Assembly: GCA_011322445.1 (NCBI GenBank)
Contig: DRMV01000049.1
Location: 1 to 44,019 of the forward strand
Length of the DNA stretch: 44,019 nt
Direction: 5' to 3'
DNA from: Chloroflexota bacterium
GTDB taxonomy: Bacteria > Chloroflexota > Anaerolineae > Anaerolineales > DRMV01
Every line of letters starts with the position of its first letter. Positions within the stretch are counted from its first letter, which is position 1. Under the pieces are notes generated by a model. It saw only the letters and a program-made list of their open reading frames with translations. It was not told the DNA's origin and did no database searches. Shown piece by piece: positions 1 to 44,019 of the stretch. Both the position numbers and the translations under genes were made by a program.

Positions 1-153
1 ACACCCACTCCAACCCCCCCCAGCCCCACGCCGACCAACACCCCCACACCGGTGCCCCCCACGGCCACACCCACACCGACCAACACGCCAACGCCTGCAC
101 CGCCAACCGACACCCCCACCCCCGTACCCCCAACCGACACCCCTACCCCCTGA
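1..153 (+). CDS. C-terminal end of a Thr/Pro-rich protein (partial, start outside window)
   Basis: The reading frame is open from base 1 to the TGA at 151-153 and encodes only a low-complexity tail built from TPTPTP, TNTPTP and PPTDTPTP units. Such tails are typical of extracytoplasmic or cell-wall spanning linkers; the LysM protein at 23713-24543 ends the same way. The functional domain lies upstream of the window, so no function can be given. The stop is 8 nt before the next start, and the GAGG that serves the next gene overlaps this stop, so the two genes are probably co-transcribed. Confidence 0.7.
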   Translation, partial: TPTPTPPSPTPTNTPTPVPPTATPTPTNTPTPAPPTDTPTPVPPTDTPTP

Positions 154-161
154 GGAACGCC

Positions 162-1226
162 ATGCCCATCGACCTTTCCGAATTCCTCCCCGAACTGCTG
201 CGCCAGCCTGGCCTTTCGGGCACCGAAGCGCCCGTGCGCGATTTCCTCGCCGCGCGCTGGCAGCCCCTCGCCGACGACCTGCTGGTTTCCCCCATTGGCA
301 CCCTGACCGCGCTGCGCCGCGGCAGCGCGCCCGAACCTCGCCCTCGCGTGCTCTTCGCCGCGCATATGGATACCATCGGCATGATGGTGAGCAAGGTGGA
401 AGGCGAATTCCTGCACATTGCGCCCATCGGCGGCCTCGACCCGCGCGTGCTCCCCGGCCAGGCCGTCACCGTGTTTACAGAAGGCGGCGCGCTGCCCGGC
501 CTGTTGGTGGCCCCGCCCGACCGCCTGCTGCCCCCCGAAATGCGCGGCAAGCCGGTGCCCCTCACCCACCTGTTGGTGGATACCGGCCTGAATGCCCGTC
601 AGGTGGCGCGGCGCGTGCGCGTCGGCGACCGCGTGGCCTTTGCCCAGCCGCCCGAAATGCTGGGCGAGGAAACCATCATGGGGCCAGGGCTGGACAATCG
701 GGCGTCGGTGGCCGCATTCACTTTAGCGCTGGAAGCCATGCAAGGCCGCACGCCCGCGTGGGATGTGTACTTCTCCGCCACGGTGCAGGAAGAGGAAACC
801 CTGGGCGGCGCGCAGACCATTGCCTACGAACTGCGCCCCGATGTGGCCGTGGCCGTGGATGTCAGTTTTGCCACCGGCCCCGGCGTGGGCGAGGCCAAAG
901 GTTTCCCCCTGGGCGAGGGCATTTTGCTGGGCTTTGGCCCTAACATTCACCCCAAAGTGCACGCGGCCGTCAAGGCCGTGGCCGAGCGTCTGGAAATCCC
1001 CTACCATGTGGAATACCTGCCCACGCATTCCGGCACCGACGCGATGGCATTGCAAGTCGCGGCTGCGGGCGCGGCCAGCATGGTGGTCAGCATCCCGCTG
1101 CGCTACATGCACACGCCGGTGGAAATGGTGTCGCTGAAAGACATCCGCCGCGCCGCCCGCCTGCTGGCCGAGTTTGCCCTCAGCCTCGCGGGCGAAGCCG
1201 AAAACCTCACCACCTGGGAAGCATGA
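162..1226 (+). CDS. M42 family metallopeptidase (paralogue 1)
   Basis: A 354-residue protein of the M42 (glutamyl aminopeptidase / deblocking aminopeptidase / former endoglucanase M) family. These are cytosolic co-catalytic dimetal enzymes that form dodecameric TET particles and trim peptides. Visible metal and catalytic positions: AAHMDT (His68, Asp70), GLDNR (Asp178), VQEEE (Glu210/Glu211), AVDVS (Asp233) and YMHTP (His317). It is the most divergent of three M42 copies in the window, with LDNR where the others have LDDR and an EEETLGG loop instead of EEVGLRG. The ATG at 162 has GAGG six bases upstream. Family assignment is firm; substrate preference cannot be read from sequence. Confidence 0.93.
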   Translation: MPIDLSEFLPELLRQPGLSGTEAPVRDFLAARWQPLADDLLVSPIGTLTALRRGSAPEPRPRVLFAAHMDTIGMMVSKVEGEFLHIAPIGGLDPRVLPGQAVTVFTEGGALPGLLVAPPDRLLPPEMRGKPVPLTHLLVDTGLNARQVARRVRVGDRVAFAQPPEMLGEETIMGPGLDNRASVAAFTLALEAMQGRTPAWDVYFSATVQEEETLGGAQTIAYELRPDVAVAVDVSFATGPGVGEAKGFPLGEGILLGFGPNIHPKVHAAVKAVAERLEIPYHVEYLPTHSGTDAMALQVAAAGAASMVVSIPLRYMHTPVEMVSLKDIRRAARLLAEFALSLAGEAENLTTWEA

Positions 1227-1229
1227 ACG

Positions 1230-1547
1230 ATGATCATACGCATGTGGCACGGGCGCGTGCCAACCGAAAAAGCCGCGGCCTATCGCGCTTTTCTCAACGC
1301 GCGGGCCATTCCCGATTACCAATCAGTGCCCGGCAACCTGGGCGTGTACATTCTGGAACGCCCCGAAGGCGATGTGACCCACTTCATCACCCTGACCTAT
1401 TGGGAAAGCCTGGACGCCATTCGCGCCTTCGCCGGCGAAGATGTGGAAAAAGCGAAGTATTACCCTGAAGACAAGGACTATTTGCTGGAGTTCGAGCCGC
1501 GAGTGGTGCATTATGAGGTGGTGGGGCGGGCCTCGCACGAAGGATAG
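1230..1547 (+). CDS. Antibiotic biosynthesis monooxygenase (ABM)-fold protein
   Basis: A 105-residue small protein starting 3 nt after the M42 stop. The pattern MIIRMWHGRVP at the N-terminus, a central GV-YIL-ERPEGDVTHFITLTYW strand pair and a helix SLDAIRAFAG followed by a C-terminal strand with EPRVVHYEVV is that of the dimeric alpha/beta-barrel ABM superfamily. Members include cofactor-free monooxygenases, haem-degrading proteins and many proteins of unknown role. No haem ligand or cofactor site can be identified with confidence, so the activity is unknown. Tight spacing suggests co-transcription with the peptidase upstream. Confidence 0.75.
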   Translation: MIIRMWHGRVPTEKAAAYRAFLNARAIPDYQSVPGNLGVYILERPEGDVTHFITLTYWESLDAIRAFAGEDVEKAKYYPEDKDYLLEFEPRVVHYEVVGRASHEG

Positions 1548-1551
1548 CGGA

Positions 1552-2181
1552 ATGCCTAACAGGTTGATCAGCGGCGAATGGGAAGCAGCTTTTCTTCACC
1601 TTTTCCACCAGGCTGAGGCGGAATTTGTCATGGTTTCCCCTTTCCTCGGGCGTGAGCCGGTGGAAGCCCTCCGTGATGCACTCTGCCGACGGGAACAAGG
1701 TGAGCGAATTCGCGTCCGTTGCGTTGTGAACTGTTCCTCGGACCATTTGCTGGACGGGAGTGTAGATAGCGAGGCGATGGCGTTGCTGGCAAAAGATTGC
1801 CCGCAGGCCGATATTTTCCACCTCGGTGGTTTACACGCCAAAGTGTACATTGCTGACCAAAAGACGGCATTGATTACCTCAGCAAATTTCACATGGAGCG
1901 GTTGGCGACGCAATCGTGAAGTCGGGGTCTGGCTGGAAGAACCCAATATGGTGCGTGAAGCGTATCAGTGGGTAAGTGCCATTCAGGAAATCAGCACGCC
2001 CCTGGAACCTGGAAGAGGAAGATTTAAGCCGATTAGTTCGGCTAAGTGGAGGGTTGGCAAAACAGCGACGCCACACACTTTCCAAAGAACAAAAGGCCAG
2101 TGCGGCCTCAATACAAGAAGTTCTGATACGGGCACGTTTGCGCTCTCTACAGGCGGCACGGCCAACAGGGAAGAACATTAG
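1552..2181 (+). CDS. PLD-like nuclease domain protein, N-terminal part of a frameshifted gene
   Basis: Starts at ATG 1552 with AAGGA seven bases upstream, just after the ABM-like gene. The first 150 or so residues form a phospholipase D-like domain: the conserved HAKVYIAD (HxKxxxxD) motif followed by LITSANFTWSG, as in PLD-type nucleases and restriction or repair enzymes. After about residue 150 the frame turns into unconvincing sequence (PLEPGRGRFKPISSAKW and so on) until the TAG at 2179-2181, while a sensible coding frame resumes at +1 (see next entry). A CCCC run at 1999-2002 is the most likely site of a one-base insertion; removing one C gives a continuous protein of about 305 residues. 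Base composition is less GC-rich than the flanking peptidases, suggesting acquired DNA. The true state could be a pseudogene or an assembly/sequencing error. Confidence 0.7.
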   Translation: MPNRLISGEWEAAFLHLFHQAEAEFVMVSPFLGREPVEALRDALCRREQGERIRVRCVVNCSSDHLLDGSVDSEAMALLAKDCPQADIFHLGGLHAKVYIADQKTALITSANFTWSGWRRNREVGVWLEEPNMVREAYQWVSAIQEISTPLEPGRGRFKPISSAKWRVGKTATPHTFQRTKGQCGLNTRSSDTGTFALSTGGTANREEH

Positions 2182-2470
2182 GCCATTCCCATCTTCCACG
2201 AGCGAAAACCGCATTTTTGCCTCAACCATTTTGTACCTGTTGCAGACACAAGGGCCTTTAACGACTCGGGAGCTGCATCCGCTTATTCAGGCATTACACC
2301 CTGAGCTTTGTGATGATACAGTGGAGCGAATTATCAACGGTGTGCACTTTGGTAAACGTTGGAAGCACATGGTTCGTAACGCACAGCAGTACCTCAAACG
2401 CACAGGGCAAATTAATTATGACCCACACACGCGAAAGTGGGCTGTAGCTCAACTTCCGCAGAACGATTGA
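1976..2470 (+). CDS. C-terminal part of the frameshifted PLD-like gene (winged-helix-like tail)
   Basis: This frame (+1 relative to the PLD-like part) becomes convincing from about 2010, with NLEEEDLSRLVRLSGG onward, and runs to the TGA at 2468-2470. The last 80 residues (ILYLLQTQGPLTTRELHPLI, then CDDTVERI, WKHMVRNAQQYLKRTG, and WAV) look like a winged helix related to Mrr-N or restriction-enzyme accessory domains. The GTG at 1976 could in principle start an independent overlapping gene, but there is no good Shine-Dalgarno sequence, and the first 15 or so residues do not look like a protein start. I therefore read it as the second half of the upstream gene. Confidence 0.6.
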   Translation: MPFRKSARPWNLEEEDLSRLVRLSGGLAKQRRHTLSKEQKASAASIQEVLIRARLRSLQAARPTGKNIRPFPSSTSENRIFASTILYLLQTQGPLTTRELHPLIQALHPELCDDTVERIINGVHFGKRWKHMVRNAQQYLKRTGQINYDPHTRKWAVAQLPQND

Positions 2471-2516
2471 CCAACCCTGTTGCAGTAATAGATAAAATTT
2501 CTTGCAGGAGGCCACC

Positions 2517-3584
2517 TTGTCCTTGTCTGACTTTCCCCCCTTCGGCGCGCGCCAAACTCGCCTGCTGCAACGCCTCACCGAGGCTGTGGCGGTTTCCAGC
2601 GATGAGGGCGCGGTGCGCAAAATCGTGCTGGAACACGTCCGCCCGCTGGCCGATGAGGTGCGCGTGGACGCCCTCGGCAACGTCCTCGCGAGCAAGCGCG
2701 GCACGGCTTCCCGCCGCCTGCGGGTGATGGTTGCCGCGCACATGGACGAAATCGGCTTCATGCTCACCCACGACGAGGGCAAAGGGCTCTTTCGCTTCGG
2801 GAAGGTGGGCGGCATTGACACACGCAACATTTTGGGCAAGGCGGTGTGGGTCGGCCCGGAACGCATCCCCGGCGTGATTGGCATGACGCCCATCCACCTC
2901 ACCACGCGGGAAAGCCGCCAGCGCGTGCCCGAGCTGGACACGCTACGCATCGACGTCGGCCCGGAAAACGCGGGCAAGGTCAAACCCGGCATGCGCGCCA
3001 CCTTCGCCACGCCGTTCACCCGCACCGGCGCGAGCATCCGCGCCAAAGCCCTCGACGATCGCTTCGGCGTGGCCTTGTTGATTGAACTGCTGCGCCACGC
3101 GCCGGAAAATATCGACCTGCTGGCCGCCTTCACCGTGCAAGAGGAAGTCGGTCTGCGCGGGGCCAAAGTGGCCGCCTTTGCCCTGGAGCCCGACCTCGCC
3201 TTTGCGCTGGATTGCACCCACGCCCTCGACCTGCCCACCGACGACGGCGAACCCAACACCCGCTACAACACCCGCTTAGGCCACGGGCCGGCCATTTACA
3301 TCGCGGACCGCGCCACCCTCTCCGACCCGCGGCTGATTCAGCACCTGGTGGAAACCGCAGAGGCTGAAGGGCTGCCCTACCAGTTCCGGCAGGCAGGCGG
3401 CGGGGCAACCGATGCAGGCGTCATCCACAAACAACGCGGCGGCATTCCCACCGTGTCGGTTTCCACCCCCGCGCGCTACTTGCATTCCCCGGCTTCCATC
3501 GCCCGCATAGACGACTGGAAGCACACTTTCTACCTTGTGCTGGCCGCTTTGCGGCGGCTGACGCCGGAGGTGGTGCGTGGATAA
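2517..3584 (+). CDS. M42 family metallopeptidase (paralogue 2)
   Basis: A 355-residue M42 aminopeptidase. Metal and catalytic signatures are all present: AAHMDEIG (His75, Asp77), KALDDR, VQEEVGLRG, ALDCTHA and RYLHSP. The start is TTG 2517, chosen because AGGAG lies six bases upstream; a TTG at 2502 in the same frame would lie upstream of that site. It contains a VGPE/PGVIG insertion region typical of the family's dimerisation/PDZ-like domain (residues 85-180). Its stop overlaps the following GTG start by 8 nt, so the toxin-antitoxin pair downstream is translationally coupled to it. Confidence 0.92.
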   Translation: MSLSDFPPFGARQTRLLQRLTEAVAVSSDEGAVRKIVLEHVRPLADEVRVDALGNVLASKRGTASRRLRVMVAAHMDEIGFMLTHDEGKGLFRFGKVGGIDTRNILGKAVWVGPERIPGVIGMTPIHLTTRESRQRVPELDTLRIDVGPENAGKVKPGMRATFATPFTRTGASIRAKALDDRFGVALLIELLRHAPENIDLLAAFTVQEEVGLRGAKVAAFALEPDLAFALDCTHALDLPTDDGEPNTRYNTRLGHGPAIYIADRATLSDPRLIQHLVETAEAEGLPYQFRQAGGGATDAGVIHKQRGGIPTVSVSTPARYLHSPASIARIDDWKHTFYLVLAALRRLTPEVVRG

Positions 3585-3996
3585 AACTGCCGAGGCTCTT
3601 GACCTGTTGGCGTTGTCAGCCGTCTTCCACCGCTACCCCGAAATTTTGGCGGTGTACCTTTTTGGCTCTTACGCCGATGGGACGGCGCGCGCCGACAGCG
3701 ACATCGACCTTGGCATCCTGCCGCGCACGCCCGACTTCCACAACCGCCTGCTGGATTTACTCACCGACCTCACCAAAGCAGGTTTTGACCGCGTGGACAT
3801 CGTTTTCTTAGACCAGGCCGACCTTACCACGCGCTACGAGATCGTTCGCCGCAACACTTTGCTCTACGCCGCGCCCGATTTTCACCACGGTGATTACTTC
3901 TCGCGCACCCTGCGGGAGTATTGGGATTTTGAGCCTTACCTGCGCGTTGCCCGGGAAGCGTACAAGGAGAGATTGCTCCATGATGGTACGCCGTGA
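3577..3996 (+). CDS. mntA: MntA-type nucleotidyltransferase antitoxin
   Basis: A 139-residue minimal nucleotidyltransferase with the full signature GSYADGTARADSDIDL (residues about 29-44) and a third acidic strand at RVDIVFLD. In type VII systems MntA AMPylates its partner HepT and neutralises it; here the HepT gene follows with a short overlap, supporting that role. The start is GTG 3577, six bases after GGAGG at 3566-3570, inside the end of the M42 gene. The C-terminus YWDFEPYLRVAREAYKERL is the usual helical tail. Confidence in the pair is high; activity is inferred from the family. Confidence 0.88.
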   Translation: MDKTAEALDLLALSAVFHRYPEILAVYLFGSYADGTARADSDIDLGILPRTPDFHNRLLDLLTDLTKAGFDRVDIVFLDQADLTTRYEIVRRNTLLYAAPDFHHGDYFSRTLREYWDFEPYLRVAREAYKERLLHDGTP

Positions 3997-4396
3997 AGTT
4001 ATTCGCAAGCGGCTTCAGCGACTGGAAGAATACCTTCGGGTGCTTGAGACGCTTGCGGGTTATTCGGAAGCCGAGTTTTTGGCCTCTCCTGAGCGCTATG
4101 GCAGTGCAGAGCGCTTCTTGCAGCTTGCCATTGAAGCCACAATAGACATTGGTAACCACATCATTGCCGACTTGCAACTGGGACAGGTAGAGGTTTCCCG
4201 CGATGTGGCTTATTTGCTCGCGGACGCCGGCAAAATATCCCCTGAATTGCGAGAAACATGGACTCGGATGATAGGTTTCCGCAACATTCTGGTGCATGAT
4301 TATCTGGACATTGACCGCCGCATTGTGTACGAGGTGCTACAAAACCACCTTGACGATTTGCGCCTGCTTATGCAGACCTTTGCTACTTTCCTGTAA
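3980..4396 (+). CDS. hepT: HepT-type HEPN ribonuclease toxin
   Basis: A 138-residue, mainly helical HEPN protein. The RNase motif with the AMPylation tyrosine is intact as RNILVHDY (Arg101, His106, Tyr108; Rx4HxY). HepT toxins cleave RNA and are silenced when MntA adds AMP groups to the tyrosine. ATG 3980 is preceded by AAGGAGA with 9 bases spacing; a second ATG at 3983 is possible. It overlaps the mntA stop by 17 nt. The pair lies between two M42 peptidase genes on the same strand. Confidence 0.88.
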   Translation: MMVRREVIRKRLQRLEEYLRVLETLAGYSEAEFLASPERYGSAERFLQLAIEATIDIGNHIIADLQLGQVEVSRDVAYLLADAGKISPELRETWTRMIGFRNILVHDYLDIDRRIVYEVLQNHLDDLRLLMQTFATFL

Positions 4397-4426
4397 CCTC
4401 TTTCACCAACCATTCGCGAGGTAACG

Positions 4427-5416
4427 ATGAAACAACTTTTGCAACAACTTACCCAAATCCCCGGCCCTTCGGGCTACGAGCACCAGATCCGCGATGCCAT
4501 CCGCGATTTAGTGGCCGATTTTGCCGACGAAATCACCACCGACGCCCTGGGCAACCTCATCGTGCGCAAGGGCGCCAAAGGCCAGGGCAAGCGCATTATG
4601 CTGGCCGCGCACATGGACGAAATCGGCGTGATGGTTTCCCACATCGACGAAAACGGCTTTGCCCGCTTCGCGCCCATCGGCGGCGTGCGCCCGGCGTATT
4701 GCCTCGGCGGACGCGTGCGCTTCCTCAATGGCCGCGTCGGCATCATCAACCAGGAAAAGACCGCCGACCCCGCCAAAACGCCTTCTCTCGACCAGATGTT
4801 CATTGACCTGGGCGACACCGGCCACGGCATCCAGGTGGGCGACGTCGCGGCTTTCGACCGCACGTTCGAAGATTTGGGCGCCTGTGTAGTTTCCAAAGCC
4901 CTGGATGACCGCGTGGGTGTGGCTGTGCTGATTCGCACACTGCAAAACCTGAAGAGCACGCCCCACGAGGTCTATTTCGTCTTCAGCGTTCAGGAAGAAG
5001 TGGGCGTGCGCGGTGCGACCACCGCGGCTTTCCACATTGCGCCCGATGTAGGCATTGCGGTGGACGTCACCGGCTGGGGCGACACGCCCAAAGTGCCGCC
5101 GATGGTGGATGTAAAACTGGGAGCGGGCCCGGCCATCAAAATCCGCGACGGCGGCATGCTGGCCGACCCGCGGGTAGTGCACTGGATGATTGCCGCCGCG
5201 GAAAAGGCCAAAATCCCCTACCAGCGGGAAGTGCTGCTTTCCGGCAGCACCGACGCACGCGCCATTCAACTCAGCCGCGCCGGTGTGCCCGCGGGCACGA
5301 TCTCCATCCCCTGCCGCTATGTGCACAGCCCCTCGGAGATGATCGACGTGCGCGATGCGGAAAACGCCGCCGCGCTCCTGGTGGCGCTGCTAAGCGAGAA
5401 GGAAATCGCGCTGTAA
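4427..5416 (+). CDS. M42 family metallopeptidase (paralogue 3)
   Basis: A 329-residue M42 aminopeptidase, the most canonical of the three. Motifs: AAHMDEIGVMVSHI (His62, Asp64), KALDDRVGVAV, VQEEVGVRGATTAA, AVDVTGW and YVHSPSEMID. IPGPSGYEHQIRD at the N-terminus is the standard family opening. GAGG lies five bases before the ATG. It ends about 100 nt before a perfect bidirectional terminator shared with cydB. Probably one of the subunits or isoforms of a TET-type peptidase set; whether the three paralogues assemble together cannot be judged. Confidence 0.94.
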   Translation: MKQLLQQLTQIPGPSGYEHQIRDAIRDLVADFADEITTDALGNLIVRKGAKGQGKRIMLAAHMDEIGVMVSHIDENGFARFAPIGGVRPAYCLGGRVRFLNGRVGIINQEKTADPAKTPSLDQMFIDLGDTGHGIQVGDVAAFDRTFEDLGACVVSKALDDRVGVAVLIRTLQNLKSTPHEVYFVFSVQEEVGVRGATTAAFHIAPDVGIAVDVTGWGDTPKVPPMVDVKLGAGPAIKIRDGGMLADPRVVHWMIAAAEKAKIPYQREVLLSGSTDARAIQLSRAGVPAGTISIPCRYVHSPSEMIDVRDAENAAALLVALLSEKEIAL

Positions 5417-5516
5417 CCCTGTGCACCTTGCCTTCCCCTTTCCCGCAAACGGCGTGCTCTGCCACTTCAACACTCGCGCTTCCACCCACGGTGCGCCAAA
5501 ACAGGGCCAAAACAAC

Positions 5517-5547
5517 AACGGCGGCCTCGCGATGAGGCCGCCGTTTT
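5517..5547. terminator. Bidirectional rho-independent terminator between M42 and cydB
   Basis: A perfect 12-bp inverted repeat (5517-5528 with 5534-5545) with a 5-nt loop, very GC-rich in the stem, ending in AACG/CGTTTT so that both strands have a short T run. It sits between two convergent genes. Confidence 0.85.
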
Positions 5548-5570
5548 CCCTTCCGAGTCGATGAACACCA

Positions 5571-6584
5571 TCAATAGGTCATCTCGTCCTTGGCGCTGAT
5601 GCGCTGGCGGAAGGTGTAATAAGTCCACCCCTGGTAAACCAGCACAATCGGCACCAACACCAGCGCCACCACCGTCATGATTTTCAACGTCGCCGGGCTG
5701 GCCGAAGCGTTGTAAATCGTCAGGTTATAGGCAGGGTCGGTGCTGGAAGGCATCACATTGGGGTAAAGCGCAGCGAAGAAGCCCGCCGTCACACCCAAGA
5801 TGGTCACGCCGCCAGCCCAGAAGGCCTTGAGCATGTCGCCTTTCTTGAGGAAGTAACCATCGAGCAACAGCGCAACCACTGCGATGCCCAGGAAGACCAG
5901 CGACAGCGTCAGATACTGGGCTTTGGAAAGCACTTCAGGGTAAGAGTAGAGCAAGAACAGCACGGCCACCACCAGCGTTGCCACCCACATGCGGTTGGCA
6001 ATGCGCGCGGCCTGCTTTTCCAGCCCGTTGGTGAGTTTCAGCGCCAGGTAAGTTGCACCGTGCATCAAGAAGAGCACCACGAAGGTAATGCCGCCCAGCA
6101 GGGCATAGGGGTTGAGCAGGTTGAAAAACCCACCAGTGTAGTGCATGTTGGCGTCAATCGGCACACCACGCACAATGTTGGCAATGGCCACACCCCACAG
6201 CAGGGCAGGGAGCAGGCTGCCAATCCAGATCAACCAGTCCCACGTGCTGCGCCAGCTTTCGCTTTCCTCTTTACTGCGGAACTCGAAGCCCACACCACGG
6301 AAAATCAGCGCCAGCAGCATCAGCACGAGGGGAATATAGAACCCGCTGAAGAGCGTCGCGTACCACTGCGGGAAGGAGGCAAACAGCGCCCCACCAGCGG
6401 TAATCATCCACACTTCGTTGCCGTCCCAGAAGGGGCCAATCGTATTGAGGATGGCCCGGCGTTCCTCATCGCGCTTGCCGAGGAAGGGGAGCAACATCCC
6501 CACGCCGTAGTCGAAGCCTTCCAGGAAGAAGAAGCCAATAAACAGCACGGTAATCAAAATAAACCAAAGGGTCTTGAGATCCAT
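5571..6584 (-). CDS. cydB: Cytochrome bd ubiquinol oxidase subunit II
   Basis: A 337-residue polytopic membrane protein with the CydB hallmarks: LEGFDYGVGMLLPF near the N-terminus, GPFWDGNEVWMITAGGALFA, FPQWYATLFSGFY and the late helix with PNVMPS. With CydA it forms the high-affinity terminal oxidase that reduces oxygen to water from quinol without pumping protons. The ATG at 6584 follows AGGAGG by 8 bases, and the gene begins 33 nt after the cydA stop, so the two are one operon. CydX is not recognisable nearby. The stop precedes the bidirectional terminator. Confidence 0.96.
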   Translation of the reverse strand: MDLKTLWFILITVLFIGFFFLEGFDYGVGMLLPFLGKRDEERRAILNTIGPFWDGNEVWMITAGGALFASFPQWYATLFSGFYIPLVLMLLALIFRGVGFEFRSKEESESWRSTWDWLIWIGSLLPALLWGVAIANIVRGVPIDANMHYTGGFFNLLNPYALLGGITFVVLFLMHGATYLALKLTNGLEKQAARIANRMWVATLVVAVLFLLYSYPEVLSKAQYLTLSLVFLGIAVVALLLDGYFLKKGDMLKAFWAGGVTILGVTAGFFAALYPNVMPSSTDPAYNLTIYNASASPATLKIMTVVALVLVPIVLVYQGWTYYTFRQRISAKDEMTY

Positions 6585-6617
6585 GGCTAAACCTCCTAAG
6601 AAACGGAGCCGCGTGGC

Positions 6618-7982
6618 TTAGTCGGCCGCCGCGGGAGTTTGGGCCGGCGCAGCGTGCAGGTGCTTCACCACCAGTTTGACCCCTACATAGGTGAGCACGA
6701 TATACACCACGCCCAGGCTCAACAGCGAAAAGAGCACTTCGCCACCGCTCACGACCGAGGCGGGCGACACACCATCTTTCGTCCTCAGCAAGCCGTATAC
6801 CACCCACGGCTGGCGGCCAATTTCGGCCATCATCCACCCCGTCGTCGAGGCGAGGTAAGGCAACAAAATCGACCACACCATGACCTTGGCAAACCACGGC
6901 TTCTCAGCCATCGAAATGCCCTTGATGTTCAAATACCACAGGTAGAGCAACAGCAACAGCATCAAGCCCCCAGAATACACCATCAAGCGGAACGACCAAT
7001 AAGTCACACCCACCGGCGGGATGTAATCGCCGGGGCCGTATTTGGCTTCCATCTTCTTTTGCACTTCGTCAATGCCTTCGACCTTGCTGTGGAAGTCCCC
7101 ATACGAAAGGTAGCTCAAGAAAGCAGGAATGCGGATATCAAGGTGGTTGGTCTGCGTCTTTTCGTCAGGAATGGCGAAAAACGAGAAGTGCGCCGGCTGT
7201 TCGGAATGCCAGAGCGCCTCCGCGGCGGCCATCTTGGAAGGCTGCTCCCGCACGAGGAACTGCCCCTGGAAGTGCCCCACGGTCATCACCAGAATGACGC
7301 CGATGAGGCCGTAGATCGTCGCCCAGCGCACCGAGAGGTCCAGCATGGCTTTGTCGCCGCGCTTGATGAGGTAAAGGTAAGCGCTCAAGCCAATGACCAC
7401 AAAAGCCGCCGTGGTCATGCCGGCAAAGAACACATGCGGGAACTGGTAGAGCACATTGGTGTTCGTCGCCACCTCGGCAAAATTCTTCATGATCACGCCG
7501 TGCTCCCCCATCGTGTAACCGGTCGGGCGCTGCATGAACGAATTGGCGATCAAAATCCAAATTGCAGAGAGGTTCGAGCCAATGGCCGTCAACCACAGCA
7601 CCGTGGCATGCACCTTCGGCGAGAGCTTGTCCCACCCGAAAATCCACACACCGATGAAAGTAGATTCCAGGTAGAAAGCCAGCAAGGCTTCCACAGCCAA
7701 CGGCGCGCCGAAGATGTCGCCCATGAAGCGGGCGTACTCCGACCAGTTCAGGCCAAACTGGAATTCCTGAACAATGCCGGAAACCACGCCCAGGGCAAAG
7801 TTAATCAGAAACACCTTGCCCCAAAACTTCACGGCATCCCGGTACACCTCTTTCCCCGTCCGCACGTAGGCGGTTTCCATAATCGCCAGCAGAATGGAAA
7901 TGCCCAACGTCAACGGTACGAAGAAGAAGTGAATGATGGTGAGGATGGCAAACTGCCACCGAGCCAAAGCAAGTGGGTTCAT
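6618..7982 (-). CDS. cydA: Cytochrome bd ubiquinol oxidase subunit I
   Basis: A 454-residue haem-binding subunit. The start is the ATG at 7982 (MNPLALARWQFA), preceded by AGGAGG at 7989-7994. The first helix has the conserved His in ILTIIHFFFVPLTLG (b595 ligand by family knowledge), and YQFPHVFFAG carries the b558 His. The Q-loop region (about residues 245-310) is of the short type, without the C-terminal insertion seen in E. coli. Located between an Rrf2 regulator upstream and cydB downstream on the same strand, consistent with oxygen- or NO-responsive expression. Confidence 0.96.
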   Translation of the reverse strand: MNPLALARWQFAILTIIHFFFVPLTLGISILLAIMETAYVRTGKEVYRDAVKFWGKVFLINFALGVVSGIVQEFQFGLNWSEYARFMGDIFGAPLAVEALLAFYLESTFIGVWIFGWDKLSPKVHATVLWLTAIGSNLSAIWILIANSFMQRPTGYTMGEHGVIMKNFAEVATNTNVLYQFPHVFFAGMTTAAFVVIGLSAYLYLIKRGDKAMLDLSVRWATIYGLIGVILVMTVGHFQGQFLVREQPSKMAAAEALWHSEQPAHFSFFAIPDEKTQTNHLDIRIPAFLSYLSYGDFHSKVEGIDEVQKKMEAKYGPGDYIPPVGVTYWSFRLMVYSGGLMLLLLLYLWYLNIKGISMAEKPWFAKVMVWSILLPYLASTTGWMMAEIGRQPWVVYGLLRTKDGVSPASVVSGGEVLFSLLSLGVVYIVLTYVGVKLVVKHLHAAPAQTPAAAD

Positions 7983-8061
7983 CTGAAACCTCCTAACGAT
8001 GCCAGGATGTGGGCGCCACCACACGCCCAAAAGAGAGATAGAAGGTGCTCCTCACACAAAC

Positions 8062-8091
8062 GGCGTCCGTGTGGCCCGCACGGCCAACGCC
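8062..8091. other. Potential hairpin between the Rrf2 gene and cydA
   Basis: A two-part inverted repeat: GGCGT (8062-8066) with ACGCC (8087-8091), and TGGCC (8072-8076) with GGCCA (8082-8086). It lies in the 117-nt gap separating the regulator stop (8100) from the cydA start (7982). It could be an RNA processing or partial termination structure or an operator; no T run follows, so it is not a typical terminator. Confidence 0.3.
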
Positions 8092-8099
8092 GAACCACC

Positions 8100-8543
8100 C
8101 TACTCCAACAACGCGGCAACCCGCTGAGGGACCCCCTGGCTCTCGCGCGCCAGCTGAGCGATGCTCACACCGCCCAGTTCTTTCCGAATCAACGCGCGCA
8201 AACGCGCCCAGCGCTTTCGCACCGGGCAATCCTCACTCAACGGGCAAAAGTCGGGGTCATCAATACACGGCGAAATTTCTACAGGCTCTTCACATGCTTC
8301 GACCACATCCAGCAGGCTGATTTCCTCAGCCGGCTTCGCCAACCACACGCCCCCCTTGCTGCCCCGCCGTGAGACAATCAGCCCGGCATGGGTCAGGTCT
8401 GCCACAATCCGCTTGACAAACGGCAAGGGGATAAGCATCTCATCTACCACTTCCTGAACCACTCGCGGGCCTTCATCCTGATGCATGGCTAAACTAATCA
8501 ACACCCGTACAGCATAATCAGTTCGTCGGCTAATGCGTAACAT
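8100..8543 (-). CDS. Rrf2 family Fe-S cluster transcriptional regulator
   Basis: A 147-residue protein with the Rrf2 winged helix (MLRISRRTDYAVRVLISLA, then PLPFVKRIVADLTHAGLI, SRRGSKGGVWLA) and three cysteines in the cluster-binding loop: Cys93, Cys100 and Cys106 (C-x6-C-x5-C). Family members such as NsrR, IscR and RirA sense nitric oxide, cluster status or iron. Its position directly upstream of cydA and cydB on the same strand suggests that it controls cytochrome bd in response to NO or oxygen, and perhaps itself. Which signal it senses cannot be fixed from sequence. Confidence 0.9.
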   Translation of the reverse strand: MLRISRRTDYAVRVLISLAMHQDEGPRVVQEVVDEMLIPLPFVKRIVADLTHAGLIVSRRGSKGGVWLAKPAEEISLLDVVEACEEPVEISPCIDDPDFCPLSEDCPVRKRWARLRALIRKELGGVSIAQLARESQGVPQRVAALLE

Positions 8544-8601
8544 AATTGTAGGTATCCTTTCCTCAAAGTAGCCTCAAACGGGCAATCTCATCCGGCCTTA
8601 A

Positions 8602-8620
8602 TGTTACCACAGATGTAAAC
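8602..8620. promoter_or_regulatory. Possible operator upstream of the Rrf2 gene (imperfect palindrome)
   Basis: TGTTAC and GTAAAC form an imperfect inverted repeat with a 7-nt centre, 59 nt upstream of the Rrf2 start. Rrf2 proteins bind palindromes near their own promoters, so this is a candidate site. I could not identify a clear -10/-35 pair here. Weak evidence only. Confidence 0.2.
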
Positions 8621-8683
8621 TTCTCGCCAGTAGGGAACCCCCATTTTTCCAAAATTCCTCCTCTCTCGCACCACCCTTCCCCT

Positions 8684-8692
8684 TGGTATAAT
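8684..8692 (+). promoter_or_regulatory. Extended -10 promoter for the solute-binding lipoprotein
   Basis: TGGTATAAT (TGn plus a perfect TATAAT at 8687-8692), 36 nt before the ATG at 8729. No good -35 is visible, as expected of extended -10 promoters. It lies in the divergent gap between the Rrf2 gene and the lipoprotein gene. Confidence 0.6.
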
Positions 8693-8728
8693 GCATTCCC
8701 GTCCAAAATTTCCCCAAGCCGGTGCCTT

Positions 8729-10006
8729 ATGCGAGCATTCAAAATTTTTGCCCTTCTTTTCGCCACGCTGGCCCTGGTCGCCGCAGGCTGCACAACCCGC
8801 CCCGCTCCCCAGGCCACGCCCACGGCCACCAGCCTCGCCACACCCACAGCCACTCCCACACCCGCCGCCCCTCCCACCCATTTACGGGTGTGGTTGCCGC
8901 CATCCCTGGCGCCCGATGCTTCCCCCCACGCTGCCGACCTGCTGAACACGCGCCTGCAGGCCTTTGCCGCTGCGCACAACATCACCATCGAAGTGCGCGT
9001 CAAGCCCCTCAATGGTCCGGCAGCCATGCTCACCACCCTCAACGCCACCCGCACCGTCGCCCCCGACGCCGTACCCGACATCGTGCTCATGCCGCGCACC
9101 CTCCTGGAAGCCGCAGCCGTCAAAGGGCTGGCCTTCCCCCTGCCCGAAGCCGCGTTCACCACCCCCCTCAGCGCCGACGATTGGTTCCCCTACGCCCAGC
9201 ACCTCGCCACCCTGCAAGGCGTGACCTACGGCGTTCCCTTCGCTGGCGATGCCTTTGGCCTGGTCTACCACCCCAAAGCCTTCCCCGAGCCCCCAAAAAC
9301 ATGGGAAGCCTGGTTACAAGCCCCTCAAGCGTGGGTGCTCCCCCTGGGTGACCCCCAGGCCTACGCTCTGCTGGCGCTCTATCGCGCGGCAGGCGGCGCG
9401 TGGGAAGACAAGACCGGCCGCCCCTCTCTTGACAAAGACACCTTGGCCGCCGTGCTCACACTGTTACAGGAAGCCCAGAGCAAACACCTCTTGAGCAATG
9501 CCCTGCTGGAAATCACCGACGACCACATGCTCTGGGCGCGTTATCAAGGGGAGGCCCAGGCCCTGCTACTGACCCGCATCTCACACCTGTTGCCAGGGCC
9601 CGACCCGCGGCGCATGGCCCCCATCCCCGCGGGGGAAAACGGCAAACCTGTGGCTTTCAGCGATGGCCTGCTCTGGGCACTGACCACCCCCGACCCCAAC
9701 CGCCAAACCCTCGCCGTGGCGCTGCTCGCCGACCTGGGCACGCCCGATTTCGTCGCCCAGTGGACGGAAGCCGCCGGCTACCTGCCGCCGCGGCAGTCTG
9801 CGCTGGAAAAATGGGAAAACCCGGAGCATCGCGCCCTCGTCAAAGGCATCCTCCCCGTGCTGCAACCCGCACCGCCGCCGGAAGTGTTGACCGTGCTGGG
9901 GCCGCTGGTGCACCAGGCCGCCGCTCAGGTGCTGACCGGCAAACAGTCCCCCGCCTCGGCTGCCCAATGGGCCGTGAGCACGCTGAACGGGCAGGGCGGC
10001 GGGTAA
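8729..10006 (+). CDS. Extracellular solute-binding lipoprotein (ABC transporter type)
   Basis: A 425-residue exported protein. The N-terminus MRAFKIFALLFATLALVAAGC is a lipoprotein signal with the lipobox ending at Cys21, followed by a Thr/Pro/Ala linker to about residue 48. The rest has the bilobal family 1 solute-binding pattern: LRVWLPPSL, PDIVLMPRTLLEAAA, GVTYGVPFAGDAFGLVYHP, WEAWLQAP and late FVAQWTEAAGYLPPR. Such proteins bind sugars or oligosaccharides for ABC importers, but no permease or ATPase gene is adjacent, so the partner and substrate are unknown. It may form a two-gene unit with the membrane protein downstream (25 nt gap with GGAGG). Confidence 0.82.
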   Translation: MRAFKIFALLFATLALVAAGCTTRPAPQATPTATSLATPTATPTPAAPPTHLRVWLPPSLAPDASPHAADLLNTRLQAFAAAHNITIEVRVKPLNGPAAMLTTLNATRTVAPDAVPDIVLMPRTLLEAAAVKGLAFPLPEAAFTTPLSADDWFPYAQHLATLQGVTYGVPFAGDAFGLVYHPKAFPEPPKTWEAWLQAPQAWVLPLGDPQAYALLALYRAAGGAWEDKTGRPSLDKDTLAAVLTLLQEAQSKHLLSNALLEITDDHMLWARYQGEAQALLLTRISHLLPGPDPRRMAPIPAGENGKPVAFSDGLLWALTTPDPNRQTLAVALLADLGTPDFVAQWTEAAGYLPPRQSALEKWENPEHRALVKGILPVLQPAPPPEVLTVLGPLVHQAAAQVLTGKQSPASAAQWAVSTLNGQGGG

Positions 10007-10031
10007 GCCACGCTTTGCACGGAGGTGAAAG

Positions 10032-10643
10032 ATGCCTGCCTGGCTTGAACCTATTCTCTCCATTATCACCATCACCGCTGCGTTCTTCCTGATAGCATGG
10101 TTTGTTGCCCGTGACACCCTTTCTCGCGGGGCGCGGATTGTAGGCTGGGCCAGCGTGACGATTGCAGCCGCGAGTTTTCTTTGGTCGTTGTGGGTGGAAA
10201 GCCTTGCCCCTTACCTTCACAAAGGGCACATGAACGCCGCTATCCTCACGGTGGCTCAGGTGCTCGTGGCGTTGCTGGCGTTGGCGTTCACGGTGGCAGG
10301 GGCGGTGAAGTTCCTGCGGGCATGGGCCAGCATGGGATGGGTTGTGAAGCATGGAGCGCAGCATTTTCTGAAAAACTCCCCCGAATTTCAGAAAATCCGA
10401 GAAACGCCCACCGCAGCCGAACGCTGGCGGATGGCCTTTGCACTCATCGGGCGGCTGCTGGCGCTGCCGGGCCTGTGGTGGGTGCCCACAGGCGTAGGCG
10501 TGATGGTGCTGGGTTTTCAGTACCTGGACCCGGAATTTGCGCCCGACCCGCAGGTGGTCAACGTCGGGATTGGCTTTCTTGCTGTGGGGTTGGTGCTGCT
10601 GGTGTGGCGGCTGCTGGTCCCCGAAACGACCTCTGCGAACTGA
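10032..10643 (+). CDS. Membrane protein of unknown function
   Basis: A 203-residue protein that I do not recognise. Roughly four hydrophobic segments are visible: residues 7-26, 34-52, 70-92 and 175-195, plus a weaker one around 140-160. A cytoplasmic-looking charged stretch (KHGAQHFLKNSPEFQKIRET) lies between them. The start is well supported by GGAGGTGAAAG before the ATG. It follows the solute-binding lipoprotein with 25 nt, so co-expression is likely, but it does not resemble an ABC permease. Confidence 0.7.
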   Translation: MPAWLEPILSIITITAAFFLIAWFVARDTLSRGARIVGWASVTIAAASFLWSLWVESLAPYLHKGHMNAAILTVAQVLVALLALAFTVAGAVKFLRAWASMGWVVKHGAQHFLKNSPEFQKIRETPTAAERWRMAFALIGRLLALPGLWWVPTGVGVMVLGFQYLDPEFAPDPQVVNVGIGFLAVGLVLLVWRLLVPETTSAN

Positions 10644-10675
10644 ACTAAAATTCGTAACTGTTCAGCCTCGGCAAG

Positions 10676-10826
10676 GAGAAACCGCAGATTTCGCAGATTC
10701 CGCAGGAAAAAATCCACCGATCTCACAGATTGAGGTTGAGAAACGCCGCCCGTTTCTGTCCCTTGGCGCCCTTGGCGTCACCTCTTTGCGCCTTGGCGTT
10801 AACTTCTTGGCGCCCTTGGCGTTAAA
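10676..10826. repeat. Degenerate short-repeat array (GCAGATT and CTTGGCG families)
   Basis: In the gap between the convergent membrane protein and yifB genes. Its left part repeats CGCAGATT-like units (at about 10683-10735). Its right part repeats CTTGGCG/CTTTGCGCC units (at about 10760-10822), ending right at the yifB stop codon. Similar GCAGATT and CTTTGCG arrays occur in intergenic regions of many environmental bacteria. No open frame and no classical terminator are visible. Confidence 0.6.
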
Positions 10827-12345
10827 ACTCAAACAACCGGGGGCGATATTGCAGCGCCTCGGCAATGTGCTGGGGCAGGATGGCTTCGCTGGCTTCCAGA
10901 TCGGCAATGGTGCGAGCAACCTTGAGCACACGGTGGTACCCCCGCGCCGAAAGCGCCATTTGCTGCATGGCGTGTTTGAGCAGGTTTTGCCCGGTTTCGT
11001 CCACCCGGCAAAAGCGGCGGATTTCCGCGGGGCCCATATCGGCGTTGCTTTGCTTGCCCACGGAAGCCAGCCGCTGCCGTTGCCGCGCGCGGGCGGCTTC
11101 CACCCGCTGCTGGATGGCTTCCGAAGGCTCGCCGCGGCGGTCGGCGCTCAGTTTTTCGTAATCCACCCGCGGTACCTCAATGTGAATGTCAATGCGGTCG
11201 AGCAGCGGCCCCGAAATGCGCTTGCGGTAGCGGGCGATTTCCCCCGTGGAGCAGGTGCAAGCGCGCACCGGGTCGCCGTAGTAGCCGCACGGGCAGGGGT
11301 TCATGGCCGCGACCAGCATGAAGTTGGCGGGAAAGGTGAGGGTGCCCTGGGCGCGGCTGATGGTCACGATGTGGTCCTCCAGGGGCTGGCGGAGCACTTC
11401 CAGCACCCGGCGGTCGAATTCCGGCAGTTCGTCGAGGAAGAGCACGCCGCGGTGGGCTAAGGAAACCTCGCCCGGGTGGGGAATGTTGCCGCCGCCCACC
11501 AACCCGGCGTGGGAAATGGTGTGGTGGGGGGCGCGGAATGGCCGCTGGGTGACCAGGGGCGTTTCGGCGGGCAGCAGGTCGGCGACGGAGTAGATGCGGG
11601 TGACATCCAGCGCCTCGTCAATGGTCAGGCGGGGCAAAATGCCGGGGAGCGCACGCGCCAGCAGGGTTTTGCCGGACCCCGGCGGCCCCATCATCAGCAG
11701 GTTGTGCCCGCCCGCGGCGGCGACTTCCAGCGCCCGCTTGGCGTGTTCCTGCCCCTTGATTTCGCTGAAATCCACCAGCCCCTGCGCGGGCGGCAGGTCG
11801 GTGAGGTGGATGGGCGGCTGAGGGGCGATGGGCTGGCCACCGGTAAGGTGATCTACCAGCGCGGCGAGGGACGCCACGGGGAAAACTTCGATTTCGGGGA
11901 TGAGCGCGGCCTCGGCGGCATCGGCCGCGGGCACGAACAGCCGCCGGAAGCCGTGTTCGCGCGCCGCGGCGGCAATGGGCAGTACCCCACGGACGTGCCG
12001 CACCGTGCCCTCCAGCGAGAGTTCGCCGACCACGAGGGCATCGTCCAACGCGCCGGGCGGCAGGTGGCCGTCGGCGGCCAACACGCCGAGGGCGATGGGC
12101 AGGTCGTACATCGTGCCCACCTTGCGCACCGAAGCAGGGGCCAGGTTGATGGTCAGGCGGCGGCGCGGCATGGCAAAGCCGCTGTTGCGCAGCGCAGCCT
12201 GTACCCGCTCGCGGCTTTCCTGCACCGCGGCGTCGGGCAGCCCCACGATGACCATCGCGGGCATCCCGCGGGCGGTGTCCACTTCAACTTCCACAATGAC
12301 GCCGTCTAACCCCACGACGGCACAGGAAAAGATGCGGGAGAGCAT
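10822..12345 (-). CDS. yifB: YifB/ComM family Mg-chelatase-like AAA+ ATPase
   Basis: A 507-residue protein with three parts. An N-terminal Lon-protease-like (ChlI) domain covers about residues 1-165 and includes [15 protein letters not shown] and [13 protein letters not shown] Mg-chelatase AAA+ core follows, with Walker [12 protein letters not shown] at about 220 and Walker [11 protein letters not shown] at about 300. The C-terminal helical domain has [19 protein letters not shown]. ComM from this family is a hexameric helicase that promotes branch migration during natural transformation. [13 protein letters not shown] cysteine cluster is also conserved. The ATG at 12345 has no Shine-Dalgarno sequence; the region upstream is C/T-rich repeat. 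Confidence 0.95.
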
Positions 12346-12407
12346 GGGAGGAATAAGGGAATGAGGAGTTTAAGGAATTAGGGATGCGGGATTAGGGCGG
12401 GGTTTCC
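12346..12407. repeat. Short low-complexity repeat (ATTAGGGA-like units) between yifB and the nucleotidyltransferase
   Basis: The plus strand carries units such as AAGGGAATGAGGAG, AAGGAATTAGGGATG and GGATTAGGG. Very similar units lie upstream of polA at 15588-15660. No gene is present. Confidence 0.5.
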
Positions 12408-12725
12408 TCATGCGATTTCCACTGCCTCATCCAAAATTCTCTTTCCGATACGGGGCTTCAAGGCACTTTGCATGACCAAATCCACTTTGACGCCTAAGGC
12501 GTCGGAAATCTCGTATTCCATCGCCATGAATTGAAGCAGCGAGGGCGGTTGGTCAAATGTAACCAGTAAATCCAGATCGCTAAGGCGGTCGGCTTCACCG
12601 CGCACGTAGGAGCCGAAAACCGCCAATGATTGGACGTGATATTGCTCACGCAACTGCGGGAGCATTTCGCGAAGCCGCGCTCGAATTTCAGTAAGGGTCA
12701 AGGATTGTTGCCGTTGCTCGCTCAT
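12408..12725 (-). CDS. Solitary MNT-type nucleotidyltransferase domain protein
   Basis: A 105-residue minimal nucleotidyltransferase. Signature GSYVRGEADRLSDLDLLV (residues about 36-53), with a third acidic strand at VKVDLVMQSAL. Proteins of this type are usually antitoxins of HEPN/MNT pairs, but no HEPN gene is adjacent here, as yifB and polA flank it. The ATG at 12725 is chosen because a TATAAT lies only 6 nt upstream; the longer frame starting at 12782 would overlap polA and include the promoter. It may be an orphan antitoxin or a cellular nucleotidyltransferase with another target. Confidence 0.8.
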   Translation of the reverse strand: MSEQRQQSLTLTEIRARLREMLPQLREQYHVQSLAVFGSYVRGEADRLSDLDLLVTFDQPPSLLQFMAMEYEISDALGVKVDLVMQSALKPRIGKRILDEAVEIA

Positions 12726-12731
12726 ATTTCC

Positions 12732-12737
12732 ATTATA
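12732..12737 (-). promoter_or_regulatory. -10 element that would give a leaderless nucleotidyltransferase mRNA
   Basis: A perfect TATAAT on the minus strand ends 6 nt before the ATG at 12725, so transcription would begin at or within 1-2 nt of the start codon. No Shine-Dalgarno sequence is present. No clear -35 was found. Confidence 0.5.
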
Positions 12738-12763
12738 CAGGAAACCCTGCATTGTGCTGCCCT

Positions 12764-15580
12764 TTACTGCTCCCCTTTCCACCCCTCCATCTCATCCCAA
12801 TTCTTCCCCACCTTCGCATCTGTCACTAACGGCACGGCGAGGCGGTAGGCGTTCCCCATTTCGCTTTGCACCGCGCGGGCGACGTCGCTCAGGGCGTCCT
12901 CCGGCACTTCCAGCATCAGTTCGTCATGCACCTGCAGCAGCATTTTGGCGGGCAGGCCGTCACGCTTCAGCCGCTCGGCCACCCGCAGCATGGCCAGTTT
13001 CATGATGTCCGCCGCGGTGCCCTGGATGGGCGCGTTGATGGCTTCCCGCTCGGCACGCAGGCGGGCGTTGCGGTTGGCCGGCTTTTGCAATTCGGGGAAG
13101 TAGCGCCGCCGCCCTAACAGCGTTTCCACATAGCCCTGTTCAGCGGCTTTGCGGCGGGTTTCTTCAATGTAGCGCTTTACGCCGGGGAAGCGCTTGAAGT
13201 AGGCTTCCACGAAGTTTTCGGCTTCGGCTAAGGTGAGGTCGGTGGTGCGGGTGAGACCGAAGGGGCTCATGCCGTAAATCAGGCCAAAGTTGATGGCCTT
13301 GGCGTGGCGGCGCATCTGCGGGGTGACGGCTTCCAGCGGCACGCCGTAGATGGCCGCCGCGGTCGCAGCGTGGATGTCTTGCCCGGCCTGGAAGGCGGCA
13401 ATCATGGCCTCGTCGCCCGAAATGTGTGCCACGATGCGCAGTTCCACCTGGGAATAGTCCACCGAAAGCAGCAGGTGACCTTCGGGTGCGACGAAAGCCC
13501 GCCGCACCCGCCGCCCCACCGGCGTGCGCACGGGGATGTTCTGCAGGTTGGGGTCGGAAGACGCAATCCGCCCGGTGACGGTGCCGGTCTGGTTGTAGGA
13601 GGTGTGCACCCGTCCGGTTTCAGGGTTGACCTGCTGGGGCAAGGCGTCCACATAGGTGGATTTGATTTTCGCCAGTTCGCGGTGTTCCAGCACCCAATCC
13701 ACCACCGGGTGCTGGCCGCGCAGGGCTTCCAGCACGCTGGCCGAGGTGGAATAGTGGCCGCTCTTGGTCTTGCGGGTGCGGTCGGGCGGCTCCAGCCCCA
13801 GAGTTTCAAACAAAATTTTGGAAAGTTGCTGGGTGGAGTTGATGTTGAAACGCTGCCCCACGGCCTGGTAAATTTTCTCTTCCAGCGCGTGCAACTGGTC
13901 GGCGAGTTCCTGCGACATGCGGGCGAGGAAATCGGTATCCACCAGAATGCCGTTCATCTCCATGCGCGCCAGCACGGGCACTAAGGGCATCTCAATTTCC
14001 CGGAACAGCCGCCAGCCGTTGCGCTCGCGGACGTCGGCTTCCAGCAGGGGCATCAGGCGCAGGGTCATCACCGCATCGGCGGCGGCGTAGGGCGCGGCCT
14101 TTGCCACCGGCACCTCGGCCATGCTGATTTGCTTCTTGCCTTTGCCGATGAGTTCGCTGATGTCGGTCATTTCCACACCGAGGCGCGTCCAGGCCAGGTT
14201 TTTCAGCCCCAAATTGTGGGAAGCCGGGTCGCGCACCCACTCGGCAATCATGGTGTCGAAGGCGGGCGTGCTCATGGGCAGGCCGTGGCGTGCCAGAATC
14301 ACCAGGTCGTATTTGATGTTGTGCCCCACCTTCGCCACCTGCGGGTCGGCCAGGAAGGGGGCGAGGGCGGCGCGCACGGTTTCCCACGGCAGTTGGGCTT
14401 CGCCGGTGCGGTGGCCGATGGGAATGTAGAAACCTTCGCCCTCATCCACCGCGAGGGAAACGCCCACCAGGTCGGCGCGCATTTTGTCGGTGGCGGTGGT
14501 TTCGGTGTCGATGGCAATGGTGCGGGCGGCCTTCAGGCGGCGGGTGAGGGCTTGCAATGCTTCCGGGGAAGCCACCACGGTGGTGCGGAAGCCCAAATCG
14601 GGCGCGAGGGAAACCGGCGAAGGCGTGCCCGCGGCGGCCTGCCCGCCGAAGAGGGGAAGTTGCTGGGGTTCGGCGCTTTCCCCGCTCGCGGCCTGCTGCC
14701 ATTCCCGCAGGCGTTTGAGCAGCGAGCGGAATTCCAGTTCGCGGAACAGGGCTTCCACCCCGCCTACCGCGTCGGGACGCGGCACGGCCTGCGCCAGATC
14801 CACCTGCACGTTCAGGTCGGTGCGGATGCGCGCCAGGTCGCGGCTCAGGTAGGCGTTGTCGCGGTCGGCTTCCAGTTTGCGGCGGATGCCGGGGGAAAGT
14901 TCGTCCAGGTGGGCGTAGATGCCGTCCAGGGTGTCGTATTTTTGCAGCAGTTTGGCCGCGGTCTTCTCGCCGATGCCGCGCACGCCGGGGATGTTGTCGG
15001 ATTTGTCGCCCACCAGTGCCTTGAAATCCACAATCTGGTCGGGGCGCACGCCGTATTTGGCTTTCACCTTTTCGGGGGTGTAGTCGGTGCTGTCGGAAAG
15101 TTGGCGGCCAGGGAGGGAAACGATGATGCGGTCGTCGACCAGTTGCAGCAGGTCACGGTCGCCGGTAACGATTTTCACCCCCATGCCCTCGTTTTTGGCG
15201 AGACGTTTGGCCGCGCTGCCCAGCACATCGTCGGCTTCGTAGCCTTCCATTTCGAGGCGGGGAAAGCCAAAGGCGTCCACCAGTTGGCGGATGCGCGCCA
15301 TCTGGGGCACCAGGTCTTCGGGCATTTTAGCGCGGGTGGCCTTGTATTCGGGGTAGATGTCGTCGCGGAAGGTGCGGCCGACATCGAAGGCCACGGCGAG
15401 GTAGTCGGGGCGGTCGGCTTCCAGCAAACGCAGCAGGATGCTGGCGAAGCCGTACACCGCGGCGGTGGGTTCGCCGGCGGACGTGCGCCAGCGGTCGCCG
15501 CCGGTGCCGCCCGCGGTGAGAGCAAAGTAGGCACGGTAGGCCAGGGCGTGGCCGTCGAGGAGGTAAATGGTGGGGGGCAT
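12764..15580 (-). CDS. polA: DNA polymerase I
   Basis: A 938-residue three-domain PolA. The 5'-3' exonuclease domain (about 1-300) has LLDGHALAYRAYF, EADDVLG and GDKSDNIPGVRGIGEKTA. The 3'-5' exonuclease domain (about 330-520) retains IDTETTATD, VGHNIKYD and YAAADAVMTL, so proofreading looks intact. The polymerase domain has motif A SVDYSQVELRIVAH, motif B RRHAKAINFGLIYG and motif C LQVHDELMLEV. The enzyme removes primers and fills gaps in replication and repair. It reads away from the 516-residue fusion protein gene with a 70-nt repeat-bearing gap. The ATG at 15580 has no clear Shine-Dalgarno sequence. Confidence 0.97.
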   Translation of the reverse strand: MPPTIYLLDGHALAYRAYFALTAGGTGGDRWRTSAGEPTAAVYGFASILLRLLEADRPDYLAVAFDVGRTFRDDIYPEYKATRAKMPEDLVPQMARIRQLVDAFGFPRLEMEGYEADDVLGSAAKRLAKNEGMGVKIVTGDRDLLQLVDDRIIVSLPGRQLSDSTDYTPEKVKAKYGVRPDQIVDFKALVGDKSDNIPGVRGIGEKTAAKLLQKYDTLDGIYAHLDELSPGIRRKLEADRDNAYLSRDLARIRTDLNVQVDLAQAVPRPDAVGGVEALFRELEFRSLLKRLREWQQAASGESAEPQQLPLFGGQAAAGTPSPVSLAPDLGFRTTVVASPEALQALTRRLKAARTIAIDTETTATDKMRADLVGVSLAVDEGEGFYIPIGHRTGEAQLPWETVRAALAPFLADPQVAKVGHNIKYDLVILARHGLPMSTPAFDTMIAEWVRDPASHNLGLKNLAWTRLGVEMTDISELIGKGKKQISMAEVPVAKAAPYAAADAVMTLRLMPLLEADVRERNGWRLFREIEMPLVPVLARMEMNGILVDTDFLARMSQELADQLHALEEKIYQAVGQRFNINSTQQLSKILFETLGLEPPDRTRKTKSGHYSTSASVLEALRGQHPVVDWVLEHRELAKIKSTYVDALPQQVNPETGRVHTSYNQTGTVTGRIASSDPNLQNIPVRTPVGRRVRRAFVAPEGHLLLSVDYSQVELRIVAHISGDEAMIAAFQAGQDIHAATAAAIYGVPLEAVTPQMRRHAKAINFGLIYGMSPFGLTRTTDLTLAEAENFVEAYFKRFPGVKRYIEETRRKAAEQGYVETLLGRRRYFPELQKPANRNARLRAEREAINAPIQGTAADIMKLAMLRVAERLKRDGLPAKMLLQVHDELMLEVPEDALSDVARAVQSEMGNAYRLAVPLVTDAKVGKNWDEMEGWKGEQ

Positions 15581-15587
15581 AAGCGTC

Positions 15588-15660
15588 AGGAATTGCGAGT
15601 TAGGGAATTAGGAATGGCGGACGGGGCAGAAGTCAGGAAGTTAGGGGAAGTTAGGGAGTT
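15588..15660. repeat. Tandem short repeats (GAAGTTAGGG / GAATTAGG units) upstream of polA
   Basis: Imperfect copies of the type GAGTTAGGGAATTAGGAA and GTCAGGAAGTTAGGGGAAGTTAGGGAGTTA fill the gap between polA and the gene upstream. They resemble the repeat before yifB at 12346-12407. No gene is visible. Confidence 0.55.
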
Positions 15661-17201
15661 AAGCCCTGGTGGCGGCGGGCGGCAGCGATGAAGGCCGCGA
15701 TCGTATCGGCGGGGATGGGACGGTTTTGGCTCAGCAGCAGGTAGCCGGGGGCCCAAAAATCGCCGCTGATGTTGAGTTCGGCCAGGCGGGGGTAGGTCGC
15801 GAAAATGCGGCGGGAGGTTTCCCTGCGCACGGTGCGCAGCACTTCGGCAGGGGAGGTTTCGGGCGGGGTTTGCGCTATCCACTGCAGGTGATCGGCGCGC
15901 ACAGCCAGATGCACCAACCGCCATCCCATCGCGGTAGCAATTTGCGGTAACCACTGACTCAGGTCACGCGCGAGGTCGCCGGCCAAGTGGTGCTGCGGAA
16001 AGCGGGGAATGAGCACGCAGGCATAGGCCACCGCAGCGTGAATGGGCAAAGCGGCTGGCAGGGTGGCTTCCGGCGGATCGGAAGGCTGCGGCTGCAAAGG
16101 CGACGAAGCAGCAGGGAGGGGGGCTTCAGCCACTTCCACCCCGGGCGTCACAGGGGCCACAGCATCCTGAGGAGCAGGCGGCGCAGCGGGCGGCGGCGGT
16201 GTTGGCGGCTCTGGCGGGGGCACCTCATCGAAGAGCGGCTCGTAGGCTTCGGGCGGCAAGTCGCCCCCCACCGCTTCAGCCGGGGCCGATTCGGCAGCCG
16301 GGACCACTGTGCTTTCCGCGGGCGGCGCAGCCACCAGAGGCTCATCAGGCAACGGCAGTGCATCTTCCGGCAGGGGGAGCGGTTCAAGGGGGCGCGCGGG
16401 CGGGGCTTCCGATGAAGCAGGGGTTTCGGTTTCTCCCGGCGGGCGGTCGCGGGTCAATGCCTCGGCCAGGTGCCCGGCCTGGGCACGGATGCGGCTAAAG
16501 GGCACGCGCACATCGAAAAGCATCGCCAAGACCAAATCGGCGGTCACGCCGGTGGCATAAAGCAGATAGTCTTGCTGCACCGCTTCCAGCCGCAAGAAGC
16601 GGACGAAATCCACCCCTTCCCCGGCCTCCCAATAATGGGCCGCGAGGCGGGCCAATTCTTCGGCCGCGGGCTGGGGCAGTTCACCCGCATAAGCCCATAA
16701 CTGCCCGTCGGTCGTCACCAGGGCGGCAGCCTGGGCCGCGGTTTCCAGGCTCAGGCGGGTGAGGTACTGCGCCGCCATCGCTACATCGCTCAGCCACGGC
16801 GGACGCGGCGGCAGCGCACGAGCAGGCGGCGCAGCGGGCAGGGGGGCGGCCTCGCCAAACCACCCTGCCACCGCAGCGAGGAAATCGGGCAGGTAGAACG
16901 GCTTGGGAAGGGTCAAATCGGGGGCCAGCGCCGCCAAAGCAGGGGGGACAGTCGCTTCAGGGGCCAACAGCACCACCCGCAGGTCAGCATTGCGCTGCCG
17001 GAAGGCATCTGCACACGCGAGCACCTGCTCGGGTGGTGCCACATCGCCATCCACCACCAGCAGGGCCGGGGCTTCCTCCGCGGGGGTTGCCTCTACCGGA
17101 ATCTCGCTCAGCACCGTCGCTTCCACACCTCGCGAGGCCAACGACTCCCGCAGGAGTTCGCCCAGCCCCGCTTGAGGCGTGAACACCACCGCACGCGTCA
17201 T
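15651..17201 (-). CDS. Receiver-like / Roadblock-LC7 / inactivated Y1 (IS200-type) transposase domain fusion
   Basis: A 516-residue protein starting at ATG 17201, which overlaps the stop of the small gene upstream (ATGA). Residues 1-117 look like a response-regulator receiver with Asp51 (LLVVDGD) and Lys100 (LTLPKPF), but without the first-strand acidic pair. Residues about 138-250 match the Roadblock/LC7 pattern (ETAAQAAALVTTDGQLWAYA, then YLLYATGVTADLVLAMLFD). Residues about 251-385 are a Pro/Ala/Glu linker. Residues 388-512 follow the IS200/IS605 TnpA fold order: YACVLIPRF, MGWRLVHLAVRADHLQW, TSPAEVLRTVRRETSRRIF, GDFWAPGYLL, DTIAAFIAAARRHQG. The HUH motif reads HLQ (438-440) and the catalytic Tyr position is Phe504, so this domain is probably not a nuclease. 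It may bind structured nucleic acid. The combination is new to me; function unknown. Confidence 0.72.
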   Translation of the reverse strand: MTRAVVFTPQAGLGELLRESLASRGVEATVLSEIPVEATPAEEAPALLVVDGDVAPPEQVLACADAFRQRNADLRVVLLAPEATVPPALAALAPDLTLPKPFYLPDFLAAVAGWFGEAAPLPAAPPARALPPRPPWLSDVAMAAQYLTRLSLETAAQAAALVTTDGQLWAYAGELPQPAAEELARLAAHYWEAGEGVDFVRFLRLEAVQQDYLLYATGVTADLVLAMLFDVRVPFSRIRAQAGHLAEALTRDRPPGETETPASSEAPPARPLEPLPLPEDALPLPDEPLVAAPPAESTVVPAAESAPAEAVGGDLPPEAYEPLFDEVPPPEPPTPPPPAAPPAPQDAVAPVTPGVEVAEAPLPAASSPLQPQPSDPPEATLPAALPIHAAVAYACVLIPRFPQHHLAGDLARDLSQWLPQIATAMGWRLVHLAVRADHLQWIAQTPPETSPAEVLRTVRRETSRRIFATYPRLAELNISGDFWAPGYLLLSQNRPIPADTIAAFIAAARRHQGLTP

Positions 17202-17377
17202 TTTAGCGCTTTCATCAGCGAAAGAAACTCTTTCCACTCTTCGGCAAAAAAGTGGACGGTCAGCGCGCCGAGTTCCAGATGATAGGTCACCTCGCCGTCC
17301 GGCTCTTCGGCCTTCCACACGAGGTAGTTCTTGGTCTCGGCCAGCACTTCGGTTTGAGGTTCGGGGAATTCACTCAT
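17198..17377 (-). CDS. Small conserved-looking protein upstream of the Roadblock/transposase-like fusion
   Basis: A 59-residue acidic protein that begins MSEFPEPQTEVLAETKNYLV and ends FLSLMKALK. It starts at ATG 17377 with GAGG seven bases upstream and stops with a TGA that overlaps the next ATG (17201) by 4 nt, a clear sign of translational coupling. The sequence suggests a small beta-rich fold (YLVWKAEEPDGEVTYHLELG, ALTVHFFAEEW) and no membrane segment. I do not recognise a family; it may be a partner of the downstream fusion protein. Confidence 0.72.
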   Translation of the reverse strand: MSEFPEPQTEVLAETKNYLVWKAEEPDGEVTYHLELGALTVHFFAEEWKEFLSLMKALK

Positions 17378-17407
17378 CGTAGCCTCACAGGAAAAAGATA
17401 ATCCGCA

Positions 17408-18688
17408 TCACGAGCGAGCGCGGCGCAAACGGCGATAAAGCCGCCGCAACCATCCCACCAGCCCGCCCGTCAGCGAGTAAGGGGGCACCGTGTGCCAATC
17501 AGCCCACGGGTCCTGGTCGAACATTTTACGCATAATGTAATGCCCAAACAAGCGCAAGGAAGCCAGCGTCGGGGCGGCAAAAAGCAGGCCCAACACGCCA
17601 AACAGTTTCGCGCCCACCAAAGCCGTGACCAGCACCGCAGCCGGATGCACCCCCAGCGCCTCGCCAAGAATGCGGGGCGTGACGAAATTGTCAATAATGT
17701 TATCGCCCACGAACATACCGCCCACCGTGACCAGCGCCATTTGCCACGGCTGCAAGCCCCACGCCGCGGAGGGCTGGAACAAAATCACCAGGGCGGTAAT
17801 GGTGTAAAGCACAAAGGGGCCAACATACGGCACGAAGCGCGCGATGGCCGCCAGCGAAGCCAGCACCAGGGTCATGGGGGCACCGACCACCGTCAACCAC
17901 ACCCACGCCCACACCATCGCAATCACTGCCACGGTCAACTGGCCGCGCAGGAAGGCATTCCAAATACGCCCGAGTTCTTTGCCCATGCGTTCCAGGTCGT
18001 GCTGATAACCCGGAATGCGGATGGTCACCAGGTTGGAAGACACCCGCCCCGATTCGGCCAGGAGGAAATACGAAGTCAGCCAGATGAAGGCCAGCCAACC
18101 CAACACCTGCAAGGTGGAAGCCGCCAGCCGGCTGACCAGCGTGCCCAATTGGCCGATGAGAGGCTGCACCGAGGTGAGCAGTTGCTGGTTGAGGGCATTG
18201 AAATCGTATTGGCGGAAATCGAGCACCCAGGGGCCGAAGGTGTAGGCATGGGTAGAAAGATATTGCAGCCAATGCGGCAGGTCGGTGAGCAGGAAATCTT
18301 GCACCACGCCATAAAGCCCTTCGGCCTGCTGCACCAGGGCAAACCCGCCCGCCGCCAGCAGCGCCAGCACCACCGCGGCCAGGAAAAGGTACACTACCGC
18401 CACCGCCGTGCGCCAGGAAACGCGCGTCCAGCGCGCGAGCATCGCCGCGAGGGGGTGCATCAGATAAGCCAGCATCAACGCCAGCACCAACGGGCCGATG
18501 AAATCGCGAAAGGCAATCAGCAAAGCCGCCAGGGCTGCAAACACACTCACCCCCACCACGATTTTGGTGGCAGGGCTCCACGGCGGCGAAGTGGGTGCGG
18601 GCGAAGGCTGCGTGGGCGCGGGCGAAGCAGCCGGCGCAGGCTCAGGTGCAGAGGGAGGCTGGGGGGCGGAGGAGTTCGCAGGGCTCAT
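17408..18688 (-). CDS. AI-2E family transporter (copy 2)
   Basis: A 426-residue polytopic membrane protein of the AI-2E/PerM family (PF01594 type). It has a disordered Pro/Ala/Ser head of about 40 residues, then paired N-terminal helices with GPLVLALMLAYLMHPLAAML, and a late PFVLYTITALVILF with GDNIIDNFVTPRILGEALGVHP. The latter motif (D-x-N-P-x-I-x-G type) is typical of the family. Known members export autoinducer-2 or act as sodium/proton antiporters; the substrate here is unknown. The start is ATG 18688, five nt after the upstream gene stop, rather than the longer frame that would overlap it. No Shine-Dalgarno sequence is visible, so coupling is likely. Confidence 0.88.
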   Translation of the reverse strand: MSPANSSAPQPPSAPEPAPAASPAPTQPSPAPTSPPWSPATKIVVGVSVFAALAALLIAFRDFIGPLVLALMLAYLMHPLAAMLARWTRVSWRTAVAVVYLFLAAVVLALLAAGGFALVQQAEGLYGVVQDFLLTDLPHWLQYLSTHAYTFGPWVLDFRQYDFNALNQQLLTSVQPLIGQLGTLVSRLAASTLQVLGWLAFIWLTSYFLLAESGRVSSNLVTIRIPGYQHDLERMGKELGRIWNAFLRGQLTVAVIAMVWAWVWLTVVGAPMTLVLASLAAIARFVPYVGPFVLYTITALVILFQPSAAWGLQPWQMALVTVGGMFVGDNIIDNFVTPRILGEALGVHPAAVLVTALVGAKLFGVLGLLFAAPTLASLRLFGHYIMRKMFDQDPWADWHTVPPYSLTGGLVGWLRRLYRRLRRARS

Positions 18689-18693
18689 GGCAT

Positions 18694-19911
18694 TCAACGG
18701 CGGCGCACGGGGCGGCGGTTTCGCCTCACGCGCCAGTTCAGGCGGCGCAAGACAGGCGTTTTCTGCCACCAGTGGGGGTCAGGTGCGGGCAACGGCTCGG
18801 AAACTTGCCCCGGGAAGGGATCGGCATCGATCAGATTGGCATAGACATACCGCCCCAACACCCGCAGCGAGGCGATGGTGGGGGCTGCCAAAGCAATGCC
18901 CAACACACCGCCGATGACCGCCCCCGCCACAATACCCAAAATGACCACCAACGGATGCAGCCGCACCCGCCGCCCGATGATGCGCGGAATGAGATAATTG
19001 GTATCTAACTGATCGAACAACACGTGCAACGCCGCAACCAGCAGCGCGAAAGCCCAATGGGGCATAGGCCACCATGTCGAACCAAAAAAGAAGGCTAACG
19101 TCGCCGCAATCGTCAGCCAGATGCCGTGCCCAATGCTGGGAAGGAACTCCAGCAGGCCCGCCAGCAAACCCATCGGCAACGCTCCCGGCAGGCCGATGAT
19201 CAGCGCGAGGGTCGTGATGATGACCGTAACCACCAATGCCAGGGTGACCTGCCCTCGAAAAAAGGCCGACCATACCGCACCAATTTCCTCACGCAGGCGA
19301 ATGTAATCGGCCAGGTAAGGCTGCGGCACCAGGCTTTCCATGTAAGCGCGCAACTGAGCGGCGTCTTTCACCAGGTAAAACGAAATCACCAGGATGAAGC
19401 CCGACCAGCCCAAAGTTGCCAGCACCCCCACGGCCACGTTCAACCCCTGCCCCAGCACCACCTGCGCCATGCTCTGCCAGGCGCCCTGCATCTGGGCAAT
19501 CAGGGTCGTGCCGTCAACCGTGTGACCAAAAAAGGAAAGCGGCCGATTGAGGGCTTGCGTCGCCAGCGTCACCAGCGCTTCCAGTTTTGCGTTGAGCGCG
19601 GTGGCCTGGGAAGCCAGCAAAGGCACACCCACGGCCAGCAGCGCCGCCACCACCCCCAACAACAGCAAATAAACCAGCGCCGTCGCCCACCCCCGCCCCA
19701 AGGGTGTGCGCTGCTCAAGCCAACGCACCAGCGGTGAGATGACATAGGCCAACACCACCGCCAGCACCAACGGCGGGATGACCTCGCTGAAGCGGAAAAG
19801 CAGATAAACGGCAAAGGCCAGCAACACCATGCTGACCGTCCATTTGGTATGCGCGCTCCAGCGCGGCCTGGAACGAGGTGTTGTCGATTGCCGATGTCCA
19901 AATGCGGGCAT
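18694..19911 (-). CDS. AI-2E family transporter (copy 1)
   Basis: A 405-residue paralogue of the next gene. It carries FSEVIPPLVLAVVLAYVISPLVRWLEQRTPLGRG near the N-terminus in shifted form, a large extracellular helical insertion (about residues 115-210) and the family motif QLDTNYLIPRIIGRRVRLHP, with eight or so membrane segments. It has a basic C-terminus (RVRRNRRPVRRR). It leads an apparent four-gene unit: two permeases, the 59-residue protein and the Roadblock/transposase-like fusion. A TGCTATAAT extended -10 lies about 75 nt upstream of the ATG. Confidence 0.88.
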   Translation of the reverse strand: MPAFGHRQSTTPRSRPRWSAHTKWTVSMVLLAFAVYLLFRFSEVIPPLVLAVVLAYVISPLVRWLEQRTPLGRGWATALVYLLLLGVVAALLAVGVPLLASQATALNAKLEALVTLATQALNRPLSFFGHTVDGTTLIAQMQGAWQSMAQVVLGQGLNVAVGVLATLGWSGFILVISFYLVKDAAQLRAYMESLVPQPYLADYIRLREEIGAVWSAFFRGQVTLALVVTVIITTLALIIGLPGALPMGLLAGLLEFLPSIGHGIWLTIAATLAFFFGSTWWPMPHWAFALLVAALHVLFDQLDTNYLIPRIIGRRVRLHPLVVILGIVAGAVIGGVLGIALAAPTIASLRVLGRYVYANLIDADPFPGQVSEPLPAPDPHWWQKTPVLRRLNWRVRRNRRPVRRR

Positions 19912-19986
19912 GAAACGACCTCTCTAAAATCAGCAGCCCAGCCGATACTCTACCCCTTGGGGCGTCACACCGTCTATGTTGCCTTC

Positions 19987-19995
19987 ATTATAGCA
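19987..19995 (-). promoter_or_regulatory. Extended -10 promoter for the AI-2E transporter unit
   Basis: On the minus strand TGCTATAAT (TATAAT at 19987-19992, TGC at 19993-19995), about 75 nt before the ATG at 19911. A -35 with good spacing is not evident. Confidence 0.55.
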
Positions 19996-20146
19996 TGAGT
20001 AAGCCCACCCACTCTGCAAGAAAAACCCCCGTTTTTCGCCGTCGCGCTCCCCCTCTCGCACCGCTGCTGCAGGAAGCCACGCCACGTGCGCGCGAAACAC
20101 GTGCCAGGCGTCGCCCCTTCATCACGCCTTCCTCATAAGCTGCGCT

Positions 20147-20719
20147 TCACCATTCGCAATTGCTGTTGCTTTCCCCATTGAAGCAGGCGTCATAACCGCT
20201 GCCGCCGTTCAGCGTATCGGTGCCGCTGCCGCCATCCAAAATATCGTCACCGCCCTCGCCATAGATGATGTCATTCCCATTGCCTCCCCGCAAATAAGCG
20301 CGCCAGGGAATTCGGAAGAAGAAGAGATTGATCCACTCGCCTTCATCGCCGGAGCCGCCCAAAATGACGTCGTTCCCATCGCCGCCGTCGACATAATCGC
20401 GTCCCGCGCCCGCCACAATGCAGTCATCGCCCCCACCGCCATAAATCGTATTATCGCTCGCGTTGCCCAAAATCAAGTCATTGCCCGCTGTACCGGTGCC
20501 GCTGCTCGAAACGATGAGCACGTCGGCAAAGGCAATGCCATAACATTCCAGCGGCGCCAGTTGGGAAGCGGAAAGCGGAATAAAACCATCAGCGGCATAC
20601 GTCGTCGGCACTGTGTTGGTCGCGGCATAGGAGCCCACCGCGCCCCACACGATGAGCAACAAAACCACCAAAGGAAGCAGTCGCCACAGGCGTTTACGCC
20701 GCAGGTGTCGCCTCATCAT
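20147..20719 (-). CDS. Exported RTX-type calcium-binding repeat protein, probable SipW-type substrate
   Basis: A 190-residue precursor. A basic N-terminus (MMRRHLRRKRLWRL) and hydrophobic stretch VVLLLIVWGAVGSYA are followed by ATNTVPTTYAADG, nearly the same as in the small protein at 22990-23382. The mature part holds GGxGxDxxx nonapeptide repeats (GTAGNDLILG, GGGGDDCIVAG, GGDGNDVILGG, GGNGNDIIYG, GEGGDDILDGG, GGSGTDTLNGG) that bind calcium and fold into a parallel beta roll. Starts at 20725, 20719 and 20716 are possible; 20719 has GGAGG six bases upstream. It overlaps the end of the signal peptidase fusion gene by 26 nt. Role inferred: a secreted surface or matrix protein processed by its neighbour. 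Confidence 0.82.
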   Translation of the reverse strand: MMRRHLRRKRLWRLLPLVVLLLIVWGAVGSYAATNTVPTTYAADGFIPLSASQLAPLECYGIAFADVLIVSSSGTGTAGNDLILGNASDNTIYGGGGDDCIVAGAGRDYVDGGDGNDVILGGSGDEGEWINLFFFRIPWRAYLRGGNGNDIIYGEGGDDILDGGSGTDTLNGGSGYDACFNGESNSNCEW

Positions 20720-22922
20720 CTTCATCCTCCACCGCGGGCGCCCCAGCAGTTGAAGAGGGTTGCTCAAGCCCTGTTGCCGAAGAAGCCTTGACCCAATTCA
20801 GGAAAACTTCCACCACGCGGGGGTCATACCATTCCCCCGCCTTCTGGCGGAGGAAACTCGCTGCCGCGCTTTCCGGCCAGGCAGCCCGGTGAGGGCGGTT
20901 GTGGCGCAAAGCGTCCCAGGCATCGACCACGGCCAGGATACGCGCGCCCAACGGAATTTGTTCGCCGCGCAGGCCATCGGGGTAGCCGGAGCCATCCCAA
21001 CGTTCGGTGCGGTGATAGGCAATGCGCAACGCGCCGGCCAGCGCCTCTACCGATTCAAAGCGCACGTTCAGCCGCAAAACATGCTCTCGCAAAATCCGCT
21101 TCTCTTCCTCGGTCAACGGCGCCGTTTTCTGCACAATCTCTGGGGGAATTTCTATCAAGCCCAAACCGTGCAACAAAGCGGCCAGCCGCAGGTCTCGCAA
21201 GGCAGGCTCAGAGAGACCCAACGCCTTTCCCAACGCGACGGCCAACCGCGCCACCCGCTGGGAATGCCCGGCATCGTGCACCACCTGGCTATCGACCGTC
21301 TGCGCCCACTCTTCCAACACGCTTTCGCACGCGCCGCCCACGGGGGCGGCCTTCCAGCGCAAAAAGCGCGGGCGAGGCAGCAGCGGCCGAGCATGCTGCG
21401 GCACACGCGCCTGCCCTTCAGCCCCATAATGATACACCACGTCAGGCGTCTTGAGCCAGAAGTGCACCTGCTCGCCTTCCCGCAAATGAAACACCGGCGC
21501 GCGGTGCAACGCCGCGAGCGAGGCCAAATCGGAAAGGCTCCCTACCTCGACGACCGGCAACGTGTGGTGCGGCAGCGCATCAAGGGGCACCGTCGTCACC
21601 CCGCCTATCAGGCGTATTTGGGCTACGGGGTCACCTTCCACCACCTGGTGCTCATAATACAACGCACCGCCCAGCAGCACTAACGCCAGCCCCCCTACCA
21701 CCACAGAGACCGTGCGCGCCAGCGGCACCGGCACGTGCGCGCCCAAAATCAACAAGGTGTTGACACGAGGCACGGTGTGCACAATCGCGTTCTGCCGCAC
21801 AATGTGTAAAGGGTCAGGCGCTTTCTCGCCCAGCGGCACACCGCCGGAGGTTTCCAGCACCAAGGCGTTGCCATTCCAACGAAAACGCAGCATCGGTTCA
21901 AAAGTTTCCTGGAACGCCTCACCGCCCACGGTGCCGTGGGTTTCAATGTGAGCCATCACGGCCAGCGTGTAAGTGCCACGGCGGCCTGTGATCTGCTCGA
22001 ATTCATCGATGAAGCGGCGCATGTCTTCCAGGTGCAGCGTGGCCTGAGCGGTAAACGTGCCGTTTTGGAAAGCCGTGGGCTCCGTGAGGGGAAGGGTGCG
22101 CTTCCACCCCGTGGCGTCGCTTACCCGCGCCAACAAGCGGTAAGTGCCTTCCAACTGAAAAGGCGCCGCAGCAGTGAAGCGATAAGTGCACCCCACCGTA
22201 ATCGTGCCCGTCAGTTGCGTAAAAATCGGTTCGCCGGGCTGCACCTGGGGCAGATCGTAAAGCCCTTCAGGGGCGCGCGCCGTGTACGAAAATGCCACCG
22301 TCTCAGTATAAGAAATCGGCTCCTGGGCTTGCACCACCTTGGGGCGGGTAAAAGCCACCACCCCCAACAACACCGCCAGCACCAGCAAAACGGCAAAGGC
22401 GATCATCCAATCGTAAAGGGTATCCCCTCGTGGCATCACAAAGTTTTCCTCTTCTTCATCCGGGCCCACCCGCAGCCAGTCGCCGAACAGCAACAGGCCG
22501 ATCAATACGACCAACGCTGTGATAACCCACGGCGAGCGCAAGTGCCTGAGCACTTTCCCCACCGCCGGGATGCGGGCAGCATAACGCGCGAGCACTTCGT
22601 CAGGGCGGGGGTGGTAAGGGTCTTCCCAGGCGTTGTTATCGCCCTTGAAGCGAAAGCGCCCTTCAGCATCATAGCCCACAATGCGGTGGAAGACAAAACC
22701 AATGCGCGGGTGGCGGTAAATGGCAATATCGCCGGGCTGGTAAAAGGGGGCGCGGCGCGCCAGCACCAGATCGCCGACGTGGAAATGCGGCTCCATGCTG
22801 GGGCCGGTCAGGATGACGTAGTACATCTCGCCCCCCAACCGCGCCGGGAAGAAAAACACCCCAAGGGCGATCAAAAAAGCGATCACCCCCGCCCACGCCA
22901 GCCAGCCCCGCTTACCCATCAT
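20694..22922 (-). CDS. SipW-type signal peptidase I fused to a DUF5305-like region and an HD-GYP-like domain
   Basis: A 742-residue membrane protein. Residues 8-125 are an S26 signal peptidase of the ER/SipW type: TGPSMEPHFHVGDLVLA (Ser42 nucleophile), FVFHRIVG (His79 in place of the bacterial Lys) and FKGDNNAWED (residues 92-101). Helices follow at about 131-147 and 172-191. Residues about 200-515 resemble DUF5305: an extracytoplasmic beta domain, a helix at about 401-423, and a cytoplasmic tail with LPVVEVGSLSDLASLA. Residues about 535-700 are an HD-GYP-like domain: His553, His614, His637 and GYP 646-648 are kept, but the HD pair is His585-Gly586. It presumably cleaves the exported proteins on either side. 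Two ATGs (22922, 22919) are possible; neither has a strong ribosome site. Confidence 0.82.
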   Translation of the reverse strand: MMGKRGWLAWAGVIAFLIALGVFFFPARLGGEMYYVILTGPSMEPHFHVGDLVLARRAPFYQPGDIAIYRHPRIGFVFHRIVGYDAEGRFRFKGDNNAWEDPYHPRPDEVLARYAARIPAVGKVLRHLRSPWVITALVVLIGLLLFGDWLRVGPDEEEENFVMPRGDTLYDWMIAFAVLLVLAVLLGVVAFTRPKVVQAQEPISYTETVAFSYTARAPEGLYDLPQVQPGEPIFTQLTGTITVGCTYRFTAAAPFQLEGTYRLLARVSDATGWKRTLPLTEPTAFQNGTFTAQATLHLEDMRRFIDEFEQITGRRGTYTLAVMAHIETHGTVGGEAFQETFEPMLRFRWNGNALVLETSGGVPLGEKAPDPLHIVRQNAIVHTVPRVNTLLILGAHVPVPLARTVSVVVGGLALVLLGGALYYEHQVVEGDPVAQIRLIGGVTTVPLDALPHHTLPVVEVGSLSDLASLAALHRAPVFHLREGEQVHFWLKTPDVVYHYGAEGQARVPQHARPLLPRPRFLRWKAAPVGGACESVLEEWAQTVDSQVVHDAGHSQRVARLAVALGKALGLSEPALRDLRLAALLHGLGLIEIPPEIVQKTAPLTEEEKRILREHVLRLNVRFESVEALAGALRIAYHRTERWDGSGYPDGLRGEQIPLGARILAVVDAWDALRHNRPHRAAWPESAAASFLRQKAGEWYDPRVVEVFLNWVKASSATGLEQPSSTAGAPAVEDEDDEATPAA

Positions 22923-22930
22923 TCAGTACC

Positions 22931-22961
22931 AAAAGGCGCGGCGGTGTGCCGCGCCTTTTTT
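22931..22961. terminator. Hairpin terminator or attenuator between the small exported protein and the signal peptidase fusion
   Basis: A perfect 12-bp inverted repeat (22931-22942 with 22948-22959), 5-nt loop, followed by T runs on both strands (six on plus, four on minus). In the minus direction it comes after the stop at 22990 and just before the peptidase start at 22922/22919, so it could reduce read-through from the substrate gene into the peptidase gene. Confidence 0.75.
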
Positions 22962-22989
22962 GTGTTTTTTCGGCCAGCCACCGCGTGGC

Positions 22990-23382
22990 TTACTGCGAAG
23001 CAATGACCCGCAGTTGGATAATATCCAGCACCTTACGGTCAGTCGCGCCGGTATAATCGCAGCTCACCGCCGTCCCGCCGGTCACGCTGCAAGTCACCCA
23101 TTCCCACGAGTCCACGGTGCCATCCTGATTGGAATCCATGCCCAGCGCCGCGTGGACCTCCGAAGCCGACTGATCCAGATCGAAACTCACGCTATCAATA
23201 ATCGAAGGATCCGAAGCGTTCAAAGTGTAGTGCACGTTGGAAACCGTATAGCCACTGACGTCCGCTTGACCATCCCCCGCGTAGCTCGTCGGCACTGTGT
23301 TCTGCGCGGCAAAACCATACGCCAACACAGCCAGCAACACCAACAGGGTCGTAAGCATCAACAAACGGGCTTTCTTCTGCAT
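22990..23382 (-). CDS. Small exported SipW-dependent-type protein
   Basis: A 130-residue precursor: basic start MQKKARLLM, hydrophobic segment LLVLLAVLAYGFAA, then QNTVPTSYAGDG. The mature part begins VSGYTVSNVHYTLN, continues with alternating strands, and contains DSNQDGTVDSWEWVTC, an EF-hand-like calcium loop, plus two cysteines (Cys99 and Cys110 by approximate count) that could form a disulfide. The pattern matches small SipW-dependent exported proteins. ATG 23382 is preceded by GGAGG at 6 bases. A TATAAT lies about 64 nt upstream. It is the first gene of the peptidase locus. Confidence 0.82.
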   Translation of the reverse strand: MQKKARLLMLTTLLVLLAVLAYGFAAQNTVPTSYAGDGQADVSGYTVSNVHYTLNASDPSIIDSVSFDLDQSASEVHAALGMDSNQDGTVDSWEWVTCSVTGGTAVSCDYTGATDRKVLDIIQLRVIASQ

Positions 23383-23445
23383 TGACCACCTCCAAATAGA
23401 TCAACAAATGCAAACAGCGAAGAAAAGGCAATTTTGCGTGGCGTG

Positions 23446-23451
23446 ATTATA
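23446..23451 (-). promoter_or_regulatory. -10 element for the small exported protein / peptidase locus
   Basis: A perfect TATAAT on the minus strand, giving a predicted 5' leader of about 57 nt to the ATG at 23382. The -35 region is poor by consensus, so an activator or an alternative sigma factor is possible. Confidence 0.45.
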
Positions 23452-23611
23452 AACTTGTTTGGTCATCTTTTCGGTTGCAGTTTCATAACAGTTTCGTTGC
23501 AGCCTCTCCTCCAAACCCCGCTTCCACTGCCAGGCTGAAGGCAAGGGGGAAACTCCGCCCCCGGCAGGGCTTCCCCGCGAGGGAACGGCGCTTTCCCAAC
23601 GTTTCCGACAC

Positions 23612-23639
23612 TTGCCGCCAGCCGTTAAGCGGGTATAAT
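23612..23639 (+). promoter_or_regulatory. Sigma-70-type promoter for the LysM protein
   Basis: TTGCCG (23612-23617), 16-nt spacer, TATAAT (23634-23639). The ATG at 23713 lies 73 nt downstream of the -10. Confidence 0.6.
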
Positions 23640-23712
23640 GGGGAAAACGGCGGGGCATTCCTCCCCACGCCTTGCCCGCTGGTTTGACAGCCACACCCTT
23701 CTGAGGTGCTTT

Positions 23713-24543
23713 ATGAGTGAAGAAAACCAAAACACGCCTCCGGCCTCGCCGGACCCTACCCCCCAAGAGCCTGCCAGCCAGGAAAACGCAGCGCAGGCCC
23801 CTCAACCACAACAGCCCACATCGCAGGAACCCACACCGGTCACCCCACCCACGGCCGCAGCCGCCGCGCCCCCTTCCGAGCCGCCCCAACAAGCGTGGCT
23901 GCCTTTCCTCTTAGGGGCGCTTTCGGTGGTCTTCGTCGTTGTCGGTGTCGTGCTGGTGCTGGCCTTCCTTGGCCAAGGGCGCAGCATTCCCTTGCTGAGC
24001 AAACCCACAGCCACGCCGACGGCTACTCTGACCCCCACGCCGATGCCCACCGACACCCCCACGCCAACGCCTACCCTGACGCCGACCATCACCCCTTCGC
24101 CGACGCCGACGTTCACCCCCACTCCCTCGGCACCGTTCAAATACACCGTGCAGGAAGGCGATAGCCTGGTGGGGATTGCCAAGAAATTCAACGCCGACCT
24201 CGTGACACTGATGCTGCTCAACAACCTCAACAACACCAGCACCATTTATGTCGGCCAGCCCCTGACCATCCCTGCCCCCAACACCAAGCGCCCCACCCCC
24301 ACACCGCTGCCCACTTTCATGCCGCGGGGCTTCAAGATTCAATATTTCGTGTTGCCGGGCGACACGCTGGAAGGTATCGCGGCGAAATTCAATTCCACCG
24401 TCGACGCCATCGTCAAAGCCAACGACACGCTGGAAAAAGCCACCGACCCGATTTATGTCGGCCAAATTCTCATCGTGCCGGTCAATCTGGTGACACCGCG
24501 CCCCACCCAGCCTGCCACGGCTACACCAACGCCAACACCCTGA
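23713..24543 (+). CDS. Membrane-anchored protein with two LysM domains
   Basis: A 276-residue protein. The acidic, Pro/Gln-rich cytoplasmic head of about 60 residues is followed by one membrane helix (WLPFLLGALSVVFVVVGVVL), a TPTPTP linker, LysM 1 (YTVQEGDSLVGIAKKF ... YVGQPLTIP), a short Pro-rich link, LysM 2 (YFVLPGDTLEGIAAKF ... YVGQILIVP) and a terminal TPTPTP tail. LysM modules bind N-acetylglucosamine-containing glycans, usually peptidoglycan. The start ATG 23713 (MSEENQ) has GAGG six bases upstream; the frame extends to 23638 without support. Ends before a pair of hairpins shared with mazG. Confidence 0.88.
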   Translation: MSEENQNTPPASPDPTPQEPASQENAAQAPQPQQPTSQEPTPVTPPTAAAAAPPSEPPQQAWLPFLLGALSVVFVVVGVVLVLAFLGQGRSIPLLSKPTATPTATLTPTPMPTDTPTPTPTLTPTITPSPTPTFTPTPSAPFKYTVQEGDSLVGIAKKFNADLVTLMLLNNLNNTSTIYVGQPLTIPAPNTKRPTPTPLPTFMPRGFKIQYFVLPGDTLEGIAAKFNSTVDAIVKANDTLEKATDPIYVGQILIVPVNLVTPRPTQPATATPTPTP

Positions 24544-24544
24544 G

Positions 24545-24567
24545 AAAAGCGCGGCAAGCCGCGGCTT
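24545..24567. other. Imperfect hairpin after the LysM gene
   Basis: AAAGCGCGGC pairs with GCCGCGGCTTT with one bulge; it lies immediately after the LysM stop and upstream of the stronger terminator at 24586-24612. Confidence 0.4.
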
Positions 24568-24585
24568 TCTCCCCCCAAGCACACA

Positions 24586-24612
24586 AAAAGCCAGGCGCAA
24601 CGCCTGGCTTTT
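24586..24612. terminator. Bidirectional terminator between LysM gene and mazG
   Basis: A perfect 12-bp stem (24586-24597 with 24601-24612) with a CAA loop; AAAAGCC on one side and GGCTTTT on the other give T runs for both strands. It separates convergent genes. Confidence 0.85.
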
Positions 24613-24665
24613 GCTTATAACCTTGGCTCCGCAAAGCAAAGCCCCCCCGCCGCGAGGGCCGGTAA

Positions 24666-26126
24666 TTAGCCCCGCTTCTCTTTCTCGGCTGCTTTGGCGC
24701 GCTGCCACGCGGCCTCCATCTCGTCCAGCGTCAGCGCCTCCACAGGCTGGCCGCGGTCGCGCGCGGCCTGCTCAATGACGGCAAACCGCCGCCTGAAGCG
24801 GGCGTTGGCCTTCCGCAATGCCAGTTCCGCATTTACCCCCAACCAGCGGGCCAGGTTCGAGACCACGAAGAGCACGTCCCCGATTTCATCTTCCTGCGCC
24901 TCGGGTGTCTCGGCTTCCCGCACTTCTTGCAATTCCTCAGCCAGTTTATCCCACACGCCTTGAATGTCGGGCCAGTCGAAACCCACTGCAACCACCTTAT
25001 CCTGAATTTTTTCCGCCTCCATGAGCGCGGGCAGCCCCTTGGGAATGCCATCCAACACGCTTTCCGGCGGTTTGCGCCCCGCTTCCTGCGCTTTGATGGC
25101 CTGCCAGTTGCGCACCACCTCGTCAGCATCGGCCACCTGCACTTCACCAAACACATGAGGGTGCCGCCGCACCATCTTGCGATGGATGCCTTCCAGCACA
25201 TCGGTCATAGTAAACTCGCCTTCTTCGGCGGCAATCTGGGCGTGCAGCAAAATTTGCAGCAACACATCGCCGAGTTCCTCGGCCAGGTGGTCCCACGCTT
25301 CCGCGTCGATGGCTTCCAGCGCCTCGTGCACCTCTTCCAGGAAATAGCGGCGCAGGCTGCGGTGGGTCTGCTTGCGGTCCCAGGGGCAGCCATCGGGGGC
25401 GCGCAGGCGGGCGACCACCTCCTGGAAAGCCTCGAAAGCGGCTTCCGGACTGCGAGGCGGCACGTAAAGGGTGGTCAGCAGGCCAATGTCAGGGTCGCGA
25501 TCGATTTCGTACAGCGGCACCCAGCGGACGCTTTCCTGCGGCGTGCCCGCGGCATGCACCAGCGCCACCTCGTGCTCGTCGGCATAGGTCGCCATCAGGG
25601 TCAGTTTGGCCTCCGAAGCAATGGTGCGGTCGTAAATCTGGGCAACCAGCGCCGGGGCCGAAGGGGGAAAGGGCGGTACATGAAGCACCGCCAGTTCCAG
25701 CGCATCCACGAGGGCAGTGTGAGGGAAAGCGTCGCGCCCCAAGGCCCGGAAGGTGGGTTCCAGAAAACTCAACCCCTCCACCACCTGCAGGGGGATGCCT
25801 TCCTCGCGGGCACGGCGGGCGAGTTCCCGCCCGGTGATTTCGGCCACAAAGGGGTGGCCGGGCACGGCATAAACCACGCCCTCTGGGCGCTGCGCCAGTT
25901 CCAGCACCTGTTCCACAATAGCCGCGTACACCGCCTCGAAAGTTTCAGCCTCCTCATACAGGTGGTCAAAAGAATGCACCACCCAATCACTTGGGAAGGC
26001 CGCCACCGTGGGGTGTTTCGCGGTGCGGAGGTAAATTTCCCCGGCCGAAGCCAACACATCCCAGGCCTCGCGGGTCAATTGGTTAGGGTTGCCGGGGCCC
26101 AGCCCCAACAGGGTAAGAGATGGCAT
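24666..26126 (-). CDS. mazG: MazG nucleotide pyrophosphohydrolase with N-terminal tetrapyrrole methylase-like domain (YabN-type)
   Basis: A 486-residue fusion. Residues about 1-225 form a tetrapyrrole (corrin/porphyrin) methylase-like domain with LTLLGLGPGNPNQLT and VYAVPGHPFVAE. Residues about 230-480 contain two MazG regions: CPWDRKQTHRSLRRYFLEE, EALEAI, HLAEELGDVLLQILLHAQIA, then EDEIGDVLFVVSNLARWLG. MazG hydrolyses nucleoside triphosphates to monophosphates and pyrophosphate, clearing non-canonical NTPs. The YabN fusion is common in Gram-positive-like lineages. The start is ATG 26126 (MPSLTLLGLG), with GGAG eight bases upstream; the longer frame to 26171 runs into the repeat region. Confidence 0.93.
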   Translation of the reverse strand: MPSLTLLGLGPGNPNQLTREAWDVLASAGEIYLRTAKHPTVAAFPSDWVVHSFDHLYEEAETFEAVYAAIVEQVLELAQRPEGVVYAVPGHPFVAEITGRELARRAREEGIPLQVVEGLSFLEPTFRALGRDAFPHTALVDALELAVLHVPPFPPSAPALVAQIYDRTIASEAKLTLMATYADEHEVALVHAAGTPQESVRWVPLYEIDRDPDIGLLTTLYVPPRSPEAAFEAFQEVVARLRAPDGCPWDRKQTHRSLRRYFLEEVHEALEAIDAEAWDHLAEELGDVLLQILLHAQIAAEEGEFTMTDVLEGIHRKMVRRHPHVFGEVQVADADEVVRNWQAIKAQEAGRKPPESVLDGIPKGLPALMEAEKIQDKVVAVGFDWPDIQGVWDKLAEELQEVREAETPEAQEDEIGDVLFVVSNLARWLGVNAELALRKANARFRRRFAVIEQAARDRGQPVEALTLDEMEAAWQRAKAAEKEKRG

Positions 26127-26155
26127 GATGGGCTCCAATCGTGTTGCCTGGTCAA

Positions 26156-26270
26156 TTAGTCGGTTAGTCAACTGGTCGGGTAGTCGTTTAGTCGCCTGGT
26201 CGTTGGGCGGCGTTGCGCTTTCCCTGACTACCCTGACTACCTGACTATCTGACTATCTGACTACCCGACT
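26156..26270. repeat. Octamer tandem repeats arranged as an inverted pair (TAGTCAGG family)
   Basis: Left arm 26156-26203 repeats TAGTCG/GTTAGTCA/GGTCGGG units; right arm 26224-26270 repeats CTGACTAC/CTGACTAT in the opposite sense. The period is close to 8 nt. The arms could pair into a long imperfect stem with a 20-nt GC-rich loop. It lies between the rpsI stop and the mazG start. Confidence 0.75.
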
Positions 26271-26277
26271 TGTTAAC

Positions 26278-26317
26278 GCAACACGCCCCTGCCGCAACCA
26301 GCAGGGGAACGCGTTGC
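26278..26317 (-). terminator. Hairpin after rpsI (possible end of the ribosomal superoperon)
   Basis: Inner stem CCCCTGC (26286-26292) with GCAGGGG (26301-26307), outer stem GCAAC (26278-26282) with GTTGC (26313-26317). No T run follows on the minus strand, so termination may be weak or rho-dependent. Confidence 0.45.
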
Positions 26318-26341
26318 CAACATCGTTGCCCGAGAAGCGAT

Positions 26342-26737
26342 TTAGCGCTTGGTGTAAGTCGGGGCCTTGCGGGCGCGCTTGAGGCCGGGCTTTTTGCGCT
26401 CTTTGACACGCGGGTCGCGCGAGAGCAACCCCTTTTTCTTCAGCGCGGGGCCAAATTCCTCGTTGAACTTGACAAAAGCGCGGGCCAGGCCCAGACGCAC
26501 AGCGCCCACCTGACCACTCACCCCGCCGCCCTTGACCAGCACCGTGACGTCGTACTTATCACGCGGCTCACCCAGCACGGTAAAAGGCAAGAGCACGTTG
26601 TCAAGGTCACCTACGCGGGGGAAATACTCCTCCACCGTCTTACCGTTGACAATGAACTTGCCCGAGCCTTCCATAATACGCACGCGCGCGGTGGCTTCCT
26701 TGCGGCGTCCAACACCTTCGTAATAGCGAACAGCCAT
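26342..26737 (-). CDS. rpsI: Small ribosomal subunit protein uS9
   Basis: A 131-residue protein with the family N-terminus YYEGVGRRKEATARV, the central GGGVSGQVGAVRLGLARAF and the terminal basic tail ending TYTKR that reaches the P-site tRNA. The ATG at 26737 is nine bases after GGAGG; a TTG at 26746 abuts that site and is rejected. Follows rplM by 32 nt, as in most bacteria. Confidence 0.97.
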   Translation of the reverse strand: MAVRYYEGVGRRKEATARVRIMEGSGKFIVNGKTVEEYFPRVGDLDNVLLPFTVLGEPRDKYDVTVLVKGGGVSGQVGAVRLGLARAFVKFNEEFGPALKKKGLLSRDPRVKERKKPGLKRARKAPTYTKR

Positions 26738-26769
26738 AAAATCCAACCTCCTTCGTTTCCAACCGCCGC

Positions 26770-27198
26770 TTACAGTTCGATCCGGCGGGGCTTCTGCGCC
26801 TCATGGGGATGGTCAGGGCCAGCATAGACCTTGAGTTTCTTGAGCAGTTTGCGGCCATATGCGTTTTTAGGCAACATGCCCCACACCGCCGAGCGGATGA
26901 CGCGCTCCGGGTAGCGCTTGAGTTGCTCGCGCAGGGACACTTCACGCAGGCCACCGGGGTAGCCCGAATGCCGGTAATACTTCTTCTGGTCCAGTTTCCG
27001 GCCCGTGACCCGCACGCGCTCGGCGTTGACGACCACGACATAGTCGCCGTTGTCGACGCCGGGGGTGTAGTTGGGCTTGTTCTTGCCCAAAAGGATAGCC
27101 GCCACACGGGTAGCCAACCGCCCCAGCGTCTGGTCGTTGGCATCCACCAACACCCATTCGCGGGTAATTTCAGCGGGTTTCGGATAATAAGTTTTCAC
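26770..27198 (-). CDS. rplM: Large ribosomal subunit protein uL13
   Basis: A 142-residue protein with typical motifs [53 protein letters not shown] and [13 protein letters not shown]. The start is GTG 27198, with GAGAGG upstream. It lies 78 nt after truA, in the usual rplM-rpsI pair. Confidence 0.97.
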
Positions 27199-27276
27199 CG
27201 TTAAACCTCTCTACACAAACTTGTTGGGTCATGCGTCGTTGTTTCACAGGTCAAGCGTTCCCCTTGCACACGCTGG

Positions 27277-28074
27277 TCAGGGCGTTCCACCCAGCCAACG
27301 GGGCACAGCCGTAAGCGTCTGCCGCAGGTCGGAAGCATCGTAGCATACGGCTTCCAGAAACAGCCCTTGCGGCGGGGCCAGGCCCTGCAGGGGGTTGGCC
27401 GGGGGGCTTTCCAGCGCCGCTTGCAAGGCAGCGAAAGCCATGCGCCCCTGCGCTACGGCGACCTGCAAGGCCACCATGCGCCGCACCATCCGATACAGGA
27501 AGGCATCGGCCACCACATCGAAGGCCCATGCACGCGGCCCCAATTGCACCCAGGCGGCTTTGTGCACGGTGCGCACCGTCGTGCCGTGAGGGTTGGGCGG
27601 TGTGCCCAGGGCGGCAAAATCCTTCCGCCCGGGGAAAAGGGCCGCTGCCTGCTGCAACTTTTCCAGCACCGGGGCAGGCCACACCCGCCAGGCATATCGC
27701 CGCCAGAACGGCTCTCGCGTCGGCGCCGCATAGAGATAGTACACATAGCGCCGTGCCACCGCAGCGTAACGGGGATGGAAATCTGCGGGGGCAGGACGCA
27801 CCGCTTGCACAGCCACATCAGGAGGCAGGTGAGCGTTAAGGGCTTTCTGCAACGCCTCTGCCGGATGCTGCCACGCCAGGTGGAATGCAATCACCTGCCC
27901 GCGCGCATGCACGCCGCTGTCGGTGCGCCCGGCGTAAAGGATGGCCCGTTCAGACCACCCCAGCCGCTGCAATGCCTTTTCAACTTCACCCTGCACCGTG
28001 CGACCCTGCGCCTGTCGCTGGAAGCCAACGAAGCCGCTGCCGTCGTATGCAAGGATGGCCTGGTAAAGTGCCAT
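27277..28074 (-). CDS. truA: tRNA pseudouridine(38-40) synthase TruA
   Basis: A 265-residue pseudouridine synthase with the catalytic Asp in YAGRTDSGVHARGQV and the family start LAYDGSGFVGFQRQ. It also has FHPRYAAVARRYVYYL and the late FLYRMVRRMVALQVAVAQG. It modifies positions 38-40 of the tRNA anticodon arm. The ATG at 28074 (MALYQAIL) is chosen by homology; upstream there is no Shine-Dalgarno sequence but a hairpin (28083-28100). Confidence 0.94.
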   Translation of the reverse strand: MALYQAILAYDGSGFVGFQRQAQGRTVQGEVEKALQRLGWSERAILYAGRTDSGVHARGQVIAFHLAWQHPAEALQKALNAHLPPDVAVQAVRPAPADFHPRYAAVARRYVYYLYAAPTREPFWRRYAWRVWPAPVLEKLQQAAALFPGRKDFAALGTPPNPHGTTVRTVHKAAWVQLGPRAWAFDVVADAFLYRMVRRMVALQVAVAQGRMAFAALQAALESPPANPLQGLAPPQGLFLEAVCYDASDLRQTLTAVPRWLGGTP

Positions 28075-28082
28075 AACCGCGT

Positions 28083-28121
28083 GGGTGCCACAAGGCACCC
28101 CATAGGGCGGGAAAAACCCGC
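28083..28121 (-). other. Two small hairpins in the rplQ-truA gap
   Basis: GGGTGCC-acaa-GGCACCC (28083-28100) and GCGGG-aaaaa-CCCGC (28107-28121), both within the 53-nt gap before the truA start. They may be RNA processing sites or reduce truA translation. Neither has a terminator T run. Confidence 0.4.
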
Positions 28122-28127
28122 GAGGGA

Positions 28128-28541
28128 TTATTCTTCGACCAGTTCCAGCAACACCATTTCAGCGCCGTCGCTCAGGCGGGGGCCGAGTTTCAGCACACGG
28201 GTATAGCCGCCGGGGCGGTCGGCGTAGCGCGGGGCGATATCGTCGAACAGTTTGTTGACGACGTTGATGCGTTCCTGGTCGTCTTCGCCGCCGCCGATGT
28301 AAGCCGTGCCCAGGCGGGAAGCCACCACACGGCGGGCATGCACCATCGCCGCGCCGCCGGCTTCGTTGCCGCGCTTGGCAATGGTGATCAGCCGCTCGGC
28401 CTCACTGCGAATGGCCTGCGCTTTGGCCCTGGTGGTGCGGATGCGCTCGTGGTAGAACAATTGCTTAATCAGGTTCCGACGCAACGCCTTGCGGGCGTCT
28501 TTGGAACGGCTGAGTTTCTTACCGGCAACTTTGTGTCGCAT
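28128..28541 (-). CDS. rplQ: Large ribosomal subunit protein bL17
   Basis: A 137-residue protein with MRHKVAGKKLSRSKDARKAL, NLIKQLFYHERIRTT and the C-terminal GGYTRVLKLGPRLSDGAEM. Start ATG 28541 with GGAG eight bases upstream; the GTG at 28550 abuts that site. Last ribosomal gene of the alpha segment before truA. Confidence 0.97.
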   Translation of the reverse strand: MRHKVAGKKLSRSKDARKALRRNLIKQLFYHERIRTTRAKAQAIRSEAERLITIAKRGNEAGGAAMVHARRVVASRLGTAYIGGGEDDQERINVVNKLFDDIAPRYADRPGGYTRVLKLGPRLSDGAEMVLLELVEE

Positions 28542-28562
28542 GGTTCTCACTCCGTGATGCGC

Positions 28563-29534
28563 TTAGTCTTCGTCTTCCGGCAGGAAGCCCTTTTCGCGCA
28601 TTTTGCTCAAAAGTTCATCCAGGCTCTTCTCACCGAAGTTGCGGATCGAGAGCATGGCCTCTTCACCCTTGCCCAGCATGTCGAGCACCTCGCCCACGGT
28701 GGTGACGCCTGCACGCTTGAGGGAATTGAAAACCCGCACCGAGAGATCCAGTTCCTCGAGAGGGGTTTCCATCATTTCGCTGGTCAGACCGCTGTGCCAC
28801 GTTTTTTCTTTCGGCGCAGCCGGGCGAGGGGTGCCGAGTTCTTCTTCACTCACGCCCGCGATGTAACCGAAGTGCGCCACCAGAATCTGGGCTGCGGTTT
28901 TCAGGGCCTCTTCGGGCGTGATGGTCTCGTCCGTCCAGATTTCCAAAATCAGGCGGTCGTAATTGGTGCTCTGGCCGACGCGCGCCGAGGTGACTTCCCA
29001 ATTGACGCGCTTCACCGGCGAGAAGATGGCATCCACAGCCAGTTCGCCGATGGGCAGTTGGCGGCTGCGTTCCACTGCGGGGGAGTAGCCGCGCCCGCGC
29101 TCGACGGTCATTGCCATTTCCAGCGTCGCGTCCGGGTCGTCCACCGTGAAGAGGTAGAGGTCGGGGTTGACAATTTCCACCTCAGGGGGGGCAATGATGT
29201 CGGCCGCGGTGACGATGCCTTCCCCGTGGACTTCCAGATACAGCAAGGCGGTATCCACGTCGTGGAGTTTGAAACGCAACTGCTTGAGTTGCAGACTGAT
29301 TTGCAAGACGTCTTCCCGCACACCGGGAATAGCACTGAACTCGTGCAGCACATTGGAAACGCGCACGGAGGTCACCGCCGCGCCTTCCAGCGAGGAGAGC
29401 AACACCCGCCGCAAGGCGTTCCCCAAAGTCACGCCGTAGCCGCGCTCAAGGGGGCTGATGACAAAGCGGCTATAGTTGAGCGCTTCCAGATCGCGCTCAA
29501 TGCGAGGTGTTACCATATTACCCAAACCGACCAC
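28563..29534 (-). CDS. rpoA: RNA polymerase alpha subunit
   Basis: A 323-residue protein. The N-terminal dimerisation domain has RFVISPLERGYGVTLGNALRRVLLSSLEGAAV, given here only as family opening in parts, and VERGRGYSPA. The C-terminal domain (about 245-315) has LDLSVRVFNSLKRAGV, and SIRNFGEKSLDEL for UP-element and activator contacts. The start is GTG 29534 with AAGGGG upstream; an in-frame ATG at 29516 is the alternative. Confidence 0.97.
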   Translation of the reverse strand: MVGLGNMVTPRIERDLEALNYSRFVISPLERGYGVTLGNALRRVLLSSLEGAAVTSVRVSNVLHEFSAIPGVREDVLQISLQLKQLRFKLHDVDTALLYLEVHGEGIVTAADIIAPPEVEIVNPDLYLFTVDDPDATLEMAMTVERGRGYSPAVERSRQLPIGELAVDAIFSPVKRVNWEVTSARVGQSTNYDRLILEIWTDETITPEEALKTAAQILVAHFGYIAGVSEEELGTPRPAAPKEKTWHSGLTSEMMETPLEELDLSVRVFNSLKRAGVTTVGEVLDMLGKGEEAMLSIRNFGEKSLDELLSKMREKGFLPEDED

Positions 29535-29567
29535 AGTTCACCCCTTCCCTGGGCTTTCACCCAAGCA

Positions 29568-30209
29568 TTAGCGCGAGTAGTATTCCACGATGAGTTGTTC
29601 GTTGATGTTGCTGTCGATTTCGCCGCGTTCGGGCAGGCGCTCCACCCGACCGGTCAAGGCGTTCATGTCGCGGCTCAGCCAGGCAGGCGGGGTCTGCTTT
29701 TCTGCCCATTCGGGCAACACCTGCTTGAAGTAGCTGCGGCGGCGCGATTCGGGGCGAATGCCCACGACATCGCCGGGGCGCAGCAGCATGGAAGGCACAT
29801 CCACACGGCGGCCATTGACGGTGAAGTGCCCGTGGGTCACCAGCAGGCGCGCTTCTGCACGGCTGCGGGCAAAGCCCAGGCGATAGACGACGTTATCGAG
29901 CCGCGACTCCAAAATCTGGAGCAGGTTCAAGCCGGTCAGGCCGCGGCGCTGGAGGGCCACTTCGTAGTAGCGGCGGAACTGGCGTTCCAGCACGCCATAG
30001 ATGCGGCGGGCGCGCTGCTTGGCGCGCAACTGCTTGGCATAGTCCGATTCGCGGCGGCGGCTGAAGCGCGCCATCCGCCCATGTTCACCCGGCGGGTAGG
30101 CGTGCCGCTCCATCGGGCACTTGTTGGTGAAGCACTTTTCGCCTTTCAGGAACAACTTTTCGCCTTCACGGCGGCAAAGTTTGCATGCAGGTCCCAGATA
30201 TTTAGCCAT
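29568..30209 (-). CDS. rpsD: Small ribosomal subunit protein uS4
   Basis: A 213-residue primary 16S-binding protein. It carries the zinc-type N-terminus with CKLC and KCFTNKC cysteine pairs, the [15 protein letters not shown] helix and the S4 RNA-binding domain around [25 protein letters not shown]. In many bacteria S4 represses the alpha operon by binding its mRNA; no such site was identified here. Confidence 0.97.
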
Positions 30210-30230
30210 AGATCTACCTCAATCCCCAGA

Positions 30231-30632
30231 TTAGACGCGCCGCTTCTTGGGCGGGCGGCAACCGTTGTGCGGCACAGGGGTCACATCCGAAATGGACAGG
30301 ATTTTCAGGCCCATCGCCTGCAGGGCGCGCAGGGAAGCGTCGCGTCCCGGGCCAGGGCCCTTGACGAAGACATGCGCCGCACGCATGCCCATATCCATCG
30401 CTGCTTTCACGGCTTGCTCGGTCGCCAGCCGGGCGGCAAAGGGAGTGCTTTTGCGGGAACCCTTGAATCCCGCGGTGCCGCCGCTGGCCCACGCCACGAC
30501 ATTGCCGTGCTCGTCGGTGACTGAGACGATGGTGTTGTTGAACGTCGCGTGGATGTGCACATGCCCCTGAGGCAGATGCCGCTTGATTTTCTTGGCGCTG
30601 CTGCGCCGTCGGGAACGCGTATTCCTCGCCAT
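30231..30632 (-). CDS. rpsK: Small ribosomal subunit protein uS11
   Basis: A 133-residue protein: basic N-terminus, [37 protein letters not shown], and the C-terminal [18 protein letters not shown] that is diagnostic of uS11. Located between rpsM and rpsD in the standard alpha order. Confidence 0.98.
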
Positions 30633-30701
30633 AGACCTTGTTTCTCCTAAATAGCAATTTCAGCATGGGGGCGGGCCAACACCCGCGCAGCCCACAGGTT
30701 G

Positions 30702-31091
30702 TTACTTCTTCTTGGCGCCGCGACGGCGACCACGGCCAGCCACGGTCTTCTTCGGGCCTTTGCGTGTGCGGGCATTGGTGCGCGTGCGCTGACCATGCAC
30801 CGGCAGGCCCATGCGATGCCGCAGCCCGCGGTAACTGCCGATTTCGATCAGGCGCTTGATGTTCATCTGCACTTCGCGGCGCAGGTCGCCTTCCGTCTTG
30901 TAGTTGCTGCTGATGAACTCGCGCAGGCGGGCAATTTCTTCGTCGGTGAGGTCTTTCACCCGCGTGTCAGGGTTGACCTGGGTGGCAGCCAGCACCTCTT
31001 TCGCCCGCGACCGGCCAATGCCGTAAATGTAGGTCAGGGCGATTTCAATTCGCTTGTTACGTGGTAAATCTACACCTTCAATACGCGCCAT
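30702..31091 (-). CDS. rpsM: Small ribosomal subunit protein uS13
   Basis: A 129-residue protein with [34 protein letters not shown], and the tail [16 protein letters not shown] followed by a Lys-rich end (GAKKK). It starts 4 nt after the rpmJ stop. Confidence 0.98.
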
Positions 31092-31095
31092 GGTG

Positions 31096-31209
31096 CTACC
31101 CCTGTCGCTGTTTGTGTCGAGGATTGTCGCAAATCACATACACCCGCCCTTTGCGGCGGACGATTTTGCACTTGGAACAGCGCTTTTTTACAGACGCAGA
31201 AACTTTCAT
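31096..31209 (-). CDS. rpmJ: Large ribosomal subunit protein bL36
   Basis: A 37-residue protein, [20 protein letters not shown] continuing to NPRHKQRQG. The zinc ligands Cys11, Cys14, Cys27 and His32 are present (C-type bL36). GAAGGAGAG lies seven bases before the ATG at 31209. First gene after the internal promoter at 31255-31283. Confidence 0.97.
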
Positions 31210-31254
31210 GGTTTGGCTCTCCTTCGTTCTTGGCTCGTGCCTGGCAAAGTTGAA

Positions 31255-31283
31255 ATTATACCAGACCCTTCCACTCCCGTCCA
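31255..31283 (-). promoter_or_regulatory. Internal promoter of the alpha segment (upstream of rpmJ)
   Basis: On the minus strand TGGACG (31278-31283), a 17-nt spacer, and TATAAT (31255-31260) extended by TGG (31261-31263). It lies in the 92-nt gap between map and rpmJ, where infA is normally found. Predicted leader is about 39 nt. Confidence 0.7.
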
Positions 31284-31301
31284 GGTGACGCGAGAAGGCG
31301 G

Positions 31302-32075
31302 TCAGACTACCGTGAGGATGTCAGGGCCATCCTCTGTGATAGCCACAGTGTGTTCGAAGTGGGCGGTCAGGCTGCCGTCGGCGGAAACTACCGTCCACTT
31401 GTCGGGCAAGACGCGGGTCTTGGGGGTGCCGATCAACACCATGGGTTCCAGGGCAATGACCATGCCCACCCGCAGCATCACACCGCGGCCCGGCGTACCG
31501 TAGTTAGGCACCGAGGGGCCTTCGTGCATTTCGCACCCCACACCGTGGCCGGTGTATTCGCGGGTCACATGATAGCCGTGGGATTCCACATAGCGTTGAA
31601 TTGCCGCGGAGACATCCCCAACGCGGTTGCCCGGGTGCATCTGCTCGATGCCGATGTAAAGCGCCCGCTCCGTCACTTCTAACAACCGCTGGGCCTCGGG
31701 AGAGATTTCTCCTATGCCCATGGTGAACGCCGAGTCTCCAACGTAACCTTTGTAAATCGTACCGCAGTCAATGGAGACAATGTCTCCTTCACGCAGTTTG
31801 CGTTGCTTGCTGGGAATGCCATGCACCAGTTCGTCGTTGATGCTCACCGTGATGGTCGCCGGGTAGGGGTATGGCCCGGGGTAGCCTTTGAAGGCCGGGA
31901 TGGCGCCGTGGCTGCGGATGACTTCTTCGGCCACGGCATCCAGTTCGGCGGTGGTCACGCCCGGACGGGCGGCTTCCCGCACGGCCTGCAAGGCAAGGGC
32001 ATTGATGCGCCCGGCTTCCCGCATAATTTCGATCTCACGCGGGCTTTTGAGCACGATCTGGCGGTCCCAGCTCAT
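31302..32075 (-). CDS. map: Methionine aminopeptidase type I
   Basis: A 257-residue M24 metallopeptidase removing the initiator Met. Visible: [25 protein letters not shown] (family His in part of this), [34 protein letters not shown] and VIALEPM, which hold the two Asp, His and two Glu metal ligands. No N-terminal zinc-finger extension, so it is type Ia. The ATG overlaps the adk stop by 4 nt (ATGA). Confidence 0.97.
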
Positions 32076-32737
32076 ACGCGCTTTGCTTCCTCCGGCAGTG
32101 CAGCCCAGAGGGCTTCCGTCACCTGGTCGATGGGCTGCGTGCCGTCAATTTCGACCAGCAAGCCGCGTTGCCGGTAATAAGCAACCAACGGCATGGTTTG
32201 TTCCAGGTACACCCGAATACGGTTGCGCACCACTTCGGGCTTGTCATCTTCCCGCTGGTAAAGTTCCGAGCCGTCGTAATCGCACACGCCCGGCACCTTC
32301 GGCGGGTTGAATTTCTTGTGGAAAATGTGCCCCTGGGCTTTGCAAATCAGCCGCCCGGAAAGGCGTTCCACAAGTTCGTCTTCCGGCACTTTGATGAACG
32401 GCACCACACCCACTTTGCCACCCAGGTCAGCCAGCATGGCATCGAGGGCTTCGGCCTGAGCCGGGGTGCGCGGGAAGCCATCGAGAATGGCGCCGCGGGC
32501 GCAGTCAGGGCGGGAAAGGCGGTCCCGAATCATGGCGATGGTGACATCGTCGGGCACGAGATCGCCTCTTTCCATGTATTGCTGTGCCACTTTACCGAGT
32601 TCTGTCTGGTTTTTCAGGTTCTCGCGAAAGATATCGCCCGACGAAATGTGCGGCAGGCCGGTTTTTTGGGCCAGGATCTTGGCCTGGGTGCCTTTGCCTG
32701 CGCCCGGCGCACCCAGCAGCACGATGAACACCGACAC
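32072..32737 (-). CDS. adk: Adenylate kinase
   Basis: A 221-residue long-type kinase converting AMP and ATP to two ADP. P-loop GAPGAGKGTQAKIL, ISSGDIFRENL, LDGFPRTPAQAEALD and the LID (about residues 125-163). The LID has CKAQG and VCDYDG where zinc-binding relatives have C-x2-C and C-x2-C/D, so the second ligand is Gln and the fourth Asp; zinc binding is probably weakened or lost. It lies between secY and map as usual. Confidence 0.97.
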   Translation of the reverse strand: MSVFIVLLGAPGAGKGTQAKILAQKTGLPHISSGDIFRENLKNQTELGKVAQQYMERGDLVPDDVTIAMIRDRLSRPDCARGAILDGFPRTPAQAEALDAMLADLGGKVGVVPFIKVPEDELVERLSGRLICKAQGHIFHKKFNPPKVPGVCDYDGSELYQREDDKPEVVRNRIRVYLEQTMPLVAYYRQRGLLVEIDGTQPIDQVTEALWAALPEEAKRV

Positions 32738-32789
32738 AGCAAACCTCCAGGGTCAGAAGGCGGTCGGCAGGCAGCCGACCTGGGATGCA

Positions 32790-34139
32790 CTAACGCACGA
32801 GGAGCGTATCCGTGTAGCCGTGCAGCCGCAGTTCGGCATCAATGAAGAAGAAAATGTCGCGCACCACACCAACCACGATCAGCAACCCGGCCGAGGAAAT
32901 CAACATTAAGCCCGATTGCCCGGCTGCGGCCAGCCCCGGCACCAACAGGGTCAACAGGTAAGGCAGCACGGCCACAAAGCCCAGGAAAAGCGCACCCGGC
33001 AGCGTAATGCGACGCAGCACGCTCATCAGATATTGCTGGGTGCGTTCCCCGGGCGGCACGCCCGGAATCTTCGCACCCGAGCGTTTCAACTGCTCACCAT
33101 AGTTCTGCTGCATGAAGAGCACATCGGTGTAGAAGAAGGTGAACAGCACCACCATCAGGAAATAGGTAAACCAGTACCACGGGCTGGTGGGCGCAAACAC
33201 CCGCTGCATCGTCACCGCCAGGCTGGAAACCCACGCCGTGCTCGATTTCAGGAAAAAGCCCGACAAAATGCCCGGCAACGCCAACAACGACTGGGCGAAA
33301 ATGAGCGGGATCATGCCCGCCAGGTTGACCATCAGCGGGAAGGTGCCCTTGACCGGCATGGACATGCGGGTGCCAATGCGTCGGCCGGGGTACATCACCG
33401 GCACGTTGCGCCGCCCTTGTTGCACAAACACAATCAGGAAGATGGTCGCTACCGTCACCACAATGGAAATGGTGAGGTAAGCCCACCGGTGTTGAGCATC
33501 GCTCATGAGGCGGGCAAAGTTGAACGGCATCCGAGCCACAATGCCCGCGAAGATGATGAGGGAAAGCCCCTGGTTCCGCAGCCCGTATTCGGAAATCAGT
33601 TCGCCCAACCAGATGGCGAACATCGTCCCGGCCGTCATGGCGATAATCACCGTCAGGGTGGGGATCAGGTCAGCGCCACTCCAGCCAAAGTGCCGCAGCA
33701 CTGGCCGGCCGCCTGCAAAGGCCGAGAAGAGGCTGATCTGCCCCAGGGCCTGCAAGGCTGCCATCGGAATGGAGAGGATGTAAGTCCAGCGCTCCATCCA
33801 CTTCTGACCTTCCCGCGGGTCCTCGTCCATCCGGGCTTTCCACGAAGGGATGATGGGGACGAGGATTTGCAGAATAATCTGCGCGGTGATGTAGGGGTAT
33901 ACCCCCATCGCGAGCACCGAGAACTGCGAAACCGTACCGCCGGAAAGCAGGTCGAGCAGGCCCACGAAAGCGCCCTGAGAGCCACCCGCATTGAGGATGC
34001 TCTTCAAGACGGCGTGGTCCACGCCCGGCACAGGCACGTGCGCTGCAAGGCGGTAGAGCAGCAAAATGCCCATGGTGATGAGCAGTTTGCGGCGCAGGTC
34101 GGGGGCCATCCAGAGGTAGCGCCAAGCCGATCGTTTCAT
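32790..34139 (-). CDS. secY: Protein translocase subunit SecY
   Basis: A 449-residue channel-forming protein with ten membrane helices. Family signatures are present near the N-terminus (HVPVPGVD, LDLLSGGTVSQFSVLAMGV, PYITAQIILQIL) and in the cytoplasmic loop with RRNVPVMYPGRR. The C-terminal part has PGERTQQYL for ribosome contact. Forms the SecYEG pore. AAGGAG precedes the ATG at 34139. Confidence 0.98.
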   Translation of the reverse strand: MKRSAWRYLWMAPDLRRKLLITMGILLLYRLAAHVPVPGVDHAVLKSILNAGGSQGAFVGLLDLLSGGTVSQFSVLAMGVYPYITAQIILQILVPIIPSWKARMDEDPREGQKWMERWTYILSIPMAALQALGQISLFSAFAGGRPVLRHFGWSGADLIPTLTVIIAMTAGTMFAIWLGELISEYGLRNQGLSLIIFAGIVARMPFNFARLMSDAQHRWAYLTISIVVTVATIFLIVFVQQGRRNVPVMYPGRRIGTRMSMPVKGTFPLMVNLAGMIPLIFAQSLLALPGILSGFFLKSSTAWVSSLAVTMQRVFAPTSPWYWFTYFLMVVLFTFFYTDVLFMQQNYGEQLKRSGAKIPGVPPGERTQQYLMSVLRRITLPGALFLGFVAVLPYLLTLLVPGLAAAGQSGLMLISSAGLLIVVGVVRDIFFFIDAELRLHGYTDTLLVR

Positions 34140-34173
34140 GCAAGGCTCCTTCGGTCAAGGGTCGCCCAGAGGC

Positions 34174-34623
34174 TTAGGAAGCGATAATTTCCACCGAGCC
34201 GCCTGCGGCCTCGATTTTGGCCCGGGCGCTCTTGCTCACGCGGTGGGCTTTGACTTTGAGGGGCACCGTGACTTCACCCCGCCCCAAAATCACCACCGGG
34301 TTCCTGGGGTTGCTGAGGAAGCCTTTTTCGGCCAACACCTCAGGGGTAATTTCGCTATTTGCGGGGAAATCGGCCAGGCGCTCCAGGTTCACCTCGTTAT
34401 ATTCCACGCGGTTGATGGGGGTAAAGCCGCGCTTGAAAGGCAAACGGCGGAAGAACGGCAGGTTGCCGCCCTGATGGTACAGGCGGGTGCCGCCGCCCGC
34501 GCGCGCGCCCTGGCCCTTGGTGCCGCGGCCAGCAGTTTTACCCTGCCCGGCCGCGATGCCCCGGCCCACGCGCTTGCGGTTCCGCTTTGCGCCGCGGTTG
34601 GGTCGCAATTCATGCAGTTTCAT
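34174..34623 (-). CDS. rplO: Large ribosomal subunit protein uL15
   Basis: A 149-residue protein: MKLHELRPNRGAKRNRKRVG, the Gly-rich RGIAAGQGKTAGRGTKGQGA stretch, GGNLPFFRRLPFKRGF and a C-terminal AKIEAAGGSVEII. Starts 2 nt after rpmD stop. Confidence 0.98.
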   Translation of the reverse strand: MKLHELRPNRGAKRNRKRVGRGIAAGQGKTAGRGTKGQGARAGGGTRLYHQGGNLPFFRRLPFKRGFTPINRVEYNEVNLERLADFPANSEITPEVLAEKGFLSNPRNPVVILGRGEVTVPLKVKAHRVSKSARAKIEAAGGSVEIIAS

Positions 34624-34625
34624 GG

Positions 34626-34817
34626 CTACGCACTCTCCTCCACACGGACGAGGTGGCGCACCTTCGCCACCATCCCCCGAATGACGGGGTTGTCTTCATG
34701 TTCCACAGTCTGGTGCATTCGGCGCAAACCCAGCGCCCGCAAAGTGCCTTTCTGGCGCTTGTTGTAACCAATCGGGCTTTTCACCAGGGTAATGCGCAAA
34801 GTTTTCTGCTTAGTCAT
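34626..34817 (-). CDS. rpmD: Large ribosomal subunit protein uL30
   Basis: A 63-residue protein, [20 protein letters not shown] followed by [19 protein letters not shown] and [12 protein letters not shown]. Overlaps the end of rpsE by 8 nt. Confidence 0.97.
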
Positions 34818-35349
34818 GGCGCTTGTTCCTCCGGTCCCAGAAGGGCAGCACCTCTTCAGGTTTCTTGCCGCGCACTTTGGCGACCTCTTCCACCGATTTG
34901 AGTTGCTCCAAGGCCTGCATGGTGGCCTTGACCACGTTGAGCAGGTTGTTGCTTCCCAAAGATTTGGTGAGGATGTCGCGGACGCCTACGGCTTCCAGCA
35001 CGGCGCGCACACCGCCGCCAGCGATCACGCCCGTACCGGGGGAAGCCGGTTTCAGCAGCACCCGGGCACCGCCCACTTCGCCGATCACCTCATGAGGAAT
35101 GGTGGTGTCGTAGAGGTTGATTTTCTTGAGGTTACGGCGGGCGCGTTCGGAAGCCTTCCGCACCGCATCGGGCACGGCGCCAGCCTTGCCAATGCCAATG
35201 CCCACCCGGCCGCGGTGGTCGCCGACCACAACCGTCGCGCGGAAAGTAAACCGCCGACCGCCCTTGACCACTTTCGCCACGCGGGCAATTTCAACGGTGC
35301 GCTCTTCCAGTTCGTCTTCTGCCTGTGCAGCAGGTTGATACTGAGCCAT
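34810..35349 (-). CDS. rpsE: Small ribosomal subunit protein uS5
   Basis: A 179-residue protein with the dsRBD-like start [20 protein letters not shown], the [20 protein letters not shown] loop, and [20 protein letters not shown]. Acidic N-terminal extension of about 12 residues. Confidence 0.98.
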
Positions 35350-35364
35350 AACGTTCTCCTCGCC

Positions 35365-35730
35365 TTAGAATTCCAGGCCGCCTTCGCGGGCACCGTCGGC
35401 CAGGGCTTTCACACGGCCGATGTACTGATAACCACCACGGTCGAACACCACCGTTTTGATGCCGACGGCCAGGGCGCGCTCGGCAATTGCCTTGCCCACC
35501 AGCCGGGCTTGTTCGGTCTTGTTCAGTCCTTCCATCTGGGCGCGCAGTTCCTTGTCGATGGTGGAAGCCGCCACCAGGGTGCGCCCCGCTTCATCGTCGA
35601 TGACCTGGGCGTAGATGTGCCCCAGGCTGCGGAAGACGTTCAACCGCGGGCGTTCCGGCGTCCCATGGATCTTTTTGCGCACCCGCAGGTGGCGCCGAAT
35701 TCGTGCCTCTCGTCGGGTTTTCTTAGCCAT
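35365..35730 (-). CDS. rplR: Large ribosomal subunit protein uL18
   Basis: A 121-residue 5S rRNA-binding protein: [37 protein letters not shown] and [20 protein letters not shown]. The ATG at 35730 lies about six bases after GAGG; the TTG at 35736 is too close to that site. Confidence 0.97.
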
Positions 35731-35744
35731 TTTCAACCTCGCTC

Positions 35745-36299
35745 CTACACCTTGCCGGCCTTGCCAGCCTTGCGGCGGACCGCCTCGCCCGCGTAGCGAA
35801 TGCCTTTGCCCTTGTAGGGTTCCGGCGGGCGCACCTTGCGGATATCCGCGGCCACCTGGCCGACCCGCTGTTTGTCGTAGCCCCGGACGATGATGCGCAT
35901 CGGGCGGGATTTGGTATCCACCTCAAACTCAATGCCTTCCGGCGGGGTCACCGGCACCGGGTGAGAAAAGCCAACATGCAGCACCAGGTCTTTGCCTTTC
36001 ATTTCGGCCCGGTAGCCCACACCGTGGATTTCCAACACTTTTTCAAAGCCCTGGCTGACGCCCACCACCATGTTGTTGATGAGGGCGCGGGTCATCCCGT
36101 GCCAGGCGCGGTGCTGACGCTCATCCGACGGGCGTTCCACGGTGATGGCTTTCTCTTCCGGTTTGTAGGTAATTTTCATCGCCGCGGGGAAGGTGTGGGC
36201 CAGTTCGCCTTTCGGCCCCTTCACCCGCACGTGCGAGCCCTTGATTTCTACCTGCACGCTATCCGGCACAGGTACGGGCAAACGTCCAATACGAGACAC
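35745..36299 (-). CDS. rplF: Large ribosomal subunit protein uL6
   Basis: A 184-residue protein that starts [19 protein letters not shown] and contains [32 protein letters not shown] and the C-terminal [20 protein letters not shown]. The start is GTG 36299, six bases after AGGAGG; the frame to 36320 reads through the ribosome site. Confidence 0.97.
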
Positions 36300-36363
36300 G
36301 CTCAACCTCCTTTCGGCCACTGGCGTCGCGCAGGCGCGCCAGGTCGTTCCGAAATGGTGAAAT

Positions 36364-36780
36364 TTACCAGATTTTGCAAATGACTTCGCCGCCGACGCCC
36401 AACTTTCGGGCCCGCTCGCTGGTCATCACGCCTTTAGGGGTGCTCACAATCGCAATCCCCAGGCCGGAACGCACCCACGGCAATTCGGCCTTGCCCGCGT
36501 AAACCCGGCGACCGGGTTTGCTCACCCGCTCCAGGCCTTCGATGACAGGGCGCCGCTGACGGCGTTCCCCAACATATTTCAGGCGAATCCGCAACGTTTT
36601 GTGGCTGGGGCGGTCTTTGTCTTGCAGCACCTGGTAGCCGTCAATGTAGCCCTCTTCTTTGAGAATGCGGGCAATGGCCACCTTCATCTTGGAACTGGGC
36701 ATTTCCACCTGGGTATGCCCCGCCATTTGCGCGTTGCGAATGCGCGTCAACATATCCGCAATGGGATCGGTCATCGTCAT
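36364..36780 (-). CDS. rpsH: Small ribosomal subunit protein uS8
   Basis: A 138-residue protein: [60 protein letters not shown] and [23 protein letters not shown] 36780 with GGAGG eight bases upstream; a second ATG at 36774 is possible. Confidence 0.97.
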
Positions 36781-36799
36781 CGTTACCACCTCCGCCCGA

Positions 36800-36982
36800 C
36801 TACCAAGAAGCCTTGGTGACGCCGGGGATTTTACCCTCTAAGGCCAATTCGCGGAAACAAATCCGGCACACCCCAAACTTGCGCATATAACCGCGCGGGC
36901 GGCCACAGATACGGCAGCGATTGCGCACACGGGTGGGGTACTTCCGGCGCTGTTCGCGGTAAATCATGCACTTCTTGGCCAT
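36800..36982 (-). CDS. rpsN: Small ribosomal subunit protein uS14, zinc type
   Basis: A 60-residue short uS14 with the four zinc cysteines in [20 protein letters not shown]. Begins [20 protein letters not shown]. The zinc form (rpsZ type) fits Gram-positive-like and Chloroflexota lineages. Confidence 0.97.
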
Positions 36983-36984
36983 AA

Positions 36985-37530
36985 CTACCCTTCCTTCCTG
37001 AACGGCATACCCAGCAGGGTCAGCAATTGACGGCCTTCTTCGTCGTTGCGGGCTGTGGTCACAATGGTGATTTCCATGCCGCGCACTTTGTCGATTTTGT
37101 CGTAGTCGATTTCCGGGAAGATGAGTTGTTCCCGAAGGCCCAAGGTGTAGTTTCCCCGCCCGTCAAAAGCGTTGGGGGAAACCCCGCGGAAGTCACGCAC
37201 CCGGGGCAGGGCGACGTTCATCAACCGGTCGAGGAAGGCCCACATCTTGTCGCCACGCAGGGTGACCTTGACGCCAATGGCCCGCCCTTCGCGCAGTTTG
37301 AATGCCGCCACGCTCTTGCGCGCTTTGGTGATGATGGGCTTCTGACCGGTGATGGTGGCAATATCCTGGACGGCGTAATCCAATGCTTTGGCATTATCTA
37401 ACGCCTCGCCCAGGCCGATGTTGACCACCACCTTGGTAATGCGCGGCACTTGCATGATGTTGTCCAGCCCCAACGATTTCATCAAGGCCGGCACCACTTC
37501 ATTTCGGTACTTTTCCTCTAAACGCATCAT
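36985..37530 (-). CDS. rplE: Large ribosomal subunit protein uL5
   Basis: A 181-residue 5S rRNA-associated protein with [58 protein letters not shown] and [23 protein letters not shown] 37530 has GGAG seven bases upstream; ATG 37527 is an alternative. Confidence 0.97.
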
Positions 37531-37549
37531 GGTTCGTCTCCTTACCGGC

Positions 37550-37873
37550 CTATTCAATCACCGCACCGCAGCGCTTGCAATAGCGTTCCGCAATGCCTTC
37601 GGTACGATGGACGCCCACGCGGGTGGCTTCCCCGCATTTCGGGCACACCAGCATGACGTTGGAAATATCAATCGGGGCTTCAAATTCAATGATGCCCGGC
37701 GTGATGGTTTGGCCCTGGGCCTGCACCTGTTGCTGGTGCTTCTTGCGAATGTTGACACCCTGGACGACCACCCGACGCTCGCGCGGCAGCACCCGAATCA
37801 CTTCGCCTTTTTTGCCTTTGTCGCGACCGGCAATCACCAACACGGTGTCGCCTTTACGAATCTTCACTTTCAC
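37550..37873 (-). CDS. rplX: Large ribosomal subunit protein uL24
   Basis: A 107-residue protein: [20 protein letters not shown] (KOW motif), [15 protein letters not shown], and a C-terminal zinc-ribbon-like pair CPKC ... CKRC. Stands between rplN and rplE. Confidence 0.97.
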
Positions 37874-37885
37874 GGCTCACACTCC

Positions 37886-38257
37886 TCACAGCACTTCGGG
37901 GGCCAGGGAAACGATCTTCATGAAGCCCTTTTCGCGCAGTTCCCGCGCCACCGGCCCGAAGATACGGGTGCCCTTGGGGTTGACGCCGTCGTTGTCGAGA
38001 ATGACCGCGGCGTTGTCGTCGAAACGAATGTGGGAACCGTCTTCGCGCCGCCACTCCTTGGCGCAACGCACCACCACAGCCCGCACGATGTCGCTTTTCT
38101 TCACCGAGCCGTTAGGGGTGGCCGACTTGACCGTCGCCACCACCACATCGCCCACGCGGCCATAGCGGCGCTTGGAACCGCCCAACACGCGGATCACCAG
38201 GATCTCTTTGGCGCCGGTGTTATCGGCAACCTTCAAGCGCGATTCTTGCTGAATCAT
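37886..38257 (-). CDS. rplN: Large ribosomal subunit protein uL14
   Basis: A 123-residue protein, [20 protein letters not shown], with [20 protein letters not shown] and [20 protein letters not shown]. Its ATG overlaps the rpsQ stop by 4 nt. Confidence 0.98.
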
Positions 38258-38538
38258 GCTTCGGCCTCCTGCTCGGCCACGACGTCTTCATTGCCGCGCG
38301 CCCGCCGCACGATGGCTTCCACAACCCAATGCTTGGTTTTGGAAATCGGGCGGCTTTCCACAATGCGCACCTGGTCGCCTACCTGGGCGCCCAGTTCGTC
38401 GTGGGCCTTGTATTTCTTGTGCGTGCGCACGACCTTCTTGTAGAGCGGATGCCGGAAAGCACGGCTTACCCGCACCACGACCGTCTTGTCCATCTTGTCG
38501 GAAATCACGACACCCGTAAGTCGCCGACGCTTGTTCAT
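38254..38538 (-). CDS. rpsQ: Small ribosomal subunit protein uS17
   Basis: A 94-residue protein with [40 protein letters not shown] and [21 protein letters not shown] overlaps at both ends link it to rpmC and rplN. Confidence 0.97.
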
Positions 38539-38750
38539 GCTTCACCTTCCTCGGCAAATGCTTCCAATTCCCGCTCCCGCAAGATGGTCAGGTAGCGGGC
38601 GATCTGGCGGCGGGTCCGACGCAGGGCGTTGGTATCGACCAACTCACCGGTTGTCTTCTGAAAACGCAGGTGCATCAGTTCTTCCCGCGCCTCGGCCAGC
38701 CGCGCTTCGATTTCCTCAGTGGAAAGTTTGCGAATCTCTGAGGCTTTCAT
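38535..38750 (-). CDS. rpmC: Large ribosomal subunit protein uL29
   Basis: A 71-residue two-helix protein, [20 protein letters not shown], with [20 protein letters not shown]. Short acidic C-terminal extension. Its ATG overlaps the rplP stop by 4 nt. Confidence 0.97.
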
Positions 38751-39169
38751 GCTTCCTCCAACCCTTCGCGGACGACGATCTTGGTCTTCACCGAGAGTTT
38801 ATAGGAAGCCAGGCGCAGCGCCTCTTTTGCCACGGCTTCGGGCACACCGGCGATTTCGAACATCACCCGTCCCGGTTTGACCACCGCCACCCAAAATTCC
38901 ACGTTCCCCTTACCGGAACCCATGCGGGTTTCGGCCGGCTTTTTGGTGACCGGTTTGTCGGGGAAGATGCGAATCCAGATTTTCCCACGGCGGCGCATAT
39001 GGCGCACCATCGCACGGCGGGCGGCTTCGATCTGGCGGGCGGAAATCCACCCCGGCTCCAGGGCCTGCAGGCCGTAATCGCCGAAGTGCACCTCTGCACC
39101 CCGCAGCGCCTTGCCTTTCATGCGGCCGCGCATCTGCTTGCGGTATTTGACGCGTTTAGGCATCAACAT
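38747..39169 (-). CDS. rplP: Large ribosomal subunit protein uL16
   Basis: A 140-residue protein: [60 protein letters not shown] and [23 protein letters not shown] 39169 has GGAG eight bases upstream; ATG 39163 is possible. Confidence 0.97.
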
Positions 39170-39204
39170 GGTTTCTACTCCTCTCGCGGCGGGAACCGCC
39201 GAGA

Positions 39205-39885
39205 CTACTCGCTCACATACACGCCTTCGGTGGCAACCGGCGCTTCTTCTTCCACCTCGGGCAGCACATCACCTTTGTAAATCCACACTTTCACGCCGAT
39301 CCGGCCGTAAGTGGTCAGGGCTTCCGCCTTGGCATAGTCGATATCGGCCCGCAGGGTTTGCAGCGGCACCCGACCGTCACGCAGCCACACGGTGCGTGCC
39401 ATCTCTGCACCCGCCAGGCGGCCCGATACCTGAATTTTGATGCCCTTGGCGCCCTGGCGCATGGCCTGCTGAATCGCCCGCTGCATCGCCCGCCGGTAAC
39501 TCACCCGGCGCGAGAGCTGGTCGGCGATGTTGTGCGCCACCAGGTAGGCATCCAGGTCAGGAACCTTGATTTCGTTGATGTCCACATCCACCTTCGAGCC
39601 CACCAGGCCCTCTAACGAGGTGCGCAGTTGCTTGATGGTGGCGCCTTTGCGGCCAATCAGAATGCCCGGCTTGGCCGTGTGCACCGTGATTTTCACTTTG
39701 GCCGGGAAACGTTCGATTTCAATGCGGGAAATCCCTGCCCGCGGTGCCTGCTCGCGAATCAGGCGGCGGATAGCCAGGTCCTGGTGCAGTTGCTCCCGGT
39801 ATTGCGGCCCTTCCGCGAACCAGCGGCCTTCCCAGGTCTTGTTGATCTTCAGACGAAAGCCAATCGGATGTACTTTGCGACCCAT
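39205..39885 (-). CDS. rpsC: Small ribosomal subunit protein uS3
   Basis: A 226-residue protein with [20 protein letters not shown], a KH domain around [20 protein letters not shown], and the C-terminal [20 protein letters not shown] and [18 protein letters not shown]. Confidence 0.98.
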
Positions 39886-39894
39886 AAATGACTC

Positions 39895-40242
39895 CTATTC
39901 CTCTTCGTGCTCGCGCAGAATCACGGTGATGTGCGAGGAGCGCTTGAGAATGGGCTTGAAGCGCCCCCGCGCGCCGAAGCGTCGCCACTTGCGGGTAGGG
40001 CCTTCATCTGCAAAGATGCGGTAGATGTAAAGGTCCTCACGGTTCAAACCGAAGTTCTCTTCGGCGTTCGCGATAGCCGAAGCGATAAGTTTGTACACCG
40101 GACGCGCCGCGCTGTGCGGCATGAAGCGCAGCATTTCCAGCGCTTCGTCGGCGTCCTTCCCCCGCACCAGGTTGATCACCCGGCGGGCTTTGAAAGGCGA
40201 GACGGGAACATAACGCGCTTTTGCGCGGACATCGATCGCCAT
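39895..40242 (-). CDS. rplV: Large ribosomal subunit protein uL22
   Basis: A 115-residue protein: ARYVPVSPFKARRVINLVRG, NAEENFGLNREDLYIYRIFA and the C-terminal hook GPTRKWRRFGARGRFKPILK that lines the exit tunnel. Confidence 0.98.
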   Translation of the reverse strand: MAIDVRAKARYVPVSPFKARRVINLVRGKDADEALEMLRFMPHSAARPVYKLIASAIANAEENFGLNREDLYIYRIFADEGPTRKWRRFGARGRFKPILKRSSHITVILREHEEE

Positions 40243-40245
40243 GGC

Positions 40246-40521
40246 CTATCTCCTCTTCTTCTTTTCTACGATATGCCCACGGAAAGTCCGCGTCGGCGCA
40301 AATTCGCCGAGTTTGTGCCCGACCATGTTTTCGGTGATGTAGATGGGCACATGGCGGCGGCCATTGTGCACGGCAATCGTGTGGCCGACCATTTGGGGGA
40401 AGATGGTGCTCGCGCGGCTCCAGGTGCGAATGACTTTCTTTTCACCGCGGGCGTTCATTTCCTCAATCTTGCGGAGCAACTTCGGGGCTACGTAAGGCCC
40501 TTTTTTCAGGGAACGTCCCAT
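40246..40521 (-). CDS. rpsS: Small ribosomal subunit protein uS19
   Basis: A 91-residue protein: [40 protein letters not shown] and [16 protein letters not shown]. Confidence 0.98.
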
Positions 40522-40549
40522 ATTTCAACCTCCAACCAAACCCACGCGC

Positions 40550-41386
40550 TTAGCGGCGTTTCTTGCTGCGTCGGCGCACGATGTATTTATCGGTCTTCTT
40601 GTTGCGGCGCGTCTTGGCGCCCAGGGTCGGTTTACCCCACGGCGATTTGGGGCCGGGCAAACCGATGGGCTGGCGGCCTTCACCACCCCCGTGGGGATGG
40701 TCGCGCGGCGACATCGCCGAACCGCGCACCGTGGGGCGAATGCCCATGTGGCGCTTGCGCCCGGCCTTGCCCAACTTGATGTTGCTGTGCTCCACATTGC
40801 CCACCTGGCCGATGGTGGCGTAGCATTCCTGCCGCACCAACCGCACCTCGCCCGAAGGCAGGCGGATGTGAGCGTAGTCACCTTCCTTAGCCAGCAACTG
40901 CGCCGAGGACCCCGCCGAGCGCACCAGTTGCCCGCCGCGGCCAGGGTACAGCTCGATGTTGTGAATCATCGTGCCCGTGGGGATGTTGGCAATCGGCATC
41001 GCGTTGCCGGGGCGAATTTCGGCTTCCGGCCCGGCCAGCACCGTATCGCCTACCTGCAGGCCCAACGGGGCGATGATGTAGCGCTTTTCCCCATCGGCGT
41101 AGTGCAGCAGGGCAATGCGCGCCGTGCGATTGGGGTCATATTCGATCGCGGCCACCCTTGCAGGGATGCCGCGCTTGTCGCGCTTGAAGTCGATGATGCG
41201 ATAGTAGCGCTTGTTGCCGCCGCCCTGGTGCCGCACCGTGACCCGGCCGTAAACGTTGCGCCCGGCGTGCTTCTTGAGGGGCTCGATCAGCGAGCGCTCC
41301 GGCTTGGTCTTGGTGATTTCTTCGAAAGTGTAGCCCAGCATCCCGCGACGGCCAGGCGTAATTGGTTTATATTTCTTGATACCCAT
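40550..41386 (-). CDS. rplB: Large ribosomal subunit protein uL2
   Basis: A 278-residue protein: [60 protein letters not shown] and the peptidyl-transferase-near [23 protein letters not shown] 41386 overlaps the rplW stop by one base (TGATG), with AAGGGG upstream; GTG 41389 is rejected. Confidence 0.98.
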
Positions 41387-41688
41387 CACTTCACCCCTTC
41401 AAAGAGGTCGATCGTCTCACCGGGGGCCAAAGTCACAATGGCTTTTTTGTACCCGCGCCGGCGAATGCCCATGCGGCGGTTACGCCAGCGGCGCGTCTGC
41501 TTGGCAGGCATGTTCATCACCCGCACCTTTTCCACCGTCACGTTGAAGAAGGTTTCCACCGCCTCTTTGATCATCGGCTTGGTGGCGTCTTCGGCAACCT
41601 CAAAGACATATTGCCCGAGGTGCGTGTGCTGGTAGTTCGACTTTTCGGTAATAATCGGGCGACGCAATACATCATAAATCGTGGTCAT
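41386..41688 (-). CDS. rplW: Large ribosomal subunit protein uL23
   Basis: A 100-residue protein at the exit tunnel: [40 protein letters not shown] and [23 protein letters not shown] 41688 follows GAGGAGG; the frame extends to 41724 without support. Confidence 0.97.
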
Positions 41689-41698
41689 TTCGCCCTCC

Positions 41699-42340
41699 TC
41701 AACCCAGGAATGCGGCGATGACATCCAACGCCGCCAGCGGCATCACGACCTTGTCGTAGCCCAGGAGGTCACGGATGTTGAGATAGTGAGCCACCAAGGT
41801 TTTAGCGTAAGGCAGGTTGTTCGCCGAGCGGGCAACGTTCTCCCACTGCTCATTGGCCTTGGGGCTTTCGGGAAGCAAAATCAGCGCGCTGGCCTCCTCG
41901 CCCACCAGGTTCTGCAACACCTCGGCCATGCGGCGCGTTTTCGGCTCAGGGAAGTCTAAATCTTCCACCACGACCACATTCGCCTCGGCCGCCTTGACCG
42001 AAAGGGCGGAACGCAGCGCCGCGCGGCGCATCTTCTTGGGCATATCCAGCGTGTACTTGCGGGGCTTTGGGGTATGCACCTTGCCGCCGCCGACCCACTG
42101 AGGCGAGCGAATGGAACCCTGCCGAGCCCGGCCGGTGCCTTTTTGGCGCCACGGTTTGCGCCCACCACCGGAAACCTCACCGCGTCCTTTCGTGCTGTGC
42201 GTGCCCAAGCGGGCATTCGCCATCTGCCGCACGTAAGCCTGGTGCATCAAATCAGGCCGAATGGGGGCCTCGAAGATGGCGGCGGGGAGTTCCACCTCGC
42301 GCACCTTTTGCCCTTCCATGTTATACACATCCACTTTCAT
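41699..42340 (-). CDS. rplD: Large ribosomal subunit protein uL4
   Basis: A 213-residue protein with the tunnel loop STKGRGEVSGGGRKPWRQKG and TGRARQGSIRSPQWVGGGKV, then PKKMRRAALRSALSVKA. In enterobacteria L4 autoregulates the S10 operon; here a structured leader precedes rplC just upstream (42988-43256). Confidence 0.98.
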   Translation of the reverse strand: MKVDVYNMEGQKVREVELPAAIFEAPIRPDLMHQAYVRQMANARLGTHSTKGRGEVSGGGRKPWRQKGTGRARQGSIRSPQWVGGGKVHTPKPRKYTLDMPKKMRRAALRSALSVKAAEANVVVVEDLDFPEPKTRRMAEVLQNLVGEEASALILLPESPKANEQWENVARSANNLPYAKTLVAHYLNIRDLLGYDKVVMPLAALDVIAAFLG

Positions 42341-42357
42341 GGCTCTGCTCCGAATCC

Positions 42358-42987
42358 CTAATTCTTCCGGGCCGCGCGGATGAGCACCAGGCCGCCCTTG
42401 GGGCCAGGCACACCACCCTTCACAGCCAACAGGTTGCGTTCCGGGTCCACCAGGACCACCTCAAGCCCCATCACGGTGACGCGGTTCGCGCCCATGTGAC
42501 CAGGGCCGCGGTTGCCCTTCATCGTGCGGCCGGGGGTCGAGCCCGCCCCACGAGAACCGGGGGCGCGCCAACGATCCGACTGACCGTGGGTTTTGGGGCC
42601 GCCGCCGAAGCCAAAACGCTTCACACCGCCCTGGAAACCCCGGCCTTTGCTGGTGCCGATGACATCAACCCGCTCACCGACAGCGAAGCGCTCCACCGTC
42701 ACCGTATCCCCCTCCTCGACGTCCGGGTCTTTTACCCGGAATTCGCGCAAATAGCGCAGCGGCGGCACGCCCACCCGCTTCAGGTGGCCCAACTGGCCGC
42801 CGGTCAACCGCTTGGGGTTGACTTCCTGGAAACCCAATTGCACCGCGGAGTAGCCATCTTTCTCCGGGCGGCGCACCTGGGTAACGTAGCAAGGCCCAGC
42901 CTCAATGAGCGTCACGGGAATCGCCGCGCCGTCTTCATTGAAGATCTGGGTCATGCCGATCTTCTTTCCAATAAGCCCTTTGAACAT
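42358..42987 (-). CDS. rplC: Large ribosomal subunit protein uL3
   Basis: A 209-residue protein: [60 protein letters not shown] and [25 protein letters not shown] lies upstream of the ATG at 42987. A 333-nt gap separates it from rpsJ. Confidence 0.98.
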
Positions 42988-43256
42988 CTCGGTTGTTCTC
43001 CTTTACACCAAAGTTTCTCGGGACTGTCGGCCTGGGCTTGAGCCGCATCATCCCGCCCCTCAGCAGTCAGCAGAGCGTCGCGAGCGAAATCGCAGTTTTC
43101 TGTGCGCTCGCGGCCCGACCCTGCTCTTACTCAGGGGGAACCGCCCACCAGCGGGCTGCCCCGCTGCTGTGACCTCTTTCAAGGCTTTGTTGCCCGGCGC
43201 TTCGCTGGGGAGGACACGCACACGCGCCCTCCCCAGCGGCTCAGGCTTCGCAAAGC
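42988..43256 (-). promoter_or_regulatory. Structured 5' leader of the rplC segment
   Basis: No gene is visible in 42988-43320. Downstream of the promoter at 43263-43291 the RNA can form at least four perfect stems. They are AGGCTT/AAGCCT (43243-43258), an 11-bp stem (43203-43213 with 43228-43238), a 7-bp stem (43149-43155 with 43160-43166) and an 8-bp stem (43079-43086 with 43105-43112). The length of about 270 nt and the position before rplC-rplD suggest a ribosomal-protein autoregulatory leader; the ligand is not identifiable by eye. Confidence 0.5.
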
Positions 43257-43262
43257 CTGCCA

Positions 43263-43291
43263 ATTTTACCCGATGTGAAGCAGGCTGTCCA
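43263..43291 (-). promoter_or_regulatory. Sigma-70-type promoter between rpsJ and rplC
   Basis: On the minus strand TGGACA (43286-43291), a 17-nt spacer and TAAAAT (43263-43268); each hexamer matches consensus at five of six. Transcription would begin near 43256. Confidence 0.7.
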
Positions 43292-43320
43292 CGTTTTCCG
43301 CGCCAATTCAGGCAACGGCG

Positions 43321-43629
43321 TTACAGCTTGATCTCGATATCCACACCCGCGGGAAGGTTCAACCGCATCAGCATGTCGATGGTCTTGGCATCCGGGTCCA
43401 GCACATCGATCAGCCGTTTGTGGGTGCGAATTTCAAAATGCTCGTGCGAATCTTTGTCGATGAAGGTCGAGCGGCGCACGGTAAAGCGCTCGATTTTGGT
43501 GGGCAGGGGCACCGGTCCCACAACCCGCGCGCCCGTGCGTTCCGCGGCTTCCACGATGCGTTTAGCCGACTGGTCCAAGACCCGATGGTCGTAGGCCTTC
43601 AAGCGGATGCGAATGCGTTGTTTCGCCAT
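43321..43629 (-). CDS. rpsJ: Small ribosomal subunit protein uS10
   Basis: A 102-residue protein: [40 protein letters not shown] and [18 protein letters not shown]. It also takes part in NusB-dependent antitermination. It starts 10 nt after the tuf stop and, unusually, is separated from rplC by 333 nt. Confidence 0.98.
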
Positions 43630-43639
43630 GACTTCTACC

Positions 43640-44019
43640 TCAGTCCAGAATCTCGGTGACCACGCCAGCGCCCACCGTCAAACCACCTTCGCGAATGGCG
43701 AACTTGCTGCCCTGCTCCAACGCTACCGGCTTCAGCAATTCCACCACCATGTTCACATTGTCGCCAGGCATCACCATCTCTACGCCTTCCGGCAACTGTA
43801 TCGTCCCCGTCACATCCGTCGTCCGAATGTAGAACTGCGGCCGGTACCCGTTGAAGAACGGCTTGTGCCGCCCGCCTTCGTCTTTCTTCAACACATACAC
43901 TTCCGCCTTGAATTTCTTGTGCGGCGTGATGCTCTTCGGCGCTGCCACCACCATCCCCCGCTCCACTTCGTCGCGGCCAATACCGCGCAGCAGCAGCCCC
44001 ACATTGTCCCCGGCGATGC
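43640..44019 (-). CDS. tuf: Elongation factor Tu, C-terminal part (start outside window)
   Basis: The open frame from the window edge encodes about 126 residues: [20 protein letters not shown], then [40 protein letters not shown] and [15 protein letters not shown], the end of domain 2 and all of domain 3 of EF-Tu. The stop is 10 nt before rpsJ, as in the str/S10 arrangement of many bacteria. Confidence 0.97.

Follow-up and report, generated by a model that had tools for sequence, protein, structure and literature searches.

Among the described systems, those closest to the locus reported here are the TnpA transposases of IS200/IS605 elements and the RAYT proteins (TnpAREP). TnpA of IS608 and ISDra2 has the lagging-strand template as its site of action, recognizes hairpins, and is thought to touch the beta clamp (PMC6006769). 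RAYTs are Y1-fold proteins that have been adopted by their hosts (PMC6006769, PMC8266576) and that keep both the HUH motif and the Y---NP motif (PMC6006769). In a published survey of the superfamily, unusually long (fused) proteins were set aside, and the classes were described with HUH and Tyr motifs kept (PMC6006769). A literature search on Roadblock domains together with IS200, Y1_Tnp or Chloroflexi receivers returned no description of an architecture in which such modules are fused.

The window, that is, the whole stretch of 44,019 nucleotides from a Chloroflexota bacterium that was analysed, carries on its minus strand a gene of 516 codons (15651-17201), hereafter the fusion gene, which translates cleanly without internal stops. 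A first-pass annotation, made from the letters of the DNA, had described it as a domesticated Y1 transposase domain joined to receiver-like and Roadblock/LC7 domains, and this observation was confirmed as a whole. A receiver-like domain (residues ~1-118; 16848-17201) was delimited by using an AlphaFold (AF2) model and VIA-align, and is followed by a Roadblock/LC7 domain (residues ~135-251; 16449-16799) that was recognized from a subthreshold Pfam match and fold comparison. A Pro/Ala/Glu-rich linker (16062-16448), read from the sequence and the least conserved region by identity in the pairs where this was measurable, connects them to the IS200-type Y1 domain (residues 391-506; 15684-16031), which was assigned with Pfam, NCBIfam, the AF2 model, and fold comparison.

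The evidence for the Y1 fold is consistent across methods. Pfam Y1_Tnp matches residues 391-506 with an E-value of 3.5e-12 (47 bits; cut-off 23), the NCBIfam IS200 transposase model NF033573 gives 56 bits where 55 are required, and a sequence search of the PDB recovers TnpA of ISDra2 at 4e-10. The AlphaFold model of the domain, built from 41 sequences, has a mean pLDDT of 94.4, a confidence that speaks to fold rather than function; it superimposes on TnpA structures with Z of 14-17 (about 16) over 105-125 residues and with deviations of 1.5-2.3 Å for nearly all of them, while the next unrelated folds reach only about 7. TnpA matches were also returned by Foldseek, with E-values down to 5e-11. 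The transposase kinship proposed in the first-pass annotation is therefore upheld by both profile search and structural comparison. The domain shares with IS200/IS605 TnpA (ISDra2, IS608; PF01797, NF033573) the fold of residues 391-506, the order of motifs, and the conserved Trp of the fourth strand. Its resemblance to RAYTs lies in being a Y1-fold protein in the service of its host; the NCBIfam RAYT model NF047646, however, stays at 15 bits, far from its cut-off of 80, and the structure of a REP transposase (4er8) fits the Y1 model with a Z of 8.3, far weaker than TnpA.

Where the family departs from both systems is in the catalytic residues, which were surveyed in an alignment of 123 distinct homologues. 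The HUH motif is degenerate in the present protein, reading His438-Leu439-Gln440 (15882-15890), and Phe504 (15690-15692) occupies the position of the nucleophilic Tyr, at exactly the coordinates given before. Across the family, HUH is mostly replaced by Tyr-x-Gln, with Tyr at position 438 in 100 of the 123 homologues (81%) and Gln at position 440 in 101 (82%), and Trp441 is kept in 84%. Although the first-pass annotation had pointed to the loss of HUH and Tyr together, only that of HUH holds throughout, whereas the nucleophile position is divided between Tyr (62/123) and Phe (57/123), so that loss of the metal site is the common trait and the change from Tyr to Phe is lineage-specific. The position of the metal-binding Gln is occupied by Thr in 92 of the 123 homologues, Gln being rare there, and the present protein carries Phe504 and Ala508 at the Y---Q positions. 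The full set of two His, Tyr and Gln is found in none of the 123; the single homologue that keeps both His of HUH has Phe and Thr instead of Tyr and Gln. By contrast, stand-alone TnpA copies from the same order, placed in the same profile alignment, mostly keep His-x-His, Tyr, and Gln. With the metal site lost, the domain should not cleave DNA through the HUH mechanism, and since the replacement residues are themselves conserved, re-use rather than decay is indicated. Residues 391-506 represent a TnpA fold by descent that has neither the HUH motif and metal-binding Gln of TnpA nor the HUH and Y---NP motifs of RAYTs.

Homologues with all three domains, full-length and without stops, occur across the order. 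A single-sequence scan of named genomes found nothing, but an alignment query of named genomes located homologues at 161 loci or contigs, all from Anaerolineae/Chloroflexi among the titles listed. Scans of the phylum and class with the full alignment returned so many ordinary receiver domains that only their high-scoring rows were used. Distant members in another order of the class (L268-L270) encode longer proteins, of 954-1007 aa, that likewise comprise receiver, Roadblock, and Y1 domains. Pairwise dN/dS values for the Y1 domain lie between 0.02 and 0.29 and in almost every pair are comparable to or lower than the values for the remainder of the protein; judged by these substitution rates, purifying selection on the domain is strong. 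A tree was built from 57 Y1 domains (34 from the order, 6 distant, 3 others, and 14 TnpA); in it, a branch with 100/99 support divides all domains of the fusion family from the 14 TnpA, a split that shows separation from TnpA and not strictly a single origin. Stand-alone Y1 proteins of 182-194 aa also fall in the same clade (L053:3989-4570, L197:3825-4371, L198:3326-3884). Each of them has in its vicinity a gene whose product combines an Mrr N-terminal domain with the Mrr catalytic domain of restriction endonucleases, and a TPR-repeat protein of ~442 aa is encoded next in L197 and L198, with a similar ORF of 448 aa in L053; these genes possibly form a restriction or defence-like cluster. The fusion protein itself gave no match in PADLOC when a link to defence systems was sought.

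The constant neighbour of the fusion gene, missed in the first-pass annotation and new here, is polA. In the window, the gene for DNA polymerase I (12764-15580, minus strand) comes next, 70 nt beyond the end of the fusion gene and co-directional with it. Of 80 named loci, 78 had more than 600 nt of downstream sequence; polA follows within 1 kb at 67 of these 78 and within 1.3 kb at 69, typically after a gap of 6-250 nt, and each of the 13 families of the order in which the fusion gene occurs shows polA downstream in at least one case. The long members L268-L270 are likewise encoded directly upstream of polA, and a 684-aa member of that other order (L267) lies 1.4 kb upstream of it. Moreover, receiver-Roadblock genes in which no Y1 domain is detectable occupy the polA-upstream position both within the order (L048, L051, L058, L061) and in other orders (L179, L191, L193). 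Either the Y1 domain was added to an older polA-linked receiver-Roadblock gene or it has been lost repeatedly; as such relatives exist, it is not strictly needed.

The spacer between the two genes (15581-15650) is pyrimidine-rich, carries short CCTAACTTC-type direct repeats, a pattern found twice against 0.08 expected, and is unstructured (RNA fold z-score 0.34), so that RNA folding revealed no hairpin target in front of polA. A similar pyrimidine-rich CCTAACTTC-like repeat tract (15581-15658 here) is present in one relative, L002. At three other loci (L101, L107, L140) polA is not downstream, and the fusion gene is followed after 65-73 nt by a convergent gene that resembles radA (DNA repair), a call made by eye from the N-terminal sequence.

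On the other side, a small gene of 59 codons (17198-17377, minus strand) has its stop codon TGA merged with the start codon ATG of the fusion gene in the sequence ATGA, so that the coupling to a small gene noted earlier is real. It has no Pfam or NCBIfam family. The same gene precedes the fusion gene in a number of relatives and is single-copy in 76 of 101, in many of which it is located elsewhere, often far away; it is therefore not a fixed partner, and the case for co-function is weak. At locus L230 (genome G049), ~400 nt separate the 59-aa gene from the polA downstream of it, and no fusion gene is detectable in the interval, which looks like a deletion of the central gene. Elsewhere in the window, an ORF of 742 aa (20694-22922, minus strand) unusually combines an N-terminal signal-peptidase-like match (Peptidase_S24) and a match to DUF5305 with an HD domain of the HD-GYP type at its C-terminus (HD_5, E = 3e-40), and its end is overlapped by a 206-aa ORF (20147-20767, minus strand) with RTX calcium-binding nonapeptide repeats.

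The three folds, the family-wide loss of catalytic residues, the purifying selection on Y1, and the conserved placement upstream of polA can be considered secure. While the anatomy of the protein is firm in this sense, its function is one that we infer, and the reading we tentatively favour, at somewhat less than even chances, is that a catalytically dead Y1 domain has been reused as the binding or dimerization module of an adaptor working with Pol I. According to this proposal, the fusion gene would be co-transcribed with polA, and its product would act as a non-enzymatic scaffold that dimerizes through its Roadblock domain and probably through Y1 too. The Y1 domain, held on a flexible linker and attached to an adaptor of pseudo-receiver and Roadblock, would recognize single-stranded or folded DNA, either by the old hairpin/ssDNA surface or by the refilled pocket (Tyr-x-Gln-Trp), and would thereby guide or limit Pol I where lagging-strand gaps or repair sites occur. 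For the receiver, the proposal envisages a protein-interaction or conformational input instead of a classical phospho-switch. The chances given above apply to this proposal as a whole. The step of ssDNA or hairpin recognition is drawn from the biology of TnpA in IS608 and ISDra2 (PMC6006769). A bolder version, in which the protein is a lineage-wide Pol I accessory factor whose dead HUH domain, on its Roadblock/receiver platform, senses folded ssDNA and controls Pol I on the lagging strand, appears unlikely.

The most serious competitor, which we consider possible though rather doubtful, holds that Y1 no longer touches nucleic acid and has become a stable dimerization or protein-docking module, with Pol I or another protein as partner of the scaffold. 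The Y1 domains of TnpA form dimers and Roadblock domains dimerize too, and the refilling of the catalytic pocket with Tyr, Gln, and Trp is in line with such a role, as are the polA-linked relatives that have no Y1. The charge of the domain also bears on this question: mean net charge is +2.1 in the main family and +4.8 in TnpA, but -5.5 in the six distant members, an argument against DNA binding having simply been retained in the latter. In the main family, however, Arg is conserved at many positions (400, 428, 435, 456, 459, 472, and 509), and a polA link that extends across the lineage fits a DNA-related role.

It is considerably less probable that the protein belongs to small-GTPase signalling, with the Roadblock domain acting on an MglA-type GTPase and the receiver providing the input, as in motility or polarity systems. 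The folds themselves lend some weight to this idea. In the AF2 model, residues 1-264 form a receiver followed by a Roadblock/LC7 domain; the latter, despite a Pfam match that remains below threshold in this sequence (E = 1.1e-3), resembles p14/LAMTOR2 (Z 14.8) and a Streptomyces Roadblock protein (Z 14.8), and MglB is among the Foldseek matches of the region. Roadblock proteins are usually encoded near genes for MglA-type GTPases (PMC4316618), and strong Roc matches were detected in 11 of 41 relatives. By contrast, no strong Roc/MglA-like GTPase was found either in the host genome (96% complete), where the Roc matches are weak and as long as ordinary translation-type GTPases would be, or in G028, a single-contig genome that also has the fusion gene. 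Unlike MglB, moreover, the Roadblock domain here is part of a multidomain protein, and the constant neighbour is polA, not a GTPase gene. An MglA partnership is not supported by this Roc search. The receiver matches Spo0F with a Z of 15.8 (2.2 Å over 114 residues), and both its phospho-acceptor Asp51 and its Lys100 are kept, the former in 136 and the latter in 122 of the 158 rows from a receiver-Roadblock profile search, but the acidic Mg-binding pair of CheY-like receivers is absent at the end of strand 1, where Thr8-Pro9 was placed by eye. Pfam Response_reg falls below its cut-off in this protein and in L007 and L022, and exceeds it in L048, a relative without Y1. Of the interpretation offered in the first-pass annotation, the domesticated Y1 domain, devoid of its catalytic residues and fused to receiver-like and Roadblock domains, stands; the binding of structured DNA or RNA proposed there is a putative function, and the suggested partnership with small GTPases or motility and polarity systems is unlikely as framed.

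Another improbable explanation is that the fusion gene has no relation to Pol I and serves some other regulatory role, its link to a housekeeping gene being no more than a common transcription unit. Neighbours in an operon need not be functionally linked; no polA lies close by at 11 of the 78 loci, and several genomes of the order possess polA but no fusion gene, so that neighbourhood alone does not establish joint function. This explanation is nevertheless difficult to reconcile with a placement that persists in every family of the order carrying the gene, recurs in a second order, and is seen with versions that have no Y1, even as the upstream neighbours vary.

That an IS200-type transposase, still active or active until recently, has by chance become fused to an adjacent gene is extremely improbable and was rejected, since the scores above the Pfam and NCBIfam cut-offs stand against a catalytic set that is incomplete in every one of the 123 relatives, a single copy in the genome without IS ends, and a locus that is fixed across families. 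The subterminal hairpins and scattered copies that characterize TnpA elements are not seen here: around the fusion gene there are no close inverted repeats or palindromes, including any flanking REP palindromes of the kind associated with RAYTs, and the inverted repeats in this region are long-distance and imperfect; the first-pass annotation, too, had seen no insertion-sequence ends. Unlike TnpA, the Y1 domain is the C-terminal part of a host protein, and the fusion gene belongs to the host and is inherited vertically; it is no mobile element.

These results also call for caution in annotation, as models such as those of NCBIfam name host proteins of this kind IS200/IS605 'transposase'. In this family, the Y1 fold has been kept while catalysis appears to have been lost and a new set of residues fixed, all within a signalling-type protein whose gene accompanies that of DNA polymerase I across an order and also outside it; the known host-adopted Y1 transposases, the RAYTs, keep their catalytic residues, whereas this family does not. 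The conserved dead domain and its adjacency to polA hint at an unrecognized non-enzymatic role in DNA replication or repair, and if the protein does act on Pol I, it would represent a previously unrecognized replication or repair factor of Anaerolineae.
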